A stretch of 64,000 nucleotides of DNA from Rhodobacteraceae bacterium Alg238-R152 (GTDB lineage: Bacteria; Pseudomonadota; Alphaproteobacteria; Rhodobacterales; Rhodobacteraceae), in NCBI GenBank assembly GCA_900537125.1, contig UNRJ01000002.1, forward strand, positions 558,001 to 622,000. Direction: 5' to 3'. The notes beneath the pieces were generated by a model that saw only the letters and a list, made by a program, of their open reading frames with translations, made no database searches and had not been told where the DNA came from. The translations under genes were made by a program, and so were the position numbers. The first letter of the stretch is position 1; every line of letters starts with the position of its first letter. Positions 1 through 64,000 of this stretch are shown piece after piece.

Positions 1-915
1 TTAGGCGTGACCATGGTGACCATGGAGGGCGAAGTTGTTGAGATCGGCGGTGCGCATTTGGATGCTGGTGGTTTGGACCTGCTTGGCGTGATCTGTGGTA
101 GCGAGGGGCAACTGGGCGTGGTGACCGAAGCAACATTGCGGATCTTACCCAAGCCCGAAGGAGCGCGGCCAGTGCTGATGGGTTTTGACAGCAATGAGGT
201 AGCCGGGCAGTGCGTGTCTGACATCATCAAATCGGGCATTTTGCCGGTGGCAATTGAATTTATGGACCGCCCTTGTATTCGTGCGACCGAAGCTTTTGCA
301 GGCGCGGGTTACCCGGATTGTGAGGCGCTGTTGATTGTTGAGGTCGAAGGGTCGGACGAAGAAATTGACGCGCAATTAGAGCGAATTTTGACGATCGCGC
401 GGACCCACAATCCAGTGGGGCTGCGAGAGAGCACAAGCGCGGATGAGAGTGCGCGCATTTGGCTGGGCCGGAAATCGGCCTTCGGCGCAATGGGGCAAAT
501 CAACGATTACATGTGTTTGGATGGCACCATTCCGGTGAGTCAATTGCCCTTGGTGCTGCGCCGAATAGGGGAGATGAGCAAGGACTACGGGTTGGACGTC
601 GGCAATGTTTTCCACGCGGGAGATGGCAATATGCATCCGCTGATCTTGTTTGACGCTAACAAACCCGGAGATTTGGAGAAATGTGAAGCTTTTGGTGCGG
701 ACATTTTACGGCTCTGTGTAGAGGTGGGTGGCTGTCTGACCGGTGAGCATGGCGTAGGCATCGAGAAGCGTGATTTGATGGTGGATCAATATCTCCCCGA
801 AGATTTGGATATTCAGATGGCAGTCAAAGATGTGTTTGATCCCAAATGGTTGCTCAATCCAGCCAAGGTTTTTCCGCTGACTGCAAGTGAAACCCGTCGG
901 ATGGCCGCAGAGTAA
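1..915 (+). CDS. glcD: Glycolate oxidase subunit GlcD, C-terminal part (cut by window edge)
   Basis: FAD-linked subunit of glycolate oxidase, which oxidises glycolate to glyoxylate in the cytoplasm together with GlcE and GlcF. The reading frame is open to base 1, so about 300 residues of an enzyme of roughly 480 are visible and the true start lies outside. What remains is the end of the FAD-binding PCMH domain (ICGSEGQLGVVTEATL) and the FAD oxidase C-terminal domain, with the family motifs FHAGDGNMHPLI, GGCLTGEHGVGIEKR and a final FDPKWLLNPAKVFP. It is followed by glcE and glcF on the same strand. A D-lactate dehydrogenase has the same fold, but the glcE/glcF context decides for glycolate. 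Confidence 0.93.
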   Translation, partial: LGVTMVTMEGEVVEIGGAHLDAGGLDLLGVICGSEGQLGVVTEATLRILPKPEGARPVLMGFDSNEVAGQCVSDIIKSGILPVAIEFMDRPCIRATEAFAGAGYPDCEALLIVEVEGSDEEIDAQLERILTIARTHNPVGLRESTSADESARIWLGRKSAFGAMGQINDYMCLDGTIPVSQLPLVLRRIGEMSKDYGLDVGNVFHAGDGNMHPLILFDANKPGDLEKCEAFGADILRLCVEVGGCLTGEHGVGIEKRDLMVDQYLPEDLDIQMAVKDVFDPKWLLNPAKVFPLTASETRRMAAE

Positions 916-927
916 TAACGCGATAAG

Positions 928-944
928 AAGGGGCGTTGCCCCTT
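928..944 (+). repeat. GC-rich hairpin of a Rhodobacteraceae-type intergenic element (glcD-glcE)
   Basis: AAGGGGC-GTT-GCCCCTT is a perfect 7-bp stem with a 3-base loop in the glcD-glcE gap. It is followed at about 971-990 by an ATATTTG...GCAAGAAA tail that runs into the glcE ribosome binding site. The same hairpin-plus-tail arrangement recurs near 13188 and, inverted, near 60195. There is no T-run, so it looks like an RNA processing or stability element inside the operon. Confidence 0.5.
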
Positions 945-990
945 GTCACATCTCCGAAGTGGCAGTCCAGAATATTTGAGGCAAGAAAAG

Positions 991-2127
991 ATGATACCAA
1001 AAACCGAGTCAGAGCTTGCCGAGTGTGTGGCAGGTGCCCAAGGCGCTCTGCGCATACAAGGCGGGGGAACGCGCGACATTGGTGTGCCGGTTGCTGGTGC
1101 GGTGTTGTCGACGGCTGGTCTGTCTGATGTATCGCTGTATGAACCAGGCGCATTGACGGTTGTGGCGGCCGCAGGAACGCCTTTGTCAGAGGTTGAGGCC
1201 ACTTTGGCAGCTGAAGGGCAGCGGTTGGCATTTGAGCCAATGGACCATTGTGGCCTTTTGGGCGGACAGGGAGCGTCGACCATCGGCGGCGTTGTTGCCG
1301 CCAATGTTAGTGGCCCTCGCCGCATTCAAGGGGGGGCATGCCGAGATAGCCTCTTGGGGGTGCGCTTTGTCGACGGCATGGGGCGCGTCTTGAAGAATGG
1401 CGGACGGGTGATGAAAAATGTCACCGGCTATGACTTGGTGAAGCTTATGGCTGGTAGCTGGGGCACGTTGGGCGTGCTCACTGAGGTCAGCCTGAAAGTA
1501 CAGGCTGTACCGGAGGCGATGGGCTGCATTTTGGTGAATGGGCTATCAGATGTGGATGCTGTCTCGGCGATGAGCGCGGCCTTGGGGTCGCCGTATGACA
1601 TAAGCGGCGCTGCGCATGCTCCTTCGGGTGTGGACGGGCATCCGGTGACGATGATCCGCGTGGAAGGGCTTGAAACGTCTGTGGCGTACCGCGCCGCGAA
1701 GCTGACCAACCTGTTGGCACAGTTTGGTGGTGAGGTTGTCGTGGAACGCGATTCGATGAAGGTTGCGGCTGGTTGGGCCTGGGTGCGTGATGTGACGCTG
1801 ATGCAGGGTGGCCGCGGGGACGTTTGGCGCATCTCGGTGAAGCCAAGTGAGGGACCAAATGTTGTCGCCAAATTGCGGGAAACGCATCCCAATATCTCAG
1901 TGCTGTATGACTGGGGCGGCGGGCTTGTTTGGGTTCAGGTGCCGCAGGGGACAGATGTGCGGGCCGTGGAGTTTGCCGGGCATGCCACATTGATCAGAGG
2001 TTCAGAGAAGACGCGATCTATACTGCCAGTATTTCAGTCAGAATCAGCCCCTTTGGCAGCATTGTCTCAAGGAATCCGGGAAAAATTTGATCCGCGCGGG
2101 ATCTTGAATCCAGGCTTGATGGGGTAA
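991..2127 (+). CDS. glcE: Glycolate oxidase FAD-binding subunit GlcE
   Basis: Second FAD-binding subunit of glycolate oxidase, 378 residues. It has an N-terminal PCMH-type FAD domain without the C-terminal oxidase domain of GlcD. Visible signals are LRIQGGGTRDIG near the start, STIGGVVAANVSGPRR (flavin-binding glycine stretch), GGRVMKNVTGYDL and the closing FDPRGILNPGLMG. I chose the ATG at 991 over an in-frame upstream GTG at 943 because it aligns with the usual GlcE start and follows a GAGG-like ribosome binding site. It lies between glcD and glcF, with only four bases before glcF, so the three are one operon. Confidence 0.93.
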   Translation: MIPKTESELAECVAGAQGALRIQGGGTRDIGVPVAGAVLSTAGLSDVSLYEPGALTVVAAAGTPLSEVEATLAAEGQRLAFEPMDHCGLLGGQGASTIGGVVAANVSGPRRIQGGACRDSLLGVRFVDGMGRVLKNGGRVMKNVTGYDLVKLMAGSWGTLGVLTEVSLKVQAVPEAMGCILVNGLSDVDAVSAMSAALGSPYDISGAAHAPSGVDGHPVTMIRVEGLETSVAYRAAKLTNLLAQFGGEVVVERDSMKVAAGWAWVRDVTLMQGGRGDVWRISVKPSEGPNVVAKLRETHPNISVLYDWGGGLVWVQVPQGTDVRAVEFAGHATLIRGSEKTRSILPVFQSESAPLAALSQGIREKFDPRGILNPGLMG

Positions 2128-2131
2128 ATCG

Positions 2132-3454
2132 ATGCAGACAACATTTACAAACGATCAGCTCAAAGACCCCGGGTTTCAGAGAGCAAATGAGATTTTACGC
2201 GCCTGCGTACATTGCGGGTTTTGCACAGCCACTTGCCCCACCTATCAAGTGTTGGGCGATGAACTCGACAGCCCACGCGGGCGGATCTACCAGATCAAGG
2301 ATATGCTTGAGAACGAGCGCGTGCCTGATGAAAAGACAGTCAAACACATTGATCGTTGCCTGAGTTGCCTAGCCTGTATGACCACATGTCCAAGTGGGGT
2401 GCACTACATGCATTTGGTGGATCATGCGCGCGAGTATATTGAAGCCAACTATAGACGCCCGATAACAGATCGCGCCCTGCGTTGGGTGCTTGCGCAGATC
2501 TTGCCTTACCCCATGCGGTTTCGCTGGGCATTGATTGGGGCAAAGTTGGGGAGACCGTTTCGGTTTCTAATGCCGGACGCGCGGTTGCGGGCTATGCTGG
2601 ATATGGCACCCAGATCCATTCCGCCAGTGAGCCGCAACGACGATCCTCAGAGTTTTGCGCCGGTTGCCGAGAGGAAAAAGCGCGTGGCTTTGATGACGGG
2701 CTGTGCCCAGAAAGCGCTGAATACTGATATCAATGACGCCACTATACGGGTGCTTACAAGGCTGGGCTGTGAGGTTGTTGTAGCCGAGGGTGCCGGTTGC
2801 TGCGGTGCGTTGACCCATCACATGGGTAAGACGTCAGAAAGTCACCAAACAGCCGCCAAAAACATCAACGCCTGGTGTGCCGAGATGGATGGGGATGGGC
2901 TGGATGCAATTGTGATCAACACCTCTGGATGCGGCACAACGGTGAAGGACTATGGCCATATGTTCCGCAATGAGGCGCTGGCGGAGGATGCCGCGCGCGT
3001 GAGTGGGATTGCCATGGATGTGTCAGAACTTTTGATGCAGATCGATGTGCCTGAGTGTGCGGACAAAGAGATTGTTGTGGCCTACCACGCGGCTTGTTCT
3101 TTGCAGCATGGTCAGCAGATCAAGACCTTTCCGAAGGATCTCCTCAAACGGGTTGGCTTCAAGGTGGTGGAGCCTGCGGACAGTCATCTGTGTTGTGGCT
3201 CGGCGGGCACATACAACTTGATGCAGCCAGAGATTTCGGGGCAGCTCAAGACACGCAAAGTGCGCACGCTTGAAGCCAAGAACCCAGACGTCATCGCCGC
3301 GGGAAATATTGGCTGCATGATGCAAATTAGCTCTGCATCCGACGTGCCAATTGTGCACACAGTTGAGTTGTTGGATTGGGCGACCGGCGGACCGCAACCA
3401 CGTGCGCTAACCGAACCGGGAAAGCAGGTGCCTGAGATCCCAATTTTGCGCTAG
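2132..3454 (+). CDS. glcF: Glycolate oxidase iron-sulfur subunit GlcF
   Basis: Iron-sulfur subunit of glycolate oxidase, 440 residues, passing electrons from the flavin subunits toward the quinone pool. Two 4Fe-4S ferredoxin-type clusters are visible near the N-terminus (CVHCGFCTATCPTY and CLSCLACMTTCPSGV). Two cysteine-rich CCG domains follow, with GCCGALTHHMG and LCCGSAGTYN as their signatures. The ATG lies four bases after the glcE stop, indicating translational coupling. Length and motif order match GlcF. The unrelated downstream gene is a protease. Confidence 0.95.
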   Translation: MQTTFTNDQLKDPGFQRANEILRACVHCGFCTATCPTYQVLGDELDSPRGRIYQIKDMLENERVPDEKTVKHIDRCLSCLACMTTCPSGVHYMHLVDHAREYIEANYRRPITDRALRWVLAQILPYPMRFRWALIGAKLGRPFRFLMPDARLRAMLDMAPRSIPPVSRNDDPQSFAPVAERKKRVALMTGCAQKALNTDINDATIRVLTRLGCEVVVAEGAGCCGALTHHMGKTSESHQTAAKNINAWCAEMDGDGLDAIVINTSGCGTTVKDYGHMFRNEALAEDAARVSGIAMDVSELLMQIDVPECADKEIVVAYHAACSLQHGQQIKTFPKDLLKRVGFKVVEPADSHLCCGSAGTYNLMQPEISGQLKTRKVRTLEAKNPDVIAAGNIGCMMQISSASDVPIVHTVELLDWATGGPQPRALTEPGKQVPEIPILR

Positions 3455-3541
3455 CCTTCACATTTGTTCTCTGGATCAAGGCTGTGACAAGCTCACGCCC
3501 TAATTCCGCCGCAGGTGGGCAGTAGATCGGAGAAAACCTGA

Positions 3542-4348
3542 GTGTGGAGACCAAGTGTGGTTCGGCTTCTGACTAACCTTTTTGTGATCTTATGGGCTGG
3601 TATCGCCACCGCTCAGGATACGACTCTTCAACGGTTGGATACGGGGGAAGACAGTCGGGATTGGGGCGCCGTTGGGCGGCTTGAAATTGATGGTCGCGGA
3701 TTCTGCACGGGTGCTTTGATTGCGCCGGATCTTGTTCTGACGGCGGCACATTGTCTTTACAAAAAATCCAGCGGTGTGGCCTATGATGCGGGGCAAATTG
3801 AATTCCGCGCAGGGTGGCGGAATGGAAGGGCTGAGGCTTATCGCTCGGTGCGTCGGGCCGTGGTGCACCCTAAGTATGTGTATAGCGGTGAAGCAAAGAT
3901 CGAAAACGTGCAAAATGATCTGGCATTGCTCGAGTTGCACCATCCCATTCGCAATACCACGATTGCACCATTTGAAACTTCCAGCGGCCTTCGAAAAGGC
4001 TCCCAAATTGGCGTGGTGTCTTATGCGGTTGGGCGTGAGGCGGCGCCGTCTTTTCAGGAAATGTGTCAGGTTATGGGGCGGCAGCGTGGCGTGTACGTGC
4101 TGTCATGTAACATCGATTTTGGCAGCAGTGGTGCACCGGTTTTCGTTTTTGAAGATGGCGTTGTTCGAATTGCATCCGTGGTGGCAGCAAAGGCGGAGGT
4201 GCGCGGCGCAAAAGTGGCGTTAGGGGCTGCGCTGGACCACACACTCCCGGAGCTGTTTGCAGAGCGGGGAAAGCGATCTGTGGAGGTTGGCGTGATGCCG
4301 ACCCTGCAAGATCGCAACAGCACCGGGGCCAAGTTTGTGCGCCCGTAA
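3542..4348 (+). CDS. Exported trypsin-like serine protease (first of a tandem pair)
   Basis: S1-type serine protease of 268 residues, probably periplasmic or secreted. An N-terminal hydrophobic segment (LLTNLFVILWAGIATA) ending near residue 24 looks like a signal peptide. The catalytic triad can be read as His in LTAAHC, Asp in NDLALL and Ser in FGSSGAPVF. The start is a GTG at 3542, chosen because GGAG lies about eight bases upstream and the hydrophobic segment follows at once. The next gene is a clear paralogue with the same order of motifs, and both end in GAKFVRP. Substrate unknown. Similar proteins are often annotated only as trypsin-like or V8-like glutamyl endopeptidase relatives. Confidence 0.82.
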   Translation: MWRPSVVRLLTNLFVILWAGIATAQDTTLQRLDTGEDSRDWGAVGRLEIDGRGFCTGALIAPDLVLTAAHCLYKKSSGVAYDAGQIEFRAGWRNGRAEAYRSVRRAVVHPKYVYSGEAKIENVQNDLALLELHHPIRNTTIAPFETSSGLRKGSQIGVVSYAVGREAAPSFQEMCQVMGRQRGVYVLSCNIDFGSSGAPVFVFEDGVVRIASVVAAKAEVRGAKVALGAALDHTLPELFAERGKRSVEVGVMPTLQDRNSTGAKFVRP

Positions 4349-4381
4349 ATATCCGACAGTTGGTTTTTGGAGACTTTTGAT

Positions 4382-5200
4382 ATGCGAATTTCAACCCTTA
4401 TCTGCTTGCTGATCGCCTGTGTTGCCGCGATGCCGTCGACTGCGGGAGAGCGTCTGCAGCCACTGACCAGCCGCGGAGATTTGCTTGGTTGGGAAGCGCT
4501 GGGACGATTGGATATGCGCGGCACCGGCTTTTGTTCGGCCGCTTTGATTGCGCCTGACCAAGTGCTGACAGCAGCACATTGCGTTTTTGATGAAAACGGT
4601 GCGCCAATTCCACCAGAGCAGATCATGTTTCGGGCGGGGTATGTGGCTGGTGATGCTTTGGCGGAACGTCAGGTGAACCGGGTGGTTGTTAACAGCAATT
4701 ACCGTGACGCTGGTAGCGGAAAAATTAATGGAAAAATGATCCCTTACGATGTGGCATTGCTGCGATTGGATTCCCCGATTTCAACCGGTGAGGCGGACCC
4801 GTTTGCCATTCATGTTGATCCTCAGGAAGGGGAGAAAGTGTCTGTCCTAAGCTACGGGCGCGGACGTAGCGAGCACCTGTCCTGGCAGCGCGATTGCTCG
4901 ATTTTGGAGCGGGGATGGGGCGTGCTGACATTTGATTGCAACGTAACGTTTGGCTCCTCTGGTGCACCTGTGTTTGTGCGATATGGAAATCGGGTGCGCA
5001 TTCTGTCCGTGGTCTCGGCCATTGGAAAGAATGGTCAGGGCCAGAGTGTGTCTTTTGGTATGGAGTTGCCGGACGTTGTTGCGGAGCTGAAGCATCGCAT
5101 GCGTGTGGGTGACGGGGCGCCGGTCAAAACAGCAACCGGTGTGACGCGCATTCAGGTTGGCACCCGCAGCGGCGGTGGGGCAAAATTTGTGCGACCCTAA
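4382..5200 (+). CDS. Exported trypsin-like serine protease (second of a tandem pair)
   Basis: Paralogue of the preceding gene, 272 residues from the ATG at 4382, which is preceded by TTGGAG; an upstream in-frame TTG at 4367 is less likely. Signal peptide ISTLICLLIACVAAMPSTAG, then an S1 protease domain with LTAAHC (His), YDVALLRL (Asp) and FGSSGAPVF (Ser). The two proteins share GWEALGRLDMRGTGFC/DWGAVGRLEIDGRGFC-like openings and an identical C-terminal GAKFVRP, so they arose by duplication. The 33-base gap and same strand suggest co-transcription. Role and substrate are unknown. Confidence 0.82.
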   Translation: MRISTLICLLIACVAAMPSTAGERLQPLTSRGDLLGWEALGRLDMRGTGFCSAALIAPDQVLTAAHCVFDENGAPIPPEQIMFRAGYVAGDALAERQVNRVVVNSNYRDAGSGKINGKMIPYDVALLRLDSPISTGEADPFAIHVDPQEGEKVSVLSYGRGRSEHLSWQRDCSILERGWGVLTFDCNVTFGSSGAPVFVRYGNRVRILSVVSAIGKNGQGQSVSFGMELPDVVAELKHRMRVGDGAPVKTATGVTRIQVGTRSGGGAKFVRP

Positions 5201-5333
5201 AAAGCGGGGTTGAAACTCTATTTTGCCGACATAGGTCAGTATGCGTGAGGCGCCGATGATCGGGTCTCACACATTCGCCGCCTGTCCATATGGAAGGCAC
5301 CACATATCGTTGTCGCTCAATGGAGGATAACCC

Positions 5334-5807
5334 ATGCGCACTTTTGATCTCGCTCCGCTTTACCGGTCGACCGTAGGTTTTGACCAGTTGGCAAACATGA
5401 TGGACCGCGTTTTGTCCAACGATGTCGCCCAGCCGAGCTACCCCCCGTATAACATCGAAAAAACCGCTGATGATGCCTATCGCATCTCGTTGGCTGTGGC
5501 CGGGTTCTCTGCTGATGACTTGAACATTGAAGTTAAGCAGAACGCTTTGGTTGTGACCGCCAAGAAAGGCGATGAGACTGCGGATAAAACGTATTTGCAC
5601 CGTGGCATCGCAACCCGCGCGTTTGAGCGCCGCTTTCATTTGGCGGACCATGTGCGTGTGACCGGCGCGAGCCATGAAGACGGCATGCTGCACATTGAAT
5701 TGGAGCGCGAAATCCCCGAAGCGCTGAAGCCGCGTCGGATTGAGATTTCCAGCGGTTCGTCCAAAGCCGTGGAGCAGGATGTGGTTGACGCCAAAGCTGT
5801 CAACTGA
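5334..5807 (+). CDS. Small heat-shock protein Hsp20 (IbpA family)
   Basis: ATP-independent holdase chaperone of 157 residues that binds unfolding proteins in the cytoplasm. The N-terminus MRTFDLAPLYRSTVGFD is the IbpA-type opening, the alpha-crystallin domain spans about residues 35-130 (YNIEKTADDAYRISLAVAGF to MLHIELEREIPE), and the C-terminus has the EISSGSSK stretch of this subfamily. A strong ribosome binding site (TGGAGG) sits seven bases before the ATG. The gene stands alone and ends in a strong terminator. I could not identify a heat-shock promoter with confidence in the 133 bases upstream. Confidence 0.93.
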   Translation: MRTFDLAPLYRSTVGFDQLANMMDRVLSNDVAQPSYPPYNIEKTADDAYRISLAVAGFSADDLNIEVKQNALVVTAKKGDETADKTYLHRGIATRAFERRFHLADHVRVTGASHEDGMLHIELEREIPEALKPRRIEISSGSSKAVEQDVVDAKAVN

Positions 5808-5850
5808 CTTCCAACCAAAACTGACCTAACAATTCTTCCCTTGTTTTCAG

Positions 5851-5880
5851 GCGCGCGTTCCATATGGAGCGCGCGTTTTT
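5851..5880 (+). terminator. Rho-independent terminator after hsp20
   Basis: An inverted repeat of about 12 bp (CGCGCGTTCC / GGAGCGCGCG with one G-T pair) around a short ATAT centre is followed directly by TTTTT. It lies 44 bases after the Hsp20 stop codon and separates it from the MFS gene. Confidence 0.85.
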
Positions 5881-5947
5881 GTTTGGTTGTGTTCTTAACC
5901 TGTGAAGGGCATGGTGCCGGCAAGTTTTCCAACATCGGGAGAGGCGC

Positions 5948-7150
5948 GTGAATTTGGGCGCTTTGAAGTCGGCTAATTTCCGCACCTATGTCTTTGGCTC
6001 TGCCTTTGGCTTGTTGGGGATCTGGATGCAGCGCATCACGATCGGCTGGTTGGCTTGGGACATGACGGGCTCCGCCAGCTTTGTGGGCGCGGTGGCGTTT
6101 TTGCTGTTTGCACCTTCAATTGTGTTGTCACCATTGTTTGGTGTCTGGGTAGACCGTTGGCGTGTGAAACAGACCTTGCTGGTTTTGCAAAGCATCAACG
6201 CGATGCTGAGCGCCGTGCTTTGGGCGGTGGTCGCGCTGGGGTGGGCAACACCGTTCCTAATTGCTCTTATCACCCTTTTGATTGGTATGGTGATTGCCGC
6301 CAACCATCCGGTGCGGATGGCACTGACACCCCGGCTTGTGCGGCGTCATCAAGTGGGGTCGGTGGTCACAATTGTGGCAATCAATTTTAACATTGCCCGC
6401 ATGGTTGGACCGGCGTTGGGTGGGATTTTGATCGCGACAATTGGTATGGCTGAAACCTTGTTTGTGCAGACCATGTTGTTTGCGCCTTACCTCTTTGCCG
6501 TCACGCGACTGTCGCTGCGCCCCCGGCGCGAGTCCGGCAGTGCACAAGAACCGTTTTTCCACGCTTTGGGGACAGGTGTCAGATATGTTTGGCGCTCTGA
6601 AACCGTGCGGGAGGCCATGCTTATTGCGGGCGTGCTTGCGTTGGTGGTACGTGGAGCGCTGGAGGTTTTGCCACCTTTGGCCGATGGGGTCTTTGGGCGC
6701 GGCGCGGAGGGACTGGGTGTTCTGATGAGTGTGACTGGGTTTGGGGCAATCCTAGGTGGGTTCTCACAAGCGGTTTTGCCACCGCAGGTGTCAGGGCGAT
6801 TGCCGTTGACCACGCGGTTGGCGATTGTTCTTGGGTTGATGTTGGTTGCGACCCTTGGGCTGGCACCAACATGGGAGCTGGCATTGGTTTTGGCGGCAGG
6901 CATGTCTTTTGTTACGACGGTCACTGCGATTTCCACGCAAACAGCCATTCAGCTCGATCTGGAGGATGATATGCGTGGGCGCGTGATGAGCTTGTGGGCG
7001 GTGATTGCCGCGGGTGGCTCGGCGCTGGGCGCAGGCGCGATGGGGCTATTGGCCGATTGGTTAGGATATCAAACCGCGTTGGTGTGGACTGGAAGTTTGG
7101 CGGCACTGGGCGTGGCTGTTTATCTACTTATGGTGCGGTTCAGGGCTTAA
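5948..7150 (+). CDS. MFS transporter of the EntS/MFS_3 type
   Basis: Inner-membrane major facilitator of 400 residues with about 12 predicted membrane segments. The opening (FRTYVFGSAFGLLGIWMQRI then WLAWDMTGSASFVG) and the loop VDRWRVKQTLL resemble the enterobactin-exporter-like MFS_3 family. Start is the GTG at 5948, eight bases after GGGAGAGG. It lies alone between the hsp20 terminator and an alpha/beta hydrolase. The substrate cannot be inferred; the family contains siderophore and drug exporters. Confidence 0.8.
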   Translation: MNLGALKSANFRTYVFGSAFGLLGIWMQRITIGWLAWDMTGSASFVGAVAFLLFAPSIVLSPLFGVWVDRWRVKQTLLVLQSINAMLSAVLWAVVALGWATPFLIALITLLIGMVIAANHPVRMALTPRLVRRHQVGSVVTIVAINFNIARMVGPALGGILIATIGMAETLFVQTMLFAPYLFAVTRLSLRPRRESGSAQEPFFHALGTGVRYVWRSETVREAMLIAGVLALVVRGALEVLPPLADGVFGRGAEGLGVLMSVTGFGAILGGFSQAVLPPQVSGRLPLTTRLAIVLGLMLVATLGLAPTWELALVLAAGMSFVTTVTAISTQTAIQLDLEDDMRGRVMSLWAVIAAGGSALGAGAMGLLADWLGYQTALVWTGSLAALGVAVYLLMVRFRA

Positions 7151-7273
7151 GCTTGAAACGATGATCATCTGGTTGCCGAGGTCGATAGCGGTCTCAGACG
7201 TCTTGGCTCAAAAGATGTTTGAGGTTTGAAGTAGTTTCGCCCAGAGTGCGGGAAGTATCTGGGGAGAGACCAC

Positions 7274-8053
7274 ATGGATTGGGACGACGCATATTCAAAC
7301 GGGGCCTACATTGAGGGGGCGGAGACGTATCCGCCGCGATGGGCGCGTGAGGCCACGGCGTTTCGGGCGGAGTCCAACATCGAAGTGGATATCGTTTATG
7401 GCGATGGTGCGCGGCAAAAATTTGACCTGATCCGGCCAGACGAGGACGCCAAAGGCTTGTTGGTGTTTGTGCACGGTGGCTATTGGATGGCGTTTGACAA
7501 GTCTTACTGGAGCCAGTTTGCGCGGGCAGCGGTTGCGCGAGGCTGGGCCGTGGCATTGCCGTCTTATGACTTGGCGCCTGAGGTGCGGATTTCGGATATC
7601 ACCAAGCAGATTTCGGCGGCTGTCACCAAGGCCTCCGAGCTGGTGGAGGGGCCCATTGTCATGGCCGGACATTCGGCGGGTGGCCACCTTGTGGCGCGGA
7701 TGATTTGCGATGGCGTATTGCCGGAAGTTGTCGCCGCGCGGGTGTCTCGGGTGGTGCCGATCTCGCCATTGGCTGATCTGCGCCCACTGATGAAGACAGC
7801 GATGAATGACAAGCTTCAATTGGACGCGGCGGAAGCGGATGCGGAAAGCCCGCTGTGGCAGGTGCCGCGCGCGGGCGTAAATGTGACTGTGTTGGTAGGA
7901 GCTGCGGAGCGGCCTGTGTTCTTAGATCAAGCCAAATGGTTGTCCAAGGCCTGGGGTTGTGACTTGGTTGTGGCGGGCGGAAAGCATCATTTTGATGTGA
8001 TTGACGCCTTTTCTGATCCGAACAGCGACATGGCGCGGATGCTGTTTTCCTAA
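7274..8053 (+). CDS. Alpha/beta hydrolase resembling kynurenine formamidase
   Basis: Soluble esterase/lipase-like hydrolase of 259 residues. The oxyanion motif HGGYW is near residue 72, the nucleophile elbow GHSAGG near residue 134, and the likely catalytic His in KHHFDV near the C-terminus. HGGYW with this overall length is typical of arylformamidase-like (kynurenine formamidase) and esterase members of the BD-FAE group. No tryptophan-degradation genes lie near, so the substrate is left open. Start ATG follows GGGGAGAG. It converges on the P1 peptidase gene with a four-base overlap of the stops. Confidence 0.75.
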   Translation: MDWDDAYSNGAYIEGAETYPPRWAREATAFRAESNIEVDIVYGDGARQKFDLIRPDEDAKGLLVFVHGGYWMAFDKSYWSQFARAAVARGWAVALPSYDLAPEVRISDITKQISAAVTKASELVEGPIVMAGHSAGGHLVARMICDGVLPEVVAARVSRVVPISPLADLRPLMKTAMNDKLQLDAAEADAESPLWQVPRAGVNVTVLVGAAERPVFLDQAKWLSKAWGCDLVVAGGKHHFDVIDAFSDPNSDMARMLFS

Positions 8054-9021
8054 TCGCGGAAGCAGGGGAGCGTGTCACCTTCTTTGGGGGTGGCATGCCA
8101 AACACCGCGGGCAATGGCCCGGGCCAGGCAGGTGGCGGCGGCGTGACCAAGCCAGAGCGTGTCAGCGATGTCGTTGTCCAAAGGTTTGGCACCGCTGCTG
8201 ACACCAAAGATCAGGTCGCCGTCCATCGGTGTGTGTGACGGCACAAGCGCACGGGCCATGCCGTCGTGGGCAGCCGTTGCCATGCGCGTACACTGAGCTT
8301 GTGTGAGATCTGCGTCGGTGGCGACAATGGCAATGGTGGTGTTGTGCGTGGACAGTTTGGTGTTGGGCAATTCAGATGGGGCGGACGGAAGGAGGCCATT
8401 GCCGCCAAACTCGTTGTCCATTTCCCATGGTGCAGCCCAGAAGTGTTTGCCATCTGGCGAGGCGTCACCAAGTGCATTCACGGCGACCAAAGCACCAACG
8501 GTGTGGCCGGACGGAAGCACCATCGAGGCGGAGCCAAGCCCACCTTTGTGGGTGGCGAGTGTTCCGCCGGTGCCTGCGCCAATCGAGCCCAATTCAAAAT
8601 CCGCATTGGCGTCAGCCAGCGCCATTGCACCAAGGGCCTTGTAGGGGTTTTCATCCCAGTTTTTGTTTCCCCCATTTAGGAGGTCAAACAAGATTGCGCC
8701 GGGCACTATTGGGACCGTTTGATCCCCGACGGGAAACCCCCGGCCTTGGGTGCGGAGGGCATCTGCGACGCCGGATGGGGCGTCTAAACCAAAGGCAGAA
8801 CCGCCGGACAAGGTGAGGGCGTCCACTTGCTGCACGGTCTTGTCAGGCGCCAAAAGATCGGTTTCACGGGTGCCGGGCGCACCGCCCATCACAGAGACGC
8901 CACAGGTAAAAGGCGCATCGCCAATCAACACGGTTGTGCCGGTTTTGACATGGGCATCTTGCGCGTTTCCGACCTGCAAGCCAGCTACGTCGGTGATTAG
9001 GTTTTTGGGTCCGGTCTGCAT
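8050..9021 (-). CDS. P1-family (DmpA/S58-like) peptidase
   Basis: Member of the DmpA/EndoIII-like P1 family of N-terminal nucleophile hydrolases, 323 residues. These proteins cleave themselves before a Ser/Thr and act as aminopeptidases or amidases. Family landmarks are ITDVAGLQVGNAQD at the N-terminus, LTLSGGSAFGLDA, GTGGTLATHKGGLGSAS and NTTIAIVATDADLT, the last containing the Thr-Thr region expected near the autoprocessing site. The start at 9021 was chosen for its GGAGG ribosome binding site; a longer in-frame reading frame upstream has no family similarity. Natural substrate unknown. Confidence 0.83.
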   Translation of the reverse strand: MQTGPKNLITDVAGLQVGNAQDAHVKTGTTVLIGDAPFTCGVSVMGGAPGTRETDLLAPDKTVQQVDALTLSGGSAFGLDAPSGVADALRTQGRGFPVGDQTVPIVPGAILFDLLNGGNKNWDENPYKALGAMALADANADFELGSIGAGTGGTLATHKGGLGSASMVLPSGHTVGALVAVNALGDASPDGKHFWAAPWEMDNEFGGNGLLPSAPSELPNTKLSTHNTTIAIVATDADLTQAQCTRMATAAHDGMARALVPSHTPMDGDLIFGVSSGAKPLDNDIADTLWLGHAAATCLARAIARGVWHATPKEGDTLPCFRD

Positions 9022-9231
9022 TTGGCGCCTCCTATTGAGGCTACAGTAGGCGTGCAATTTTTGCGCGCAAGGTCGCGGTTGAGACATCTGTGTCGGATTC
9101 CGTGTGTCGCTGCGTCGGAAACTTTGACAAAATGGCCACAGCACTGGCGATGGCGTCGCCACATTCCTGCTGGGAATGCGCACTTATCTTTCCAGTCCTG
9201 AACGCCGGGACCTCTTTTATCGGAGGTCAAA

Positions 9232-10440
9232 ATGACTGCACGTCCAGAATTCTATCGTTTCCACAACGGCGAAAAAGCGCCGTTGCAATTTGCCGAAGCT
9301 GAGTATGTCAGCCGCGTGGCCGGTCTGCGCGCCATCATGGTTGAGCAGGGTGTCGATGCGGCGGTGCTCACGTCTATGCACAACGTGTCTTACTACTCTG
9401 GATTCACCTACTGTGCCTTTGGGCGGCCATATGCAGTGGTGGTAACACCGACCGAATGCGTCACCATTTCGGCTGGCATCGACGCTGGTCAACCGTGGCG
9501 GCGGTGTTATGGCGACAACATCACCTACACCGATTGGCAGCGCGACAACTACTGGCGGGCGATTAAGTCGATTACCGGCGCAGATGCAGCGATTGGGATC
9601 GAGAGCGATCATCTGACTTTGATGCAGCAAGGCAAGCTGCAGAGCTTCCTGTCGCCGTCAAAAGTTGTGGATCTTTATGAGCCGACCATGCGCCAGCGGA
9701 TGCACAAGAGCGCGGCGGAGATCGAGATGATCCGCGCAGGGGCAGCGGTGGCGGATGTCGGCGGGTTTGCGATCCGCGATGCCATCAAAGAAGGTGTGCG
9801 CGAGATTGACGTGGCTATGGCTGGCCGCGATGCGATGGAGTTGGAAATTGCGAAGCGGTTCCCAGACGCGGAGTATCGCGACACTTGGGTCTGGTTCCAG
9901 TCGGGTATCAACACCGATGGGGCGCACAACCCGGTGACATCCCGCAAATTGCAACGTGGCGATATTCTGTCGCTGAACACTTTTCCCATGATCTCTGGCT
10001 ACTACACTGCGCTGGAGCGGACCCTATTTGTGGGCGAAGTGGATGATGCCAGCCTTAAGATTTGGGAAGCCAACGTTGGCGCGCATGAACTCGGGATTTC
10101 TCTGCTGAAACCCGGCGCAAGCTGTGCCGAGGTGACCGAGCAGATCAACGACTTCTTTGCAGAGCGTGATCTGCTGCAATATCGCACCTTTGGATACGGC
10201 CACAGCTTTGGTGTGTTGAGCCATTATTATGGTCGCGAAGCCGGGCTGGAATTGCGCGAGGACATTCCAACGGTGCTGGAGCCGGGCATGGTGATTTCTA
10301 TGGAACCAATGTTGACCATTGCCGACGGGCAGCCGGGCGCGGGTGGGTATCGTGAACATGACATCCTGGTGATCAACGAAGATGGCAATGAGAACATCAC
10401 CGGCTATCCCTATGGGCCAGCGTTCAACGTCGTCGGCTAA
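9232..10440 (+). CDS. Creatinase (creatine amidinohydrolase), M24 fold
   Basis: Pita-bread-fold enzyme of 402 residues, matching the length of known creatinases, which hydrolyse creatine to sarcosine and urea. Strong creatinase signatures are FGRPYAVVVT, QPWRRCYGDN, YTDWQRDNYW, WFQSGINTDGAHNPVT (with the catalytic His), FGYGHSFGVLSHYYGREAG and EPGMVISMEPM. The metal ligands of true M24 aminopeptidases are not preserved, as usual for creatinases. GGAGG precedes the ATG. No creatininase, sarcosine oxidase or urease is adjacent, so it stands alone here. A creatinase-like amidinohydrolase with another guanidino substrate is the alternative. Confidence 0.88.
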   Translation: MTARPEFYRFHNGEKAPLQFAEAEYVSRVAGLRAIMVEQGVDAAVLTSMHNVSYYSGFTYCAFGRPYAVVVTPTECVTISAGIDAGQPWRRCYGDNITYTDWQRDNYWRAIKSITGADAAIGIESDHLTLMQQGKLQSFLSPSKVVDLYEPTMRQRMHKSAAEIEMIRAGAAVADVGGFAIRDAIKEGVREIDVAMAGRDAMELEIAKRFPDAEYRDTWVWFQSGINTDGAHNPVTSRKLQRGDILSLNTFPMISGYYTALERTLFVGEVDDASLKIWEANVGAHELGISLLKPGASCAEVTEQINDFFAERDLLQYRTFGYGHSFGVLSHYYGREAGLELREDIPTVLEPGMVISMEPMLTIADGQPGAGGYREHDILVINEDGNENITGYPYGPAFNVVG

Positions 10441-10636
10441 GGCATTATTAGAAGCTTTGGGTTTTGGCTGCGCGACCTCGTGGCCAAAACCTCGCGAAAT
10501 GCGGGTGTGCGGCAGCAAGCCCTTTCTTTTGCCGTGCACATTTGCAACACTCTGCTCGAATTGGATCTGAGATTGATGTAAATGGGAGTAACATTACCCA
10601 TATCAGTCTCAAGGTATTGGAAAGAGGGAGTGTTTT

Positions 10637-11713
10637 ATGGCGAATTTTGAAACCCAAGTGCGTGAGTCTCAAGCGCAGGTGGCCGAAGCACAAAGTAAGA
10701 TTGCCGAGCTGACCGGGCGCATTGATGCGGCACGGGCGAAGATGAAAACCGGCGACGATATTGCGATCGATATTGAGAACGCAACGTTGGACGACGTACA
10801 CGCGCATACCGACGTGATGAACTCCAACATTGCTGAGCTGATCATGGGGCTGGATGATGTGACATCCGCCTTCTCCAAAGACTTTGACCAGATGCGGGAC
10901 AAGACCGGCTGGGAGAGCTTTGTAGGTGTATTCAGTCGCGGCAAATCTGACTCCATGCGGGCGGAGCGGATCAAGACTGCCAACATTGATGACAAATTGC
11001 AGGACCTAATTGCCAAATCTGATGTGATCACCAAACTTTTGGAGAGTCAGCTGTCTGTGCTCGAAGAGCAAAAGGTCAAAGTAGAGCAAAATCTAACTGA
11101 GACGCTGGATGAGCGTGAATTCACTGTGGGTGAGTTGGAAAGCCTGCGGGCCGAGATCATGGGCATGGATCCCAAGATCATCGAAGTCGAGAACAAGATT
11201 GCGGTGGAGCAGGACGCGGCAGCGCGCACCAAGTTGGAAACCGAACTGGCGGATTTGAACAAATCCTACAACGATTTGGTGCAGCAGGAGCAGGTGAAGC
11301 TTGCGCAGAGCCAAACGCTGGAGCGCTATATCGAGAAGGGCAAAACCTGGGTCGACTCGCTGCAAAACCAGGCGGCGACGCAAATGGTGCTGATCAACAA
11401 GCTGAAGACAGACACCAAGCAGCGCGTGGTGCTCTATGATGCGCTGACCAAATCTTTGAAGACCGCGCAGCAGCAGGATGTGGCCCACCGGATCAATGAG
11501 ATTGGTGTGGAGACCGACAAAGAAGCGCAGGCATCAATGGCGGCGATTGGGACTGCCACCAATCAGAAGATGGCCGACATGATGGAAGCCCATGAGGAGC
11601 ACATGGTGTTTGCCCGCGATGTGTTGGAGGCGAAGGCCAAGGCGGATGAACGCTTTGCGCGGCGGTTCCAGAAGATTGTCGAGAAGCACGATAAGAACCT
11701 GTATGGGGCGTGA
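10637..11713 (+). CDS. Long coiled-coil protein of unknown function, first gene of the AAA+ cluster
   Basis: Not a family I can name with confidence. It has 358 residues, no signal peptide and no membrane segment. It is almost entirely heptad-rich helix: residues 1-35 and about 130-260 are strong coiled coils rich in Glu, Lys, Leu and Gln (LSVLEEQKVKVEQNLTETLD, LETELADLNKSYNDLVQQEQ). A non-coiled patch (GWESFVGVFSRGKSDSM) lies near residue 95. The architecture is loosely like TelA/PspA-type coiled-coil proteins, but no signature supports either. GGGAG precedes the ATG. It is the first of nine same-strand genes to 18158, and its TGA overlaps the next ATG, so it is co-translated with a small membrane protein. 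Confidence 0.75.
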   Translation: MANFETQVRESQAQVAEAQSKIAELTGRIDAARAKMKTGDDIAIDIENATLDDVHAHTDVMNSNIAELIMGLDDVTSAFSKDFDQMRDKTGWESFVGVFSRGKSDSMRAERIKTANIDDKLQDLIAKSDVITKLLESQLSVLEEQKVKVEQNLTETLDEREFTVGELESLRAEIMGMDPKIIEVENKIAVEQDAAARTKLETELADLNKSYNDLVQQEQVKLAQSQTLERYIEKGKTWVDSLQNQAATQMVLINKLKTDTKQRVVLYDALTKSLKTAQQQDVAHRINEIGVETDKEAQASMAAIGTATNQKMADMMEAHEEHMVFARDVLEAKAKADERFARRFQKIVEKHDKNLYGA

Positions 11714-12048
11714 TGTTGTTCGATTTCAAGAACTCAAGTCAGCCTACTAAAATTAATAGCCTCAAAGACCTTGAACCGAAGGCAAAACCAAAATGGTTCA
11801 AAATCTGTTTTTGGGCAGTGTTTTCATGTTTTCCATTTTTAGTCGTCGTGTGGATAGGTAACGTTGTCAATGTGAAGCTGCTACAACTGATTGGCACATT
11901 GGGGTTTTTCGTTGCCTTCACAACTCCATTTGTCGTGCGTTTTGTCCCGCTTTTCCTTCGTGTTCTTAGTTATTGGTGGCCTTGGCTTGGCCTGAAAACT
12001 GCTCAGCTTGATACGTGGTTACAGAACGATTTGGATTTGAGAAGATGA
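11713..12048 (+). CDS. Small two-segment membrane protein in the AAA+ cluster
   Basis: Unrecognised protein of 111 residues. A hydrophilic N-terminal stretch of about 27 residues precedes two membrane segments (ICFWAVFSCFPFLVVVWIG and LIGTLGFFVAFTTPFVV), then a Trp-rich stretch and a charged tail. Its ATG overlaps the stop of the coiled-coil gene (TGATG) and its stop is one base before the next start, so it belongs to the operon. Codon use is distinctly more A+T rich than its neighbours (runs such as ACTAAAATTAATAG), which could mean separate acquisition or relaxed constraint. Confidence 0.68.
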   Translation: MLFDFKNSSQPTKINSLKDLEPKAKPKWFKICFWAVFSCFPFLVVVWIGNVVNVKLLQLIGTLGFFVAFTTPFVVRFVPLFLRVLSYWWPWLGLKTAQLDTWLQNDLDLRR

Positions 12049-12049
12049 A

Positions 12050-13171
12050 ATGAACGACACAACCAAAGACCACACAGCTCTGATGGAGACCCGCGCGTCG
12101 CGGCGGTATTTCCAGAAATTTGAGCGCATTACCGAGCACCTGACACAGGTGGCGGCGGCGCGCGCGGCAGAAGGCGCGATTGGCCAGAACGAAGTGGAAA
12201 TCCTCACGCGCTACTTGGCCTCGATTGGCTACACTTTCAAAGCGCTGAGCATGAAGTACCTGCTGGTTGGGCGGCAAACTGGGCAGTTCTTTGGCAGCCT
12301 CGCGATGGATGCAGTGGAGAGCGGCTTTCCGGTGTTCAATGAGCTCTTGGTCATGGCGAATGATGCGCAGCAAGCCGAAAGCCATTTGCGCAATATGCCA
12401 AGTGCGGAGCAGCTCAAGGATGACATGCTGCGCGGCATTATTGGTGATCGGGAGATCCCCACGAAGCTGCAATTCGCGCTGAGCCAGCGGCTTTATTATG
12501 AGGAGCTTCTCAAGGGCGAGTTGTTTTGGGCGCAGAACCATCCGGAGGTGCGCTGGCAGGGCAATCTGTCGGAGCGGCGGCGCAAGTATTTGGTGCATTG
12601 GGCGGTCTATGACAGTCAGGTGAACCTGCCGACGATCTACCTGATGGACCTTGAGGACACCGGGCGGCGGGCCTTGCCCAAAGATGAACGGCGCTGGCCG
12701 GAGGTGCAGGCCCATCTGATGGGGCAGGCTCTGGGTGGTCTGAAACTGGTGACCATCGCCAAAGGCTTTGACGAGAGCTTTGACGATCTGCATCCCAAAC
12801 GGCTGCGGCGCATTCATGTCGGCCCGATGTATTCGAGCGCTTATACGAAACAGAGCGGGCCAATTCGCGAAGTGCTGGAGGCCGCGCGGGCGCCGGACGG
12901 TGAAGACTGGACGTTGGCTTGGACCACCGAAGATTTGGTGAGTGAGCGGGTGCAGGACGAACGTTCTGGCTGGTTTGGCACGGTAGAGCGTGAAGTGTTT
13001 GCGCTTGACCCGTTTTCCGGACGTGGTGTGGACACCGGCGCGACCAGCATGGAGCGCGCAATCATCCTGCCGCAAAGGCCGTTTCAGGCGCTGGAAGAGC
13101 TCAACCCACCGGGGTTTGGCAGCGTGACGAAATACGTGGTGAGCCCGCAGGGTCGGGTGCTGCGGTATTGA
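12050..13171 (+). CDS. Conserved-looking soluble protein of unknown function in the AAA+ cluster
   Basis: Unrecognised 373-residue protein without signal peptide or membrane segments. The N-terminal 150 residues look helical (FQKFERITEHLTQVAAARAA onward). The C-terminal half looks mixed alpha/beta, with several Trp residues, a WTLAWTTEDLVSER stretch and a basic ending. No catalytic signature was seen. It lies between the small membrane protein and the AAA+ ATPase; the 82-base gap before the ATPase holds a GC palindrome and an ATTTTTGCAAG tail. Position suggests a partner or substrate adaptor of the ATPase; this is inference from context only. Confidence 0.72.
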   Translation: MNDTTKDHTALMETRASRRYFQKFERITEHLTQVAAARAAEGAIGQNEVEILTRYLASIGYTFKALSMKYLLVGRQTGQFFGSLAMDAVESGFPVFNELLVMANDAQQAESHLRNMPSAEQLKDDMLRGIIGDREIPTKLQFALSQRLYYEELLKGELFWAQNHPEVRWQGNLSERRRKYLVHWAVYDSQVNLPTIYLMDLEDTGRRALPKDERRWPEVQAHLMGQALGGLKLVTIAKGFDESFDDLHPKRLRRIHVGPMYSSAYTKQSGPIREVLEAARAPDGEDWTLAWTTEDLVSERVQDERSGWFGTVEREVFALDPFSGRGVDTGATSMERAIILPQRPFQALEELNPPGFGSVTKYVVSPQGRVLRY

Positions 13172-13187
13172 GGGTCCGGGCGTGATC

Positions 13188-13231
13188 GGCCCTGCGGGCC
13201 AAGCCTGCGGCGAGAGTATTTTTGCAAGAAA
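13188..13231 (+). repeat. GC palindrome plus ATATTTG-like tail before the AAA+ gene
   Basis: GGCCCTGCGGGCC (13188-13200) is followed by AAGCCTGCGGCGAGAGTA and TTTTTGCAAGAAAG. It resembles the elements at 928-990 and, inverted, 60190-60223. It occupies most of the 82-base gap between the 373-residue protein and the ATPase and ends just before the ATPase ribosome binding site. Confidence 0.4.
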
Positions 13232-13253
13232 GAATTTTGGGGTGGAGACTTAG

Positions 13254-15194
13254 ATGAGCCTGACAAGTGATCAGATGGAGCTGCGCGAAGAGGATATTCG
13301 CAAGCATTATGACTCGGCCGTGGGGATGCTGGATGGCTTTGATCACACGCCGCGGATTGCCAAAGGTAAGGGCCCTGTGGCCGCGCCGGAACGGTCCAGC
13401 GGTATTAGCACGCGGCGGCGGTTTCGCAGCACCACGCCGGGGTTGGTGACACGCTCAACTGCACGGCCGGAAGGCGTGCATCTGGTGGAGCGTATCGAAG
13501 GCGCGGGTGGGGAAGATCCGCTGGTGTCGCCGGTCCAGGCCAATGTGCTGCATGGGATGCGGCGGGCCTTGGCGATTGCTTTGGCTGTGGGTGAGAATTT
13601 TGCCGAAGCGTCAGGCTTGGCGGATTTGAAGCGGGACAACCTTGCTGGCGCGTTGGGTGCTGATAAGAAGACCGGGTTTTCGGAATTGCTGGCAGCGGAG
13701 GCCTTGGCGGTCTCCTATGTGTTTGCCAATGCAACCTCGTTCCTATTGGCGCCTTTGCTCGGCGAGACGCAGGTTGAGGTGGGCGAAGTTGAAGAGGTTC
13801 TGACCGACAATGCGCAGCTGGCGCTGCATGGCGTGTTGTGGGAGTTGGATCAAGATCTTGCCGTGCTGGTCAGTGACGAGGACCGACTGGTCGCCTGTGT
13901 CTGTGCCTTTGCGGAGCAGTTGATGGAGAAGGTTGCGTTGCGGGCGCAGAACGCGCCGCAGTTGGGGGCTTTTGTGGGCGCGAGTTGGAAGGTGGAAGCA
14001 GATGAGCTGACCATCAACGGGTTTACGCCAGCGCGGGCGGCGAAGGGCTCGACGCTGACCATGACCTTCAAGAAACCCAACGAGGTTGTGGGCAACCACA
14101 TCGCCAAATATCAGGCGATGAAACTCGCAAAGATGCTGATGGCTTATGACTTTGACCGGCGGCTCAATCCGTTTGCAGAGCTGGGCAGGTTCATCTTCAC
14201 TTTCATGGGGGATGGCGCACCGGGCACCGGGAAAACCACGCTTATTCAGATGATGGCAGGGCTGATCAACGACTATTGTCAGGTGGCGGGCTATGCCTTC
14301 CGGTATCAGAACTTTGGCATCGACAATATCGACAGCTATCAGGGTAAGTCGGGGCAGAACGCCAAGGCTTTTGTGCAGAATGTCCTCGATCCGCAGGTGA
14401 TTGGCTTTGGCACGATTGATGACATCGACCAAATTGCGGGCAAACGTGGTGATCGGCAGAGCTCAGCGGGGCAGCAGGAGGTCACAGCGGTGTTTATGGA
14501 GGCCTTTGCCGGTGCCAACACCGTGGTGCGCGGCAACTGTACCTTTGGCATGTTCTCCAACTATCCGGAGAACGTGGACGATGCGCTGCGCCAGCGGGCC
14601 GGGGCGCGGTTCCTGGTGGACGGGCCACAGACACAAGAAGACTACATCGACATTCTCGCGCTTCTGATGGGCAAGAACCACGACATCGCGCTGGGCGATC
14701 ACGCGCTGTTTGAGGCGCAAGCCATTCAGAAAGCTGTGGCGGCGAGTTTTGAGAGCCATTCCAGGCCCCATGAGCCCGGTTTGCTGAACGTCTTTGACAA
14801 GGTGCATGGGCAAGTCGGCGACTTGGATACAATTGCCAAGATGGGCACCTACCTAAAGGCCATTCAGGAGGCCGACCCGCGATTCACCGGGCGGGCAATC
14901 AAAAACATCACCGACGCCGTGAAAGTGCGCGCGATGGATTTTGAACTTCCTGATGAATGGATGGAGCAGCCGGAATTGTTCTTGAAGAAAGACTACGACA
15001 CCAAGGCCGCGATGATCAGCGAGCTGCGGGTGCCGATCACCACCGAGATGGTGGTGCAGGAGATCAACCGCTATGCGGACAGCGAGTTCCGCTATGCCGA
15101 CAAATCTGATGAGGTCGCGATCTCCAATATGGTGCGCGACATGCAACGGTCCGAGGCGGCTAAGCGGCGGTATCTGGAGGGCAAAACCTCGTGA
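13254..15194 (+). CDS. AAA+ ATPase, core of the nine-gene cluster
   Basis: AAA+ family ATPase of 646 residues. The first 300 residues are a specific N-terminal region without a recognised domain. Walker A is GDGAPGTGKTTL (Lys near residue 327). Walker B is FGTIDDIDQIAGKR near 385, resembling the DEID-IAGKR of classic AAA proteins. A sensor-like FSNYPENVDDALRQRAG near 440 carries likely arginine-finger residues, and a helical lid follows. No protease, helicase or HTH domain is attached, which suggests a remodelling machine acting on a partner protein. The final bases overlap the GTG of the next gene (GTGA). Which of the coiled-coil and membrane products is its substrate is unknown. Confidence 0.85.
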   Translation: MSLTSDQMELREEDIRKHYDSAVGMLDGFDHTPRIAKGKGPVAAPERSSGISTRRRFRSTTPGLVTRSTARPEGVHLVERIEGAGGEDPLVSPVQANVLHGMRRALAIALAVGENFAEASGLADLKRDNLAGALGADKKTGFSELLAAEALAVSYVFANATSFLLAPLLGETQVEVGEVEEVLTDNAQLALHGVLWELDQDLAVLVSDEDRLVACVCAFAEQLMEKVALRAQNAPQLGAFVGASWKVEADELTINGFTPARAAKGSTLTMTFKKPNEVVGNHIAKYQAMKLAKMLMAYDFDRRLNPFAELGRFIFTFMGDGAPGTGKTTLIQMMAGLINDYCQVAGYAFRYQNFGIDNIDSYQGKSGQNAKAFVQNVLDPQVIGFGTIDDIDQIAGKRGDRQSSAGQQEVTAVFMEAFAGANTVVRGNCTFGMFSNYPENVDDALRQRAGARFLVDGPQTQEDYIDILALLMGKNHDIALGDHALFEAQAIQKAVAASFESHSRPHEPGLLNVFDKVHGQVGDLDTIAKMGTYLKAIQEADPRFTGRAIKNITDAVKVRAMDFELPDEWMEQPELFLKKDYDTKAAMISELRVPITTEMVVQEINRYADSEFRYADKSDEVAISNMVRDMQRSEAAKRRYLEGKTS

Positions 15195-15571
15195 TCGTGC
15201 TCGACAGCATTGGGTTTGTGAACACGGGACTGCCGTTGATTGTGCTCGGCGTGCTTGCTGTGCTGATCCCGCGGCTTGTGATTGATCGGGAGACGCGGTC
15301 GCATGGTGACGTGTTTCGCGGGATCTGCAGGACAGTGGTATTTCTGCTGAGCGTCGGCTTTTTGATGTCGTATGTGTTGACCTACACGCGTGGCGTGCAT
15401 GCCTTGGCGCTTGGATCGTCACCGGAGCTTGGCACAGCGCTGTGGATGCATTCTCGACTGTCGCTGATGGCAGCGATTGTCTGGGCGCCGATACTGGGGC
15501 TGGTGTGGTTTGGCCAAGCGCAGGGCGTGGAAGCGCGGCGGGGGCAAGATATTGCGGCGGGCGAGAGGTGA
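15191..15571 (+). CDS. Small three-segment membrane protein in the AAA+ cluster
   Basis: Unrecognised protein of 126 residues with three predicted membrane segments (LPLIVLGVLAVLIPRLVI, TVVFLLSVGFLMSYVLTY, LSLMAAIVWAPILGLVWFG) and a short charged tail. The GTG start overlaps the ATPase stop by four bases (GTGA), so translation is coupled to the ATPase. It may anchor the ATPase to the membrane; that is inference from coupling. Confidence 0.7.
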   Translation: MIVLDSIGFVNTGLPLIVLGVLAVLIPRLVIDRETRSHGDVFRGICRTVVFLLSVGFLMSYVLTYTRGVHALALGSSPELGTALWMHSRLSLMAAIVWAPILGLVWFGQAQGVEARRGQDIAAGER

Positions 15572-15573
15572 AG

Positions 15574-15831
15574 ATGTCGTTTCTGTCTTCCAAGAGTTAT
15601 GGCACTCGGCTCAAAACGCTCCTATTGGACGCCGTCATAAGCCTCATCTTGGGCTGCATATTGCTGGTGTTTGCGGACAAGGTCATGGGGCATACTCCCG
15701 AGCCGATCGTCGTTGTCTTAATGTTTTGTGCGATGTGGCTGAAGTTGAGTTTTCCGGTGTTGAAGGCAATTGCGGGCGATGGGGCCCAGTATTGTCGCCG
15801 GGTTTTGGGGAGGCATGGGGGGGATGATTGA
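15574..15831 (+). CDS. Small membrane protein in the AAA+ cluster
   Basis: Unrecognised protein of 85 residues starting at the ATG two bases after the previous stop and preceded by GAGAGG. Two membrane segments are likely (LLLDAVISLILGCILLVFA and EPIVVVLMFCAMWLKLSF), followed by a basic Arg-rich tail. Tight packing supports a real gene, though its small size leaves some doubt. Confidence 0.6.
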   Translation: MSFLSSKSYGTRLKTLLLDAVISLILGCILLVFADKVMGHTPEPIVVVLMFCAMWLKLSFPVLKAIAGDGAQYCRRVLGRHGGDD

Positions 15832-15874
15832 GATGTTGGAATTTTGTAATGCTGAGTGGCTTGGGAGTGAATAA

Positions 15875-17224
15875 ATGCATAGATTGATCCAACGCGGCTT
15901 GATGTTCGGCAACTTGATTGAGGTGGCCTCACCGGTATTGGTAGAGCGCTATAACCGCGCGCTCAAACATCTGACGGGCAAGGCCACCAGCCTCACCGAT
16001 TTTCACATCGACATTTCAGGATATTCGCCGGAGATTGGCGATGAGCTCGACGATCATCTCTACCTCAACCACGGTGGCTGTAACCGGCAGTTCATCCTGC
16101 TGACCACGGATCAGAAATCCGCGCCGCTGCTCAATATCAAGTTCTCTACCAGCCGCGATATCCTGCGGCATTTCATTGAGGAAAACGAGCCGCAGCTCTT
16201 TGCCCTGACCGCGCGGGATGCGGTGGCGGGCGAGTTGGTGAACTCGGTGTTTTCGGTGAGTCAGCCCAGCAAGCTGATGGACATTCGCAAGGTCTCCATT
16301 GAAGCCGACACTACTGAGGGCACGCTGCGCGATGCGCAGAAGCTGGGCGCGTTGGCGGATCGGTTTAAGCAGGAGGAAGACGGCTGGTTTGATGATGTGC
16401 TGATAGCCAACATGATCACGCTCGCGAAACGCACCGGTGATGTGACGCGCAATCCGGTGACGCTCAAGCACATGGGGTTTGATCAGCAGGATTTCTGGAC
16501 CGCACATTTTGGCGGGGTGTATCTGTTCCGAGGTTTGTCACATCCAGCGGTAATCACGGCGGGCGACAAGGCGGAGCTGGGCAAGTTGCCGATCAAGTAC
16601 ACGTTTGATTTCAAAGATCGAAATCAGATTGCGAAGTTTCTGGATTACAACGATCTGGCTGAGCCAATTGTGAAAGCGCGGGGCGTAGATGGCACAGCTA
16701 TTTTGCGCCAGAAGATGGACTTTATCGTTGTGGATGCCGCGCAAGACGCGGGTGTGGACCTGACTGGGGCGACGCGCAGTGATATTCGCCGCCTGGCGCG
16801 CAACCATGCGGATAAACTGCCACCCGAGTACCACGAGCTGCGCAAGATGGTAGATTGGGCCGAAAGTGACGGAAAATGGCCCAAGATCACAAGCGATCAT
16901 CCGGCGTATTTTTACACGTTGCGCGCCACGGACACGGATCACCGTGATCTGGTGAACATGCTGTTGGCCGAGCTGGCGCCCAAGGACATTCGGCAGCTGT
17001 TTATCTGCCACAAAGAGGTGTTCTACCGGCTCTATCAAGGCTGGTCGGAGACCAAGAAGAGCTTTGTGGCGGATTTTTTGGAGCGGGAGTATCAGGTCGA
17101 CAAGGCGGGGGCGCGGGAGGCGTTGTTTGGCTTTGACGCGCCGCTGGAGATGCCACGTGTGACGCGCAAGGTATCTGAGGATATGATTTCACGGGTTGGC
17201 CCGTGGGGCGCGGTGAGGAGGTAG
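15875..17224 (+). CDS. Protein of unknown function in the AAA+ cluster (449 aa)
   Basis: Unrecognised soluble-looking protein of 449 residues with no signal peptide or membrane segment. It contains a region rich in ordinary alpha/beta character (FHIDISGYSPEIGDELDDHL, a conserved-looking LNHGGCNRQFILLTT) and a helical C-terminus. Possible landmarks are HGGCNRQF near residue 65 and FICHKEVFYRLYQGW near 375, but I cannot assign catalytic roles. TTGGGAG precedes the ATG. It lies 43 bases after a small membrane protein and four bases before another, so it belongs to the cluster. Confidence 0.72.
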   Translation: MHRLIQRGLMFGNLIEVASPVLVERYNRALKHLTGKATSLTDFHIDISGYSPEIGDELDDHLYLNHGGCNRQFILLTTDQKSAPLLNIKFSTSRDILRHFIEENEPQLFALTARDAVAGELVNSVFSVSQPSKLMDIRKVSIEADTTEGTLRDAQKLGALADRFKQEEDGWFDDVLIANMITLAKRTGDVTRNPVTLKHMGFDQQDFWTAHFGGVYLFRGLSHPAVITAGDKAELGKLPIKYTFDFKDRNQIAKFLDYNDLAEPIVKARGVDGTAILRQKMDFIVVDAAQDAGVDLTGATRSDIRRLARNHADKLPPEYHELRKMVDWAESDGKWPKITSDHPAYFYTLRATDTDHRDLVNMLLAELAPKDIRQLFICHKEVFYRLYQGWSETKKSFVADFLEREYQVDKAGAREALFGFDAPLEMPRVTRKVSEDMISRVGPWGAVRR

Positions 17225-17227
17225 AGC

Positions 17228-17494
17228 ATGTTTGCATTGGCGAGATTGTCGGTTGTGGGCTTCGTTGTGCTCACCATTGTCTACGTTTGTCTGTCGCTCT
17301 ATTCGCGCTCCAAGCGGCGCGACAAGCTGGAAGCGGAATGGGATCGCGAAGGCATGAGCGGTGATCGGGATGCCTTTATCGAGCAAGGGTTGCAGGACTA
17401 TGATGGCTCTTTGCGTCGCAAATTGATTTGGGGTGTTTATATCATCCCTGTGACCATCGTGATCGCTTTGATCTACTTTATGAATTTCCACTAG
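17228..17494 (+). CDS. Small two-segment membrane protein upstream of DUF1523
   Basis: Protein of 88 residues with an N-terminal membrane segment (LSVVGFVVLTIVYVCLSLY), a charged cytoplasmic-looking middle (SKRRDKLEAEWDREG...GDRDAFIEQGL) and a C-terminal membrane segment (LIWGVYIIPVTIVIALIYF). It starts four bases after the 449-residue protein and ends 13 bases before the DUF1523 gene. Its hairpin topology suggests a membrane scaffold or subunit for the DUF1523 protein. Function unknown. Confidence 0.7.
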   Translation: MFALARLSVVGFVVLTIVYVCLSLYSRSKRRDKLEAEWDREGMSGDRDAFIEQGLQDYDGSLRRKLIWGVYIIPVTIVIALIYFMNFH

Positions 17495-17507
17495 GGGGAC
17501 CAAAGAC

Positions 17508-18158
17508 ATGGTCTATATGAAATGGGGTTTCTGGACGCTGTTCTGGCTATTTGTGGCGGCGTTCTTTCACTACACGCTGCCGCAGCATGATGTGGTGCGG
17601 GTCACCGACACCTATGAGAAGCGGATTGATTTTGGCGAGAATTCGATATTCTGGGCCAAAGAAGACAGCGGTAACGCAACCGGCAATGTGAACCGGGATG
17701 TGTTTTTCATCCAGACCAAGTTTCCAAATGAAAAGGTGATGGTCTACCGCAATGAGGATACGTCGGCTGGCTGGCCGCCGTATTTCAAGTTCGACACCGC
17801 CAATTTGCAGGCGGAAGCTGCGGACATGAAATCCAGCGCTGCTGACCCGCAATGGGTGGCTGTGAAACACTATGGCTGGCGCAACGAATTCCTATCGATT
17901 TACCCAAATGCCGTAGGTGTGAAGGCGGTGGACAGCCCGGATGCGACGTTCATTCCATGGTTGAACATCCTGATCCTGACAGTGTTTTTCGCAATTGTTT
18001 GGGCGGTTTACGTGCGTTGGCGCCGGTTCCGCCAGGCGCGGATTGATCCGGTTTTGGAAGACATGGGCGACAGCTTTGAAGCTGCTGGGGACAATCTGGC
18101 AGAGAAGCGGGGGCGGTTCCGCGCCTGGCTCGACACCTGGCGCGGGAAGGCGCGCTAA
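17508..18158 (+). CDS. DUF1523 family membrane protein, last gene of the AAA+ cluster
   Basis: Protein of 216 residues that I recognise as DUF1523, an uncharacterised family frequent in Rhodobacteraceae. An N-terminal membrane segment (FWTLFWLFVAAFFHYTL) precedes a domain of about 120 residues likely exposed to the periplasm (QHDVVRVTDTYEKR, ...RDVFFIQTKF, YGWRNEFLSIYPNAVGVK). A second membrane segment (WLNILILTVFFAIVWAVYV) and an Arg-rich cytoplasmic tail follow. A GGGGG-type ribosome binding site precedes the ATG. Its stop overlaps the convergent soeC stop by four bases, which marks the end of the cluster. Confidence 0.8.
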   Translation: MVYMKWGFWTLFWLFVAAFFHYTLPQHDVVRVTDTYEKRIDFGENSIFWAKEDSGNATGNVNRDVFFIQTKFPNEKVMVYRNEDTSAGWPPYFKFDTANLQAEAADMKSSAADPQWVAVKHYGWRNEFLSIYPNAVGVKAVDSPDATFIPWLNILILTVFFAIVWAVYVRWRRFRQARIDPVLEDMGDSFEAAGDNLAEKRGRFRAWLDTWRGKAR

Positions 18159-19027
18159 CGCATGCCGTAGTAGAGGCCGACCACGTGTTCGGCCTCTGCA
18201 AAGAACAGCCAGCGCGAGGTGGCGACACCTGCGACGTGGCTGAGGACTGCGACGATTGCCAAGACGTGGCTGAACGGCAGCAGCAGGCAGATGATGGGCA
18301 GCACAAAAGTGAGGCCAAAAGCAATGCGGCGCAGTTTTTGAGCGTGTTTTCGACCGATTACGAAGATGAACTCTTTTACCAAATAGTTCGGCGCGGTGTG
18401 GGGATGTGCCATGGAGCGCACTGTGCCGCGCGCACCCAGCCCTGTGGCGGTGCCAAGATCCGTGCCGCTGTCGGAGAGGGCTGCGTCGCCGCGTTGCCAC
18501 CAGGTGAATTGGAAGATCGCGGCGATCACCAGCAGCAGGATGGCCATGTTCACACGACCCGAAAGCAGCGCTCCTCCAGCCAAGGAAAAGCTCATGTAAA
18601 GAGCTGGCGTTAAAGGGGTTTTCCAACGCGGCACCGTGTCGAGCTGGGCGTAGATCATCGAGGTGGTGAAGACGGTGAACAGCGACAGAGCTGCGCCGAT
18701 CAGGCCCAAGGCGGTGGCGTGAATTTGCAGGAAAATCAGGTCGATGGCGTAGATGCCCATGGTGAGCAGGGCAAATACGGCGCTGACACCTTCGCGCGAT
18801 AGCCAGCTGCTGCGCCATTGGCTGAGCGCACGCCAAGCGCGTTCGGGATGGCCGAGGTGAAAGGTTGAGGAGAGCAAGCCCCCCACCGCAAGCGCGTAAG
18901 CCACTGCAAAGAAAATGAAAGCTGACAAGCCGGTTGGTGGCGTGGGATCAATGCCAAGCCAGAATAGGAGGCCGAAGCCGAGGCCGGAGAGCGTTGAGAA
19001 TACGATGACGGATGGGGCTGGATGCAT
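18155..19027 (-). CDS. soeC: Sulfite dehydrogenase membrane anchor SoeC (DmsC/NrfD-like)
   Basis: Integral membrane subunit of 290 residues with about eight membrane segments, of the DmsC family that anchors molybdoenzymes and passes electrons to quinone. It is the third gene of soeABC; its ATG overlaps the soeB stop by one base. The neighbouring catalytic subunit lacks a Tat signal, so the complex faces the cytoplasm. That, and the xsc gene 7.6 kb upstream in the same island, favours sulfite oxidation rather than DMSO reduction. A DMSO reductase anchor is the alternative. Confidence 0.82.
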   Translation of the reverse strand: MHPAPSVIVFSTLSGLGFGLLFWLGIDPTPPTGLSAFIFFAVAYALAVGGLLSSTFHLGHPERAWRALSQWRSSWLSREGVSAVFALLTMGIYAIDLIFLQIHATALGLIGAALSLFTVFTTSMIYAQLDTVPRWKTPLTPALYMSFSLAGGALLSGRVNMAILLLVIAAIFQFTWWQRGDAALSDSGTDLGTATGLGARGTVRSMAHPHTAPNYLVKEFIFVIGRKHAQKLRRIAFGLTFVLPIICLLLPFSHVLAIVAVLSHVAGVATSRWLFFAEAEHVVGLYYGMR

Positions 19028-19788
19028 CAGGCGGTCCCTCCGGGCAGTTTGTCGAGAGTTTTGTCGAGCCAGCCAAGGAAGCCTTGAGGTTCTTCGGCGA
19101 CGGGTTCCAGAAGTGGGGCCAAAAGGCTTTGGTCATCCCAGGAATCCTTGAGGCGCGGAGGCAGGTACTTGTTCACAGGCAAGGTGCCCATTTCTGGCAT
19201 GAGGTCAAAACCGCCTCTGGATTCAACAAGTTGGCTGACATCAGAGTTTGGATCCGAGAGGTCGCCAAAGTGTCTGGCGCCGGCGGGGCAGGTGCGCACG
19301 CAGGAGGGGATTTGGTCTTCCTCGGGCAGGTTTTCGTTGTAGATGCGGTCCACACAAAGGGTGCATTTCTTCATCACGCCTTCGGCCTGGTCCAACTCAC
19401 GCGCACCGTAAGGGCAGGCCCAAGCGCAGAGGCCACAGCCGATGCAGTGATCTTCGTTCACCAGCACAATGCCATCCTCAACGCGCTTGTAGCTTGCGCC
19501 GGTGGGGCAAACGGTGACGCAGGGCGCATTTTCACAATGCAAACAAGACTTTGGGAAGTGCACAGTCTGCGCGTTGCCCTGCTCTGGCTGCACCTCATAG
19601 CTGTGCACACGGTTCAGAAATGTGCCCATTGGTTCGGTGCCATAGGGGCGTTGATCAGACAGAGGCGCACCGTAGTTTTCGGTGTTCCAACCCTTGCAAG
19701 AGATCACACAGGCGTGGCAGCCGACGCAGGTGTCCAAGTCGATCACAAGGCCGAGGGTGCGGTCGGTTTTGGTGGGTAAATCGGTCAT
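19027..19788 (-). CDS. soeB: Sulfite dehydrogenase iron-sulfur subunit SoeB
   Basis: Ferredoxin-like subunit of 253 residues carrying four 4Fe-4S cluster motifs: CVGCHACVISCKGWN, CLHCENAPCVTVCPTGA, CIGCGLCAWACPYGARE and CTLCVDRI...CVRTCPAGARHFG. It relays electrons from SoeA to SoeC. Start at 19788 is supported by GGGGA just upstream; an in-frame extension to 19923 would run into soeA and has no similarity. It is separated from soeA by 70 bases that contain an 11-bp tandem repeat. Confidence 0.88.
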   Translation of the reverse strand: MTDLPTKTDRTLGLVIDLDTCVGCHACVISCKGWNTENYGAPLSDQRPYGTEPMGTFLNRVHSYEVQPEQGNAQTVHFPKSCLHCENAPCVTVCPTGASYKRVEDGIVLVNEDHCIGCGLCAWACPYGARELDQAEGVMKKCTLCVDRIYNENLPEEDQIPSCVRTCPAGARHFGDLSDPNSDVSQLVESRGGFDLMPEMGTLPVNKYLPPRLKDSWDDQSLLAPLLEPVAEEPQGFLGWLDKTLDKLPGGTA

Positions 19789-19796
19789 TTTTCCCC

Positions 19797-19829
19797 GTCG
19801 GTATTGCGTCGGTATTGCGACTGTATCGC
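19797..19829 (+). repeat. 11-bp tandem repeat in the soeA-soeB gap
   Basis: Two perfect head-to-tail copies of GTCGGTATTGC (19797-19807, 19808-19818) and a degenerate third, GACTGTATCGC (19819-19829). A related array with the same unit lies at 51644-51687. The period is one helical turn. Confidence 0.7.
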
Positions 19830-19858
19830 GTAGGTGCGTATTTTGAGGCGTTGGCGTC

Positions 19859-22669
19859 TCATTTTCCCACCTTCCATTCCAGATGATCCGGGCCTTGGGG
19901 CACTGGCGACTTGATGGGATCAAGGGCCGGTTGGCTTTCAGTTGGCGGGTCTGCCTTTTCGATCTTCACGCGCAAATCAAACCATGCGGCTTGACCGGTG
20001 ATGGGGTCCGAGTTGGCCCACCGCAAGCCGTCGCCTTTAGGCGGCAGGAGTTCGTGGATCAGGTGGTTGAGCAGGAATCCTTTGTTGCTCTCCGGTGCGT
20101 CTTCGGAAAGCGCCCAGGTGCCTTTGCGTTTGCCAATCGCGTTCCAGGTCCAGACGGTGTTTTCGTTGAGCGCGGCCTGATGGGCCACAGGCACGGTGAT
20201 CTCACCATGAACTGACGTCACGCGGGCCCAGTCGCCCTCCGCAAATCCATGTTTCTCCCAAAGCTTGGTTGGGAGATAAAGCGGGTTCTCGCCGTGCAAC
20301 TGCCGTAGCCAGGCATTTTGCGTGCCCCAGCTGTGATACATCGCCATCGGGCGCTGGGTGAGGGCGTGCACGTCAAACTCGTCCGGATCGACGCTGCTGT
20401 CTTCGAGCGGCGCATACCAGATGGGCAGCGGGTCCATGACCTCCTTGAGGCGGTCGCGCATGTGATCTGGCGGTTGAATATCGCCGTGCCCTTCCGCAGC
20501 GCGTTGGAACTTGCGCATTGGTTCTACGTAGAGCTGGAACAGGTAAGGTTGGGGGGCGTCAAACAGGCCAATTTTCACCGCCCAATCCTGATAGTCCTGG
20601 TTCCAGGGTTTCATGTAGCGGGCGGCGTCTGGCACATGTTCAATCGCAAAGCCGCCGTTTTCGATGTATTTGTCGAGCTGCTCAGGATTGACGGTGCCGC
20701 GGCCAAATTGATCACCATCTTCCCCCCTGAACCCAGCGAGCGGGCCAACGCCGGGGCGGCGTTCGTGGTTCACGATGTAATCCGCGTAGTCTTTCCACTT
20801 TGGAGTGCCATCCTCGTTGAGGAAATGCGGCAGGCCGATGCGGGCGCCAAGTTCGATCAGCACCGATTGAAAGCCGCGCACGTCACGGTCAGGCTCAATC
20901 ACCGGCCAGCGGATAGCGTCTGCGGCGCCGTCTGCTTCGCAAATCGGGCGGTCCAGCAGAGAGATGCAGTCGTGGCGTTCCAGATAGGTGGTGTCCGGCA
21001 GGATTAGGTCGGCATAAGCCACCATTTCGGAGCTGTAGGCATCAGAGTAGATGATGCGCGGGATGCGGTAGCCGCCGTCGTCATTGCGGTCGGTGAGCAT
21101 CTTGATCACACCCGAGGTGTTCATCGAAGAGTTCCACGACATATTGGCCATGTACATGAACAGCGTGTCGATCGGGTACGGGTCCTGTGCGTGGGCGTTG
21201 GAGATCACCATATGCATCAGCCCGTGCACGGACATGGGGTTTTCCCATGTGAAGGCTTTGTCGATGCGGCAGGCGGAGCCGTCTTCGTTGAGCTGTAGGT
21301 CTTCGGGGCCGCGTGGGAAACCGAGGTGCGGGCCAGCAAGCGGTTTGCCCGGACGGCCGTAGCCGTGTGGCGTCGGGTGTGCCTCTACCGGCTTTGGATA
21401 GGGCGGTTTAAAGCGGAAGCCGCCAGGGACTTCGACGGTGCCCAAGAGGATTTGTAGCACGTGTAGGGCGCGGCAGGTCTGAAAGCCGTTGGAGTGGGCA
21501 GAGATGCCACGCATGGCGTGGAAGCTGACCGGGCGGCCTGTCATGGTTTTGTGGGTTTCGCCACGGAAGTCGGTCCATTCCTGATCCAGTTCAAAGGCTT
21601 CGTCAAAGGCAACGCGGGCCAGTTCGGCCGCGATGGTTTTGATTTTTTGCGCGGAGATGCCAGTCTTTTCCGCGACATTTTCCGGCGCGTACTGCGGATC
21701 GAGATACTTCTCTGCCATCAGGTGCATCACCGTGCGATGGGTGACACCAGCTTGGCGGTAGGTGGCCGACAGATCGGGGCGCACACCTTTTTGGTCAAAC
21801 GGTGCAGGCTTGCCGGTGGTGCGGTCAATCACCAGTTGTTTGCCATCCTCGTCGCGCAAAAGTAGGCCGGTTTCGGCGTCCACCAGCACGGCGGCATTGG
21901 TGTACTGCGCGAGGTAATGCAGGTCGATCTTGCCCGCCTTCATCAGCTCGTGGATCAGCGCAAGGACGAAGAGACCGTCGGTGCCGGGCGTGATGCCCAC
22001 CCACTCGTCGGCCACAGCGTTGTAGCCAGAGCGCACAGGGTTCACGCCAATGACTTTTGCACCATTGGCTTTGATCTTTCCGATGCCAGCTTTGATTGGG
22101 TTGCTGTCGTGGTCTTCTGCCACGCCAAAGATCATGAAAAGCTTGGTGTGATCCCAATCTGGCTGGCCAAACTCCCAGAAGGCGCCGCCCATGGTGTAGA
22201 TGCCTGCGGCGGCCATGTTCACCGAACAGAAGCCACCGTGCGCAGCGTAGTTGGGTGTGCCAAAGTGTTGCGCCCAAAAACTGGTGAAGCTTTGCGATTG
22301 GTCGCGGCCAGTGAAGAAGGCAAGTTTATGTGGTGCCGTTTCATGCAGCTCTGTGAGCCAGCCGACAGCGGTGCTCATCGCTTCTTCCCAGCTGATCTCC
22401 TCATATTCGCCGGAGCCACGTGGACCCACCCGTTTGAGAGGTTTTTTCAGCCGCGAAGGGGCGTTGACCTGCATGATGCCAGCAGAGCCTTTGGCGCAGA
22501 GCACACCTTTGTTCACGGGGTGGTCGCGGTTGCCTTCAATATACGCAACCTTACCGTCTTTCATGTGCACGTTGATGCCGCAGCGACAGGCGCACATGTA
22601 GCAGGTGGTTTTGCGGATCTCGTCGGAGACTTTGGGGGAAAGATCGAGTTGCGGTTGTCCGTCAGCCAT
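19859..22669 (-). CDS. soeA: Sulfite dehydrogenase molybdopterin subunit SoeA
   Basis: Catalytic subunit of 936 residues of a membrane-bound sulfite dehydrogenase oxidising sulfite to sulfate. An N-terminal 4Fe-4S motif (CYMCACRCGINVHM...GVLCAKG) is followed by the molybdopterin oxidoreductase domain (HGGFCSVNMAAAGIYTMGG, MHAMRG-type and later EMVAYADLILPDTTYLERHD) and a C-terminal dinucleotide-binding domain. There is no twin-arginine signal before the cluster, so the protein is cytoplasmic, as in SoeA and unlike DmsA. The start at 22669 gives the usual SoeA opening; an upstream ATG at 22711 adds 14 unrelated residues. Adjacent taurine genes provide sulfite. Confidence 0.87.
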   Translation of the reverse strand: MADGQPQLDLSPKVSDEIRKTTCYMCACRCGINVHMKDGKVAYIEGNRDHPVNKGVLCAKGSAGIMQVNAPSRLKKPLKRVGPRGSGEYEEISWEEAMSTAVGWLTELHETAPHKLAFFTGRDQSQSFTSFWAQHFGTPNYAAHGGFCSVNMAAAGIYTMGGAFWEFGQPDWDHTKLFMIFGVAEDHDSNPIKAGIGKIKANGAKVIGVNPVRSGYNAVADEWVGITPGTDGLFVLALIHELMKAGKIDLHYLAQYTNAAVLVDAETGLLLRDEDGKQLVIDRTTGKPAPFDQKGVRPDLSATYRQAGVTHRTVMHLMAEKYLDPQYAPENVAEKTGISAQKIKTIAAELARVAFDEAFELDQEWTDFRGETHKTMTGRPVSFHAMRGISAHSNGFQTCRALHVLQILLGTVEVPGGFRFKPPYPKPVEAHPTPHGYGRPGKPLAGPHLGFPRGPEDLQLNEDGSACRIDKAFTWENPMSVHGLMHMVISNAHAQDPYPIDTLFMYMANMSWNSSMNTSGVIKMLTDRNDDGGYRIPRIIYSDAYSSEMVAYADLILPDTTYLERHDCISLLDRPICEADGAADAIRWPVIEPDRDVRGFQSVLIELGARIGLPHFLNEDGTPKWKDYADYIVNHERRPGVGPLAGFRGEDGDQFGRGTVNPEQLDKYIENGGFAIEHVPDAARYMKPWNQDYQDWAVKIGLFDAPQPYLFQLYVEPMRKFQRAAEGHGDIQPPDHMRDRLKEVMDPLPIWYAPLEDSSVDPDEFDVHALTQRPMAMYHSWGTQNAWLRQLHGENPLYLPTKLWEKHGFAEGDWARVTSVHGEITVPVAHQAALNENTVWTWNAIGKRKGTWALSEDAPESNKGFLLNHLIHELLPPKGDGLRWANSDPITGQAAWFDLRVKIEKADPPTESQPALDPIKSPVPQGPDHLEWKVGK

Positions 22670-22813
22670 GAAGGGTGCCTTTCCTGCCAAAGGGCGGGTT
22701 GAGTGCCTCAAAGGATGTGTGTGAGGTTTTTTCTGATTTATCGCTCGAGGTTGGGAGGAAATTCTCGCGTGGTGATTTACAGTAGAACATTGCTGTCATC
22801 CGTCAACAATCGT

Positions 22814-23569
22814 TCAGGCGCCGATGCCCTGTCGCAGGATGCCAAAGGTGGCAAGTGCGATCAGCAGGCAAAGACAGAACGGTTTGTAATAGGGCTCCCA
22901 AGACGGGCGAAACATGGTTTTTCCGACAACCACACCAAGGGCCGAAGCGGGGGCAAGGGCGAGTCCACGAAGGGCGGATTGTGACGTCATCACGTTAAAA
23001 TAGGTCAGCGTCGCCAGCGAGATCACTGAGGACGCAAAGAGAAACATTACCAAAGAGGCACGCATTTCGCGGGCGGGGGCATTGGAGGCCAGCACGTAGA
23101 GTGCAACCACCATGCCGCCCACGCCAGCCAGACCGGTGACGATGCCCGCCAAAATGCCGGAGCCCCAGAGACCAAGACGCGTGGCCAAGAAAGGCAGGCG
23201 CAATTTGGCAAGTTGGGTGGCGGCCAGCACTACAATCACCGACAACGCCACCAGTTTGGAGGTGTCCACTGGCAGGGCTTGCGTCAGGCTGAGGCCGATT
23301 GGCAGTCCAAAAGCAGAGCCGAGAACCAGGCCGGTGACCACGCGACGGTTGGCGGCTTTGATGCCGCCGCGCACCATCAACAGAGAGGCGGTCATTTCCT
23401 GAAACCAGAGGATCGGGATCAAAGCAATTGGGGACAGAAACATCACTGCAATTGCCATCACCACCGCTGACAAAGCAAAGCCTGAAAACCCACGGACCAT
23501 TCCGGCGAGGAAGCAAATCAGGGTGAGCCAGATGAAGTGGTCCATTGGCAGAACAATGGTGTCGATCAT
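22814..23569 (-). CDS. TauE/SafE-family (TSUP) anion permease
   Basis: Inner-membrane permease of 251 residues with about seven to eight membrane segments and the TSUP repeat signatures MVRGFSGFALSAVV and AGIVTGLAGVGGMVVAL. The family exports sulfite, sulfoacetate or related anions. The ATG overlaps the citrate synthase stop (ATGA), so the two are translationally coupled. Placed between xsc/pta and soeABC, export of surplus sulfite is the natural role. Direction of transport cannot be read from sequence. Confidence 0.82.
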   Translation of the reverse strand: MIDTIVLPMDHFIWLTLICFLAGMVRGFSGFALSAVVMAIAVMFLSPIALIPILWFQEMTASLLMVRGGIKAANRRVVTGLVLGSAFGLPIGLSLTQALPVDTSKLVALSVIVVLAATQLAKLRLPFLATRLGLWGSGILAGIVTGLAGVGGMVVALYVLASNAPAREMRASLVMFLFASSVISLATLTYFNVMTSQSALRGLALAPASALGVVVGKTMFRPSWEPYYKPFCLCLLIALATFGILRQGIGA

Positions 23570-24702
23570 GTGCGATCAACCAGAGGAGTATAGGCACGCA
23601 TGTCGGGGCCGTTGTAGAGCGTGAGTGGGCGGATCAGGATGTTGCTCTCTTGTTGGTCCATGCATTGGATGATCCAGCCGGGCATACGGCCGATGGCGAA
23701 GATTGGCACGTAGAGGTCCATCGGGATGCCGTGCAATTGGTAGATCACGCCGGAGTAGAAATCGACGTTCACGTTGAGGCCGTGGCGGGCGTAGGGCTTC
23801 ATCGCTTCCACGACACCTTGCAGGATTTCGTACCATTCCGGCGCACCCATTTCATCGCCGAGTTTCTTGACGCCATCACGCATGTGGCGCGCGCGGGGGT
23901 CTTCGGCGCGGTAGACGCGGTGGCCAAAACCGGTCACAGCCTCGCGGTTTTTGCGTTTGGCTTTTACATAGGCGGCGGCATTGTCGGGGGTGCCAATTTC
24001 GGTGACCATTTTCATCACGTCTTCGGCCGCGCCGCCGTGGGCTGGTCCTGCGAGGGTCGAGAGGGCGGTGACGATGCCGCCGTGCAGGTTGGTGTTGGTG
24101 CCGATGGTGACACGGGCGGCAAAGGAAGACGCATTTGCCCCATGCTCAGCGTGCAAGATGAAGTCTACATCGGCCAGCTTGGCAGCATCTTCAGAGGGTT
24201 TTTCACCCTTGAGCATCCAGAGCCAGTTGGCCGCGTGGGACAAGGTTTTGTCGGCGGGCACAGGGTCGCGGCCGTTGCGTATGTTTTCGTGTGCCGCGAT
24301 GATCATCGGGACCTGTGAGGTCAGGCGCAGGCCGTTTGAGAGGAAGGCTTCAGGGCCGGTGTTTTGGCTGTCAGCTTCCAGCGCGGCGAGGGCAGAGACG
24401 GCGGTGCGCAGCACGTCCATCGGGTGGCCATCTTTGGTGGCGCGGATGATGTCGTAGACCTGATCTGGTAGTTCGCGGGCGGCTTTCAGGGTACTGTCGA
24501 AGGTGTCCAACTCTGCCTCGGAGGGCAGTTCGCCGTGGATCAGCAGATAGCAGACTTCCTCAAAGGTGGATTGGGTGGCGAGATCGTGGATTGAGTAGCC
24601 GCGATAAGAGAGTTCCCCTTTGGCCCCGTCGATGTGCGAAACACCAGAGCGTTCGAAATAAATGCCTTTGAGGCCGCGGTTGATCTTGACGTTTTCGGTC
24701 AC
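23566..24702 (-). CDS. Citrate synthase homologue, short (type-II-like/2-methylcitrate synthase-like) form
   Basis: Condenses acetyl-CoA (or propionyl-CoA) with oxaloacetate; 378 residues, the short form rather than the ~430-residue housekeeping enzyme. Active-site features are the His in HAEHGANAS, GTNTNLHGGIVTALS, GPAHGGA, FGHRVYRAEDPRA and the Asp in NVDFYSGVIY. The start is a GTG at 24702 preceded by AGGAG. Coupled to the TSUP permease and next to two phosphotransacetylase homologues, it probably draws off acetyl-CoA formed from taurine. 2-methylcitrate synthase is the alternative, but no prp genes are near. Confidence 0.85.
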   Translation of the reverse strand: MTENVKINRGLKGIYFERSGVSHIDGAKGELSYRGYSIHDLATQSTFEEVCYLLIHGELPSEAELDTFDSTLKAARELPDQVYDIIRATKDGHPMDVLRTAVSALAALEADSQNTGPEAFLSNGLRLTSQVPMIIAAHENIRNGRDPVPADKTLSHAANWLWMLKGEKPSEDAAKLADVDFILHAEHGANASSFAARVTIGTNTNLHGGIVTALSTLAGPAHGGAAEDVMKMVTEIGTPDNAAAYVKAKRKNREAVTGFGHRVYRAEDPRARHMRDGVKKLGDEMGAPEWYEILQGVVEAMKPYARHGLNVNVDFYSGVIYQLHGIPMDLYVPIFAIGRMPGWIIQCMDQQESNILIRPLTLYNGPDMRAYTPLVDRT

Positions 24703-24718
24703 GGATGGCTCCTGTGGC

Positions 24719-24734
24719 GTATACGGAGGTATAC
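24719..24734 (+). promoter_or_regulatory. Inverted repeat enclosing the ribosome binding site of the short pta homologue
   Basis: GTATAC-GGAG-GTATAC is a perfect 6-bp inverted repeat whose 4-base centre is the Shine-Dalgarno core of the gene starting at 24735. It is also 17 bases upstream of the divergent citrate synthase start. It could be an operator for both genes or an RNA hairpin that masks the ribosome binding site. Confidence 0.5.
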
Positions 24735-25586
24735 ATGAAGTTTTTGAATGCGCTGTCCGCCAAGGTGGCGGAACGAAATGCTCGGGTTGTATTTCCAGAG
24801 CACCATGAACCGCGGACAGCCGAAGCGATGAGGTTTCTGGATCGGGACGGACTTTGTGTACCGATCACGTTGGGGGAAGACACTGAACGCTATGTGCAGG
24901 CGCTGATTGAGACGCGGGGCATGAAAGAGGCTATCGCACGACGCCTGGTTGGCAAACCCCTTTATCGGGCTGCGGCGATGGTCGCAGCTGGCGAGGCGGA
25001 TGCTATGGTGGCCGGAGCGGAAGCGCCTACCCGCCGCGTAATCGAGGCGGCCTCGATGGCCATTGGACTGGCCGAAGGCGTCAGCCTGCCATCGTCCTTC
25101 TTCTTGATGAATTTCCCGGACAATCGGTCGCTGATATTTGCTGATTGTGGGCTGAATGTTGCCCCGGACGCCCAAACCCTCGCGGCAATTGCGCGGGCCT
25201 CGGCGCAATCCGCGGAAGTGCTCTTGGGAGAGGCGAAACTGGCGCTTTTGTCGTTCTCCACCGGAACATCGGGTGCGGGCGCCAGCGTGGATATTGTGCG
25301 TGAGGCTGCAGAAATCACTGGGTTTCTGGGGCCGGTTCAGGGCGACGCGGCTTTGATTCCGGACGTGGCGCAGCGCAAGGGTGCGGGCGCAGGTGACGCC
25401 AATGTGCTGGTCTTTCCATCGTTGGATGCGGGCAACATCGCTTATAAATTGGCGGTGGCCTTGGCGGGGGCGCAGGCGTTGGGCCCCATTTTGCAGGGGT
25501 TTGCCAAGCCTGTGTGTGATTTGAGCCGGGGCGCTAGCGTGCAAGACATTGTTGACGCAACTGTTGTGTCCTTGGCGTTGGGCTAG
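24735..25586 (+). CDS. Shortened phosphate acetyl/butyryltransferase homologue
   Basis: Phosphotransacetylase-fold protein of 283 residues, shorter than the usual ~330. It keeps the core motifs: a FADCGLNVAPDA stretch, LLSFSTGTSG, NVLVFPSLDAGNIAYK and the C-terminal QGFAKPVCDLSRGAS. About 40 residues found in the first domain of the adjacent full-length Pta are missing. The start at 24735 has a perfect GGAGG, unlike the in-frame codon at 24705. It converges on pta with only 17 bases between stops and diverges from the citrate synthase. It may be a second acetyl phosphate enzyme or a relative with a different acyl group; activity is uncertain. Confidence 0.75.
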   Translation: MKFLNALSAKVAERNARVVFPEHHEPRTAEAMRFLDRDGLCVPITLGEDTERYVQALIETRGMKEAIARRLVGKPLYRAAAMVAAGEADAMVAGAEAPTRRVIEAASMAIGLAEGVSLPSSFFLMNFPDNRSLIFADCGLNVAPDAQTLAAIARASAQSAEVLLGEAKLALLSFSTGTSGAGASVDIVREAAEITGFLGPVQGDAALIPDVAQRKGAGAGDANVLVFPSLDAGNIAYKLAVALAGAQALGPILQGFAKPVCDLSRGASVQDIVDATVVSLALG

Positions 25587-25603
25587 GGGCAGCTGAAACA
25601 CTG

Positions 25604-26626
25604 TCATAGCGTATGCTCTGCGGCGGCTGATTGCGCAACAGTGACCGCCACCATGTGCAAGATGTCCTCGGCTGAGGCGCCGCGCGACAAATCGTTGGCG
25701 GGTTTTGCCAAACCTTGCAGAACTGGGCCAATGGCCATGGCACCACCAACGCGCTGGGCGATTTTATAGCCCAGATTTCCCGCATTCAGGCTGGGAAACA
25801 CAAACACATTGGCAGCGCCACCAAGCGCAGATTCGCTGGCTTTGGACGCGGCGACTTCTGGCACAAAGGCGGCGTCGAACTGTAATTCGCCATCAATCAG
25901 AAGATCCGGATCGGCGGCTTTGGCCAATTGGGTGGCCTGAACAACCTTGGAAACTTTAGGGTGATCAGCGCTTCCTGCTGTGGAAAATGACAGCATCGCC
26001 ACCCGGGGGGGATCGCCGGTAAGGGCGCGAAAACTGGCGGCGGAGGCACGTGCGATTTCGGCCATTTCATTTGCGTCAGGATCAACAACCAACCCGCAAT
26101 CTGCAAAGATATGTGCGCCTTTGACCGTGTGATGCTCTTTGCAATACAGCATAAAAAAGAAGCTGGAGACCATGGTGGCGTCCGGCGCTTTTCCGATGAT
26201 TTGCATAGCGGTGCGCACGGTATCAGCCGTTGTTTCGACTGCGCCGCCGACGGTGCCATCTGCGAAACCTTGTTGCACAAGCATTGCCGAAAAGGTCAGG
26301 CGCTCGCGTAGCCTTTTGCGGGCCAAGTCTTTGGTCATGCCTTTGTGGGCCCGCAGCGAGACCAAACCGTCGCAGAAAGCCTCGTAATGGGGGCTGGTGT
26401 TTGGGTCCAAAATATCGATGGATCCGGCAACCTCTTGAGGCGAAGTGCCCAGTTTTGCCAAATTTCGGACAATGATGTCGTGATTGCCAACCAAAATGAT
26501 GCGCGCGACCTGTTCGGCCCGCACCATCAGCGCGGCTTCAACAACGCGGGGATCATCGCCCTCCGAAAGGGCGATGACTTTGTCGGAGCCGCTTGCAGCG
26601 CCAAGTATTTGCCGGAGCGGCTGCAA
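25604..26626 (-). CDS. pta: Phosphate acetyltransferase of the taurine pathway
   Basis: Converts the acetyl phosphate released by Xsc into acetyl-CoA; 340 residues. Landmarks are IALSEGDDPRVVEAAL, IFADCGLVVDPDANEMA, MLSFSTAGSA and NVFVFPSLNAGNLGYK...DLSRGASAEDI. I place the start at the TTG at 26626, seven bases after AAGGGAAG and four bases after the xsc stop. An in-frame ATG at 26665 would overlap xsc by 35 bases and lacks a ribosome binding site. The xsc-pta pairing is typical of taurine and sulfoacetaldehyde operons. Confidence 0.88.
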   Translation of the reverse strand: MQPLRQILGAASGSDKVIALSEGDDPRVVEAALMVRAEQVARIILVGNHDIIVRNLAKLGTSPQEVAGSIDILDPNTSPHYEAFCDGLVSLRAHKGMTKDLARKRLRERLTFSAMLVQQGFADGTVGGAVETTADTVRTAMQIIGKAPDATMVSSFFFMLYCKEHHTVKGAHIFADCGLVVDPDANEMAEIARASAASFRALTGDPPRVAMLSFSTAGSADHPKVSKVVQATQLAKAADPDLLIDGELQFDAAFVPEVAASKASESALGGAANVFVFPSLNAGNLGYKIAQRVGGAMAIGPVLQGLAKPANDLSRGASAEDILHMVAVTVAQSAAAEHTL

Positions 26627-26630
26627 ACGG

Positions 26631-28412
26631 TTAGCTTCCCTTCTGCGGAACCATGTCCGCAGCATCGATACCAGCAACGGATACTGGTTTTTTCATCGCG
26701 TCGCGGCGGAAGGGTTCACCAAGCTCTTGGTTGATCATGGCTTCGATCAGAGTGGTCTTGCCGTGGTTCATTTGATCGTCGATCGCTTTGTTCAGCGCGG
26801 CGGTCAACTCGTCCATGGTGCGGGCGACCACACCTTGCAAGCCACAGGCCTGGGCAATGCCAGCATAAGACACCGATGTGTCCAGTTCGGTGCCGACAAA
26901 ATTGTCGTCAAACCAGAGTGTGGAGTTACGCTTTTCTGCGCCCCACTGGTAGTTGCGGAAGACAATTTGTGTCACAGCAGGCCATTCGCCACGTCCAATG
27001 GCGGTCAGCTCATTGACGGCGATGCCAAAGGCGCCGTCGCCGGCAAAGCCGCAGACCGGCACGTCGGGCTGGCCAATTTTGGCGCCAACAATTGCGGGTA
27101 GGCCGTAGCCGCAGGGGCCAAACAGGCCAGGTGCTAGGTATTTGCGGCCTTCCTCAAACGACGGGTAGGCGTTGCCGATGGCGCAGTTGTTGCCAATATC
27201 GGAGCTGATGATGGCTTCGCGCGGTAGAGCAGATTGGATCGCACGCCAGGCCATACGCGGGGACATCCAGTCCGGCTTATCAGCGCGGGCGCGCTCGTTC
27301 CAGCTGGTGCCGGGATCGTCGTCTTCGTGATCCATTGAGGAGAGCTGCTGTGCCCAGGCGGATTTGGTTTTGGCGATGTGGGCCTTGCGCGTTTCGCGTT
27401 CTGTATCGCCCGCAGTGTCCGTGAGCTGTTCCAAGATACCTGTGGCAACTTTGGCAGCGTCCCCGACAATACCCACCTCGACCTTTTTGGTCAGGCCGAT
27501 GCGGTTGGGGTTGATGTCGACCTGGATGATTTTGGCATCAGCGGGCCAGTATTCCATGCCGTACCCCGGCAGGGTGGAAAACGGGTTGAGGCGGGTGCCC
27601 AGGGCAAGCACAACATCAGCGTTCTTGATCAACTCCATGCCGGCTTTGGAGCCGTTGTACCCCAGCGGGCCAGCGAACAACGGGTGGTTGCCCGGGAAGG
27701 CATCATTGTGCTGATAGCCAACGCAGACCGGCGCATCGAGGCGTTCGGCCAGAGCGATGGAGGCGGGAATGCCACCTTCAGATAGTACCGTACCTGCTCC
27801 GTTCAGGATGACCGGGTTTTTGGCGGTGGACAGCAGGGCGGCGGCGTCTGTCACGGAGTTTCTGCCACCGGAAGAGGCCTCAAACTCGATTGGATTCGGG
27901 ATGTCGATGTCGATCACTTGAGTCCAGAAATCGCGCGGGATGTTGAGCTGGGCCGGGCCACAGAGGCGCTTGGCTTGACTGATCACACGGGTCAGAACTT
28001 CGGCCACGCGGGACGGGTCGCGCACCTCTTCCTGATACGCCACCATGTCCTCAAACAGTTTCATCTGCTCAACTTCCTGGAAACCACCCTGACCGATGGT
28101 CTTGTTGGCGGCTTGCGGGGTCACCAAGAGCAGTGGGGTGTGGTTCCAGTAGGCGGTTTTCACTGCGGTCACAAAGTTGGTGATACCGGGGCCGTTTTGC
28201 GCGATCATCATCGACATCTTGCCGGTGGCGCGGGTGTAGCCGTCACTCATCATGCCGGCGGAACCTTCATGCGCGCAGTCCCAGAACATGATGCCCGCTT
28301 TGGGGAATATATCGGAGATTGGCATCATCGCAGAGCCAATGATTCCAAAGGCATGTTCGATGCCGTGGCGCTGAAGCACTTTTACAAAAGCTTCTTCTGT
28401 GGTCATTTTCAT
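26631..28412 (-). CDS. xsc: Sulfoacetaldehyde acetyltransferase Xsc
   Basis: Thiamine diphosphate enzyme of 593 residues that converts sulfoacetaldehyde and phosphate into acetyl phosphate and sulfite. It matches the Xsc family across its length. Characteristic stretches are the N-terminal MTTEEAFVKVLQRHGIEHAF, HEGSAGMMSDGYTRATG, the VTPQAANKTIGQGGFQEVEQ region and the ThDP-binding GDGAFGIAVNEL...NYQWGAEKRN. GGAG precedes the ATG. It sits between tauR and pta on the minus strand, with a 116-base gap upstream that contains two TauR-like half sites. Confidence 0.96.
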   Translation of the reverse strand: MKMTTEEAFVKVLQRHGIEHAFGIIGSAMMPISDIFPKAGIMFWDCAHEGSAGMMSDGYTRATGKMSMMIAQNGPGITNFVTAVKTAYWNHTPLLLVTPQAANKTIGQGGFQEVEQMKLFEDMVAYQEEVRDPSRVAEVLTRVISQAKRLCGPAQLNIPRDFWTQVIDIDIPNPIEFEASSGGRNSVTDAAALLSTAKNPVILNGAGTVLSEGGIPASIALAERLDAPVCVGYQHNDAFPGNHPLFAGPLGYNGSKAGMELIKNADVVLALGTRLNPFSTLPGYGMEYWPADAKIIQVDINPNRIGLTKKVEVGIVGDAAKVATGILEQLTDTAGDTERETRKAHIAKTKSAWAQQLSSMDHEDDDPGTSWNERARADKPDWMSPRMAWRAIQSALPREAIISSDIGNNCAIGNAYPSFEEGRKYLAPGLFGPCGYGLPAIVGAKIGQPDVPVCGFAGDGAFGIAVNELTAIGRGEWPAVTQIVFRNYQWGAEKRNSTLWFDDNFVGTELDTSVSYAGIAQACGLQGVVARTMDELTAALNKAIDDQMNHGKTTLIEAMINQELGEPFRRDAMKKPVSVAGIDAADMVPQKGS

Positions 28413-28494
28413 GAGGCAAACTCCATGCTGCGCCCGACTCCTGCGGTTGGGCGGTCATTTTAGCAGTGAAACTACGGATTGCGGGAAAGTGGCG

Positions 28495-28527
28495 TTAGGG
28501 CCAGTTTGTTTGTCGGAATATATCCAG
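28495..28527 (-). promoter_or_regulatory. Possible TauR direct repeats upstream of xsc
   Basis: On the minus strand CTGGATATAT (28527-28518) and CTGGCCCTAA (28504-28495) form an imperfect direct repeat spaced 23 bases. They lie in the tauR-xsc gap, 83 or more bases before the xsc start. They resemble the clearer repeats upstream of tauR and tpa. Confidence 0.4.
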
Positions 28528-28528
28528 A

Positions 28529-29989
28529 CTAGCTGTGATCAAGTGCGCGGGCAATGCGGGCCACACCTTCGGGGGTACGCTCTGCCGGAATAGAGGAATA
28601 GCCAAGGCGATAATAGTTCTTGGGCGGGGCCTCGCCGGAGAAAAATGAATGGCCCGGCTCGATCAACACACCATCAGATTGCAGTTTTTGGGCAAGCACT
28701 GCGGTGTCGACATTTTTTGGAGCCTGCATCCAGAAAGACGACCCGCCAAAGGCCCCCTGACCTGCAACGGTCAAGCCTGATTGCTCAATGGCGTCCTGCA
28801 TGACCGCACGGCGGGCCTTAAGGGCTTCGCGAATGCGCCGGATCAAGGCGTCGTAATGACCCAAAGAGAGGAAATATGCGGCTGTGCGTTGGATGTGGCC
28901 CGGTGGGTGGCGGATGACGGAGGCCCGTAAGGCGCGGGCCTCGCGGATGAACGGTTCTGAGCCCACAAGGTAGCCAAGGCGCAGGCCTGGAAACAGTGAT
29001 TTAGAGAAACTGCCGACGTAGATGACACGGCCTTCCGTATCGAGCGATTTCAGGGCAGGAGACGGCGCGCCTAGAAATGACATTTCAAATTCGTAGTCAT
29101 CCTCGACCACCAGAGCATCAATGTCGCGGGCGCGCTCCAGAAGTGCGTGGCGGCGGGCCATCGGCATGGTGGCGGTGGTGGGACACTGATGGCTGGGGGT
29201 CGAGAAAATCACATCCGTTTCTGATGGGATCAGCGCCGGGTTCAGGCCGTCGCGATCCACGTCGATGGCCTCCACGTGGCAGCGGGATTGGTTCAGAATA
29301 TCACGGAGGGCATGGTAGCAGGGATTTTCAATGGCGGCGGTGCGGCGCTGGGTCAGGAGCACCTGTGCGGCAATCCACAGAGCATTTTGGGCACCAAGGG
29401 TGATCAGGATCTCTTCGGGGCGGGCGATGATGCCACGCCGAGGCAGCGTGTTGCGGGCGATGAACTCGACCAGTTGGGGGTCGTCTTGGTCGTAGTAGTC
29501 CGCGGTGAGTGCGGTGAAGTCTTTTTGCCCCAAAGCTTGCAATGCACAGAGGCGCCAATTGGCGTGGTCAAACAGGTTGGGGTCGGTTTGGCCATAGACA
29601 AAGGGATAGCGATAGCTGGCCCAGTCTTTGGGTTTGTCCGGCGTGTCGCCGCCGGTGAAGCGACGGCCCAGGGCGCGGGTCCAATCGATGCGATCTTCGC
29701 GATCCTTTGGCGGATCGAATGATGGCGGGACAGGGGCGTTTTCGCTGACGTAGTAGCCAGAGCGACCACGTGAGGTCAGGTAGTCGTTGGCCAGCAGTTC
29801 TGTATAAGCCAGCGTGACAGTGATGCGCGACACACTGAGATGAGCGGCCAATTTGCGGGACGAAGGAAGCTTTTCGCCACGACGGAAGCGGCCCGACAGG
29901 ATGCCCTCCGCAATGAGTTGCTGAATTTGCGCCTGTAGCGTGCCCTGAAACCCGGGTGCGAGGAAAAACGTTTCGACAGAAATGGCCAT
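28529..29989 (-). CDS. tauR: TauR, MocR/GntR-type regulator of taurine genes
   Basis: Transcription factor of 486 residues. An N-terminal GntR-type winged helix (about 15-80: QIQQLIAEGILSGRFRRGEK, LPSSRKLAAHLSVSRITVTL) is fused to a class I aminotransferase-like domain with the PLP lysine in VGSFSKSLFPGLRLGYLVG. This MocR architecture fits TauR of Rhodobacter, which activates taurine genes. It lies inside the tpa-GNAT-tauR-xsc-pta series. Direct CTGGACTT repeats stand 16-47 bases upstream of its start, suggesting autoregulation. The ligand may be taurine or a PLP adduct; this is known for relatives, not shown here. Confidence 0.88.
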   Translation of the reverse strand: MAISVETFFLAPGFQGTLQAQIQQLIAEGILSGRFRRGEKLPSSRKLAAHLSVSRITVTLAYTELLANDYLTSRGRSGYYVSENAPVPPSFDPPKDREDRIDWTRALGRRFTGGDTPDKPKDWASYRYPFVYGQTDPNLFDHANWRLCALQALGQKDFTALTADYYDQDDPQLVEFIARNTLPRRGIIARPEEILITLGAQNALWIAAQVLLTQRRTAAIENPCYHALRDILNQSRCHVEAIDVDRDGLNPALIPSETDVIFSTPSHQCPTTATMPMARRHALLERARDIDALVVEDDYEFEMSFLGAPSPALKSLDTEGRVIYVGSFSKSLFPGLRLGYLVGSEPFIREARALRASVIRHPPGHIQRTAAYFLSLGHYDALIRRIREALKARRAVMQDAIEQSGLTVAGQGAFGGSSFWMQAPKNVDTAVLAQKLQSDGVLIEPGHSFFSGEAPPKNYYRLGYSSIPAERTPEGVARIARALDHS

Positions 29990-30004
29990 GGGTGAGAGGC
30001 TATA

Positions 30005-30036
30005 CTGGACTTATTGCGCTGGCAAACTGGACTTTC
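30005..30036 (+). promoter_or_regulatory. TauR-type direct repeats upstream of tauR
   Basis: CTGGACTTAT (30005-30014) and CTGGACTTTC (30027-30036) are near-identical direct repeats spaced 22 bases, about two helical turns. They lie between tauR and the GNAT gene, with the second touching the GNAT stop codon. The 8-base core is close to the CTGGAC(C/T)TAA repeat that I recall for TauR of Rhodobacter capsulatus. Confidence 0.6.
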
Positions 30037-30619
30037 ACAGTTTTGCCATGACGGTGAGTTTATGCTCCAAGTTGGCACGCACGGCCGGCCACTCGTGTTG
30101 GCATATGGAATAGACGGCGGTGTCACGTAGAGTGCCGTTGGCCATGATCATATGGTTGCGCAGAATGCCGTCAAATTTTGCCCCAAGGCGTTCGATGGCA
30201 TTGCGGGAGGCGCGGTTCATGAAGTGGGTGCGGAATTCAACTGCGATGCAGTCTAGATCGTCAAAGGCATGGCGCAGCATCAGCAGCTTGCACTCGGTGT
30301 TGAGCGGGCTGCGTTGCACCGAGGCACGGTACCAGGTTGAGCCAACTTCCACGCGACGGTTGGTTTTGTCCGTGTTCATGAAAGTGGTCATGCCAACGGC
30401 CTTACCGGAGGCATTCAGAATGGCAAACGGCGTCATGCCAAGCGTGGAGCGGCGGGCATCTATGTTGGTGGGCACATCTTCGGGGCTGGGTACTGAAGTG
30501 TACCACAACGCAGCCAAATCACCGTCCGCTGAGGCTTCGGCTAAGTCCGCTGCATGGTCCTGAGACAGAAGCTCCAATGACACATGGGTGCCGGTCAGCG
30601 TGATTGGGGCAGGCCACAT
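30035..30619 (-). CDS. GNAT acetyltransferase (RimJ/RimL type) within the taurine operon
   Basis: N-acetyltransferase of 194 residues. The fold is recognised from the opening TLTGTHVSLELLSQDHAADL, a beta-strand pair PFAILNASGKAVGMTTF, and the C-terminal FMNRASRNAIERLGAKFDGILRNH, typical of RimJ/RimL-like enzymes. Start at 30619 follows AGAGGA. It lies between tpa and tauR, 75 and 45 bases apart. The acetyl acceptor is unknown; it could act on an amine linked to the pathway or simply be carried along. Confidence 0.8.
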   Translation of the reverse strand: MWPAPITLTGTHVSLELLSQDHAADLAEASADGDLAALWYTSVPSPEDVPTNIDARRSTLGMTPFAILNASGKAVGMTTFMNTDKTNRRVEVGSTWYRASVQRSPLNTECKLLMLRHAFDDLDCIAVEFRTHFMNRASRNAIERLGAKFDGILRNHMIMANGTLRDTAVYSICQHEWPAVRANLEHKLTVMAKL

Positions 30620-30694
30620 GGGCAATCCTCTCAAATGGCGCACCGCCCAGCTCCAAGGGAGGCAGGCGGCGCGTGAATTTTTGGTTCGTCTGAG

Positions 30695-32095
30695 TTAACC
30701 AAACACTTTGGTTAGTGCGTTATCAACCGCATTTGTGATGGCGTCGATGTCGTCTGCTGTGGCGATCAGCGCAGGGGAGAAGGCGATCACATTGTTGCGG
30801 CCCGGCACCGAGCGGTTGGCCGCGCCGATGATCACACCCTGAGCGCCACAGTCACCAACAATGGCGCCAATGTCGGCTTCATCTACCGGCTCTTTGGTCT
30901 CGCGGTCTTTGACCAGCTCACAGCCAAGGAAGAGACCTTTGCCGCGTACATCTCCAATCACCTCGTGTTTCTCCATCAAGGCTTGCAGGTTTGCCATCAT
31001 ACGCTCGCCCATGGCGGTGCAGTTCTCAAGCAGGCCTTCTTCTTCGATGATCGCCATGTTTTCCAGCGCGGCAGCGGGACCAGCAGTGCAGCCCCCAAAG
31101 GTGGAGATGTCGCGGAAGTGGTCAAGCTTGTCTGACGCGTCGGCCTTGAATAGGTCAAACACCTCTTCGGTGGTGACCATGCAGGCGATGGCGGCGTAGC
31201 CGGAAGCAACCCCTTTGGCCATGGTCACAAAATCAGGCTTGATGCCGTAGTGTTGATAGCCAAACCAATGGGTGCCGGTGCGGCCAACGCCACAGACGAC
31301 TTCGTCGATGTGCAGGAGGATGTCATATTGTTTGCAGATTTCCTGAACCCGCTCCCAGTAGCCTTCTGGTGGCGTGATGACGCCACCACCTGCGGTTACC
31401 GGCTCAAGGCAAAGCGCGCCAACGGTGTCCGGGCCTTCCTTAAGGATGACTTCTTCAATCTGGTTGGCGGCAGCAATACCAAACTCCCGGCCGGACAGGT
31501 GGCCGAGGCCCAGCTCGTCTTTGCGATACTCCATGCAGTGCGGCACGCGCACAAAGCCTGGCGCAAAGGGGCCGTATTGCATGTTGCGTTCGTCCTGACC
31601 GCCGGCTGACATCGCGGCCAGAGTGGAGCCGTGATAATCACGGTCGCGGTAGAGGATTTTGTTTTTCTTGCCGCCGTATTTCTTATGCGCGATCTGGCGG
31701 ATCATTTTGAAGGCCTTTTCATTGGCCTCTGATCCGGAGTTGGTGAAATAGACCCGGCTCATGCCGGGCATTTTCTCGATCAGCTTTTCCGCATAAAGCG
31801 CGCCGGGCACGTTGCCAGCGGCGTTGGCGAAGTAGCACATCTTCATCAGGTTGGCGTGCACGGCGTTTGCAATGCGCTCGCGGCCATAGCCGACGTTGAC
31901 GGTCCAGACAGCACCGGAAACGGCGTCGATATACTCTTTGCCGTTCTGATCCCACACGCGCATACCTTTGCCCTCAATGATGATACGAGGATCGCTGGTT
32001 TCAAATGGCTTGTGCTGCACCAAGTGATGCCAGACGTGGGCTTTGTCAGCGTTAACGACATGGCTGAGGTCGTTGTCTTTCAGTGTGCCATCCAT
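30695..32095 (-). CDS. tpa: Taurine:pyruvate aminotransferase Tpa
   Basis: Class III PLP aminotransferase of 466 residues moving the amino group of taurine to pyruvate, giving sulfoacetaldehyde and alanine. Length and sequence match Tpa: MDGTLKDNDLSHVVNADKAH at the N-terminus, YFTNSGSEANEKAFKMIRQ, IDEVVCGVGRTGTHWFGYQ and the PLP lysine in TMAKGVASGYAAI. AGGAGG precedes the ATG. First gene of the minus-strand series leading to xsc and pta, divergent from tauABC. A promoter with TauR-like repeats lies about 105 bases upstream. Confidence 0.95.
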   Translation of the reverse strand: MDGTLKDNDLSHVVNADKAHVWHHLVQHKPFETSDPRIIIEGKGMRVWDQNGKEYIDAVSGAVWTVNVGYGRERIANAVHANLMKMCYFANAAGNVPGALYAEKLIEKMPGMSRVYFTNSGSEANEKAFKMIRQIAHKKYGGKKNKILYRDRDYHGSTLAAMSAGGQDERNMQYGPFAPGFVRVPHCMEYRKDELGLGHLSGREFGIAAANQIEEVILKEGPDTVGALCLEPVTAGGGVITPPEGYWERVQEICKQYDILLHIDEVVCGVGRTGTHWFGYQHYGIKPDFVTMAKGVASGYAAIACMVTTEEVFDLFKADASDKLDHFRDISTFGGCTAGPAAALENMAIIEEEGLLENCTAMGERMMANLQALMEKHEVIGDVRGKGLFLGCELVKDRETKEPVDEADIGAIVGDCGAQGVIIGAANRSVPGRNNVIAFSPALIATADDIDAITNAVDNALTKVFG

Positions 32096-32499
32096 GGCGC
32101 GAGTCCTCCTGGTTGAGAATCAACTTGTGATTGTGGGTTGGGCGCGAAACCTTTCCGCTGTGCCAAACTTCACGCCATCCTCGCGACTTTTTCAAGCAGG
32201 ATTATAGGGCCAAAAATTGTGTCCATGTAGGTCCAAAAAACCGCCTGGCCATGATGTAAAATTGGCCGATATGGCAATAAGGCATTGATATATATTGTTT
32301 TAAACCAAATGGTCAAATAATTCAAAACAGCCAAAGACACCGGTTCGTGACATCGAATTGCTGAAAAAAACATTGATCGGTTTCCGAATTTCCGCTCCCC
32401 TCAAGGAGGACGCGCAATGCCGGTGATCAATAAAGAGGCTCAAGGCCCAACAATCCCGGCTCGAAATTCGCGCCAGAATCGACAACGGGAGAAATGATT
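32096..32499. other. Divergent tpa-tauA control region
   Basis: A 404-base non-coding, A+T-rich region between the divergent tpa and tauA genes. It carries the tpa promoter and TauR-like repeats at 32201-32236. The half toward tauA contains AAACCAAATGGTCAAATAATTC-like sequence near 32302 but no site I can assign. No small gene is convincing here. Confidence 0.6.
32201..32236 (-). promoter_or_regulatory. tpa promoter with adjoining TauR-like repeats
   Basis: Read on the minus strand, TTGGACCTAC (32236-32227) and ATGGACACAA (32226-32217) are adjoining 10-base direct repeats. A consensus -10 box TATAAT (32206-32201) follows. No good -35 box exists at the expected place, which the repeats occupy. 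This is the layout of an activator-dependent promoter; the leader to the tpa start would be about 100 bases. Confidence 0.55.
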
Positions 32500-33495
32500 A
32501 TGAGCTTGAAAACGACGCTGATGGGTGCGGCGGCTGCCACTGCTATGTTGGTAAGCGCGCAGGCGGCAACTGCGGAGATTACAGTTGCGTATTTCCTAGA
32601 ATGGCCGATGCCGTTCCAGTATGCAAAACAGACCGGCATGTATGAAGAAGCCATGGGCGAGACCATCAATTGGGTCAGCTTTGACACTGGCACCGCGATG
32701 AGCGCGGCAATGGCATCCGGCGATGTGCAGATTTCGGTGAGCCAAGGTGTGCCGCCCTTTGTGGTAGCGGCCTCCGCTGGTCAGGACATCCAGATTGTGG
32801 ATGTGGCCGTGAGCTATTCTGACAACGACAATTGTGTTGTGGCAGCCGGGCTTGAGATCGACAAAGACAGCGCTGGCGAACTGGCCGGCAAGAAAGTGGC
32901 GGTGCCTTTGGGCACAGCGGCGCACTATGGTTTCCTGAGCCAAATGAACCATTTCGGTGTGGATGTGGCCTCCATGGAAGTGGTGGACATGGCCCCGGCC
33001 GAGGGTGCCGCGGCGCTGGCGCAAGGGTCGCTGGACATGGCCTGTGGTTGGGGTGGTGCGCTGCGCCGCATGACCGAGCATGGCAACGTGCTGCTGACCG
33101 GGGCTGAGAAAGAAGAACTGGGCATTCTGGTGTTTGATGCCACAACAGCGCCTGCGTCCTATATTGCCGAAGATGGCGAGACGCTGGCCAAGTTCCTGGC
33201 GGTTACAGCGGAAGCCAACGCCATGTGGGCAGATAAGGACAATCAGGCCAAGATGTTGCCTGTGATTGCCAAAGATGCGGGCATGACCGAAGCGGACACC
33301 GCTTCCACACTTGCAACCTTTAAGTTCCCAACTGTGGACGAGCAGCTTGGCGGCGCCTGGCTGGGCGGCACAGCGCAAGACTTCATGAAAGGTGTTGCAG
33401 GCGTGTTTGTTGGTGCAGGCTCGATCCCAAGCGCATTGGACAGCTATGATGGTACGGTGAACACTGGGCCGCTGGAATCTGCCAAAGGCATGTAA
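32500..33495 (+). CDS. tauA: Taurine ABC transporter substrate-binding protein TauA
   Basis: Periplasmic binding protein of 331 residues for taurine uptake. A signal peptide ends at AQAATAEI (cleavage about residue 25). The mature domain has EITVAYFLEWPMPFQYAKQTG and the GDVQISVSQGVPPFVVAAS stretch typical of TauA/SsuA-like proteins. The ATG at 32500 is better placed than the one at 32494 because GGGAG then lies eight bases upstream. It heads tauABC, divergent from tpa. A hairpin terminator follows it, probably so that TauA is made in excess over TauBC. Confidence 0.92.
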   Translation: MSLKTTLMGAAAATAMLVSAQAATAEITVAYFLEWPMPFQYAKQTGMYEEAMGETINWVSFDTGTAMSAAMASGDVQISVSQGVPPFVVAASAGQDIQIVDVAVSYSDNDNCVVAAGLEIDKDSAGELAGKKVAVPLGTAAHYGFLSQMNHFGVDVASMEVVDMAPAEGAAALAQGSLDMACGWGGALRRMTEHGNVLLTGAEKEELGILVFDATTAPASYIAEDGETLAKFLAVTAEANAMWADKDNQAKMLPVIAKDAGMTEADTASTLATFKFPTVDEQLGGAWLGGTAQDFMKGVAGVFVGAGSIPSALDSYDGTVNTGPLESAKGM

Positions 33496-33509
33496 ACTTA
33501 GAGAATTAC

Positions 33510-33544
33510 AAAGCCTGCACCCCTTGAGGTGTGGGCTTTGTTTT
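33510..33544 (+). terminator. Intercistronic terminator/attenuator between tauA and tauB
   Basis: AAAGCC-TG-CACC then GGTG-TG-GGCTTT form a stem of about 10 paired bases around CCTTGA, followed by GTTTT. It lies 14 bases after the tauA stop and 75 bases before tauB. Partial termination here would lower tauBC relative to tauA. Confidence 0.7.
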
Positions 33545-33618
33545 CAAACATTTCCCAAAGAACAGGCGGGTCAACCGCCGTGCGTCGCCATAGCGATGCC
33601 CAATGTCAGATAGGGACC

Positions 33619-34458
33619 ATGAGTGTAACTTCAGAAAAAGACACGTCGGCGGAGCAAGGTTTATCTATTGAGAACTTGTCCATGCGTTTTGATCTGCCCA
33701 ATGGCAGTCATGTGCAAGCGCTGAAGGACGTGAGCCTTGATCTCAAGCAAGGTGAATTGTTGAGCGTGCTGGGGCCTTCGGGCTGCGGCAAGACCACATT
33801 GTTGAACATTGTGGCGGGATTTTTGGCGCCCACGGAAGGGCGGATTGTGCTCAACGGGCACCAAGTGTTCGGGCCAGATGCCGAACGCGGCATGGTGTTT
33901 CAGCAAGGCGCGCTGTTTGAGTGGATGTCTGTGCGCGACAATGTGCGGTTTGGCCCGGATATGAAGGGCATGCCCAAGTCTGAGAGTGCTGAGATTGTCG
34001 ACCATTTGCTGGACGTGGTTGGCCTTCAGGACTTTAAGGAAAAGATGGTCTACGAGCTGTCTGGCGGGATGCAGCAGCGCGTGGCTTTGGCGCGGTGCTT
34101 GGCCAATGACCCGGATGTGATCCTGATGGACGAACCTCTGGGGGCGCTGGACGCGTTGACCCGCGAGAGAATGCAGAGCCTTGTGCTCAAGCTTTGGAAA
34201 GAGACCGGCAAGACCATCATATTGATCACCCATTCGGTGGATGAGGCGCTTTTGCTGGGCGAACGGTTGTTGGTGATGGCACCGAGGCCGGGTCGCATCC
34301 ACAAAGAATACCGCCTGCCGTTTGCGGACATGGGTGTCGGCGCAGATTTGCGGGAGGTGAAGAAACACCCCGACTATGCCCCTACGCGGGAAGAGATCCT
34401 CAATATGATTTGGAACATGGAAGAAGAGATCATGGGCCGCACTGAGGAGAGCGCATAA
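33619..34458 (+). CDS. tauB: Taurine ABC transporter ATP-binding protein TauB
   Basis: ABC ATPase of 279 residues with Walker A GPSGCGKTT, a Q-loop MVFQQGALFEWMSV, signature LSGGMQQRVALARCLA, Walker B VILMDEPLGALDAL and the switch His in ITHSVDEALLLGERLLV, as in the nitrate/sulfonate/taurine group. The start at 33619 follows AGGGA; a longer in-frame reading from 33529 overlaps the hairpin and lacks similarity. It is one base from tauC. Confidence 0.92.
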   Translation: MSVTSEKDTSAEQGLSIENLSMRFDLPNGSHVQALKDVSLDLKQGELLSVLGPSGCGKTTLLNIVAGFLAPTEGRIVLNGHQVFGPDAERGMVFQQGALFEWMSVRDNVRFGPDMKGMPKSESAEIVDHLLDVVGLQDFKEKMVYELSGGMQQRVALARCLANDPDVILMDEPLGALDALTRERMQSLVLKLWKETGKTIILITHSVDEALLLGERLLVMAPRPGRIHKEYRLPFADMGVGADLREVKKHPDYAPTREEILNMIWNMEEEIMGRTEESA

Positions 34459-34459
34459 A

Positions 34460-35797
34460 ATGGGACAGATTTTTGCAGACCTTGGCGGTGAACTGATCAC
34501 GCTTTTGATTTCCGTGGTTGGCGCGCTGCCTTATGTGGCCCTCTATGTGGGGCTGATTTTATTGGCCTCTTTTCTCTATACGCAGGTCAAGCAACGTCTT
34601 TCGGCAACACAGGATTACACCTCTCTCAAGACGGTGACGTTTGGCGACGAAAGTGCGGTGATCTCCAACAAAGCGGCCTCGGTGATATCGATTGTGCTGA
34701 TTTTTGTGATTTGGGGGGCTTTCACGGGCTCATCGTTGCTTCCAAAATTCTTGCATGCGCCGGGGCCCTTTGTCGGTGAGGCGACGTTTACCTACACGGT
34801 GGAAGCCGAAGATGGCCAAAAGGCGGATGCGACCGTCAATGTCTTGGTGCATGAGGCGGGTGAAAAGCCTGAGGCGCCGGTTGTTGCGGAAAATGACGGG
34901 ATTGCCAAAGATGATGCCCTTGTTGTGCAGGCTTATCGATCAAAACTGCTGCGTTGGGATGCCAACGACGAGGTGACCCGTAAGGGCGGTGCTAAGATCA
35001 TTGCCGTGGACGGGCAGCCGATTGATCGGGACACCGATGTGCAGGTAGGTTTTGGCCGCGTGGCCTTGACCGACAAAGGCACGTTGAACTTTGAACCTTC
35101 CAAGGGCTGGCAGATGGAGAATATCTGGTTGCCTGCGCCGGAAAGTGTGTGGAAGCGGCTGATCTCGGTGAGCCAGGACGGGTATCAGAACGTCACCTTG
35201 GCCGAACACCTGAGCTACTCCTTGTTCCGTGTGATTGTGGGGTTTGCGCTGGGCGCAGCCGTTGGCATTCCGCTTGGCTATGCCATGGGCCTGTCCAATT
35301 GGTTCCGCGGCTGGTTTGATCCAATTGTGGAGTTCATGCGTCCGGTGCCGCCTTTGGCGTTGATTCCGCTGGTGATCATCTGGGCCGGGATTGGCGAGCA
35401 GGGTAAAATCATTCTGTTGTTCCTCGCAGCCCTATGGATCATGGCCATTGGCGCGCGGTCTGGCGTATCCGGGGTGAACATCACCAAGGTGCATGCGGCC
35501 TATTCCCTGGGTGCGAGCAAACGCCAGATCCTGCGCCATGTGATCATTCCAAATTCCTTGCCGGAAATTTTCACCGCAGCGCGGGTTGCGATGGGGGTCT
35601 GCTGGGGCACGGTTGTGGCGGCGGAACTTGTCGCGGCGGAAAAAGGTGTGGGTAAGATGATTGTGGCTGCATCTAAGTTTCAGGACACGGACATCGTTTT
35701 GATGGGGATTATCCTGATCGGAATCATCGGCTTTGGCATCGATATGCTGATGCGCTGGGCGGAAAAATACCTGGTGCCGTGGAAAGGCAAGGCCTGA
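34460..35797 (+). CDS. tauC: Taurine ABC transporter permease TauC with an inserted adhesin-like domain
   Basis: Permease subunit of 445 residues, against about 275 for typical TauC. The last 200 residues are the normal BPD_transp_1 domain with the EAA loop YSLGASKRQILRHVIIPNSL. Before it are two extra membrane segments (about 18-40 and 73-95) and, between them and the permease, a non-membrane domain of about 110 residues (107-218). That domain has the pattern FTYTVEAEDGQKADATVNV, then VAENDGIAKDDALV...IIAVDGQPI...GTLNFEPSKGW, resembling cadherin/VCBS-type repeats of adhesins. Position after tauAB supports the taurine role. The insertion should be extracytoplasmic and might contact TauA. Confidence 0.87.
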   Translation: MGQIFADLGGELITLLISVVGALPYVALYVGLILLASFLYTQVKQRLSATQDYTSLKTVTFGDESAVISNKAASVISIVLIFVIWGAFTGSSLLPKFLHAPGPFVGEATFTYTVEAEDGQKADATVNVLVHEAGEKPEAPVVAENDGIAKDDALVVQAYRSKLLRWDANDEVTRKGGAKIIAVDGQPIDRDTDVQVGFGRVALTDKGTLNFEPSKGWQMENIWLPAPESVWKRLISVSQDGYQNVTLAEHLSYSLFRVIVGFALGAAVGIPLGYAMGLSNWFRGWFDPIVEFMRPVPPLALIPLVIIWAGIGEQGKIILLFLAALWIMAIGARSGVSGVNITKVHAAYSLGASKRQILRHVIIPNSLPEIFTAARVAMGVCWGTVVAAELVAAEKGVGKMIVAASKFQDTDIVLMGIILIGIIGFGIDMLMRWAEKYLVPWKGKA

Positions 35798-35840
35798 TCT
35801 CGAAGAGCGAGCGCCCCAAAATACAATGGAAAATGAAATC

Positions 35841-35870
35841 AGGACCGATGCAAAAGCGTCGGTCCTTTTT
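35841..35870 (+). terminator. Rho-independent terminator after tauC
   Basis: AGGACCGATGC-AAAA-GCGTCGGTCCT gives an 11-bp stem with a 4-base loop, followed by TTTTT. It lies 43 bases after the tauC stop. Confidence 0.9.
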
Positions 35871-36150
35871 GCTGTGAGGTTGACTTTGGTGGCGGGAGCT
35901 ATATGTGGAGCGGGTCGTTGCGCAGCCGCGTGAGCATGCCGCGCCGGGGTTTGTCTTATCCAAAGAGACCTGACTGGCGCATCAGCGACACCTCTCGTTC
36001 CCATCACGCAGGGTTCCAACGGACAGACCGGGCGTGTGCAAAATGATTTGTGCCGTGGCGGTGCTGCCGAACCCGATTGCGGCCCCAAGCGGGGTCGATG
36101 ACGTTTTGCTGCGTGACGCTGAGGGCGTGCGCGGCGTGAAAGGACATTTT
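35871..36150. other. Non-coding stretch between the tauC terminator and the DEAD-box gene
   Basis: About 280 bases without a convincing gene. The helicase reading frame is open upstream to 36034 but lacks family similarity before the GTG at 36151. A weak TTGACT/TATATG pair near 35880-35905 has too short a spacer to call a promoter. Confidence 0.4.
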
Positions 36151-37470
36151 GTGTCAACATTCGAGCAGCTGGGCCTGTCGTCCACTATTCTAAAAGGCTT
36201 GGAAAAAGCCGGTTTTGACAAACCAACCCCGATTCAGGAAAAAGCCATCCCTTTGGCGCTGGATGGGCATGACATCATGGGGCTGGCGCAGACCGGCACC
36301 GGAAAATCGCTGGCCTTTGGTCTGCCGATGATGGATCGGCTTTTGGCGACGCCGGGGCGTCCGATGCCCAAATCTGTAAAAGCGCTGGTGCTGGCACCAA
36401 CACGTGAGTTGGTCAATCAGATCGCAGACAACCTGCGTCCGATGGTGCAGGGCACCCCGATGAAGGTCATGACCGTGGTGGGTGGGCAATCCATCAACCG
36501 CCAAATTGGCATGCTGAAGCGGGGCTGTGATATTTTGGTGGCCACACCGGGCCGTTTGATTGACCTGTTGGATCGCCGCGAAATTGACCTGTCTACGGTT
36601 GGCTATCTGGTGCTGGATGAAGCAGACCAGATGTTGGACATGGGGTTCATCCACTCCTTACGCAAAATTGCGCCGCACTTGGGCACTCCGCGTCAAACCA
36701 TGCTGTTTTCGGCCACCATGCCAAAACAGATGAATGAACTGAGCGGGAGCTACCTGACCAATCCAAAGCGGGTGGAATGTGCCCCTCCTGGCAAGACAGC
36801 GGATAAGATCACGCAGTCGGTGGAGTTTCATGAAAAAGGTGAGAAGCGCACACGTTTGCGCGAAATCTTGACCGAAAACAAAGACGCAACCACGCTGATT
36901 TTCTCGCGCACCAAACATGGTGCGGAGCGGATGATGAAGCAATTGGTTGCGGAAGGCTTCAATGCGGCCTCGATCCACGGCAACAAAAGCCAAGGTCAGC
37001 GTGATCGGGCGATCAAGGCATTCCGTGAGGGCGACATTACCATTCTTGTGGCCACCGATGTTGCGGCGCGCGGCATTGATATTCCGGCGATCTCGCTGGT
37101 GATCAACTTTGACCTGCCCAATGTGGCTGAGTCCTACGTTCACCGCATTGGTCGCACCGCGCGGGCCGGGCGTGACGGGCAGGCAATTTCCTTCTGTGCC
37201 TCTGATGAGCGGGATTATCTGAAAGACATCGAAAAGCTGATAGGCCGAAAGTTTGACCGGCCGGATTGGGAGCCTTCTGAAGGCAGCAAGCAATATGCGC
37301 GCGATGCGCGGGCTGCTGCTGGTCAGGGTCAGAAATCCCGTGGCCGTGGCGGTGCAAACACAGGTGGCAAACCGGGCGGGAAGCCGGGGGGCAAGCCGGG
37401 TGGGAATGCTGGAGGCAAGCCGGGCGCAGGACGTCGTCGGCGCAGCCGGCCGCGCAAGTCCGCCGCTTAA
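36151..37470 (+). CDS. DEAD-box RNA helicase (RhlE type)
   Basis: ATP-dependent RNA helicase of 439 residues acting in RNA remodelling and ribosome assembly. The motifs appear in order: Q-motif FDKPTPIQ, I AQTGTGKS, Ia PTRELVNQ, II VLDEADQMLDMGF, III SATM, V ATDVAARGIDIP and VI HRIGRTARAGR. The C-terminal tail (from about 380) is Gly/Lys/Arg-rich with GGKPGGKPGGK repeats, an RNA-binding-type tail common in RhlE. Start is the GTG at 36151, with AAAGGAC nine bases upstream. The C-terminal repeat is a likely site of length variation among strains. Confidence 0.92.
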   Translation: MSTFEQLGLSSTILKGLEKAGFDKPTPIQEKAIPLALDGHDIMGLAQTGTGKSLAFGLPMMDRLLATPGRPMPKSVKALVLAPTRELVNQIADNLRPMVQGTPMKVMTVVGGQSINRQIGMLKRGCDILVATPGRLIDLLDRREIDLSTVGYLVLDEADQMLDMGFIHSLRKIAPHLGTPRQTMLFSATMPKQMNELSGSYLTNPKRVECAPPGKTADKITQSVEFHEKGEKRTRLREILTENKDATTLIFSRTKHGAERMMKQLVAEGFNAASIHGNKSQGQRDRAIKAFREGDITILVATDVAARGIDIPAISLVINFDLPNVAESYVHRIGRTARAGRDGQAISFCASDERDYLKDIEKLIGRKFDRPDWEPSEGSKQYARDARAAAGQGQKSRGRGGANTGGKPGGKPGGKPGGNAGGKPGAGRRRRSRPRKSAA

Positions 37471-37480
37471 AGCAAAAAAA

Positions 37481-37517
37481 CAGCCGCAGACGAGGGTCTG
37501 CGGCTGTTTCGTTTTTT
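37481..37517 (+). terminator. Terminator between convergent DEAD-box and aldehyde dehydrogenase genes
   Basis: CAGCCGCAGAC-GAGG-GTCTGCGGCTG is a perfect 11-bp stem followed by TTTCGTTTTTT. An A-run (37473-37480) on the other side makes it usable from the minus strand too, so it probably serves both convergent genes. Confidence 0.9.
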
Positions 37518-37529
37518 GGGGGGCGTCAG

Positions 37530-38957
37530 TTACGCCATTGGCACGCCGCTAATGGATTTTGTTTCGCAGAACTCTTCCAGACCCCAAGTGCCGCCTTCTC
37601 GACCGTTGCCAGACTGGCCGTAGCCACCAAAAGGCGAGCCGTTGATGCGCGACACACCATTGGTTTCCACCATGCCAGAGCGCACCTGACGGGCCACACG
37701 CAGGCGTTTGTCGTCGTCTTGCGTCTGGATGTAGTTGGTCAGGCCATACACGGTGTCATTGGCCATCTGCACGGCTTGCTCTTCGCTCTCAAAAGGCGAG
37801 ATCGCCAGCACTGGGCCGAAGATTTCCTCGCGGTAGATGGTCATGTCCGGGGTGACGTCGGCAAAGACGGTTGGGCGGACAAAGAAACCTTTGTTCATGC
37901 CTTCAGGGCGGCCCAATCCGCCAGACACCAAGGTGGCACCTTCTTTGATACCAATTTCGATTAGGCCCTGGATCTTGTTGAACTGAAGCTCGGACACCAC
38001 TGGGCCGATATGACGACCAGACTCCGTAGTGGCACCAACTTGTGTGGCGTCTGCTGCGGCTTTGGCTTGCTCCACCGCGTCGGCATAACGGTTGCTTTCG
38101 ACCATCATGCGGGTTGGAGCATTACAGGACTGGCCAGAGTTTTGCATGCAGTGGATCACACCGCGTTTGACAGCTTTCTCGTCTGCGTCAGCAAAGATGA
38201 TGTTGGCGCCTTTGCCACCCAGCTCAAGGCTCACGCGTTTGAGGGTGTCTGCGGCGGCCTTGGAGATGGCGATGCCTGCGCGGGTGGAGCCGGTGAAGGA
38301 CACCATGTCCACATCGGGATGCGCGGACAGTTGAGAGCCGACTCCTACGCCGTCGCCGTTGACCATGTTGAAGACACCTGCAGGAAATCCTGCCTCATCC
38401 ATCATTTCGGTGAAGACAATGGAGGACAGTGGGGCAACTTCGGAAGGCTTGAGCACCATGGTGCAGCCGACCAGCAGCGCTGGAATGGCTTTCAGGAACA
38501 CTTGGTTCATTGGCCAGTTCCAGGGCGTGATCATCGCGCAAACGCCAATCGGCTCTTTGCGCATGCGGTCCGAACCCATGGCATATTCAAATTCGAAGTT
38601 TTCCAGCGCTTCAAGGAAGCCATCAAGGTGCCAGACACCGGCGCCCCATTGGTTGTTCTTGGCCAGATCGGTGGGCGCGCCCATTTCCAGGCGCATGGCT
38701 TCGGCCATGTCATCCCGGCGGGCCATGTAGATTTCACGAAGCTTTTTGACCTTCGCCACGCGTTCTTCCAAAGGCGTGTCGGCCCAGGCAGGGAAGGCGG
38801 CACGTGCGGCAGCCACGGCGGCATCGGTGTCAGCCTGATCGCCGAGTGAAATCACGGCGCAGGTGTCTTCGGTGGCGGGGTCAATGACGGGTAGGTCATT
38901 GGTGGCAACAGGGTCGACCCATTGGCCGTTGATGTAGAATTGGCGTTTCTCGATCAT
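37530..38957 (-). CDS. NAD(P)-dependent aldehyde dehydrogenase
   Basis: Aldehyde dehydrogenase of 475 residues. Catalytic Cys in NSGQSCNAPTR, general-base Glu in SLELGGKGANI, nucleotide-binding FTGSTRAG and PWNWPMNQ are visible. The start is the ATG at 38957 with GGGAG nine bases upstream; an in-frame GTG at 38966 would overlap that site. The substrate is not evident. A 16-bp palindrome containing AATTTGATCAAATT, also found upstream of the aminotransferase gene near 56784, lies 82 bases upstream. Amine-derived aldehydes are therefore a reasonable guess. Confidence 0.87.
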   Translation of the reverse strand: MIEKRQFYINGQWVDPVATNDLPVIDPATEDTCAVISLGDQADTDAAVAAARAAFPAWADTPLEERVAKVKKLREIYMARRDDMAEAMRLEMGAPTDLAKNNQWGAGVWHLDGFLEALENFEFEYAMGSDRMRKEPIGVCAMITPWNWPMNQVFLKAIPALLVGCTMVLKPSEVAPLSSIVFTEMMDEAGFPAGVFNMVNGDGVGVGSQLSAHPDVDMVSFTGSTRAGIAISKAAADTLKRVSLELGGKGANIIFADADEKAVKRGVIHCMQNSGQSCNAPTRMMVESNRYADAVEQAKAAADATQVGATTESGRHIGPVVSELQFNKIQGLIEIGIKEGATLVSGGLGRPEGMNKGFFVRPTVFADVTPDMTIYREEIFGPVLAISPFESEEQAVQMANDTVYGLTNYIQTQDDDKRLRVARQVRSGMVETNGVSRINGSPFGGYGQSGNGREGGTWGLEEFCETKSISGVPMA

Positions 38958-39038
38958 GGTGTTCACTCCCTCTCGATCTTGGCGTCAGTCTGCGCGGCTA
39001 AACGGGGAGCCGCAAGTGGGGCGACGCGCGGTCACGAG

Positions 39039-39054
39039 TAATTTGATCAAATTA
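39039..39054. promoter_or_regulatory. Palindromic operator candidate upstream of the aldehyde dehydrogenase
   Basis: TAATTTGATCAAATTA is a perfect 16-bp palindrome in the divergent gap between the aldehyde dehydrogenase and the peroxiredoxin. The inner 14 bases recur exactly at 56829-56842 upstream of a class III aminotransferase. Confidence 0.6.
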
Positions 39055-39214
39055 TTTCTTCAGGTAAAGGGGTGGTGTTCAAAAAAGACAGATGTAGTCT
39101 GCGCACAGTCGTTTTGCGACAGAGAACCGTTTTTACATACCGCCCCACCTGCGAGAATTGCCTCGCCCAATGATGGCAAGGCGGCATGTGCGACCCACAG
39201 CGAGGGAGAAACCC

Positions 39215-39868
39215 ATGGGCTTGCGAATCAATGATGTTGTGCCAAATTTCACCGCCGAGACAGATCAGGGCACGATTACTTTTCACGACTGGATTGGCGA
39301 CAACTGGGCCATCCTGTTTTCCCACCCAAAAGATTTCACGCCGGTTTGCACGACCGAATTTGGCGCGGTCGCACAGCTCGCGGATGAGTGGCAGAAGCGC
39401 GGTACCAAGGTGATTGGTGTGTCGGTAGATGGTGTCGAAGACCACAAAGGCTGGAAGAAAGACATCGAGTCCTATGCCGGTACTGGCGCTGGCTTCCCGA
39501 TCATTGCGGACGACGGTCTGGCTGTGTCCAAAGCCTTCGACATGCTGCCTGCAGAGGCTTATTTGCCGGATGGCCGCACACCTGCGGATAGTGCCACCGT
39601 GCGCTCTGTGTTCATCATTGGGCCGGACAAGCAACTGAAGCTGTCGATGACCTATCCGATGAATGTGGGCCGGAACTTTACCGAAGTGCTGCGTGCGTTG
39701 GACGGTCTGCAGACGGCGGCAAAAGAGAACGTGGCCACGCCGGCAAACTGGACTCCAGGTGGCGATGTGGTGATCCCGGTTGCGGTGAGCGATGAAGATG
39801 CCAAGGCCAAATACGGGGAGTTCACCACCCACTTCCCATACCTGCGTACCACCAAGCTGCCAGGCTAA
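39215..39868 (+). CDS. Peroxiredoxin of the 1-Cys (Prx6-like) type
   Basis: Thiol peroxidase of 217 residues reducing hydrogen peroxide and organic peroxides in the cytoplasm. The peroxidatic Cys is in SHPKDFTPVCTTEFG, and the long C-terminal domain with YPMNVGRNFTEVLRALDGLQ, TPANWTPGGDVVIP is typical of the Prx6/AhpC-TSA 1-Cys group. The start at 39215 follows GAGGGAG; the in-frame region upstream to 39158 has no similarity. Followed by its own terminator. Confidence 0.93.
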   Translation: MGLRINDVVPNFTAETDQGTITFHDWIGDNWAILFSHPKDFTPVCTTEFGAVAQLADEWQKRGTKVIGVSVDGVEDHKGWKKDIESYAGTGAGFPIIADDGLAVSKAFDMLPAEAYLPDGRTPADSATVRSVFIIGPDKQLKLSMTYPMNVGRNFTEVLRALDGLQTAAKENVATPANWTPGGDVVIPVAVSDEDAKAKYGEFTTHFPYLRTTKLPG

Positions 39869-39899
39869 AATCGGTCGTTTTGACCAAATTGAGATGCTG

Positions 39900-39935
39900 A
39901 AAGCGCGCTGGTTCGTCCAGTGCGCTTTTTGTTTT
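39900..39935 (+). terminator. Rho-independent terminator after the peroxiredoxin
   Basis: AAAGCGC-G-CTGG then CCAG-T-GCGCTTTTT form a stem of about 11 pairs with one mismatch around TTCGT, followed by a T-run and a further GTTTTTG. Confidence 0.85.
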
Positions 39936-40041
39936 TGCGCTTGCCTAACGTCGGATTTGACGTGGGGTAATTTTGCTGCGCGAAATAATTTGGCCCACGG
40001 AGTTAAGCGGCTGGAAACTGTTTTGCTCGAAGAAGGGCAAG

Positions 40042-40353
40042 ATGACCCAACGTGCGCAATACATCCCGGCGATTCTCGCTGTTGTCTTTTGCCTGACCGT
40101 GACCCCGGTTTTGGCAATTGTCAGCGCACCTGTGCAAACAGGTGGGCCGGTTTTGGTGGTCGCGCGTCCGGGGACAGATCTGACAGAACTGATTGAGGCC
40201 TCAGGCGGCTGGGTGGTGGGCGTGACACGCGCACCTCTGGCGGTCATGGGCGTGTCAGACGACGACGCATTTGAACAGAGACTGAAACGGAATGGGGCCT
40301 GGGCCATTTTGGACGGCGAAGCGCTGGCCTGGCTGTGTGGTGAACAAACATGA
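40042..40353 (+). CDS. Small exported protein of unknown function, coupled to a chemoreceptor
   Basis: Unrecognised protein of 103 residues. An N-terminal hydrophobic segment ([19 protein letters not shown]) is a signal peptide or single anchor; the remaining ~75 residues have a compact alpha/beta look ([36 protein letters not shown]). The ATG at 40042 follows AAGGG. Its stop overlaps the chemoreceptor start by four bases (ATGA), so the two are co-translated. A periplasmic partner of the receptor is a reasonable but unproven idea. Confidence 0.68.
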
Positions 40354-41939
40354 TTGATGATCTCAAATTGACAAAAGCCCGTCAGACGGGTGTGAAAGTT
40401 TTGGCCATTGTCGCAGCGGTGCTCGGCACTGTGGCGGCAGCAATTGCGTTTGCCCGCAGTGGTCAATTGGTAATGATTGGCGCCTCAGCAGGGGTTTTTG
40501 CCGCACTGGCGTTCTACGCGTTCCGATTGGGGGGCACGCTTGCCGCGCGCGTGAGCGTGACAGTAGCGGTCATTGGGCAGATTGCAGTGATCCTTGCGGC
40601 GATGACCGGACATGCCTGGCAGCTGGATGTGCATATGGTGTTCTTTGCAGCGCTCGCAATGCTGACTTTGATGACCTGTCCGACAGCTTTGCTGGTGGGG
40701 GCTGGCGTGACCGCGGTTCACCATTTGGCACTGACGTTCTTCTGGCCTGCCATGGTTTACCCCTCCGTTGACCTTATGGAAAATCTTGGACGCACTGTGC
40801 TGCACGCGATTGTTGTGATTGCAGAAACCGGCATCCTGCTGACCTCCGTCATGACCACATTGCGTCAGATGAATGAGCGCAACAAAGAGCAGGCCGTCTT
40901 GTCTGAGACCATGGAAGCGCTGAAGCTTGAAAAAATTGGCATCGAAGCGCGTGAGAAGGCGCAGGCGGACGTTGTGAGCACGCTGCATGAGCGCCTGACA
41001 CGTATTGCGGGCGGCAATCTAGATGCGTCCATCACCCATAAATTTGACAACAGCTACGAAGCGCTGCGTAAGAGCTTCAACGATGCGGTGACCTCGCTCA
41101 GCGGGATCATCACTTCGGTGACCTCGGTGTCCAGTCAGATCGAAGTGGACAGCCGTGAGTTGGCGGAAGTGTCCAATAGCGTGGCACATAGCACAGAGAA
41201 ACAGGCGGGCGCTCTGCAAGGTGTGACCGATGCTGTGGAACAGATTGCCGGTGCGATGAACGGCGCGGTTGAGAAAGCAAAATCCACGCAGGAGCGCTTT
41301 GACAACACCCGCACCATGACCAGCAGCGGCGCAGAAGTGGTGCGACAGGCTGTGAGTGCAATGGACGAAATCGAGACCTCGTCTTCGCAGATCGACCATG
41401 TTGTGACACTGATCGAAGATATTGCGTTCCAAACCAATCTGTTGGCGCTGAACGCTGGTGTGGAAGCGGCCCGGGCTGGTGAAGCAGGCGCAGGTTTCGC
41501 GATTGTGGCCTCTGAAGTACGTGAATTGGCGCACCGGTCCGCGGAAGCAGCCCAAAACATCAATGGCCTCATCAGCCAGAGCAACGGGCATGTCAGCACT
41601 GGTGTGGCATTGGTGCGTCAGGTTGGGGAGGCGTTGGAAGAGATCCTTGGTGATGTGAACCAAGTGTCAGGCAACGTGGCGGAAATCTCTGATGTTTCCA
41701 GTGAACAGGCACAATCTGTGGAGCAAATTCGCGGCAGCATGCAGACCATTGGCAGCGAAACGCAGGCCAATGCTGCGCGGGCCGAAGAAGCCTCCGCGGC
41801 GACGTCCAGCTTGGACATGGCCGTGGATCGGCTTGTGAATGCGCTGAACGGGTTCAGTGTTGGGACCGCACAAGCAGGGACCGGCGAGGTTGAGATGTTT
41901 GATGAGGCTGATGACGACGACGCCTGGGTGGCGGCCTAA
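40350..41939 (+). CDS. Methyl-accepting chemotaxis protein with a multi-pass membrane sensor
   Basis: Chemoreceptor of 529 residues. The N-terminal 180 residues contain about six membrane segments and no large periplasmic loop, so sensing is probably within or near the membrane. A coiled linker with a HAMP-like [13 protein letters not shown] follows, then the signalling domain with the hairpin tip [20 protein letters not shown]. The C-terminus is acidic ([15 protein letters not shown]) and lacks a CheR-tether pentapeptide. It is coupled to the small exported protein before it. The ligand is unknown. Confidence 0.9.
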
Positions 41940-41960
41940 ACATCTTGATTGTTGGAATTG

Positions 41961-41992
41961 AAAAGCGCCGGTGAGATATCACCGGCGCTTTT
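41961..41992. terminator. Bidirectional terminator between chemoreceptor and ALDH16
   Basis: AAAAGCGCCGGTGA-GATA-TCACCGGCGCTTTT is a perfect 14-bp stem with a 4-base loop and A/T runs at both ends. It serves the plus-strand chemoreceptor and the convergent minus-strand aldehyde dehydrogenase. Confidence 0.92.
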
Positions 41993-42014
41993 GTTTTGTT
42001 TGAGTGCTTGGGAC

Positions 42015-44360
42015 TTATTCGCCGTAAGGCACCCAGATATTTTTGATCTCTGTGGCGGCTTGCAGGAACGTGCGGCCTTCGCCCTCAGTGCCCATCCAGT
42101 CCCGCGCCAAACCGTTGTTGACCCAGGTGCGCTTCAGGTTCCCTGCGCTGGCGCGCTCGATCTCGGCGGAAACATTGGAGGAAGAGAAGGACCAGACCGC
42201 GTCGACATCGAGGTGGCTGGCCAAGGGAGCCGCCAGTTCGGCGTGGGATCCGGTGAGGATGTTCACCACACCACCGGGCACGTCGGAGGTGTCCAGCACC
42301 TGGTAGAAATCGGTGGCAGCCAGCGGGAAGGCCTCGGAGGCAATCAACACGGCGCGGTTGCCCATGGCAATGGCCGGCGCCATGGCGGAGATCAGGCCCA
42401 GGAGAGGGGCGTCGTCGGCACAAAGTGCGCCAATCACACCCACCGGTTCTTTCATCGCCAGCGCAACGCCCCGGATCGGCACGCCATGTGCTTGGCCATC
42501 ATATTTGTCGGCCCAAGCTGCGTAGGTGAAGAGGCGGCGGATTGAGGTTTCGACCTCTGCAGCGCCGGTCTTTCCGCCGGTCAGAAGGTTCACACGGGTG
42601 GCAAACTCGTCTTTGCGGGCGGAGAGGTTTTCAGCGATGTAATAGAGAATTTGCGCGCGCAGATGACCTGTGGTGCCAGACCAGCCTTTGGCGGCGTGGG
42701 CGGCTTCAACCGCATTGCGCACGTCTTTGCGGTTGGCAATGGGAGCCTGGCCCAGAAGCGCGCCGGATTTGTCGTAGATGTTTTGGCTGTAGCCACCATC
42801 TGGACGGGCTTGTTTGCCACCGACGTAGAGTTTGGGCGTGCGATCCAGCGGATCACTTGGGCCTTTGTCGCCACTGAAGGCTTCGACAGGCTTGAGCGCC
42901 TTAGGCGCGCCTTTGGGCTTGGTGTAAGCTGCCAGACCTTCCCAGCCCCCTTCGCGACCGTAACCGCTTTCGCGCACGCCGCCAAAGCCAGCAGCGGCGT
43001 CAAACAAGTTGGTGGCGTTGACCCAGACCACACCAGCCACGAGCTTGGGCGCAATATCCAGCGCGAGGTTTACGTTTTCAGTCCACAGCGTCGCTGCGAG
43101 GCCGTAGCGGGTGTTGTTTGCGAGCGCGACGGCCTCGGATGGGGTGCGGAAGGTGGTGGAGACCAATACTGGGCCAAAGATTTCTTCCTGCATCAGCTTG
43201 GACGACGGGGCGAGACCGGTGATCAGGGTTGGCGGGTAGAAGCAGCCTTCGACAGGCATCTCGATGGGGGCTCGGTGGGTCTCGCCGTCGGTGTTGCCCG
43301 CAACCATGTCAGTGATGGCTTGCAGCTGAACCGGGTCGACAATCGCGCCGACGTCGATGCATTTGTCGAGAGGATTGCCAATGCGCAATCCGTCCATGCG
43401 GGTCTTGAGTTTGCGGTAGAACGTCTCTGCGATGCCTTCTTGCACCAGCAGGCGGGAACCAGCGCAGCAGACTTGGCCTTGGTTGAACCAGATCGCATCG
43501 ACCAGACCTTCGATGGCGGAATCGATGTCTGCGTCCTCAAAGACGATGTAGGGGGACTTGCCGCCCAACTCCAACGTGAGCGACTTGCCGGAGCCTGCGG
43601 TGGCTTCGCGGATGCGTTTGCCGACGTCGGTGGAGCCAGTGAAAGCAACCTTGTTGATGTCCTCATGGGCGGTGATCATCTCACCCACAGCGCCGTCGCC
43701 GGTGACGATGTTCACCACACCCGCAGGCAGGCCTGCCTGCTGACAGATGTCGGCAAAGGCCATGGCGGTGAGAGAGGTGTATTCGGCCGGTTTGAGCACG
43801 ACGGTGTTGCCCATGGCAAGGGCAGGCGCAACTTTCCAAGCCAGCATCAGTAGCGGGAAGTTCCACGGGATGATCTGGCCGCAGACACCCAGAGCCTGCG
43901 CGTCGGGCAGCTCGGCTTCCATCAACTGCGCCATGCCAGCATGGTAGTAGAAGTGCCGCTGGACCAGTGGAATATCGATGTCGCGGCTTTCCCGGATGGG
44001 TTTGCCGTTGTCGAGCGTTTCCAGCACCGCAAACAGGCGGCTGTGTTTTTGCAGCAGGCGCGCAATGGCGTAGAGGTATTTGGCACGGCCGTGACCACCG
44101 AGGCCTTCCCATTTTGGCTGTGCTTTGCGGGCGGCTTTTGTCGCCGCATTGACCTCATCCTGGCTGGCTTGTGTCAAGTCAGCCAAAGTTTCGCCGTTGG
44201 CCGGGTTTTTGGATTGGAAGTCTTTGCGTGGTGCAGTCCAATCGCCGTCGATGAAATGGCCAAAGGCCGCGCCTTGATCCACAATCCAAGCCAGCGCATC
44301 CGCGGCACTTTCGGGGGCAGGGCCGTAGTCCATGGTGTCAAAAATCTCTTTAACGGTCAT
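42015..44360 (-). CDS. ALDH16-type two-domain aldehyde dehydrogenase
   Basis: Protein of 781 residues made of two tandem aldehyde dehydrogenase domains. The first (about 40-480) has the catalytic Cys in WFNQGQVCCAGSR, Glu in LTLELGGKSPY and FTGSTDVGKRIREA. The second (about 510-775) keeps the fold (GVIGALCADDAPLLGLIS, AMGNRAVLIASEA) but lacks the catalytic Cys/Glu pair, so it is a pseudoenzyme domain. This is the ALDH16 pattern described for bacteria. It is downstream of deoC, so acetaldehyde from deoxyribose phosphate could be a substrate. A small protein gene lies between them. Confidence 0.9.
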   Translation of the reverse strand: MTVKEIFDTMDYGPAPESAADALAWIVDQGAAFGHFIDGDWTAPRKDFQSKNPANGETLADLTQASQDEVNAATKAARKAQPKWEGLGGHGRAKYLYAIARLLQKHSRLFAVLETLDNGKPIRESRDIDIPLVQRHFYYHAGMAQLMEAELPDAQALGVCGQIIPWNFPLLMLAWKVAPALAMGNTVVLKPAEYTSLTAMAFADICQQAGLPAGVVNIVTGDGAVGEMITAHEDINKVAFTGSTDVGKRIREATAGSGKSLTLELGGKSPYIVFEDADIDSAIEGLVDAIWFNQGQVCCAGSRLLVQEGIAETFYRKLKTRMDGLRIGNPLDKCIDVGAIVDPVQLQAITDMVAGNTDGETHRAPIEMPVEGCFYPPTLITGLAPSSKLMQEEIFGPVLVSTTFRTPSEAVALANNTRYGLAATLWTENVNLALDIAPKLVAGVVWVNATNLFDAAAGFGGVRESGYGREGGWEGLAAYTKPKGAPKALKPVEAFSGDKGPSDPLDRTPKLYVGGKQARPDGGYSQNIYDKSGALLGQAPIANRKDVRNAVEAAHAAKGWSGTTGHLRAQILYYIAENLSARKDEFATRVNLLTGGKTGAAEVETSIRRLFTYAAWADKYDGQAHGVPIRGVALAMKEPVGVIGALCADDAPLLGLISAMAPAIAMGNRAVLIASEAFPLAATDFYQVLDTSDVPGGVVNILTGSHAELAAPLASHLDVDAVWSFSSSNVSAEIERASAGNLKRTWVNNGLARDWMGTEGEGRTFLQAATEIKNIWVPYGE

Positions 44361-44371
44361 TTGTCTTCCCC

Positions 44372-44671
44372 TTACGAGGTTATCTTGTGAAGCGCGGCCT
44401 GAAGCTCTTCAGGTGGCACTGTTTCACTGTGCAAAATGCCGGCCATAACAGCCTCGCCAATTTGAGCAGTGGTTTTGTCTAGGAGGTCCGGCTGGGTATG
44501 GGCGTACTCAAAAGCCTCGTGCAGGAAGTTTGCCAAGCGGGCTTCCAAAGAGGCGCCGGGTATATGTTCGTCACATCGAGCCACCCACGTCCGTTGGGAC
44601 CAGACCTTCATCTTCAAGAGATATTGGTCCGGCACCGGCGCGTTTGTGTCCAATGTTGAGATCACAGGCAC
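44372..44671 (-). CDS. Small protein of unknown function between deoC and ALDH16
   Basis: Unrecognised protein of 99 residues, mostly helical, with no signal peptide. It starts at the GTG at 44671, four bases after the deoC stop (which overlaps a TGAGGAT ribosome binding site), and ends 11 bases before the ALDH16 start. Recognisable stretches are MKVWSQRTWVARCDEHIPGA and FLHEAFEYAHTQPDLLDKTT. Its fixed place between two enzymes suggests a regulatory or accessory subunit; there is no direct evidence. Confidence 0.62.
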   Translation of the reverse strand: MPVISTLDTNAPVPDQYLLKMKVWSQRTWVARCDEHIPGASLEARLANFLHEAFEYAHTQPDLLDKTTAQIGEAVMAGILHSETVPPEELQAALHKITS

Positions 44672-44675
44672 ATCC

Positions 44676-45668
44676 TCACGCCATCGCGTGGCGGTAGTTG
44701 GCCGAATACTGGCCGGTGACGTGATGCTCCAGCTGGCGTTCGATGTCGCCCAGAAGGGACGAGGCGCCAAAGCGGAATAGGTCCGGTTGCAGCCAGCGGT
44801 CGCCAAGTTCGTCTTTGATCAGAGAGAGATACACCAGAGAGTCCTTGGCTTTGGAAATGCCACCTGCAGGTTTGTAACCCACTCGGAAGCCAGTGCGGTC
44901 ATAGTAGTCACGAATGGCGCGGATCATCACCAGAGACACAGGCAGAGTAGCATTTACGCTTTCCTTGCCAGTGGAGGTCTTAATGAAGTCAGCGCCGGCC
45001 ATCATGCAGACCAGAGACGCGCGCGCGACATTGCGCAGCGTGCCTAACTCACCGGTGGCGAGGATGGCTTTCACATGCGCATCGCCACAGGCTTCGCGCA
45101 TCTCTTTCATTTCGTTGTAAAGTGCTTGCCAGTTGCCTTGCAGCACGTGACGGCGGGTGATGACGATGTCGATTTCTTCTGCACCGGCTTTGACGCTTTC
45201 GCCAATTTCGGCGATGCGCAGATGGTACGGAGATAAGCCCGCCGGAAAGCCGGTGGACACAGCCGCCACGGGAATGCCGCTGCCTTTCAGTGAGGATACG
45301 GCGGTTTCGATCATATCGTGGTACACGCAGACCGCGCCGGTGGTCAGGCCGGTCATGCCAAGCGCCTCAAGAATGTCGGCGCGGACGGGCTGTTTGGCCT
45401 TGGCGCAGAGGCGCGCGACTCGGCCTTCGCTGTCATCGCCGGAAAGCGTTGTCAGGTCGATCAGAGAGATCGCCTTGCACAGCCATGCGGCCTGGTAATC
45501 TTTCTTGACTGAGCGACGCCCCGGCAGGGTTTTGGCGCGGCGTTCGATGGCTGAAGTGTTGGCCTGTACGGTGCGAACCCAGTCCAGGTCCAGATCCATC
45601 CCAGGATTGCGCTGTTCCAGCGCAGTGGGCAGCTGATGCCCTTCGGCGGTAGTGGTCGGCGTTTGCAT
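44676..45668 (-). CDS. deoC: Deoxyribose-phosphate aldolase DeoC
   Basis: Splits 2-deoxyribose 5-phosphate into glyceraldehyde 3-phosphate and acetaldehyde; 330 residues, the longer DeoC form. The Schiff-base Lys is in FIKTSTGKESVNAT, and EIDIVITRRHVLQGNW and VGYKPAGGISKAKD are family motifs. The ATG at 45668 follows CAGGA; an in-frame upstream ATG at 45710 has poorer support. It heads a three-gene group with a small unknown protein and ALDH16, which would oxidise the acetaldehyde. Confidence 0.92.
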   Translation of the reverse strand: MQTPTTTAEGHQLPTALEQRNPGMDLDLDWVRTVQANTSAIERRAKTLPGRRSVKKDYQAAWLCKAISLIDLTTLSGDDSEGRVARLCAKAKQPVRADILEALGMTGLTTGAVCVYHDMIETAVSSLKGSGIPVAAVSTGFPAGLSPYHLRIAEIGESVKAGAEEIDIVITRRHVLQGNWQALYNEMKEMREACGDAHVKAILATGELGTLRNVARASLVCMMAGADFIKTSTGKESVNATLPVSLVMIRAIRDYYDRTGFRVGYKPAGGISKAKDSLVYLSLIKDELGDRWLQPDLFRFGASSLLGDIERQLEHHVTGQYSANYRHAMA

Positions 45669-45801
45669 CGGTCCATCCTGTTGCGGAAAACAGGGATCAA
45701 ACTGCCCCATTTATGAGGGCTTTGGCAAGTCGCAGAACGACTCCATTGCTTCTTTTTTGATCGTTTGGTCAATAAAAAGATGAGAATAAGTCGCAATTGC
45801 G

Positions 45802-45830
45802 TTGACACTCTTGAGAATGGTTCTCATATT
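45802..45830 (+). promoter_or_regulatory. sitA promoter with Fur/Mur-like operator
   Basis: A -35 box TTGACA (45802-45807) and a -10-like CATATT (45825-45830) are spaced 17 bases. Between and overlapping them is TGAGAA-TGG-TTCTCA (45812-45826), a perfect 6-bp inverted repeat. It resembles Fur-family (Mur/Fur) boxes of alphaproteobacteria and would block the promoter when metal is plentiful. Confidence 0.72.
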
Positions 45831-45854
45831 CAAGTGGAACCAACGGACGGATGT

Positions 45855-46820
45855 ATGATGCGATTCTCTCGGCGAGATTTTATTTTGGCAACGGCCGCTG
45901 CCAGTTTGGCGAGCGCAACACCGGCCTTTGCGGGTGGAAAATTGCAGGTTGTCGCCACCACAGGCATGATTGCAGACACTGCGCGGCGCATTGGCGGCGA
46001 TGCGGTTGAGGTAAAGGGCCTTATGGGGGCAGGTGTGGATCCGCATGCCTATCGCCAGACCCGCACAGATATTGTGGCATTGACCAAAGCCGATTTGGTG
46101 CTGTGGCATGGTCTGTATCTTGAGGCGCAGATGGAAGACTTCTTCCACAAGCTGAAAAAGCGTGGCACCGTTGTTGCTGTGACCGATACCATGCCGCGCG
46201 ATGTGCTGCGTGGGCATGATGACTATGCAGACAAGTTTGACCCGCATGTGTGGATGGATCCGCGCCTTTGGGTGTTTGTGGCTGAGCGTGTGCGTGACGC
46301 GTTGATTGAGAAGAAACCGGAGGCCGAGGCGCAGTTTGTTGCCAACGCAGAGGTGTTCCTTGCTGAGCTGTCCGATCTGAGCGACTACGCAGAGGCATCG
46401 TTGACCACAGTGCCGGAAGAGGCGCGGATTTTGCTAACGGCGCATGATGCTTTTGGCTATTTTGGCGCCGCTTACGGTTTCTCGGTTCTGGGGGTGCAGG
46501 GCATTTCCACCGAGAGCGAAGCGGGTTTGAACCGGATCAGCAGCCTCGTTGACACGCTGATTGAACGCGACATTCAAGCGGTGTTTGTGGAAAGTTCTGT
46601 GTCTGACCGCACTGTGCGGGCGCTGGTTGAGGGCGCGGCGGCCAAAGGCCATGACGTGGCGATTGGCGGCGAGCTGTTTTCGGACGCGATGGGGCCGGAT
46701 GGCACCTACGAAGGCACCTACGTGGGCATGATTGACCACAATATCACCGTTATCAGTGACGCATTGGGCGGCGACGTGCCCGAACGTGGCATGGCAAACC
46801 GCCTGTCGGCAGGATCGTAG
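45855..46820 (+). CDS. sitA: Manganese/iron ABC transporter solute-binding protein SitA
   Basis: Cluster A-I metal-binding lipoprotein-like or periplasmic protein, about 321 residues. A twin-Arg-like signal (MRFSRRDFILATAAASLAS) ends at AFAGGK. Metal-site candidates are the His in GVDPHAYRQT, the His in FDPHVWMDPR, the His in LTAHDAFGYFGAAYGF and a late Asp in DSGSV/IDHNI-type C-terminal strands. Start is ATG 45855 or the next, 45858. The Fur/Mur-like operator upstream and sitBCD downstream favour manganese. Zinc (ZnuA) is less likely because no His-rich loop is present. Confidence 0.87.
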   Translation: MMRFSRRDFILATAAASLASATPAFAGGKLQVVATTGMIADTARRIGGDAVEVKGLMGAGVDPHAYRQTRTDIVALTKADLVLWHGLYLEAQMEDFFHKLKKRGTVVAVTDTMPRDVLRGHDDYADKFDPHVWMDPRLWVFVAERVRDALIEKKPEAEAQFVANAEVFLAELSDLSDYAEASLTTVPEEARILLTAHDAFGYFGAAYGFSVLGVQGISTESEAGLNRISSLVDTLIERDIQAVFVESSVSDRTVRALVEGAAAKGHDVAIGGELFSDAMGPDGTYEGTYVGMIDHNITVISDALGGDVPERGMANRLSAGS

Positions 46821-46830
46821 GGACAGAGTT

Positions 46831-47637
46831 ATGAACTTGGAATTGGCAGCAAATATGGGCGCGACGCCCAAGGCAGACATCCCAGCAGAAAGCCCGCTGG
46901 CCATTCGGGGCATGACCGTGTCTTACGGACAAAAGCCGGTGGTGTTCTCCGTGGACATGACGGTTGCCGAAAGCTCGATGACCGCGATCATTGGACCAAA
47001 TGGGGCAGGCAAATCGACGTTGTTGAAAGCCGCGCTGGGCATTGTTTCACCACTTGCCGGACAAACTCTGGTGTTTGGAAAACCTTTGAAAGCGGCGCGT
47101 CATCGCATTGCTTACGTGCCGCAGCGCGCCAGTGTGGATTGGGATTTCCCTACCCGGGTGATTGATGTGGTTTTGATGGGGCTCTATCGCGAGCTGGGCT
47201 TGCTGCGTCGTATTCGTCCTCAGCATATGGAAAAAGCGCGGGCCTGTTTGGAACGAGTGGGCATGACCGATTTTGCCGACCGCCAGATCGGGCAGTTGTC
47301 CGGTGGTCAGCAGCAGCGGGTGTTTTTGGCACGGGCGCTGGCGCAGGAGGCGGATCTCTATCTGTTGGATGAGCCGTTTGCCGGTGTTGATGCGGCCACA
47401 GAGAAGGCCATCATTGATGTGCTGAAATCCCTGCGCTCTGAAGGCAAAACGGTTGTTGCCGTGCATCACGACCTGACCACCGTGCGCAGCTATTTTGACC
47501 GGGTGTTCCTGATCAACACCCGCAAGGTTGCCGAAGGCACCGTTGAAGAGGCTTTCACGCCGGAGATGCTCAATCAAACTTATGGCGGGCGGCTGGCGAC
47601 AGGCCAGATTGACCAGCTGGAGCTTGCGGCGGGCTAA
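46831..47637 (+). CDS. sitB: Manganese/iron ABC transporter ATPase SitB
   Basis: ABC ATPase of 268 residues with Walker A GPNGAGKST, signature LSGGQQQRVFLARALAQ, Walker B LYLLDEPFAGVDAATE and switch His in VVAVHHDLTTV. AYVPQRASVDWDFPTRVIDVV is the metal-transporter-type Q-loop. It starts ten bases after sitA; a TTG reading upstream (46732) overlaps sitA and is rejected. It ends three bases before sitC. Confidence 0.92.
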   Translation: MNLELAANMGATPKADIPAESPLAIRGMTVSYGQKPVVFSVDMTVAESSMTAIIGPNGAGKSTLLKAALGIVSPLAGQTLVFGKPLKAARHRIAYVPQRASVDWDFPTRVIDVVLMGLYRELGLLRRIRPQHMEKARACLERVGMTDFADRQIGQLSGGQQQRVFLARALAQEADLYLLDEPFAGVDAATEKAIIDVLKSLRSEGKTVVAVHHDLTTVRSYFDRVFLINTRKVAEGTVEEAFTPEMLNQTYGGRLATGQIDQLELAAG

Positions 47638-47640
47638 ATC

Positions 47641-48846
47641 ATGTTTTGGGATGCGTTGACTTTGCAGCTTGGCTACAACGCCACGCTGGTGACCATTGGT
47701 GCAACCTTGCTGGGCATTGCAGCAGGTGTGACCGGAACCTTTCTCTATTTGCGCAAACGTGCGCTGGTGAGTGACGCCATTAGCCATGCAACACTACCGG
47801 GTGTGGGCATTGCCTTTATGCTGATGGTGCTGCTTGGCGGCGACGGCAGGGCCTTGCCCGGCTTGCTGCTTGGCGCGGCGGTGTCTTCTTGGATTGGATT
47901 GTTGTGTGTCAGCTGGCTCACCCGGTTCACACGTCTCTCCGAAGATGCAGCCATTGGCGCGGTGTTGTCGGTGTTCTTTGGGTTTGGGATCGTTTTGTTG
48001 ACGGTGATCCAAACCATGGGTGCAGGACGTGCGGCGGGTTTGGAGGGCTTCTTGCTGGGATCGACGGCAGGCATGTTGTTCAACGACGCTTTGGTGATTG
48101 CCGGCGGTGGGGCCCTGACGCTTCTGGCTGTTATAATCTTACGCCGTCCGATGACATTGTTGGCCTTTGATCCGGAATATGCCGCGTCACGGGGCGTGAA
48201 CGTGGGGCGTATGGACCTTGCGATTATGGCGTTGGCCTTAGCCGTGACGGTGGTTGGGCTCAAAGTGGTGGGGCTGATCCTGATTGTCGCCATGTTGATC
48301 ATTCCGCCGGTCACCGCGCGATTCTGGACCGAACGTACCGACCATATGGTTTTGATTTCAGGGCTTTGTGGTGGTCTGGCGGCTTGGATTGGCGCCTCGC
48401 TGTCCGCAGTGGCGCCTGCGATGCCAACCGGACCAATCATTGTATTGACCAGTTTTGCGCTGTTTGTGCTGTCCCTACTGCTTGCACCCAACCGTGGTGT
48501 GTTGGCGGTTTACCTGCGACACGTTCGGTTTCAGCGACGGGTGCATATGCGTCAGGGCTTGTTGGCGCTGGCCCAAGGGCAGCCGATTTATGAAGCCTTC
48601 ACGGTGCGGCTGTTGAAGCGCGCAGGATTGGCCCATGCAGATGGTGTGCCAACCGATGATGGGCGCGCGCGGGCGGCGAAAGCTTTACTGGACGAAAAGC
48701 GCTGGGAGTTGGTGCGTGCGGATCAGGCGTTTGAGAGCGCGGCTGCGCTCTATGATGGTCTACGTGATATCGAGACCGTGCTGACCGGCGACCAGATTTC
48801 CGAAATTGATCAACGTATTGGCGGACCACAGGGAGTGACGGCATGA
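47641..48846 (+). CDS. sitC: Manganese/iron ABC transporter permease SitC with a C-terminal extension
   Basis: ABC-3-type permease. The first ~285 residues carry about eight to nine membrane segments and family stretches such as ALVSDAISHATLPGVGIAF and VGLILIVAMLIIPPVTARFW. The protein continues for about 115 residues (401 in total, against roughly 285 for the family). That cytoplasmic extension (HMRQGLLALAQGQPIYEAF, TVRLLKRAGLAHADG, RARAAKALLDEKRWELVRAD) has the look of a winged-helix domain. It could sense metal or bind the ATPase. sitD starts four bases before its stop. Confidence 0.88.
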   Translation: MFWDALTLQLGYNATLVTIGATLLGIAAGVTGTFLYLRKRALVSDAISHATLPGVGIAFMLMVLLGGDGRALPGLLLGAAVSSWIGLLCVSWLTRFTRLSEDAAIGAVLSVFFGFGIVLLTVIQTMGAGRAAGLEGFLLGSTAGMLFNDALVIAGGGALTLLAVIILRRPMTLLAFDPEYAASRGVNVGRMDLAIMALALAVTVVGLKVVGLILIVAMLIIPPVTARFWTERTDHMVLISGLCGGLAAWIGASLSAVAPAMPTGPIIVLTSFALFVLSLLLAPNRGVLAVYLRHVRFQRRVHMRQGLLALAQGQPIYEAFTVRLLKRAGLAHADGVPTDDGRARAAKALLDEKRWELVRADQAFESAAALYDGLRDIETVLTGDQISEIDQRIGGPQGVTA

Positions 48847-49769
48847 GTGGTGAAGAGTTTGTGCCACTGTCCCTAACACCAATGTTGATTGGTGTATTGG
48901 CGGCGGTGGCCTGTGCCTTGCCGGGCAACTTTCTGGTGCTGCGCAAACAGGCGCTGATTGGGGATGCGATTTCACATGTGGTTTTGCCGGGGATTGTTGT
49001 GGCGTTCCTCATCACCGGTTTGGTGGCCGCAGCCCCGATGATGCTGGGAGCTGCCGCTGCTGCGTTGGTGTCGGTGGTGATGATCGAAGCCATTCGCCGC
49101 CTGGGCAATATCGAGCCGGGTGCGGCGATGGGGCTGACCTTCACAACGCTATTTGCGGCGGGTGTTTTGCTTTTGGAACAAAGCGATACCTCCTCGGTGC
49201 ATTTGGATGTTGAACATGCACTGTATGGCAATCTGGAAAGCTTGATTTGGCTCGACGCGATTGGCTGGTCAAGCTTGCTTGATCCTCTGGCTTTGATGGG
49301 GCTGCCACCCGAGTTAGGTCGGGTTGTGATTGCGCTGATCGGTGTGGTTGGATTCCTGTGGCTGTTCTGGCGCCCGTTGGTGTTGTCGACATTTGACGAA
49401 AGTTTTGCACAGGCGATGGGCATTGCGACCAATCGGCTGGGCGTGGCCTTGGTCATGGTGGCGGCGTTGGCCGCCGTGGCAGCCTTTGATGCAGTTGGCT
49501 CGATCATCGTGATTGCGATGTTCATTTGCCCCCCGGCAGCGGCGCGGCTGATGACCAACCGGTTGGAGCATCAAGTCGCCTGGAGTGTTGTTTTTGCAGT
49601 GCTTTCTGCGGTGTTCGGCTACATCTTTGCAGGCTATGGGCCACTTTGGCTGGGCTTTGACAATGCGGTCAGCGCGGCAGGCATGATTGCCACTGTGTCG
49701 GGTCTTATTCTGATGCTTGCGGCTTGTTGTGCGCCCCACCGGCATCGCAGCGGAGCGCCAGTGGCCTAG
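48843..49769 (+). CDS. sitD: Manganese/iron ABC transporter second permease SitD
   Basis: Second ABC-3-type permease, 308 residues, paralogous to SitC (LRKQALIGDAISHVVLPGIV; VGSIIVIAMFICPPAAARLM) but without the C-terminal extension. Start ATG overlaps the sitC stop (ATGA). Its stop overlaps the convergent SulP gene by four bases. Confidence 0.9.
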   Translation: MSGEEFVPLSLTPMLIGVLAAVACALPGNFLVLRKQALIGDAISHVVLPGIVVAFLITGLVAAAPMMLGAAAAALVSVVMIEAIRRLGNIEPGAAMGLTFTTLFAAGVLLLEQSDTSSVHLDVEHALYGNLESLIWLDAIGWSSLLDPLALMGLPPELGRVVIALIGVVGFLWLFWRPLVLSTFDESFAQAMGIATNRLGVALVMVAALAAVAAFDAVGSIIVIAMFICPPAAARLMTNRLEHQVAWSVVFAVLSAVFGYIFAGYGPLWLGFDNAVSAAGMIATVSGLILMLAACCAPHRHRSGAPVA

Positions 49770-51499
49770 GCCGCTTGGCTGCTTTGGGGATCGCTAAGGG
49801 CCTGCCAGGCGTCATACTGAGATAGGAAAATCTCACCGCTCAAATTATCCAAGAAATGGCTGCGCTTCAGTCGGTCCATGACCGGACCTTTGACTTCTGA
49901 GAAATGCAGCTGGATGTGCATGTCCTTGAGGCGGCTGTGGATAGCTTCAAGGCTTTCCAATGCACTTATGTCGATTTCATTGACGGCGGAGGCCATGAGC
50001 ACAACGTCGGTGATCGGTTGGTCGCAGACCACACGGTCGTAGATGTAGTCTTCCAAGAAACGTGCATTGGCAAAATACAGGCTTTCATCGATCCGTAAGG
50101 TAACCAGGTGTGGCGCGGTTTTTACCTTATGACGAAGGATGTTACGGAAGTGCTGCGTGCCCGGGACCAGCCCCACTTCGGCCACATGTGGGCGGGATGT
50201 TTTATAGAGATGCAGCGCGATGGAGAGCAGCACACCCGCGCTGACACCAACCTCGACACCGAGGCCCAAGGTGAGCGCAATGGTGGTGGCGACGGCGGCA
50301 AAATCAACGCGGGAATAGCCCCATGCGCGGCGCAGGATTGAAAGGTCCACAAGGCTCATTACAGCGACGATGATGGTGGCGGCGAGGGTGGCCTTGGGCA
50401 GGAAAAACAGGAACGGCGTGAGGAAGAGGGCGGCTCCAGCGATTCCAACCGCTGTGAAAGCACCTGCGGCAGGGGTTTGTGCACCTGCGTCGAAGTTCAC
50501 AACCGAACGGGCAAAGCCGCCAGTGACCGGGTAACCGCCTGAAATCGCGGAGGCGATGTTGGATGTGCCTAGGCCAATGAGTTCTTGATCCGGGTCGATG
50601 CGCTGGCGGCGTTTGGCAGCGAGGGTTTGGGCGACAGACACGCTTTCGACAAAGCCGATGATGGAGATTAAGAGCGCGGCCAGGAAGAGCTGCGACCAGA
50701 GGTCAGGGGAGAAACTCGGCGCGGAAAGTGGGGGTAATCCGGTGGGAACGGTGCCGACGATTTGGACATCTTTTCCAGCAAGATCAAATATATAGGCGGA
50801 GAGTGTGGTGGCCGCTACGGCGGCGACGGGACCGGCCTTGGTCAAGACATCGGCGAGGCGAGGGGTTGCGCCGAGTTTGAGCAAGAAGGGTTTCAGCCTT
50901 TTGCGGGTCCAGAAGAGGAAGGCCAAAGCCGCCGCGCCGAGGGCCAGCGTATAGGGGTTGGTTTGGGGCAAATGCGCGACCAAGGAGCTGAGCAATTCTG
51001 GCAGCGTGTGGCCGTGCGCTGAGACGCCGAGGATGTGTTTGAGCTGGCTTGTGGCGATCAGGATTCCGGAGGCGGTGATGAAGCCTGCAATCACCGGGTG
51101 CGACAGGAAATTGGCAAGGAATCCAAGGCGTAAGAGGCCCATCAGGGTGAGCATGACGCCTGACATAAACGCCAAAGTGATGGCGGCCATCAGGTACTCC
51201 GTGGTGCCTTGTAAGGCGAGGTTTCCGAGGGCGGCGGCGGTCATCAGGGAGACCACGGCGACGGGGCCAACAGCCAACACACGGGAGGTGCCAAAAAGGG
51301 CGTAAGCAACCAGCGGTAGGATAGAGGCATAGAGACCAACTTCAGGGGGCAGGCCTGCCAGTAGGGCATAGGCCAGCGACTGAGGAATCAGCATAATTGT
51401 CACAATCACAGCGGCCATCATGTCGGCACCAAGTGTTTGACGGTCATAAGTTTTTGCCCAAGTCAGAATTGGCAGGTAGCGCAGTAGTTGGTGTGGCAT
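49766..51499 (-). CDS. SulP family anion transporter with STAS domain
   Basis: Sulfate permease-family membrane protein of 577 residues. About 10-12 membrane segments (IPQSLAYALLAGLPPEVGLYAS is the sulfate transporter signature) are followed by a C-terminal STAS domain (about 435-560, with DVVLMASAVNEIDISALESL). I place the start at 51499, seven bases after TGAGG; an upstream ATG at 51541 is possible. Substrates of the family include sulfate, bicarbonate and dicarboxylates. There is no carbonic anhydrase or cys gene adjacent. Confidence 0.88.
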   Translation of the reverse strand: MPHQLLRYLPILTWAKTYDRQTLGADMMAAVIVTIMLIPQSLAYALLAGLPPEVGLYASILPLVAYALFGTSRVLAVGPVAVVSLMTAAALGNLALQGTTEYLMAAITLAFMSGVMLTLMGLLRLGFLANFLSHPVIAGFITASGILIATSQLKHILGVSAHGHTLPELLSSLVAHLPQTNPYTLALGAAALAFLFWTRKRLKPFLLKLGATPRLADVLTKAGPVAAVAATTLSAYIFDLAGKDVQIVGTVPTGLPPLSAPSFSPDLWSQLFLAALLISIIGFVESVSVAQTLAAKRRQRIDPDQELIGLGTSNIASAISGGYPVTGGFARSVVNFDAGAQTPAAGAFTAVGIAGAALFLTPFLFFLPKATLAATIIVAVMSLVDLSILRRAWGYSRVDFAAVATTIALTLGLGVEVGVSAGVLLSIALHLYKTSRPHVAEVGLVPGTQHFRNILRHKVKTAPHLVTLRIDESLYFANARFLEDYIYDRVVCDQPITDVVLMASAVNEIDISALESLEAIHSRLKDMHIQLHFSEVKGPVMDRLKRSHFLDNLSGEIFLSQYDAWQALSDPQSSQAA

Positions 51500-51807
51500 T
51501 GGGGCCTCATGAGGATCGCGGTTGTGCTCTATATATTCCAAAAATCGAATAAGAAAACCCTTACGCGGTGACTTGTCGGTAGTCAGAGCGGACCACGCCT
51601 CGTGGTTTGTTCGTTAACTATTGAAATTCACTGAATATTTGCTTTCGGTATCGTGACTGTTTTGCGTCGGTATTGCGTCGGTGGGCCATCTGGCGAAGAG
51701 GCAGGTTACGGCTTGGACCGTTGCGAGGTGAGTTTGCGCAACGGGCCGTGCGTTGACATCTTGGTCGATCCCGCCAAAACCTGTGCCACCAAGACATGGG
51801 GGCAGGT
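51500..51807. other. Divergent control region between SulP and 5-oxoprolinase genes
   Basis: About 308 bases without a gene. It holds the 11-bp repeat array at 51644-51687 and, at its right end, the GGGGGCAGG ribosome binding site of the oxoprolinase gene. No clear promoter could be read. Confidence 0.5.
51644..51687 (+). repeat. Second copy of the 11-bp tandem repeat
   Basis: Units in register: TTCGGTATCGT (51644), GACTGTTTTGC (51655), GTCGGTATTGC (51666, identical to the soeB-upstream unit) and GTCGGTGGGCC (51677). The order of exact and degenerate units differs from the array at 19797. Confidence 0.6.
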
Positions 51808-54800
51808 ATGAGCGGCGCGTGGGAATTCTGGATCGACCGAGGCGGCACTTTCACAGACATCGTGGCGCGTAAGCCGGATGGAGAGGTGGTGACCCACAAG
51901 CTGCTGTCGGAAAACCCCGAGCGCTACAAAGACGCCGCCGTGCAAGGCATCCGTGATTTGATGGATGTCGGCGGAGATTTTGACACCGGATCCATTGGTG
52001 CAGTGAAGATGGGCACCACGGTGGCGACCAACGCGCTATTGGAGCGCAAAGGCGAGCGCGTGGCGCTGGTGATCACCAAAGGGTTTCGCGATCTGTTGCT
52101 GATTGGGTATCAGACACGGCCGAAGTTGTTTGATCTGGAAATCAAGCGACCAGACCTTGTGTATGAAACCGTCATAGAAATGGATGAGCGTCTGGATGCG
52201 GATGGCGGCGTGGTGCGGGCCTTGGATGAGGGTGTGCTGCGCAAGCAGATGCAGGTGGCGTTTGACGACGGCATTCGCGCGATCGCGATTGCCGGGCTGC
52301 ATGGATATCTGAACCCCGTACATGAAACGCGGGCCGCAGAGATGGCGCGTGACATTGGGTTCACACAAGTGTCAGTCAGTTCCGAGGTCAGCCGATTGGC
52401 CAAGCTGGTCGGGCGGGGTGATACCACGGTGGTGGATGCCTATCTGTCACCCATTCTGCGGCGCTATGTCGATCAGGTGGCCGGGGCAATTGACGTGGGG
52501 CGGGCCTGTGAGCGGCTGCTGTTCATGCAGTCCAACGGTGGGTTGACCGATGCCAGCTTGTTCCACGGGCGCGACGCAATCCTGTCCGGCCCGGCGGGGG
52601 GCATTGTGGGCATGGTGAAAACCGGCGAGGCGGCGGGGGTCGAGCGTCTGATTGGTTTTGACATGGGCGGAACCTCCACCGATGTCAGCCACTATGCGGG
52701 CGATTATGAACGCAGCTTTGAGACCGAGGTGGCCGGTGTGCGCATGCGGGCGCCAATGATGGATATTCATACGGTGGCTGCTGGTGGTGGCTCGATTTGT
52801 ACCTTCCGCGATCGGCGGTTTCAGGTGGGGCCGGAAAGTGCCGGGGCCGATCCGGGACCAGCGTGTTACCGCCGTGGTGGGCCACTCACAGTCACCGACT
52901 GCAACGTTATGCTGGGCAAGTTGAACCCCGATCATTTCCCACATGTGTTTGGGCCAATTGGCGACCTGCCGCTGGACGTCGACGTGGTGCGCGTGAAGTT
53001 TGCCCAGATGGCCGCGGCTGTGGCGTCGGAGACCGGCGAGGCAGCGCGCAGCCCGGAGGAGATGGCCGAGGGGTTCCTGCGGATTGCGGTCGACAATATG
53101 GCCAATGCAATCAAGAAAATCTCGGTGCAGCGTGGGCATGATGTGACCGGCTATGCGCTGCAGTGTTTTGGCGGTGCAGGCGGGCAGCATGCCTGTTTGG
53201 TGGCGGACGCATTGGGCATGACGAAGGTGTTTATTCATCCCCATGCCGGGGTGCTGTCGGCCTATGGCATGGGCTTGGCGGAAATCCGGGCGATGCGCGA
53301 GGTGCAGCTGGATGTGCCGTTGACGGATGTGGCGGCAGCGCAGGCTGCGCTGGCCGGGATTGAAGCCGAGGCGCGCGAAGAGGTGGCGGCGCAAGGGGTG
53401 GCCCAGATGCGCTGTGAGGCGCGGGCGCATCTGCGGTATGAGGGCAGTCATCAGCCGTTGGAGGTGGCGTTTGGATCGGCGGCAGAGATGCAGTCGGCCT
53501 TTGAGGACGTGCACAAACAGCGGTTTGGCTTCATCAGCCCGGAGCGCGGTTTGCTGTTTGACATGCTGAGCGTGGAGGCGATTGGCGAAACTGGTGAGGC
53601 ACCGGGTGTGGTGGCTGTTGGTGAAAGTGACGAGCCCAAGGCGCTAATCGCGGTGCATGTTGGGGGAGCGCGGCGCGATGTGCCGTTATATGATCGCGAC
53701 GAGCTAAGCGCAGACGCGGTGGTCGCGGGGCCTGCGGTGATTTCGGAAAAAACCGGCACCAATGTGGTGGAGCCGGGCTGGGCGGCACGGCTGGATGGCT
53801 TGGGCAACTTGATGTTGGAGCGGGTTGAGGACATGGCGCGGGAGACTGCGGCAGGGACCACGGTGGACCCGGTGCTGCTAGAAGTGTTCAACAACTTGTT
53901 TATGTCGGTGGCGGATCAGATGGGGGCCACATTGGCCAACACCTCGTGGTCCGTAAACATCAAAGAGCGGCTGGATTTCAGTTGCGCAATCTTTGACACG
54001 CAGGGTGATTTGGTAGCGAACGCGCCGCATGTTCCGGTGCATTTGGGGTCTATGGCGGAAAGCATTCGCACGGTGATGCGGGAGAACGCGGGTGACATTC
54101 ATGAGGGTGACGCCTTTATGCTGAACTCGCCATACAATGGAGGCACCCATTTGCCGGATGTGACCGTGGTGACGCCGGTGTTTCATGGTGGCGAGGTGGT
54201 GTTTTGGCTGGGATCACGTGGGCACCATGCGGATATTGGTGGCCGCACGCCGGGATCAGGCCCGCCAGACAGCACGCATATCGACCATGAAGGCGTGTTG
54301 ATTGACAATGTGCGGCTGGTCTCTCGGGGTGATTTGCAAGATGGGGTGGCGCGGGAAGTACTGGCCAGTGGCACGTATCCGGCGCGCAATCCGGATCAGA
54401 ATATGGCGGACCTGAAGGCGCAGGTGGCGGCAAATGAGACCGGACGGCGGGAGCTGCTCAAGGTGGTGGATCACTATGGGTTGGGCGTGGTGCAGGCCTA
54501 TATGGGGCATGTGCAGGACAACGCCGAAGAAAGCGTGCGGCGGGTGATTGACCGGCTGAAAGATGGCGTGTTCAGCTATGCGATGGACCATGGGGCCAGC
54601 ATTCAGGTGCAGGTCTCGGTGGATCGAGGCGCGCGTGAAGCGGTGATTGATTTTACCGGCACCAGCGCGCAGCATCCGGGCAATTACAACGCACCGCTGT
54701 CGGTGTGTCGCGCCGTGGTCTTATATGTGTTCCGCACCATGGTGGGGGCAGAGATTCCGCTCAATGAGGGCTGTCTGAAGCCGCTGCGCATCAAGGTGCC

Positions 54801-55392
54801 GGATGGGTCGATGCTCAACCCGGTGTATCCGGCGGCGGTGATTGCGGGCAATACGGAGGTCAGTCAGGCGACGTGCAATGCGCTCTATGGCGCACTGGGC
54901 GTGATGGCTTGTTCGCAGGCAACAATGAACAACTTCATCTGGGGCAATGAGACGTTTCAGAATTATGAAACCATAGCGGGTGGCACCGGGGCAGGGCCGG
55001 GGTTTGATGGTTGTGATGCGGTGCAGACCCATATGACCAACACCCGTTCGACTGATCCTGAGATTCTGGAGAAACGGTTTCCGGTGCGGTTGGAAGCGTT
55101 TGGCGTGCGGGAGGGCTCTGGTGGCGTCGGTCAGTGGACGGGCGGCAATGGCGCGTTGCGCAAGCTACGGTTTTTGGCACCCGTGACGGTGACTACCTTG
55201 TGTTCTCATCGCGAAGTACCGCCGTTTGGCGTGCAGGGCGGCGCGCCGGGCGCTGTGGGTGTGAACTGGGTTGAGATGCCGGATGGGACGCGGGTTGACC
55301 TGCAGGGGTTTGACGAGATTGATCTGCCAGCGGGTGCGGTGTTTGGCATGGGCACGCCGGGTGGTGGCGGTTGGGGGGCATCAGATCGATAG
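51808..55392 (+). CDS. Fused hydantoinase/5-oxoprolinase (HyuA-HyuB)
   Basis: Large cytoplasmic ATP-dependent amidohydrolase of 1194 residues. The N-terminal ~690 residues are the HyuA half with the actin-like phosphate motifs [13 protein letters not shown] and [14 protein letters not shown]. The C-terminal half is HyuB, beginning [20 protein letters not shown] and containing [20 protein letters not shown] and the Gly-rich GTPGGGGWG end. Fusion of both halves is the OPLAH form seen in 5-oxoprolinases. Start at 51808 follows GGGGGCAGGT; an ATG at 51796 is possible. Role is likely 5-oxoproline to glutamate; hydantoin or N-carbamoyl substrates are the alternative. Confidence 0.9.
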
Positions 55393-55396
55393 AAAG

Positions 55397-55426
55397 AAGG
55401 CCCGAAGTCAACGCCTCGGGCCTTTT
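55397..55426 (+). terminator. Rho-independent terminator after the oxoprolinase gene
   Basis: AAGGCCCGA and TCGGGCCTT form a 9-bp stem around AGTCAACGCC, followed by TTGCCTTTT. It lies between the two convergent genes. Confidence 0.8.
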
Positions 55427-55431
55427 GCCTT

Positions 55432-56784
55432 TTAGGCGGCAGAGAAACCTGCATCCAAAGCCGAAAGGATGGTGTTCACCTCGCCCTCAGAGATGGTCAG
55501 CGGCGGGGACATCAGCACGTTGTGCGCACCAAGACGGACCATGGAGCCGGCTTGATAGGTGGCTTCGTGGATTTTCTTCATGGTGGCCATGTCCATCGGC
55601 GTCTTGGCGGCGGCGTCAGAGACCAGCTCGATACCGGTCATCAACCCGTGACCGCCACGCACGTCACCGATGATGTCGTATTTCTCGGCCAGCTTTTTCA
55701 CACCTTCAAACAGCTGCGTGCCACGGGCGGCGGCATTGGTCTTCAGGTCCAGACGGGTGGTCTCGGCCAAGGTGGCGATCACGGCGGCGGAGCCAACCGG
55801 ATGGGCGGAGTAGGTGTAGCCGTGGAAAATACCCGCTTCGCCGGTTTGGTCGTTTTCAAACACGTCGGCAACTTTGTCGCCCACCATGCAGGCGCCAACC
55901 GGGAAGTAGCCGGAGGTGATGCCCTTGGCGGTGGTCATCATGTCGGGCTGCACGCCCCAGTGACGCGCGCCGGACCAGTCGCCGGTGCGGCCAAAGCCGG
56001 TGATGACTTCGTCAGAAATCATCAGGATACCGTGGCGGTCACAAATCTCGCGCATCAGCTTCATGAAGGAGGCGTCGGGCACAATCACACCACCAGCGCC
56101 TTGGATTGGCTCCATGATAAAGGCGGCGATGGTTTTGGGATCCTGGAAGGCGATCTCGTCCTCAAAGGCGGCGGCGATGTTTTGCGCCAGTTGGGCCGGG
56201 TCACTTTCGTTGAATGGGTTGCGGTAGGGGTAGGGCGACGGCAGGTGGAAGCAGCCGGGCAGCAGCGGTTCGTAGTTGATGCGGAAGCGGTTGTTGCCGT
56301 TTACGGATGCGCCGCCAAAGTGGGTGCCGTGGTAGCCTTTCTTGAGGCTGATGAATTTGGTGCGGGTCGGCTCACCGCGCAAACGGTGGTACTGGCGGGA
56401 CAGACGCAGGGCGGTTTCCACGGAATCAGAGCCGCCAGAGGTGAAAAACACACGCGACATGCCGTCTTCAGCGAAGAATTCACGCACAGCATAGGAGGCC
56501 TCGATCGCCGGTGGGTTCGAGGTGCCGGCAAAGGCGGAGTAATACGGCAGATCGTAGAGTTGCTTGGCGATGGCTTCTTTCACCACGTTGTTGGAGTAGC
56601 CGAGGTTCACGCACCACAACCCGCCCACAGCGTCCACGGTGGAGTGGCCGTCGATGTCGGTGATGTTCACACCTTCGGCGCCTTTGATGATCTTGGGCGG
56701 GGTGCTGAGACTGTCCGCTGGTGCACCCATCGGATGCCAGAGGTGGCGGGCGTTGTTTTCCGTCAGGAAGTTGTCGTCTTTCAT
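55432..56784 (-). CDS. Class III aminotransferase (omega-amino acid/polyamine type)
   Basis: PLP aminotransferase of 450 residues. Family features are LWCVNLGYSNN, FFTSGGSDSVETALRLSRQY, GYHGTHFGGAS, ISDEVITGFGRTGDW and the PLP Lys in TTAKGITSGYFPVG. It is distinct from the Tpa in this window. The likely substrates are omega-amines (beta-alanine, GABA, putrescine) with pyruvate or 2-oxoglutarate. GGGAG precedes the ATG. The 14-bp palindrome at 56829 is shared with the aldehyde dehydrogenase at 37530, so the two may act in one amine pathway. Confidence 0.85.
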   Translation of the reverse strand: MKDDNFLTENNARHLWHPMGAPADSLSTPPKIIKGAEGVNITDIDGHSTVDAVGGLWCVNLGYSNNVVKEAIAKQLYDLPYYSAFAGTSNPPAIEASYAVREFFAEDGMSRVFFTSGGSDSVETALRLSRQYHRLRGEPTRTKFISLKKGYHGTHFGGASVNGNNRFRINYEPLLPGCFHLPSPYPYRNPFNESDPAQLAQNIAAAFEDEIAFQDPKTIAAFIMEPIQGAGGVIVPDASFMKLMREICDRHGILMISDEVITGFGRTGDWSGARHWGVQPDMMTTAKGITSGYFPVGACMVGDKVADVFENDQTGEAGIFHGYTYSAHPVGSAAVIATLAETTRLDLKTNAAARGTQLFEGVKKLAEKYDIIGDVRGGHGLMTGIELVSDAAAKTPMDMATMKKIHEATYQAGSMVRLGAHNVLMSPPLTISEGEVNTILSALDAGFSAA

Positions 56785-56828
56785 GGCTGTGCTCCCTTGG
56801 TCGCAGGGGTGATTCCTACGTGCTGAAA

Positions 56829-56842
56829 AATTTGATCAAATT
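56829..56842. promoter_or_regulatory. Palindromic operator candidate upstream of the aminotransferase
   Basis: AATTTGATCAAATT, a perfect 14-bp palindrome 45 bases before the aminotransferase start. It is identical to the core of the palindrome at 39039-39054. Confidence 0.6.
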
Positions 56843-56960
56843 ATGAGATGGCTATGGTGTTCTGTCCAGAGAAAGAGCGACACGGGGATAGCAAAAAGCG
56901 ACTGCTGATCCGTGCAATCTTGGTGGTAGAATCAAACGAGAACATGCTACATTTCGTCCT

Positions 56961-58856
56961 ATGCCTGTGGATAACCCCAATATAAGCCAAGATTTGCCGG
57001 TCATTCGGCAACTTGATGATGCCGCGATCAACCGTATTGCCGCCGGTGAGGTGGTCGAACGGCCAGCTTCGGCAGTGAAAGAACTGGTGGAGAACGCCAT
57101 TGATGCGGGTAGCCGGCGGATCGAGATTGCCTATGCCGATGGTGGTAAGATGATCATTCGCATCACGGATGACGGCTGTGGCATCACCGAGGAACAGCTG
57201 CCGCTGGCGCTGTCGCGCCATGCGACGTCCAAAATTGACGGCTCGGACCTTTTGGACATCCACACCTTTGGCTTTCGTGGCGAGGCTTTGCCCTCGCTGG
57301 GTGCTGTCGGACGGTTGAACATCACCAGCCGTGTAGGCAAAGCGCCTGCGGCGCAGATTTCCGTGGAAGGCGGCGCGATGAGCGCGGTGAAACCGGCGGC
57401 GCTGTCCGGTGGCACCATCGTGGAATTGCGCGATCTGTTTTATGCCACGCCGGCGCGGTTGAAATTCATGCGCTCTGATCGGGCCGAGGCGCAGGCGATC
57501 ACCGATGTGGTCAAACGTCTGGCGATGGCGGAGCCGTTTGTGGGCTTCACTCTGCGGGATGTGACCGGCGGGGGCGAAGGTCGTGTGACTTTCCGCGTGG
57601 AGGCCGAAAACGGCGATCTGTTTGACGCGCTGCATGGCCGTTTGGCGCGGATCTTGGGAAAAGAGTTTGCCGAAAACGCGCTGAAGATTGACGCGGAGCG
57701 GGAGGGGTTGCGGCTGATTGGCTATGCGGCGCTGCCGACCTATTCGCGCGGCTCATCTGTGGCGCAGTATCTGTTTGTGAACGGGCGTCCGGTGAAGGAC
57801 AAATTGCTCGTGGGCGCATTGCGCGGGGCGTATTTTGATTATCTGAGCCGGGATCGGCATCCGGCGGCGGCGCTGTTCATCGATTGTGATCCGCATTTGG
57901 TGGATGTGAACGTGCATCCTGCCAAATCTGAGGTGCGGTTTCGGGATCCGGGACTGGCGCGGGGACTAATTGTCTCCAGCCTGCGCCATGCCTTGGCGGA
58001 GGCCGGGCACCGCGCGTCGACCACGGTGGCGGGGGCCACGTTGCAGTCGTTCAAGCCGGAGCCGATGGGGGCTTTAGGCGCCACGCCAAGTGCGCCTGCA
58101 CCGGCGCAGGCGCGGGTCTATCAGATGGACCGGCCAAGCCTAGGTGCGCGCACGGCGGCCTATCAGGCGCAGGCACCAATGTCTCAGGAGCCGGGCTTTG
58201 CGGATTTGACCGAGGCCTATTCCGCGCGGGTTGAGACTTTTGACACGGAGGTTCCGCAAGAGACCCCAGCCGAAGGGCTGCCCTTGGGCGCGGCGCGGGC
58301 GCAGGTGCATGAGAATTACATCGTGGCGCAGACACAGACCGGCATGGTGATTGTCGATCAACACGCAGCCCATGAGCGGCTGGTGTATGAAAAACTCAAA
58401 CATCAGATGGCGGAAAACGGGGTTGCGGCGCAGGCCCTGCTGATCCCGGAGATTGTCGAGCTGTCTGAGGGCGATTGTGCGCGGATTATGACCGTGGCTG
58501 AAGCGCTGTCCAAATTGGGGCTGACCCTTGAGGCCTTTGGCGGCGGTGCGGTGGCGGTGCGTGAAACCCCTGCGCTTTTGGGTGAGGTGAACGCGCGGGC
58601 CATGGTGCTCGATATTCTCGATGAGCTCGATGATCAGGGCGAAAGCATGTTGGTGCAGGCCAAGCTGGAGGCGATCCTCAGTCGGGTGGCCTGTCATGGC
58701 TCGATCCGCTCGGGACGGCGCATGCGCGGAGAAGAGATGAATGCGTTGCTGCGCGAGATGGAGGCAACGCCGCATTCGGGGCAATGCAACCACGGGCGAC
58801 CAACTTATGTGGAATTAAAACTGGCCGACATTGAGCTGCTGTTTGGACGGACGTGA
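56961..58856 (+). CDS. mutL: DNA mismatch repair protein MutL
   Basis: Mismatch repair ATPase of 631 residues. GHKL ATPase motifs are [35 protein letters not shown] and the [10 protein letters not shown] loop. The C-terminal dimerisation/endonuclease domain has [12 protein letters not shown], matching the DQHA(X)2E(X)4E metal-binding motif, and later ACHGSIRSG and CNHGRPTYV. It is therefore of the endonuclease type that works without MutH. The stop overlaps the next start (TGATG). A linker of about 100 residues between domains is poorly conserved-looking, as usual. Confidence 0.96.
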
Positions 58857-60175
58857 TGGAAGGTATGGACGAAGCAATGGCCAATATGGAGGCCATGGCG
58901 CTGTACGCTGCAGCCGGGATTGGCTTTGCGGTTTTGGTGCTGTTTTTGCTGCTGCGCGGGGCGGGGCAAAAGCGGGCAGAGCGCACGGAGGCGGTGATTG
59001 CCCAGCACATGGGGCAGATGGCGCAGCGGGTGGATCAGCTGGCCACCGGGCAGGCGCATCTGGACGGCAACCTGCAGGCACAGGCGCAGTCTCAGGGGCA
59101 GATTGCCACCTTGATGGAGCAGCGGCTGGGCGAGGTGCAGGTCAATATGCATGAGAACCTCGCCAAGGTGCAGCGCAGCACCGGTGAAAACCTCGCCAGC
59201 ATGCAGCAAAAGATGGCGGATACCATGGCGGCGCAGCAGCTGCAGATGCAGGAAAGCCTGGCCAATATGCAGCTGCGCACCGGTGGTGCACTCAACGACA
59301 TGCAGGAAAAGCTGAACCTGTCGATGACGGGCAACGCCAAGCAGACAGCGACCTCGCTCACTCAGTTGCAGGAGCGGTTGGCCACCATCGACAAGGCGCA
59401 GGAAAACATCACTCGGTTATCAGGCGATGTGCTGAGCTTGCAGGATATTCTGAGCAACAAACAAACCCGCGGGGCGTTTGGCGAGATCCAGCTCAATGAC
59501 ATTGTGGGCAAGGCTCTGCCAAGTGACAGCTACGCGCTGCAACATACGTTGCCCAACGGCAAACGCGCGGACTGTTTGATCCATCTGCCCAACCCGCCGG
59601 GGCCGATCGTGATCGACAGTAAGTTCCCGCTGGAGGCTTATGAGCTGTTGCGCAATGCGCAGACGCAGGCGCAGCTGAATGAGGCGGCGCGGATGTTGCG
59701 CACCTCGGTGAAGAAGCACATCAAGGACATCTCCGAAAAATACATCATCGAAGGCGAGACCGCTGATGGCGCGCTGATGTTCCTGCCAAGCGAAGCGGTC
59801 TATGCGGAGCTGCACGCCAACTTCCCGGAGCTGGTGCGCGAAGGCTTTGCGGCACGGGTGTGGATTGTCTCACCCACCACTTGCATGGCGACGCTCAACA
59901 CCATGCGGGCGATTTTGAAAGATGCACGCATGCAGGAACAGGCGGGCGCAATTCGCAAAGAGTTGGGGCTGCTTTATTCCGATGTCGAGCGACTGGGCAC
60001 ACGGGTGGAAAATCTAGACCGCCACTTTGGCCAGGCCGCCAAAGACATCAGCGAAATCAAGATCAGCGCCGACAAAGCCGGGCGCCGCGCGCGTCGGCTG
60101 GACAACTTTGACTTTGAAGAATTGGCGCCACCTGAGGATGACAAAGTGGTGCCGCTGACCAAACCGGACAGCTGA
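58856..60175 (+). CDS. rmuC: DNA recombination protein RmuC homologue
   Basis: Protein of 439 residues. One membrane segment (MALYAAAGIGFAVLVLFLLL) is followed by a long coiled coil (about 45-190, Gln/Met-rich repeats such as LQMQESLANMQLRTG) and the RmuC nuclease-like domain (GAFGEIQLNDIVGKALP, PIVIDSKFPLEAYELL, MFLPSEAVYAEL, VWIVSPTTCMATLNTMRAIL). Known homologues limit inversions between short inverted repeats. The ATG overlaps the mutL stop (TGATG). Confidence 0.92.
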   Translation: MEGMDEAMANMEAMALYAAAGIGFAVLVLFLLLRGAGQKRAERTEAVIAQHMGQMAQRVDQLATGQAHLDGNLQAQAQSQGQIATLMEQRLGEVQVNMHENLAKVQRSTGENLASMQQKMADTMAAQQLQMQESLANMQLRTGGALNDMQEKLNLSMTGNAKQTATSLTQLQERLATIDKAQENITRLSGDVLSLQDILSNKQTRGAFGEIQLNDIVGKALPSDSYALQHTLPNGKRADCLIHLPNPPGPIVIDSKFPLEAYELLRNAQTQAQLNEAARMLRTSVKKHIKDISEKYIIEGETADGALMFLPSEAVYAELHANFPELVREGFAARVWIVSPTTCMATLNTMRAILKDARMQEQAGAIRKELGLLYSDVERLGTRVENLDRHFGQAAKDISEIKISADKAGRRARRLDNFDFEELAPPEDDKVVPLTKPDS

Positions 60176-60206
60176 CTTCATTCACAGTCTGCAAATATCC
60201 CGGGGT

Positions 60207-60223
60207 CCGGGGCAGCGCCCCGG
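60207..60223. repeat. GC hairpin after rmuC (inverted copy of the intergenic element)
   Basis: CCGGGGC-AGC-GCCCCGG is a perfect 7-bp stem. Its minus-strand reading continues to GGGATATTTGCAGAC, matching the layout of the elements at 928 and 13188. It may also act as a terminator for rmuC, although no T-run follows. Confidence 0.45.
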
Positions 60224-60306
60224 TGCACCAGAAACAGTTTGCGCCATGTCAAAGACGTGGGGCATGCTGGTGGGGACACTGGGCCAAACCAAATTGGAGG
60301 CACAAA

Positions 60307-60633
60307 ATGCTTGAGATTTCTGCATGGCAAGTGGCGCAAGTTGTGCTGATGTCGCGGGAGCTGGACCGGGCCGAAGGCGAGCTTCGCGCGTTTATTGACC
60401 GGCTTAATGAAGACGAACAGGCCAGCCTTGTGGCCGTGATGTGGGTGGGGCGTGACAGTTTCATGCCCGATGACCTGGCCGAAGCGATCATGACCGCCAA
60501 AACCGAAAATACCGTGCCGACGTCGGACTACCTGTTGGGGTCGCCACATCTGTCCGATCATCTGGAAAATGGCATGGAGGCGTTGGGCATATCGTTGTCT
60601 GACGAAGAGGACGACTTGGTCCGCAAAGGCTAA
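60307..60633 (+). CDS. DUF3775 family protein
   Basis: Small acidic soluble protein of 108 residues that I recognise as DUF3775, an uncharacterised family in proteobacteria. The signature region is LRAFIDRLNEDEQASLVAVMWVGRD, PTSDYLLGSPHLSDHLENGM (read in two parts). GGAGG stands ten bases before the ATG. A reading frame upstream to 60223 has no similarity. Function unknown. Confidence 0.8.
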   Translation: MLEISAWQVAQVVLMSRELDRAEGELRAFIDRLNEDEQASLVAVMWVGRDSFMPDDLAEAIMTAKTENTVPTSDYLLGSPHLSDHLENGMEALGISLSDEEDDLVRKG

Positions 60634-60695
60634 ACAGCCGGCAAAAAACGGCTGATTGGGCCGTTAGACTTGCGATTTTATGCCAACAGTTTTGA

Positions 60696-60725
60696 GATCC
60701 GCGCCAAGCTTTGGCGCGGGTCTTT
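60696..60725 (+). terminator. Terminator after the DUF3775 gene
   Basis: GATCCGCGCCAA-GCT-TTGGCGCGGGTC is a 12-bp stem with one wobble pair followed by TTT. The gap from 60634 to 60926 otherwise holds only a short AGCCG...CGGCT hairpin near 60636. Confidence 0.65.
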
Positions 60726-60926
60726 ACGTTCTGGTTCCTATTTCTTACCTGCGCTTTAGAGGGGAGGCTAACGCACACACGCGCCGCCTTATCCACTGAC
60801 TTTGCGCCTGTTTTTAAAGAAACATCCGCACCCTGCGCTTCGCGGGCGGTGCCCTCTTGTCTTGTGTCTAAGCCTTTCGGTCCAAGGGGCGGTGTCGGAG
60901 GCCTGTTGTGAAGAAGGAGGTCGCCC

Positions 60927-61967
60927 ATGTCGAGTTTCTGGGGTCGTTTTGACGACAATCACGGCAATCAAAAACAGTTTGAACCGACCGATGATCCTGC
61001 CAAGGAAATCACCTTTGTGCCCAAAGGCGAAGACGGCGATCTTGTGTTGGAAGACAACAACAATCAGCCGGACCCTGACACGCAGGTTTTGATTGACGGT
61101 GAGCCACATGATTTTGTGTTTGAGCTGACCGGTACAGTGCCACAGGACGATGATATCCCGGAACAATTCTGGGGGCAGGAGATCGCGGTGATCTCCATTC
61201 AGGACTACCCCGAGCCGGGCGAGGAGACGCGCATGTTTTTCTTTCCGGAAATGAACCCGGATGAGGAGGACATGAATGAGTTTGAGGATGAAGAGTTTGT
61301 TGTGAAACATCCGGATCGTCATCCTGACGACATGCCGGTGTGTTTCCTGCCGGGTACTTTGATCGCGACACCAGACGGTCCACGCGCGGTGGAAAGCCTG
61401 CAGCCGGGGGATTTTGTCTGTGTTGCGAAAGGCAAACCAGCAAAAGTTTTCTGGGTGGCAAAGAGCCATTTTTCTTACGCTGAGATGTTGCAGAACGCGG
61501 GCCTGCGCCCGGTGTGCATTGACGCAGACAGCCTAGCGCCGGGCGTACCGGGACAAGATTTGTGGGTGTCACAACAGCACCGAATTGCCCTTCGGGGCTG
61601 GCAAGTGGAGATGTTGGCGGCCACCGAGGCGGCTTTTGCGCACGCCAAACATCTGGCGCCGCGACCCGGTATTCCAGGGCGCGAGTGGCGCGGTGGCGTG
61701 GACTATGTGCATCTGATGTTTGATCGCCATCACATCGTGGAGGCCAATGGAGCTGAAGCTGAGAGCTTGTTTCTGGGCGATCAGGCTTTGGAAAGCTTGG
61801 GCGAGAAAGCGCGGGGCGAGTTGGATCAGCTTTTGGAAGCCAAGCCGTGGTTGAAGCCGCGGTTTGCGCAGACGGCCTTGCCAACGATGAAAGCACATGA
61901 GGCGCAGACATGGCGCAAGATGGTAGATGGCCAGCCGGTGTTTCGGGATTTGGTGCGGGCGGCTTGA
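60927..61967 (+). CDS. Hint-domain protein with an acidic N-terminal region
   Basis: Protein of 346 residues. Residues 1-135 are strongly acidic, low in complexity (PDPDTQ, NPDEEDMNEFEDEE) and similar in character to secreted calcium-binding proteins. From about 138 a Hint_2 domain begins (CFLPGTLIATPDGPRAVESLQPGD), with the likely autoprocessing Cys and later FDRHHIVEANGAEAES. This is the autoprocessing fold of inteins and hedgehog proteins, seen on many Rhodobacteraceae adhesins. No conventional signal peptide is visible, and the gene stands alone with AAGGAGG before the ATG. Secretion route and processing are unknown. Confidence 0.85.
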   Translation: MSSFWGRFDDNHGNQKQFEPTDDPAKEITFVPKGEDGDLVLEDNNNQPDPDTQVLIDGEPHDFVFELTGTVPQDDDIPEQFWGQEIAVISIQDYPEPGEETRMFFFPEMNPDEEDMNEFEDEEFVVKHPDRHPDDMPVCFLPGTLIATPDGPRAVESLQPGDFVCVAKGKPAKVFWVAKSHFSYAEMLQNAGLRPVCIDADSLAPGVPGQDLWVSQQHRIALRGWQVEMLAATEAAFAHAKHLAPRPGIPGREWRGGVDYVHLMFDRHHIVEANGAEAESLFLGDQALESLGEKARGELDQLLEAKPWLKPRFAQTALPTMKAHEAQTWRKMVDGQPVFRDLVRAA

Positions 61968-61969
61968 GA

Positions 61970-62563
61970 TCAGGTTGCTGGCATCAGCCAGGCGGTGAGG
62001 TAGGTCTCCAACCGTTCGTGCGGGGCAATCGAGTTGTGTAAGCTGCAGAACATCAGAGAAATCGCCTGCACCATAAAGGCTTGCACACCTTCGGCCTGAA
62101 GTTCGGCAGGGATGTCTTTGCGAAAAGGCTGGTCCCAGAGCCATTTGGTCACCACCTCGGCGTGGCGGCCAAAGGTCATGGCGATGGGGCCGATGTCCGC
62201 GTTGGCGGCGGCACCGGAGTGGCGCAGAATCACGTCAAAGACATAGCGCTCGCAGGTCATGAAGGTGATCAGCGGCATCATCGCTTCAGACATCTCAGAG
62301 ATGGTTTTGGGCGCGGGCAGGGCTTCGATGCCGTCCAGATAGCGGTCGATTTCCGCGCCAATCAGTTGGTCCATCAGCGCATCTTTGTCTTTGAAATGCG
62401 CAAAAAACGTGCCTTTGGCAACGCCGGCGCGCAGCACCACTTCTTCCACGCGCATGGCTTCATAACCGCTTTCTGAAATCACGGCTTGGGCCGCGTCCAA
62501 TAGTTTGGCGCGGGTTTTGAGAGTGCGTTGTTGAACAGCTTTGACCATGGCTTGTTGTGCCAT
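61970..62563 (-). CDS. TetR family repressor of the adjacent quinone reductase
   Basis: Transcriptional regulator of 197 residues. The N-terminal TetR HTH (ISESGYEAMRVEEVVLRAGV then KGTFFAHFKDKDALMDQ) is clear; the remainder is the ligand-binding domain. It diverges from a flavodoxin-fold oxidoreductase across an 87-base gap with three copies of a TGACCG(T/C)GGTCA operator. Site 1 is 6 bases from the TetR start, which suggests autorepression. The ATG at 62563 lacks a Shine-Dalgarno sequence. The ligand is likely a quinone or electrophile, by analogy. Confidence 0.88.
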   Translation of the reverse strand: MAQQAMVKAVQQRTLKTRAKLLDAAQAVISESGYEAMRVEEVVLRAGVAKGTFFAHFKDKDALMDQLIGAEIDRYLDGIEALPAPKTISEMSEAMMPLITFMTCERYVFDVILRHSGAAANADIGPIAMTFGRHAEVVTKWLWDQPFRKDIPAELQAEGVQAFMVQAISLMFCSLHNSIAPHERLETYLTAWLMPAT

Positions 62564-62569
62564 GAATTG

Positions 62570-62581
62570 TGACCGTGGTCA
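62570..62581. promoter_or_regulatory. TetR operator 1
   Basis: TGACCGTGGTCA, with 5-bp inverted half sites TGACC and GGTCA. It ends 6 bases before the TetR start and would also cover its ribosome binding region. Confidence 0.75.
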
Positions 62582-62591
62582 AATTTGTTAT

Positions 62592-62603
62592 TGACCGCGG
62601 TCA
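62592..62603. promoter_or_regulatory. TetR operator 2
   Basis: TGACCGCGGTCA, a perfect 12-bp palindrome, 22 bases from operator 1 centre to centre. It overlaps a TTGACC -35-like box on the plus strand. Confidence 0.75.
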
Positions 62604-62622
62604 TTTTTACCTCCATCTAAAT

Positions 62623-62634
62623 TGACCGTGGTCA
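62623..62634. promoter_or_regulatory. TetR operator 3
   Basis: TGACCGTGGTCA inside TTGACCGTGGTCAA, 31 bases from operator 2, and 16 bases before the oxidoreductase start. Confidence 0.75.
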
Positions 62635-62650
62635 ATATTGGAGAATCGCA

Positions 62651-63244
62651 ATGACACAGAAACGGATATTTATCTTGAACGGACACCCGGCAGCGAAGTC
62701 GTTGACTGGCTCGGTGGTTGAAAGCTACGCGGATGCGGCGCGCAAGGCGGGGCATCAAGTGCGTCTGACCAACTTGCATGATTTGCAGTTTGATCCGGAC
62801 TATGGCTTTGGCGGCTATGTGAACCAGAAACCGCTGGAGTCGGAGCTGGAACAGGTGTTGCAAGACATCGAATGGTCCGAGCATGTGGTGGTGGCGACGC
62901 CGATGTGGTGGGGCGGTTTGCCTGCCAAACTCAAAGGGTTGTTTGATCGGGCATTGTTGCCGGGGCGCACGTTTGACACACGCAACACCACCAAGTTGGG
63001 GCTGCCGGCGCCAATGCTGACCGGGCGCACCGGGCGGGTGCTGTTACTGTCAGACACGCCGGGCTGGTTCTTCCGGTTGGTCTATCGCAATGCGATGATT
63101 GTGCAGATCCAGCGGCAGATCTTGGAGTTCGTGGGCATCAAGCCGGTAAAGGTCACACAGTTCAATGGCACCAGCGCCCCCAAAGCCGGTGCGGTGGACA
63201 AGTGGCTCAAACAAGCGGCGGTGATTGGTGCGCAGGCTGCCTAA
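62651..63244 (+). CDS. NAD(P)H-quinone oxidoreductase, flavodoxin fold (MdaB/KefF-like)
   Basis: FMN/FAD-dependent reductase of 197 residues. It opens with the flavodoxin-like RIFILNGHPAAKSLTGSV, and has VVVATPMWWGGLPAKLKGLFDRALLPG, typical of the Flavodoxin_2 family, and LLLSDTPGWFFRLVYRNAM. GGAG lies ten bases before the ATG. Control by the divergent TetR across three operators suggests induction by quinones or electrophiles. Confidence 0.88.
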   Translation: MTQKRIFILNGHPAAKSLTGSVVESYADAARKAGHQVRLTNLHDLQFDPDYGFGGYVNQKPLESELEQVLQDIEWSEHVVVATPMWWGGLPAKLKGLFDRALLPGRTFDTRNTTKLGLPAPMLTGRTGRVLLLSDTPGWFFRLVYRNAMIVQIQRQILEFVGIKPVKVTQFNGTSAPKAGAVDKWLKQAAVIGAQAA

Positions 63245-63250
63245 ACTGGG

Positions 63251-63874
63251 CTAGGTGTGGCGTGAGATCCGAGTGGTCAGCACGCCCGCCGCCATCAGAC
63301 AGCCGCCGCCAACCCGGTTGAAGCCACGCATTGCGCGGGGGTGCTGGAAAACCCCGCGCAATCCGTTGGCGCAGAATAGCCAGAACACCGTGTTGAGCGT
63401 GGCGACACCAACAAAGGTGGCGATCAGGATGGTGAACTGCGGCAGCACCGGCTGAGACAGGGTCACGAACTGCGGCACAAAAGCGATGTAAAACGCCGGG
63501 CCTTTGGGGTTGAGGGCGCTGATCAGGAAAGACTGCCAGAACAGAGGCTTGAGGGGTTTTTGTGTGACGGTGTCTGAGGCAATGCCCTCAGCGGGTGTGC
63601 GCCAGAGCGAGACACCCAGCCAGATCAGATACACCGCGCCGATGAGCTTCATCAGCGTAAACAGCGTGGTGGAGGCCGAGAGCACGGCACCTGCGCCCAT
63701 CAGGGACACAGACATGCCGACAAAGGCCCCAGCAGAAATGCCGGGAATGGTCGCGAGGCCTGAGCGTTTGCCGGAGCGCACCGCGTGGTTGATGGTCAGG
63801 ACAATGTTGGGGCCGGGGATCAGCACAACCAGGGCACTGGCCAGAACAAAGGCGCTCCAGGTTTCCAATGACAT
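63251..63874 (-). CDS. LysE/RhtB family amino acid exporter
   Basis: Inner-membrane exporter of 207 residues with about six membrane segments. The opening ALVVLIPGPNIVLTINHAVRSG is the LysE/RhtB signature, with FLISALNPKGPAFYIAFVPQF following. Start ATG at 63874 has GGAGAGGAG upstream; the ATG-like start at 63892 adds six residues. It converges on the oxidoreductase gene with a six-base gap. Substrate unknown (family: amino acids, homoserine lactones). Confidence 0.88.
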   Translation of the reverse strand: MSLETWSAFVLASALVVLIPGPNIVLTINHAVRSGKRSGLATIPGISAGAFVGMSVSLMGAGAVLSASTTLFTLMKLIGAVYLIWLGVSLWRTPAEGIASDTVTQKPLKPLFWQSFLISALNPKGPAFYIAFVPQFVTLSQPVLPQFTILIATFVGVATLNTVFWLFCANGLRGVFQHPRAMRGFNRVGGGCLMAAGVLTTRISRHT

Positions 63875-63948
63875 GTCGCGCTCCTCTCCCAAGAGTTGTG
63901 GCGCAGGATTTCGCAGTCAGGCGGGAATGGCAAGAGGATTGAGAGTGG

Positions 63949-63976
63949 GGCGCAGCCCTGTTGTGGGGGCTGCGCC
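63949..63976. repeat. GC hairpin near the right edge
   Basis: GGCGCAGCCC and GGGCTGCGCC form a perfect 10-bp stem around an 8-base loop, 75 bases upstream of the LysE gene. There is no T-run, and no function is evident. It fits the GC-palindrome type seen elsewhere in the window. Confidence 0.4.
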
Positions 63977-64000
63977 GAAAAGTTGTACGATCAAGCCGTG

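Follow-up and report, generated by a model that had tools for sequence, protein, structure and literature searches.

Do the nine same-strand genes at positions 10637–18158 of the window (the whole 64,000-nucleotide stretch of Rhodobacteraceae bacterium Alg238-R152 that was analysed) form a single functional unit, and what might their products do together? Comparison with other genomes revealed that the nine genes are not a single unit; in this Shimia-type genome, a fixed core is combined with cargo in two slots. Slot A extends from the coiled-coil gene to the gene for a 373-aa protein, and slot B from the ATPase gene to the DUF6638 gene.

10637..11713, + strand: core gene 1, coiled coil, 358 aa; without above-threshold Pfam match or membrane-type hydropathy peak
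11710..12048, + strand: slot A cargo, 112 aa; two hydropathy peaks; start and gene 1 stop overlap
12050..13171, + strand: core gene 2, 373-aa protein; no Pfam match; AlphaFold2 model
13254..15194, + strand: core gene 3, AAA ATPase, 646 aa; Pfam AAA; Walker A GAPGTGKTT, Walker B DDID, pore loop YQGKS (Y362)
15191..15571, + strand: slot B cargo gene 1, family F0, 126 aa; three hydropathy peaks; start and ATPase stop overlap (GTGA)
15574..15831, + strand: slot B cargo gene 2, 85 aa; two hydropathy peaks
15875..17224, + strand: core gene 4, DUF6638, 449 aa; Pfam; no membrane-type hydropathy peak
17228..17494, + strand: tm88, 88 aa; two hydropathy peaks
17508..18158, + strand: DUF1523 protein, 216 aa; Pfam; one hydropathy peak

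The original prediction of a tightly packed, same-strand series was borne out, with overlaps or gaps of 1–13 bases at most junctions, but two gaps are longer: 82 bases 5′ of the ATPase gene and 43 bases 5′ of the DUF6638 gene. GTGATG at 11710 and GTGA at 15191 both overlap the stop of the preceding gene, and the short junctions measure 1 base (genes 2/3), 2 bases (5/6), 3 bases (7/8) and 13 bases (8/9). The 85-aa form of gene 6 reflects the chosen ATG at 15574; the mechanical ORF list gives 129 aa from an upstream GTG. Four small multi-pass membrane proteins had also been predicted, and these carry 2, 3, 2 and 2 membrane-type hydropathy peaks; transmembrane counts here are hydropathy peaks only, and the ATPase itself also gives one such peak.

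Conserved core of the operon

The four core genes encode the coiled coil, the 373-aa protein, the AAA ATPase and the DUF6638 protein, and most gathered loci also contain tm88 and DUF1523. Of 139 distinct loci, 129 contained all four, always in the same order, and the series coiled coil, 373-aa protein, ATPase, DUF6638 and DUF1523 occurred in order in 72/80 named loci. (Counts over 146 loci, and some slot and Shimia-pair counts, retain seven duplicate loci.) Because this order is conserved in other genomes, the grouping of the core is not due to chance; the argument holds for the core only, not for genes 2, 5 and 6. The earlier concept of a nine-gene cluster survives for the core, whose genes travel together, and fails for genes 2, 5 and 6, which are variable cargo.

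One or more core genes were missing from 10 of the 139 distinct loci. A contig end, a cut-short locus or an N gap accounts for eight of these (L071, L077, L086, L089, L111, L207, L216 and L219); L061 contains the ATPase alone, and DUF6638 is absent from L217 within the stretch fetched.

Within Shimia, the coiled coil, ATPase and DUF6638 proteins share 77–99% identity with the window's copies, and the ATPase is present in 23 of 25 genomes, counting that of the window. The core extends to Rhizobiaceae and Vibrio, and a single contig of 359 kb that is filed among viruses carries it too. GTDB yielded at least 562 confirmed relatives. DUF1523 was found in 132/146 loci, and in Sinorhizobium and Shinella DUF2333 follows DUF6638 in its place. 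The tm88 gene was found in 124/146 loci, and was not found in those of Stappiaceae, Rhizobiaceae, Vibrio and Aestuariispira. These comparisons show that the four core proteins are retained together, in most cases alongside a membrane partner (DUF1523; DUF2333 in the two genera named). The flanks of the operon look ordinary.

Turnover and cargo of the two slots

A new observation is that both slots are hypervariable, although the coiled coil, ATPase and DUF6638 are well conserved within Shimia. Slots longer than 140 bp were found at B in 103/133 distinct loci and at A in 67/133. ORFs of at least 45 aa that start at a 4-bp overlap occurred in 63 of the 103 B slots, where shuffling expects 19.7, and in 28 of the 67 A slots, where it expects 10.3. 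The shuffling preserved each slot's first-order composition and its stop context; the result, which ignores genome kinship, means that ORFs beginning at the overlap exceed chance length. A start triplet at the ATPase stop was equally common in short (22/31) and occupied (82/109) B slots.

The 234 cargo ORFs, which were called mechanically and may include some spurious short ones, fall into 125 families. Among the 32 families found in at least two loci, 15 occur only in slot A and 15 only in slot B; one lies in the gap between DUF6638 and DUF1523, and one occurs in both A and B. Between Shimia pairs with at least 95% ATPase identity, the set of slot B families was the same in 2/29 cases, and at least one slot B family was held in common in 19/29. 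These results show two position-specific slots, where gene replacement is much more rapid than in the core and overlap with the preceding stop codon is frequent. Cargo is nevertheless optional, because both slots are short in 23/129 distinct loci, including three from Shimia, both from Vibrio, four from Stappiaceae and one from Halomonas. A fixed membrane platform made of the small proteins, as originally proposed, is not supported, since slot contents change by species and tm88 was not found in four groups.

Most cargo proteins are small and membrane-type, and a few are of AbiJ, putAbiC, Mrr-N or DUF559 type. The window's slot A gene has a GC content of 41.9%, compared with 54–60% in the core genes, and cargo GC averages 0.05 lower than that of the core at the same locus. 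The family of this slot A gene was found in 3 loci, the window counted, and F0 in 31/139 distinct loci; the second slot B gene of the window had no relative among the compared slot ORFs. Across 149 genomes, F0 lies beside the ATPase gene in 10/13 places and F1 in 4/6. Relatives of some cargo reside on plasmids outside the 10 that bear the ATPase gene (four neighbourhoods viewed).

The cargo scans drew on 211 non-identical ORFs, 118 of which were at least 60 aa long and near the upstream stop. Of these, 71 were assigned to the slot B set and 33 to the slot A set, and 14 were excluded as short, low-complexity or from one-flank loci. Addition of window genes 5 and 2 and of an annotated Sinorhizobium DUF559 gene, which begins 188 bases past the ATPase stop and not at the overlap, gave final sets of 73 (B) and 34 (A). 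The 73 slot B proteins included Pfam matches to AbiJ_NTD4 (2), putAbiC (1), Mrr_N (1) and DUF559 (1). A flank control comprised 72 ORFs (73 drawn, one from the N-gapped locus L089 dropped), and no Abi-type family was among the best 25 of the 96 Pfam families listed for it. PADLOC enrichment in the cargo was not found: 9 families were matched by the 73 cargo proteins and 23 by the 72 flanking ORFs, many of the latter families being related CARF and Csa3 models. Defence had been one of the functions originally suggested; the cargo types (Abi and restriction-type Pfam families) lend it some support, and the PADLOC tally, which does not exceed that of flanking ORFs, and the ordinary-looking flanks do not.

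Core proteins and known systems

The predicted AAA+ ATPase was confirmed by Pfam AAA (PF00004), which matched residues 321–454 with an E-value of 8.7e-12 and 46.1 bits (cut-off 21.2). The Walker A motif PGTGKT is present in 146/146 loci. A Walker B of the form (I/V)DDID or IDDVD was found in 137/146 and the pattern was not found in 9; in alignments, Asp occupies the Walker B position where Glu is usual. The pore loop YQGKS is present in 145/146 loci, and profile alignment places it opposite the YxG loops of i-AAA and of the proteasomal ATPase Rpt4. Walker A, DDID and the pore loop together support a putative threading AAA motor. The N-terminal ~290 residues gave no Pfam match at E-values up to 1, the MIT domain included.

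The coiled coil shares 43–80% identity with 50 homologues, with a mean column identity of 77%, and its C-terminal end is highly conserved. The AlphaFold2 model of the 373-aa protein is confident (pLDDT 91.8), with a helical N-terminal part and a beta-rich C-terminal part, and had no Foldseek match in the PDB at an E-value of 0.001. Urate oxidase, GTP cyclohydrolase and QueF are T-fold proteins; comparison of the model with these gave Z-scores below 5 throughout, under the level that tells a fold, and implies no enzyme function. The 449-aa protein, at first considered unrecognised, belongs to the named family DUF6638 (Pfam, 2e-245), which is without an assigned function, and no mention of DUF6638 was found in the open-licence papers searched, where DUF1523 occurs in four papers and DUF2333 in one. 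The DUF1523 assignment of the 216-aa protein was upheld (Pfam, 1.3e-68).

CBASS and Lamassu are defence systems that combine a common core with varied effectors, and a TRIP13-like AAA protein is part of certain CBASS types. The present operon resembles them in joining a constant part to exchangeable genes, with cargo of membrane, nuclease and Abi type. The nine proteins encoded here matched PADLOC models weakly, and the best match was that of the ATPase to TRIP13 (1.8e-4). No match to a CD-NTase cyclase was found in the nine proteins with Pfam, NCBIfam or PADLOC at E-values up to 1; against LmuB, the SMC-type ATPase of Lamassu, the coiled coil reached E-values of only 0.14–0.17, and it had no ATPase match. 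Unlike CBASS and Lamassu, the operon has two internal, position-specific slots, and its ATPase is near-universal within the genus Shimia, unlike many defence systems. The published core defence hotspots of Pseudomonas aeruginosa gather defence genes at fixed places in the genome (PMC10250203). Slots A and B differ from these hotspots in that both are junctions within a single operon, where translational overlap is frequent and families are slot-specific. No published description of the core was recognised in those portions of the open-licence literature returned by searches for systems of this design.

Possible function and competing explanations

From the shared gene order, the conserved pore loop, the slot-specific cargo with its frequent stop-codon overlaps, the Abi- and nuclease-type matches and the placement of F0 and F1, we tentatively favour a pore-loop AAA machine with exchangeable putative executor proteins, acting in a conflict or defence response. 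The ATPase ring would thread a partner through its pore, and the coiled coil, given its highly conserved C-terminal end, would be the likeliest substrate. The 373-aa and DUF6638 proteins may act as adaptors, and the membrane partner as an anchor or sensor. Cargo proteins (small membrane-type, some nuclease-like or abortive-infection-type) would be exchangeable executors, which the core either restrains or sets off when the cell is threatened, for instance by phage. Against this reading weigh the loci with two short slots, the PADLOC results, the similar frequency of start triplets in short and occupied B slots, the slot B families that close Shimia pairs still share, the near-universal ATPase in Shimia, the ordinary-looking flanks and the viral-filed contig that carries the core. 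A more novel proposal, possible though doubtful, is an undescribed modular conflict system in which an AAA/coiled-coil transducer would arm or release swappable effectors, co-translated from the two slots and hitting membrane, RNA or DNA by species; in one large genome of phage-like character, the core may have been taken over to serve that genome itself.

It is also quite possible that this is a housekeeping or stress operon whose core performs a job unrelated to the cargo, its two junctions being landing sites where accessory, partly defence-type genes would gain expression through overlap with the upstream stop codon. This is the main rival, because both slots are short in many distinct loci and PADLOC matches are not enriched. 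The ATPase is kept in nearly all Shimia genomes, yet loci with two short slots occur; the many unrelated types of cargo, its lower GC and the plasmid-borne relatives away from the ATPase are likewise consistent with a landing site. A mere landing site does not, however, predict the slot fidelity of the cargo families, and F0 and F1 mainly adjoin this ATPase.

A membrane-remodelling or envelope-stress machine, in the style of TelA or ESCRT-III/Vps4, appears unlikely. Here the ATPase would disassemble a coiled-coil polymer at the inner membrane, tuned by the small membrane proteins. As in ESCRT-III/Vps4, a coiled-coil partner adjoins an AAA protein with an aromatic pore loop, and weak PDB matches of the ATPase include fidgetin-like AAA and Vps4; the Vps4 match is weak (E-value 0.004), however, and this operon has extra conserved proteins. 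The coiled coil is similar in length to TelA (PF05816), of which a true member is encoded elsewhere in the same genome, and hhalign gave probabilities of 34% and 31%, in a comparison that was run without a control and is, for coiled coils, prone to false similarity. Against this, the window coiled coil had no match to the TelA family model at E-values up to 1 or 10 (for the other 50 coiled-coil members, the scan covered the best 25 of 98 families listed), and it has other partners than TelA. DUF1523 or DUF2333 as membrane partners would suit an envelope role. In Sinorhizobium, the ATPase gene is presumably SMc02733, by a count of locus tags. A published study assigns a ChvI-bound Sinorhizobium fragment to SMc02733 (PMC3687685), and if that identification holds, this assignment also favours an envelope role. 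Such a machine would not account for the exchangeable cargo, nor for DUF6638 and the 373-aa protein. Very improbable is a module that phages or megaplasmids spread and that serves them, for example in inter-element competition. The viral-filed 359-kb contig carries all four core genes and a short Gp23 capsid match above cut-off (41/376 positions), the Vibrio copies lie on 0.9-Mb plasmids, and the ATPase of a Halomonas-titled record (L087) is 76% identical to that of the window. However, a pattern search of the viral collection returned this one relative only, none was found in 50,697 phage records queried with the contig's ATPase, and the contig had no match to Terminase_6N or to a T4-type portal, the portal model having matched no control either.

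The four-protein set thus occurs in alpha- and gammaproteobacteria, with genes swapped even between species whose ATPases are at least 95% identical. If the swapped genes are effectors, the operon would represent a new design for immune or stress responses that can adapt, and one fixed address would yield uncharacterised effectors. If the core is instead a housekeeping unit, it would show how accessory genes lodge in a conserved operon through stop-codon overlap.

A conserved core and its distribution

The nine-gene set that the original prediction described is present as stated. It includes a four-gene core encoding a coiled coil (358 aa), a 373-aa protein, an AAA ATPase (646 aa) and a DUF6638 protein (449 aa).

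10637–18158, + strand: nine-gene set
13254–15194, + strand: AAA ATPase

Pfam matches were obtained for three window proteins, namely the ATPase (AAA), the 449-aa protein (DUF6638) and the product of the last gene (DUF1523). The remaining six had no Pfam family above the cut-off, and NCBIfam and PADLOC scans of all nine added nothing convincing. The closest named homologues of the window ATPase and coiled coil belong to Shimia, and on this basis the host genome is taken to be of the Shimia type. A true TelA gene lies elsewhere in this genome (gathered locus L143:1438–3551), and the gene adjoining it presumably resembles XpaC.

The genes for the coiled coil, the 373-aa protein, the ATPase, DUF6638 and DUF1523 kept one order and strand in all 20 loci from genomes with the ATPase (matches in L042 are broken), and the same order in 72 of 80 named GTDB loci; the other eight are cut contigs, a locus with an N gap (L089) or the ATPase alone (L061). 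In total, 146 loci with the ATPase were gathered, of which 139 are distinct. All four core genes occur in 129 of these, with the order kept in 129/129. In three of the four Stappiaceae loci listed (L102, L110 and L128), the five genes lie close together, separated by −4 to 10 bases; the fourth (L104) has one gap of −238, since the longest ORF was taken.

With the window's own genome counted throughout, the ATPase was found in 23/25 Shimia genomes, in 63/149 genomes of the family (one per genus) and in 5/289 across the class. DUF6638 was found in 20/299 genomes of the phylum. A metagenome contig carries an ATPase alone, 75% identical (L061:9980–11914), the other core genes not being found within 10 kb on each side. 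In Sinorhizobium, the order is coiled coil, 373-like, ATPase, DUF559 gene, IS4-like transposase gene, DUF6638 and DUF2333. A Rhizobium locus (L165) has the four core genes, with neither DUF1523 nor DUF2333 detected, and Vibrio megaplasmids have the four without DUF1523, DUF2333 or tm88, an 88-aa protein. Both Vibrio megaplasmids also encode, upstream of the coiled coil, a 279-aa protein (94% identical; L163:6516–7355 and L166:6518–7357) that has no Pfam family and is perhaps a further partner of the core. The core also occurs in two records titled Halomonas, a gammaproteobacterium (L087 and L090); with 76% identity between the L087 and window ATPases, the gene may have been transferred recently or the record may be mislabelled.

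A search of viral contigs returned one relative, on a contig of 359 kb that IMG/VR lists as viral (L231:2–6211). It carries the four core genes, with an ATPase 47% identical and a coiled coil clipped by the locus end. Small ORFs lie between its 373-like gene and ATPase. The contig is probably viral at best, because a short Gp23 capsid match rose above the cut-off but no Terminase_6N or T4 portal match was obtained, the portal model having matched no control either.

The ATPase motor and its candidate substrate

Walker A is present in 146/146 loci, and Walker B ends in DDID or DDVD in 137/146, so that Asp occupies the usual Glu position (DDID) in nearly all loci. Furthermore, a YQGKS loop (145/146 loci) aligns by profile with the YxG pore loops found in proteasomal Rpt4 and in the i-AAA protease. 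With these three features, the ATPase is consistent with a ring that threads a protein. Conservation of the coiled coil (mean column identity 77%) extends to a near-invariant C-terminus, a pattern that recognition of this end would be expected to produce, and the coiled coil is therefore a candidate for the threaded protein.

Two hypervariable slots and their cargo

The content of two junctions, coiled coil–373 (slot A) and ATPase–DUF6638 (slot B), differs from species to species. With kinship among genomes uncorrected in this and all other slot counts (overlaps, families, pairs and GC), slot B exceeds 140 bp in 103/133 distinct loci and slot A in 67/133, both being short in 23/129. The 234 ORFs inside the slots (cargo) fall into 125 families (phmmer, 1e-4). 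Of 32 families found in at least two loci, 15 occur in A only, 15 in B only, one in the DUF6638–DUF1523 gap and one in both A and B. Among 29 Shimia pairs with ATPase identity of at least 95%, the family set was identical in two pairs for each slot, and at least one family was common to both members in 19 pairs for slot B and eight for slot A.

Cargo frequently starts on a core stop codon, as do window genes 2 and 5. In 63/103 occupied B slots (19.7 expected), an ORF of 45 codons or more has its start precisely at the ATPase stop codon, and in 28/67 occupied A slots (10.3 expected) at the upstream stop codon, the expectation coming from slot sequence shuffled with the stop context retained. 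The start triplet alone, with duplicate loci included, does not set occupied B slots (82/109) apart from short ones (22/31), but it does set occupied A slots (45/71) apart from short ones (16/69). Cargo GC lies on average 0.05 below that of the same-locus core, being lower in 54/76 and 97/144 ORFs; in the window, gene 2 has 41.9%, gene 5 60.4% and the core 54–60%.

A membrane-type hydropathy peak is seen in at least one ORF of most occupied slots (B, 82/103; A, 54/67). Most of the 73 slot B proteins scanned lack a Pfam family, as only 12 families were matched at E 0.01. The matches included the AbiJ N-terminal domain (two), a putative phage abortive infection protein, the Mrr N-terminal domain, DUF559 endonuclease and DUF3825 (one each) and, weakly, a histidine-kinase-like ATPase (two); PADLOC gave one weak HEPN-type match and one AbiP match. 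Among the 34 slot A proteins scanned, matches were to DUF4279 and, weakly, to MARVEL. In Sinorhizobium meliloti, slot B (L162:12106–13851) holds the DUF559 endonuclease and IS4-like transposase genes in opposite orientation. Within the bacterial family, cargo family F0, which includes window gene 5, was located at 13 places and adjoins the ATPase in 10 of them, and cargo family F1 does so in four of six. The plasmids bearing relatives of single cargo proteins are all distinct from the 10 that carry the ATPase; for one cargo type, a plasmid relative was looked for and none was found.

Competing interpretations

The anatomy is well supported: a fixed core, two position-specific hypervariable slots and cargo whose start often overlaps the core stop. 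A simple defence reading is countered by a PADLOC tally in which cargo scored no higher than flanking ORFs, by the 23/129 distinct loci with both slots short, by the ordinary appearance of the flanks, and by a slow-evolving core whose ATPase is nearly universal in Shimia. A serious possibility is an operon of housekeeping or stress function in which accessory genes have lodged; membrane remodelling of a TelA- or ESCRT-like kind is unlikely.

No known system tested has the same parts list; the idea of swapped effectors around a core is itself already known. We tentatively favour such a core with exchangeable effectors, for which a role in a conflict or defence response is predicted.
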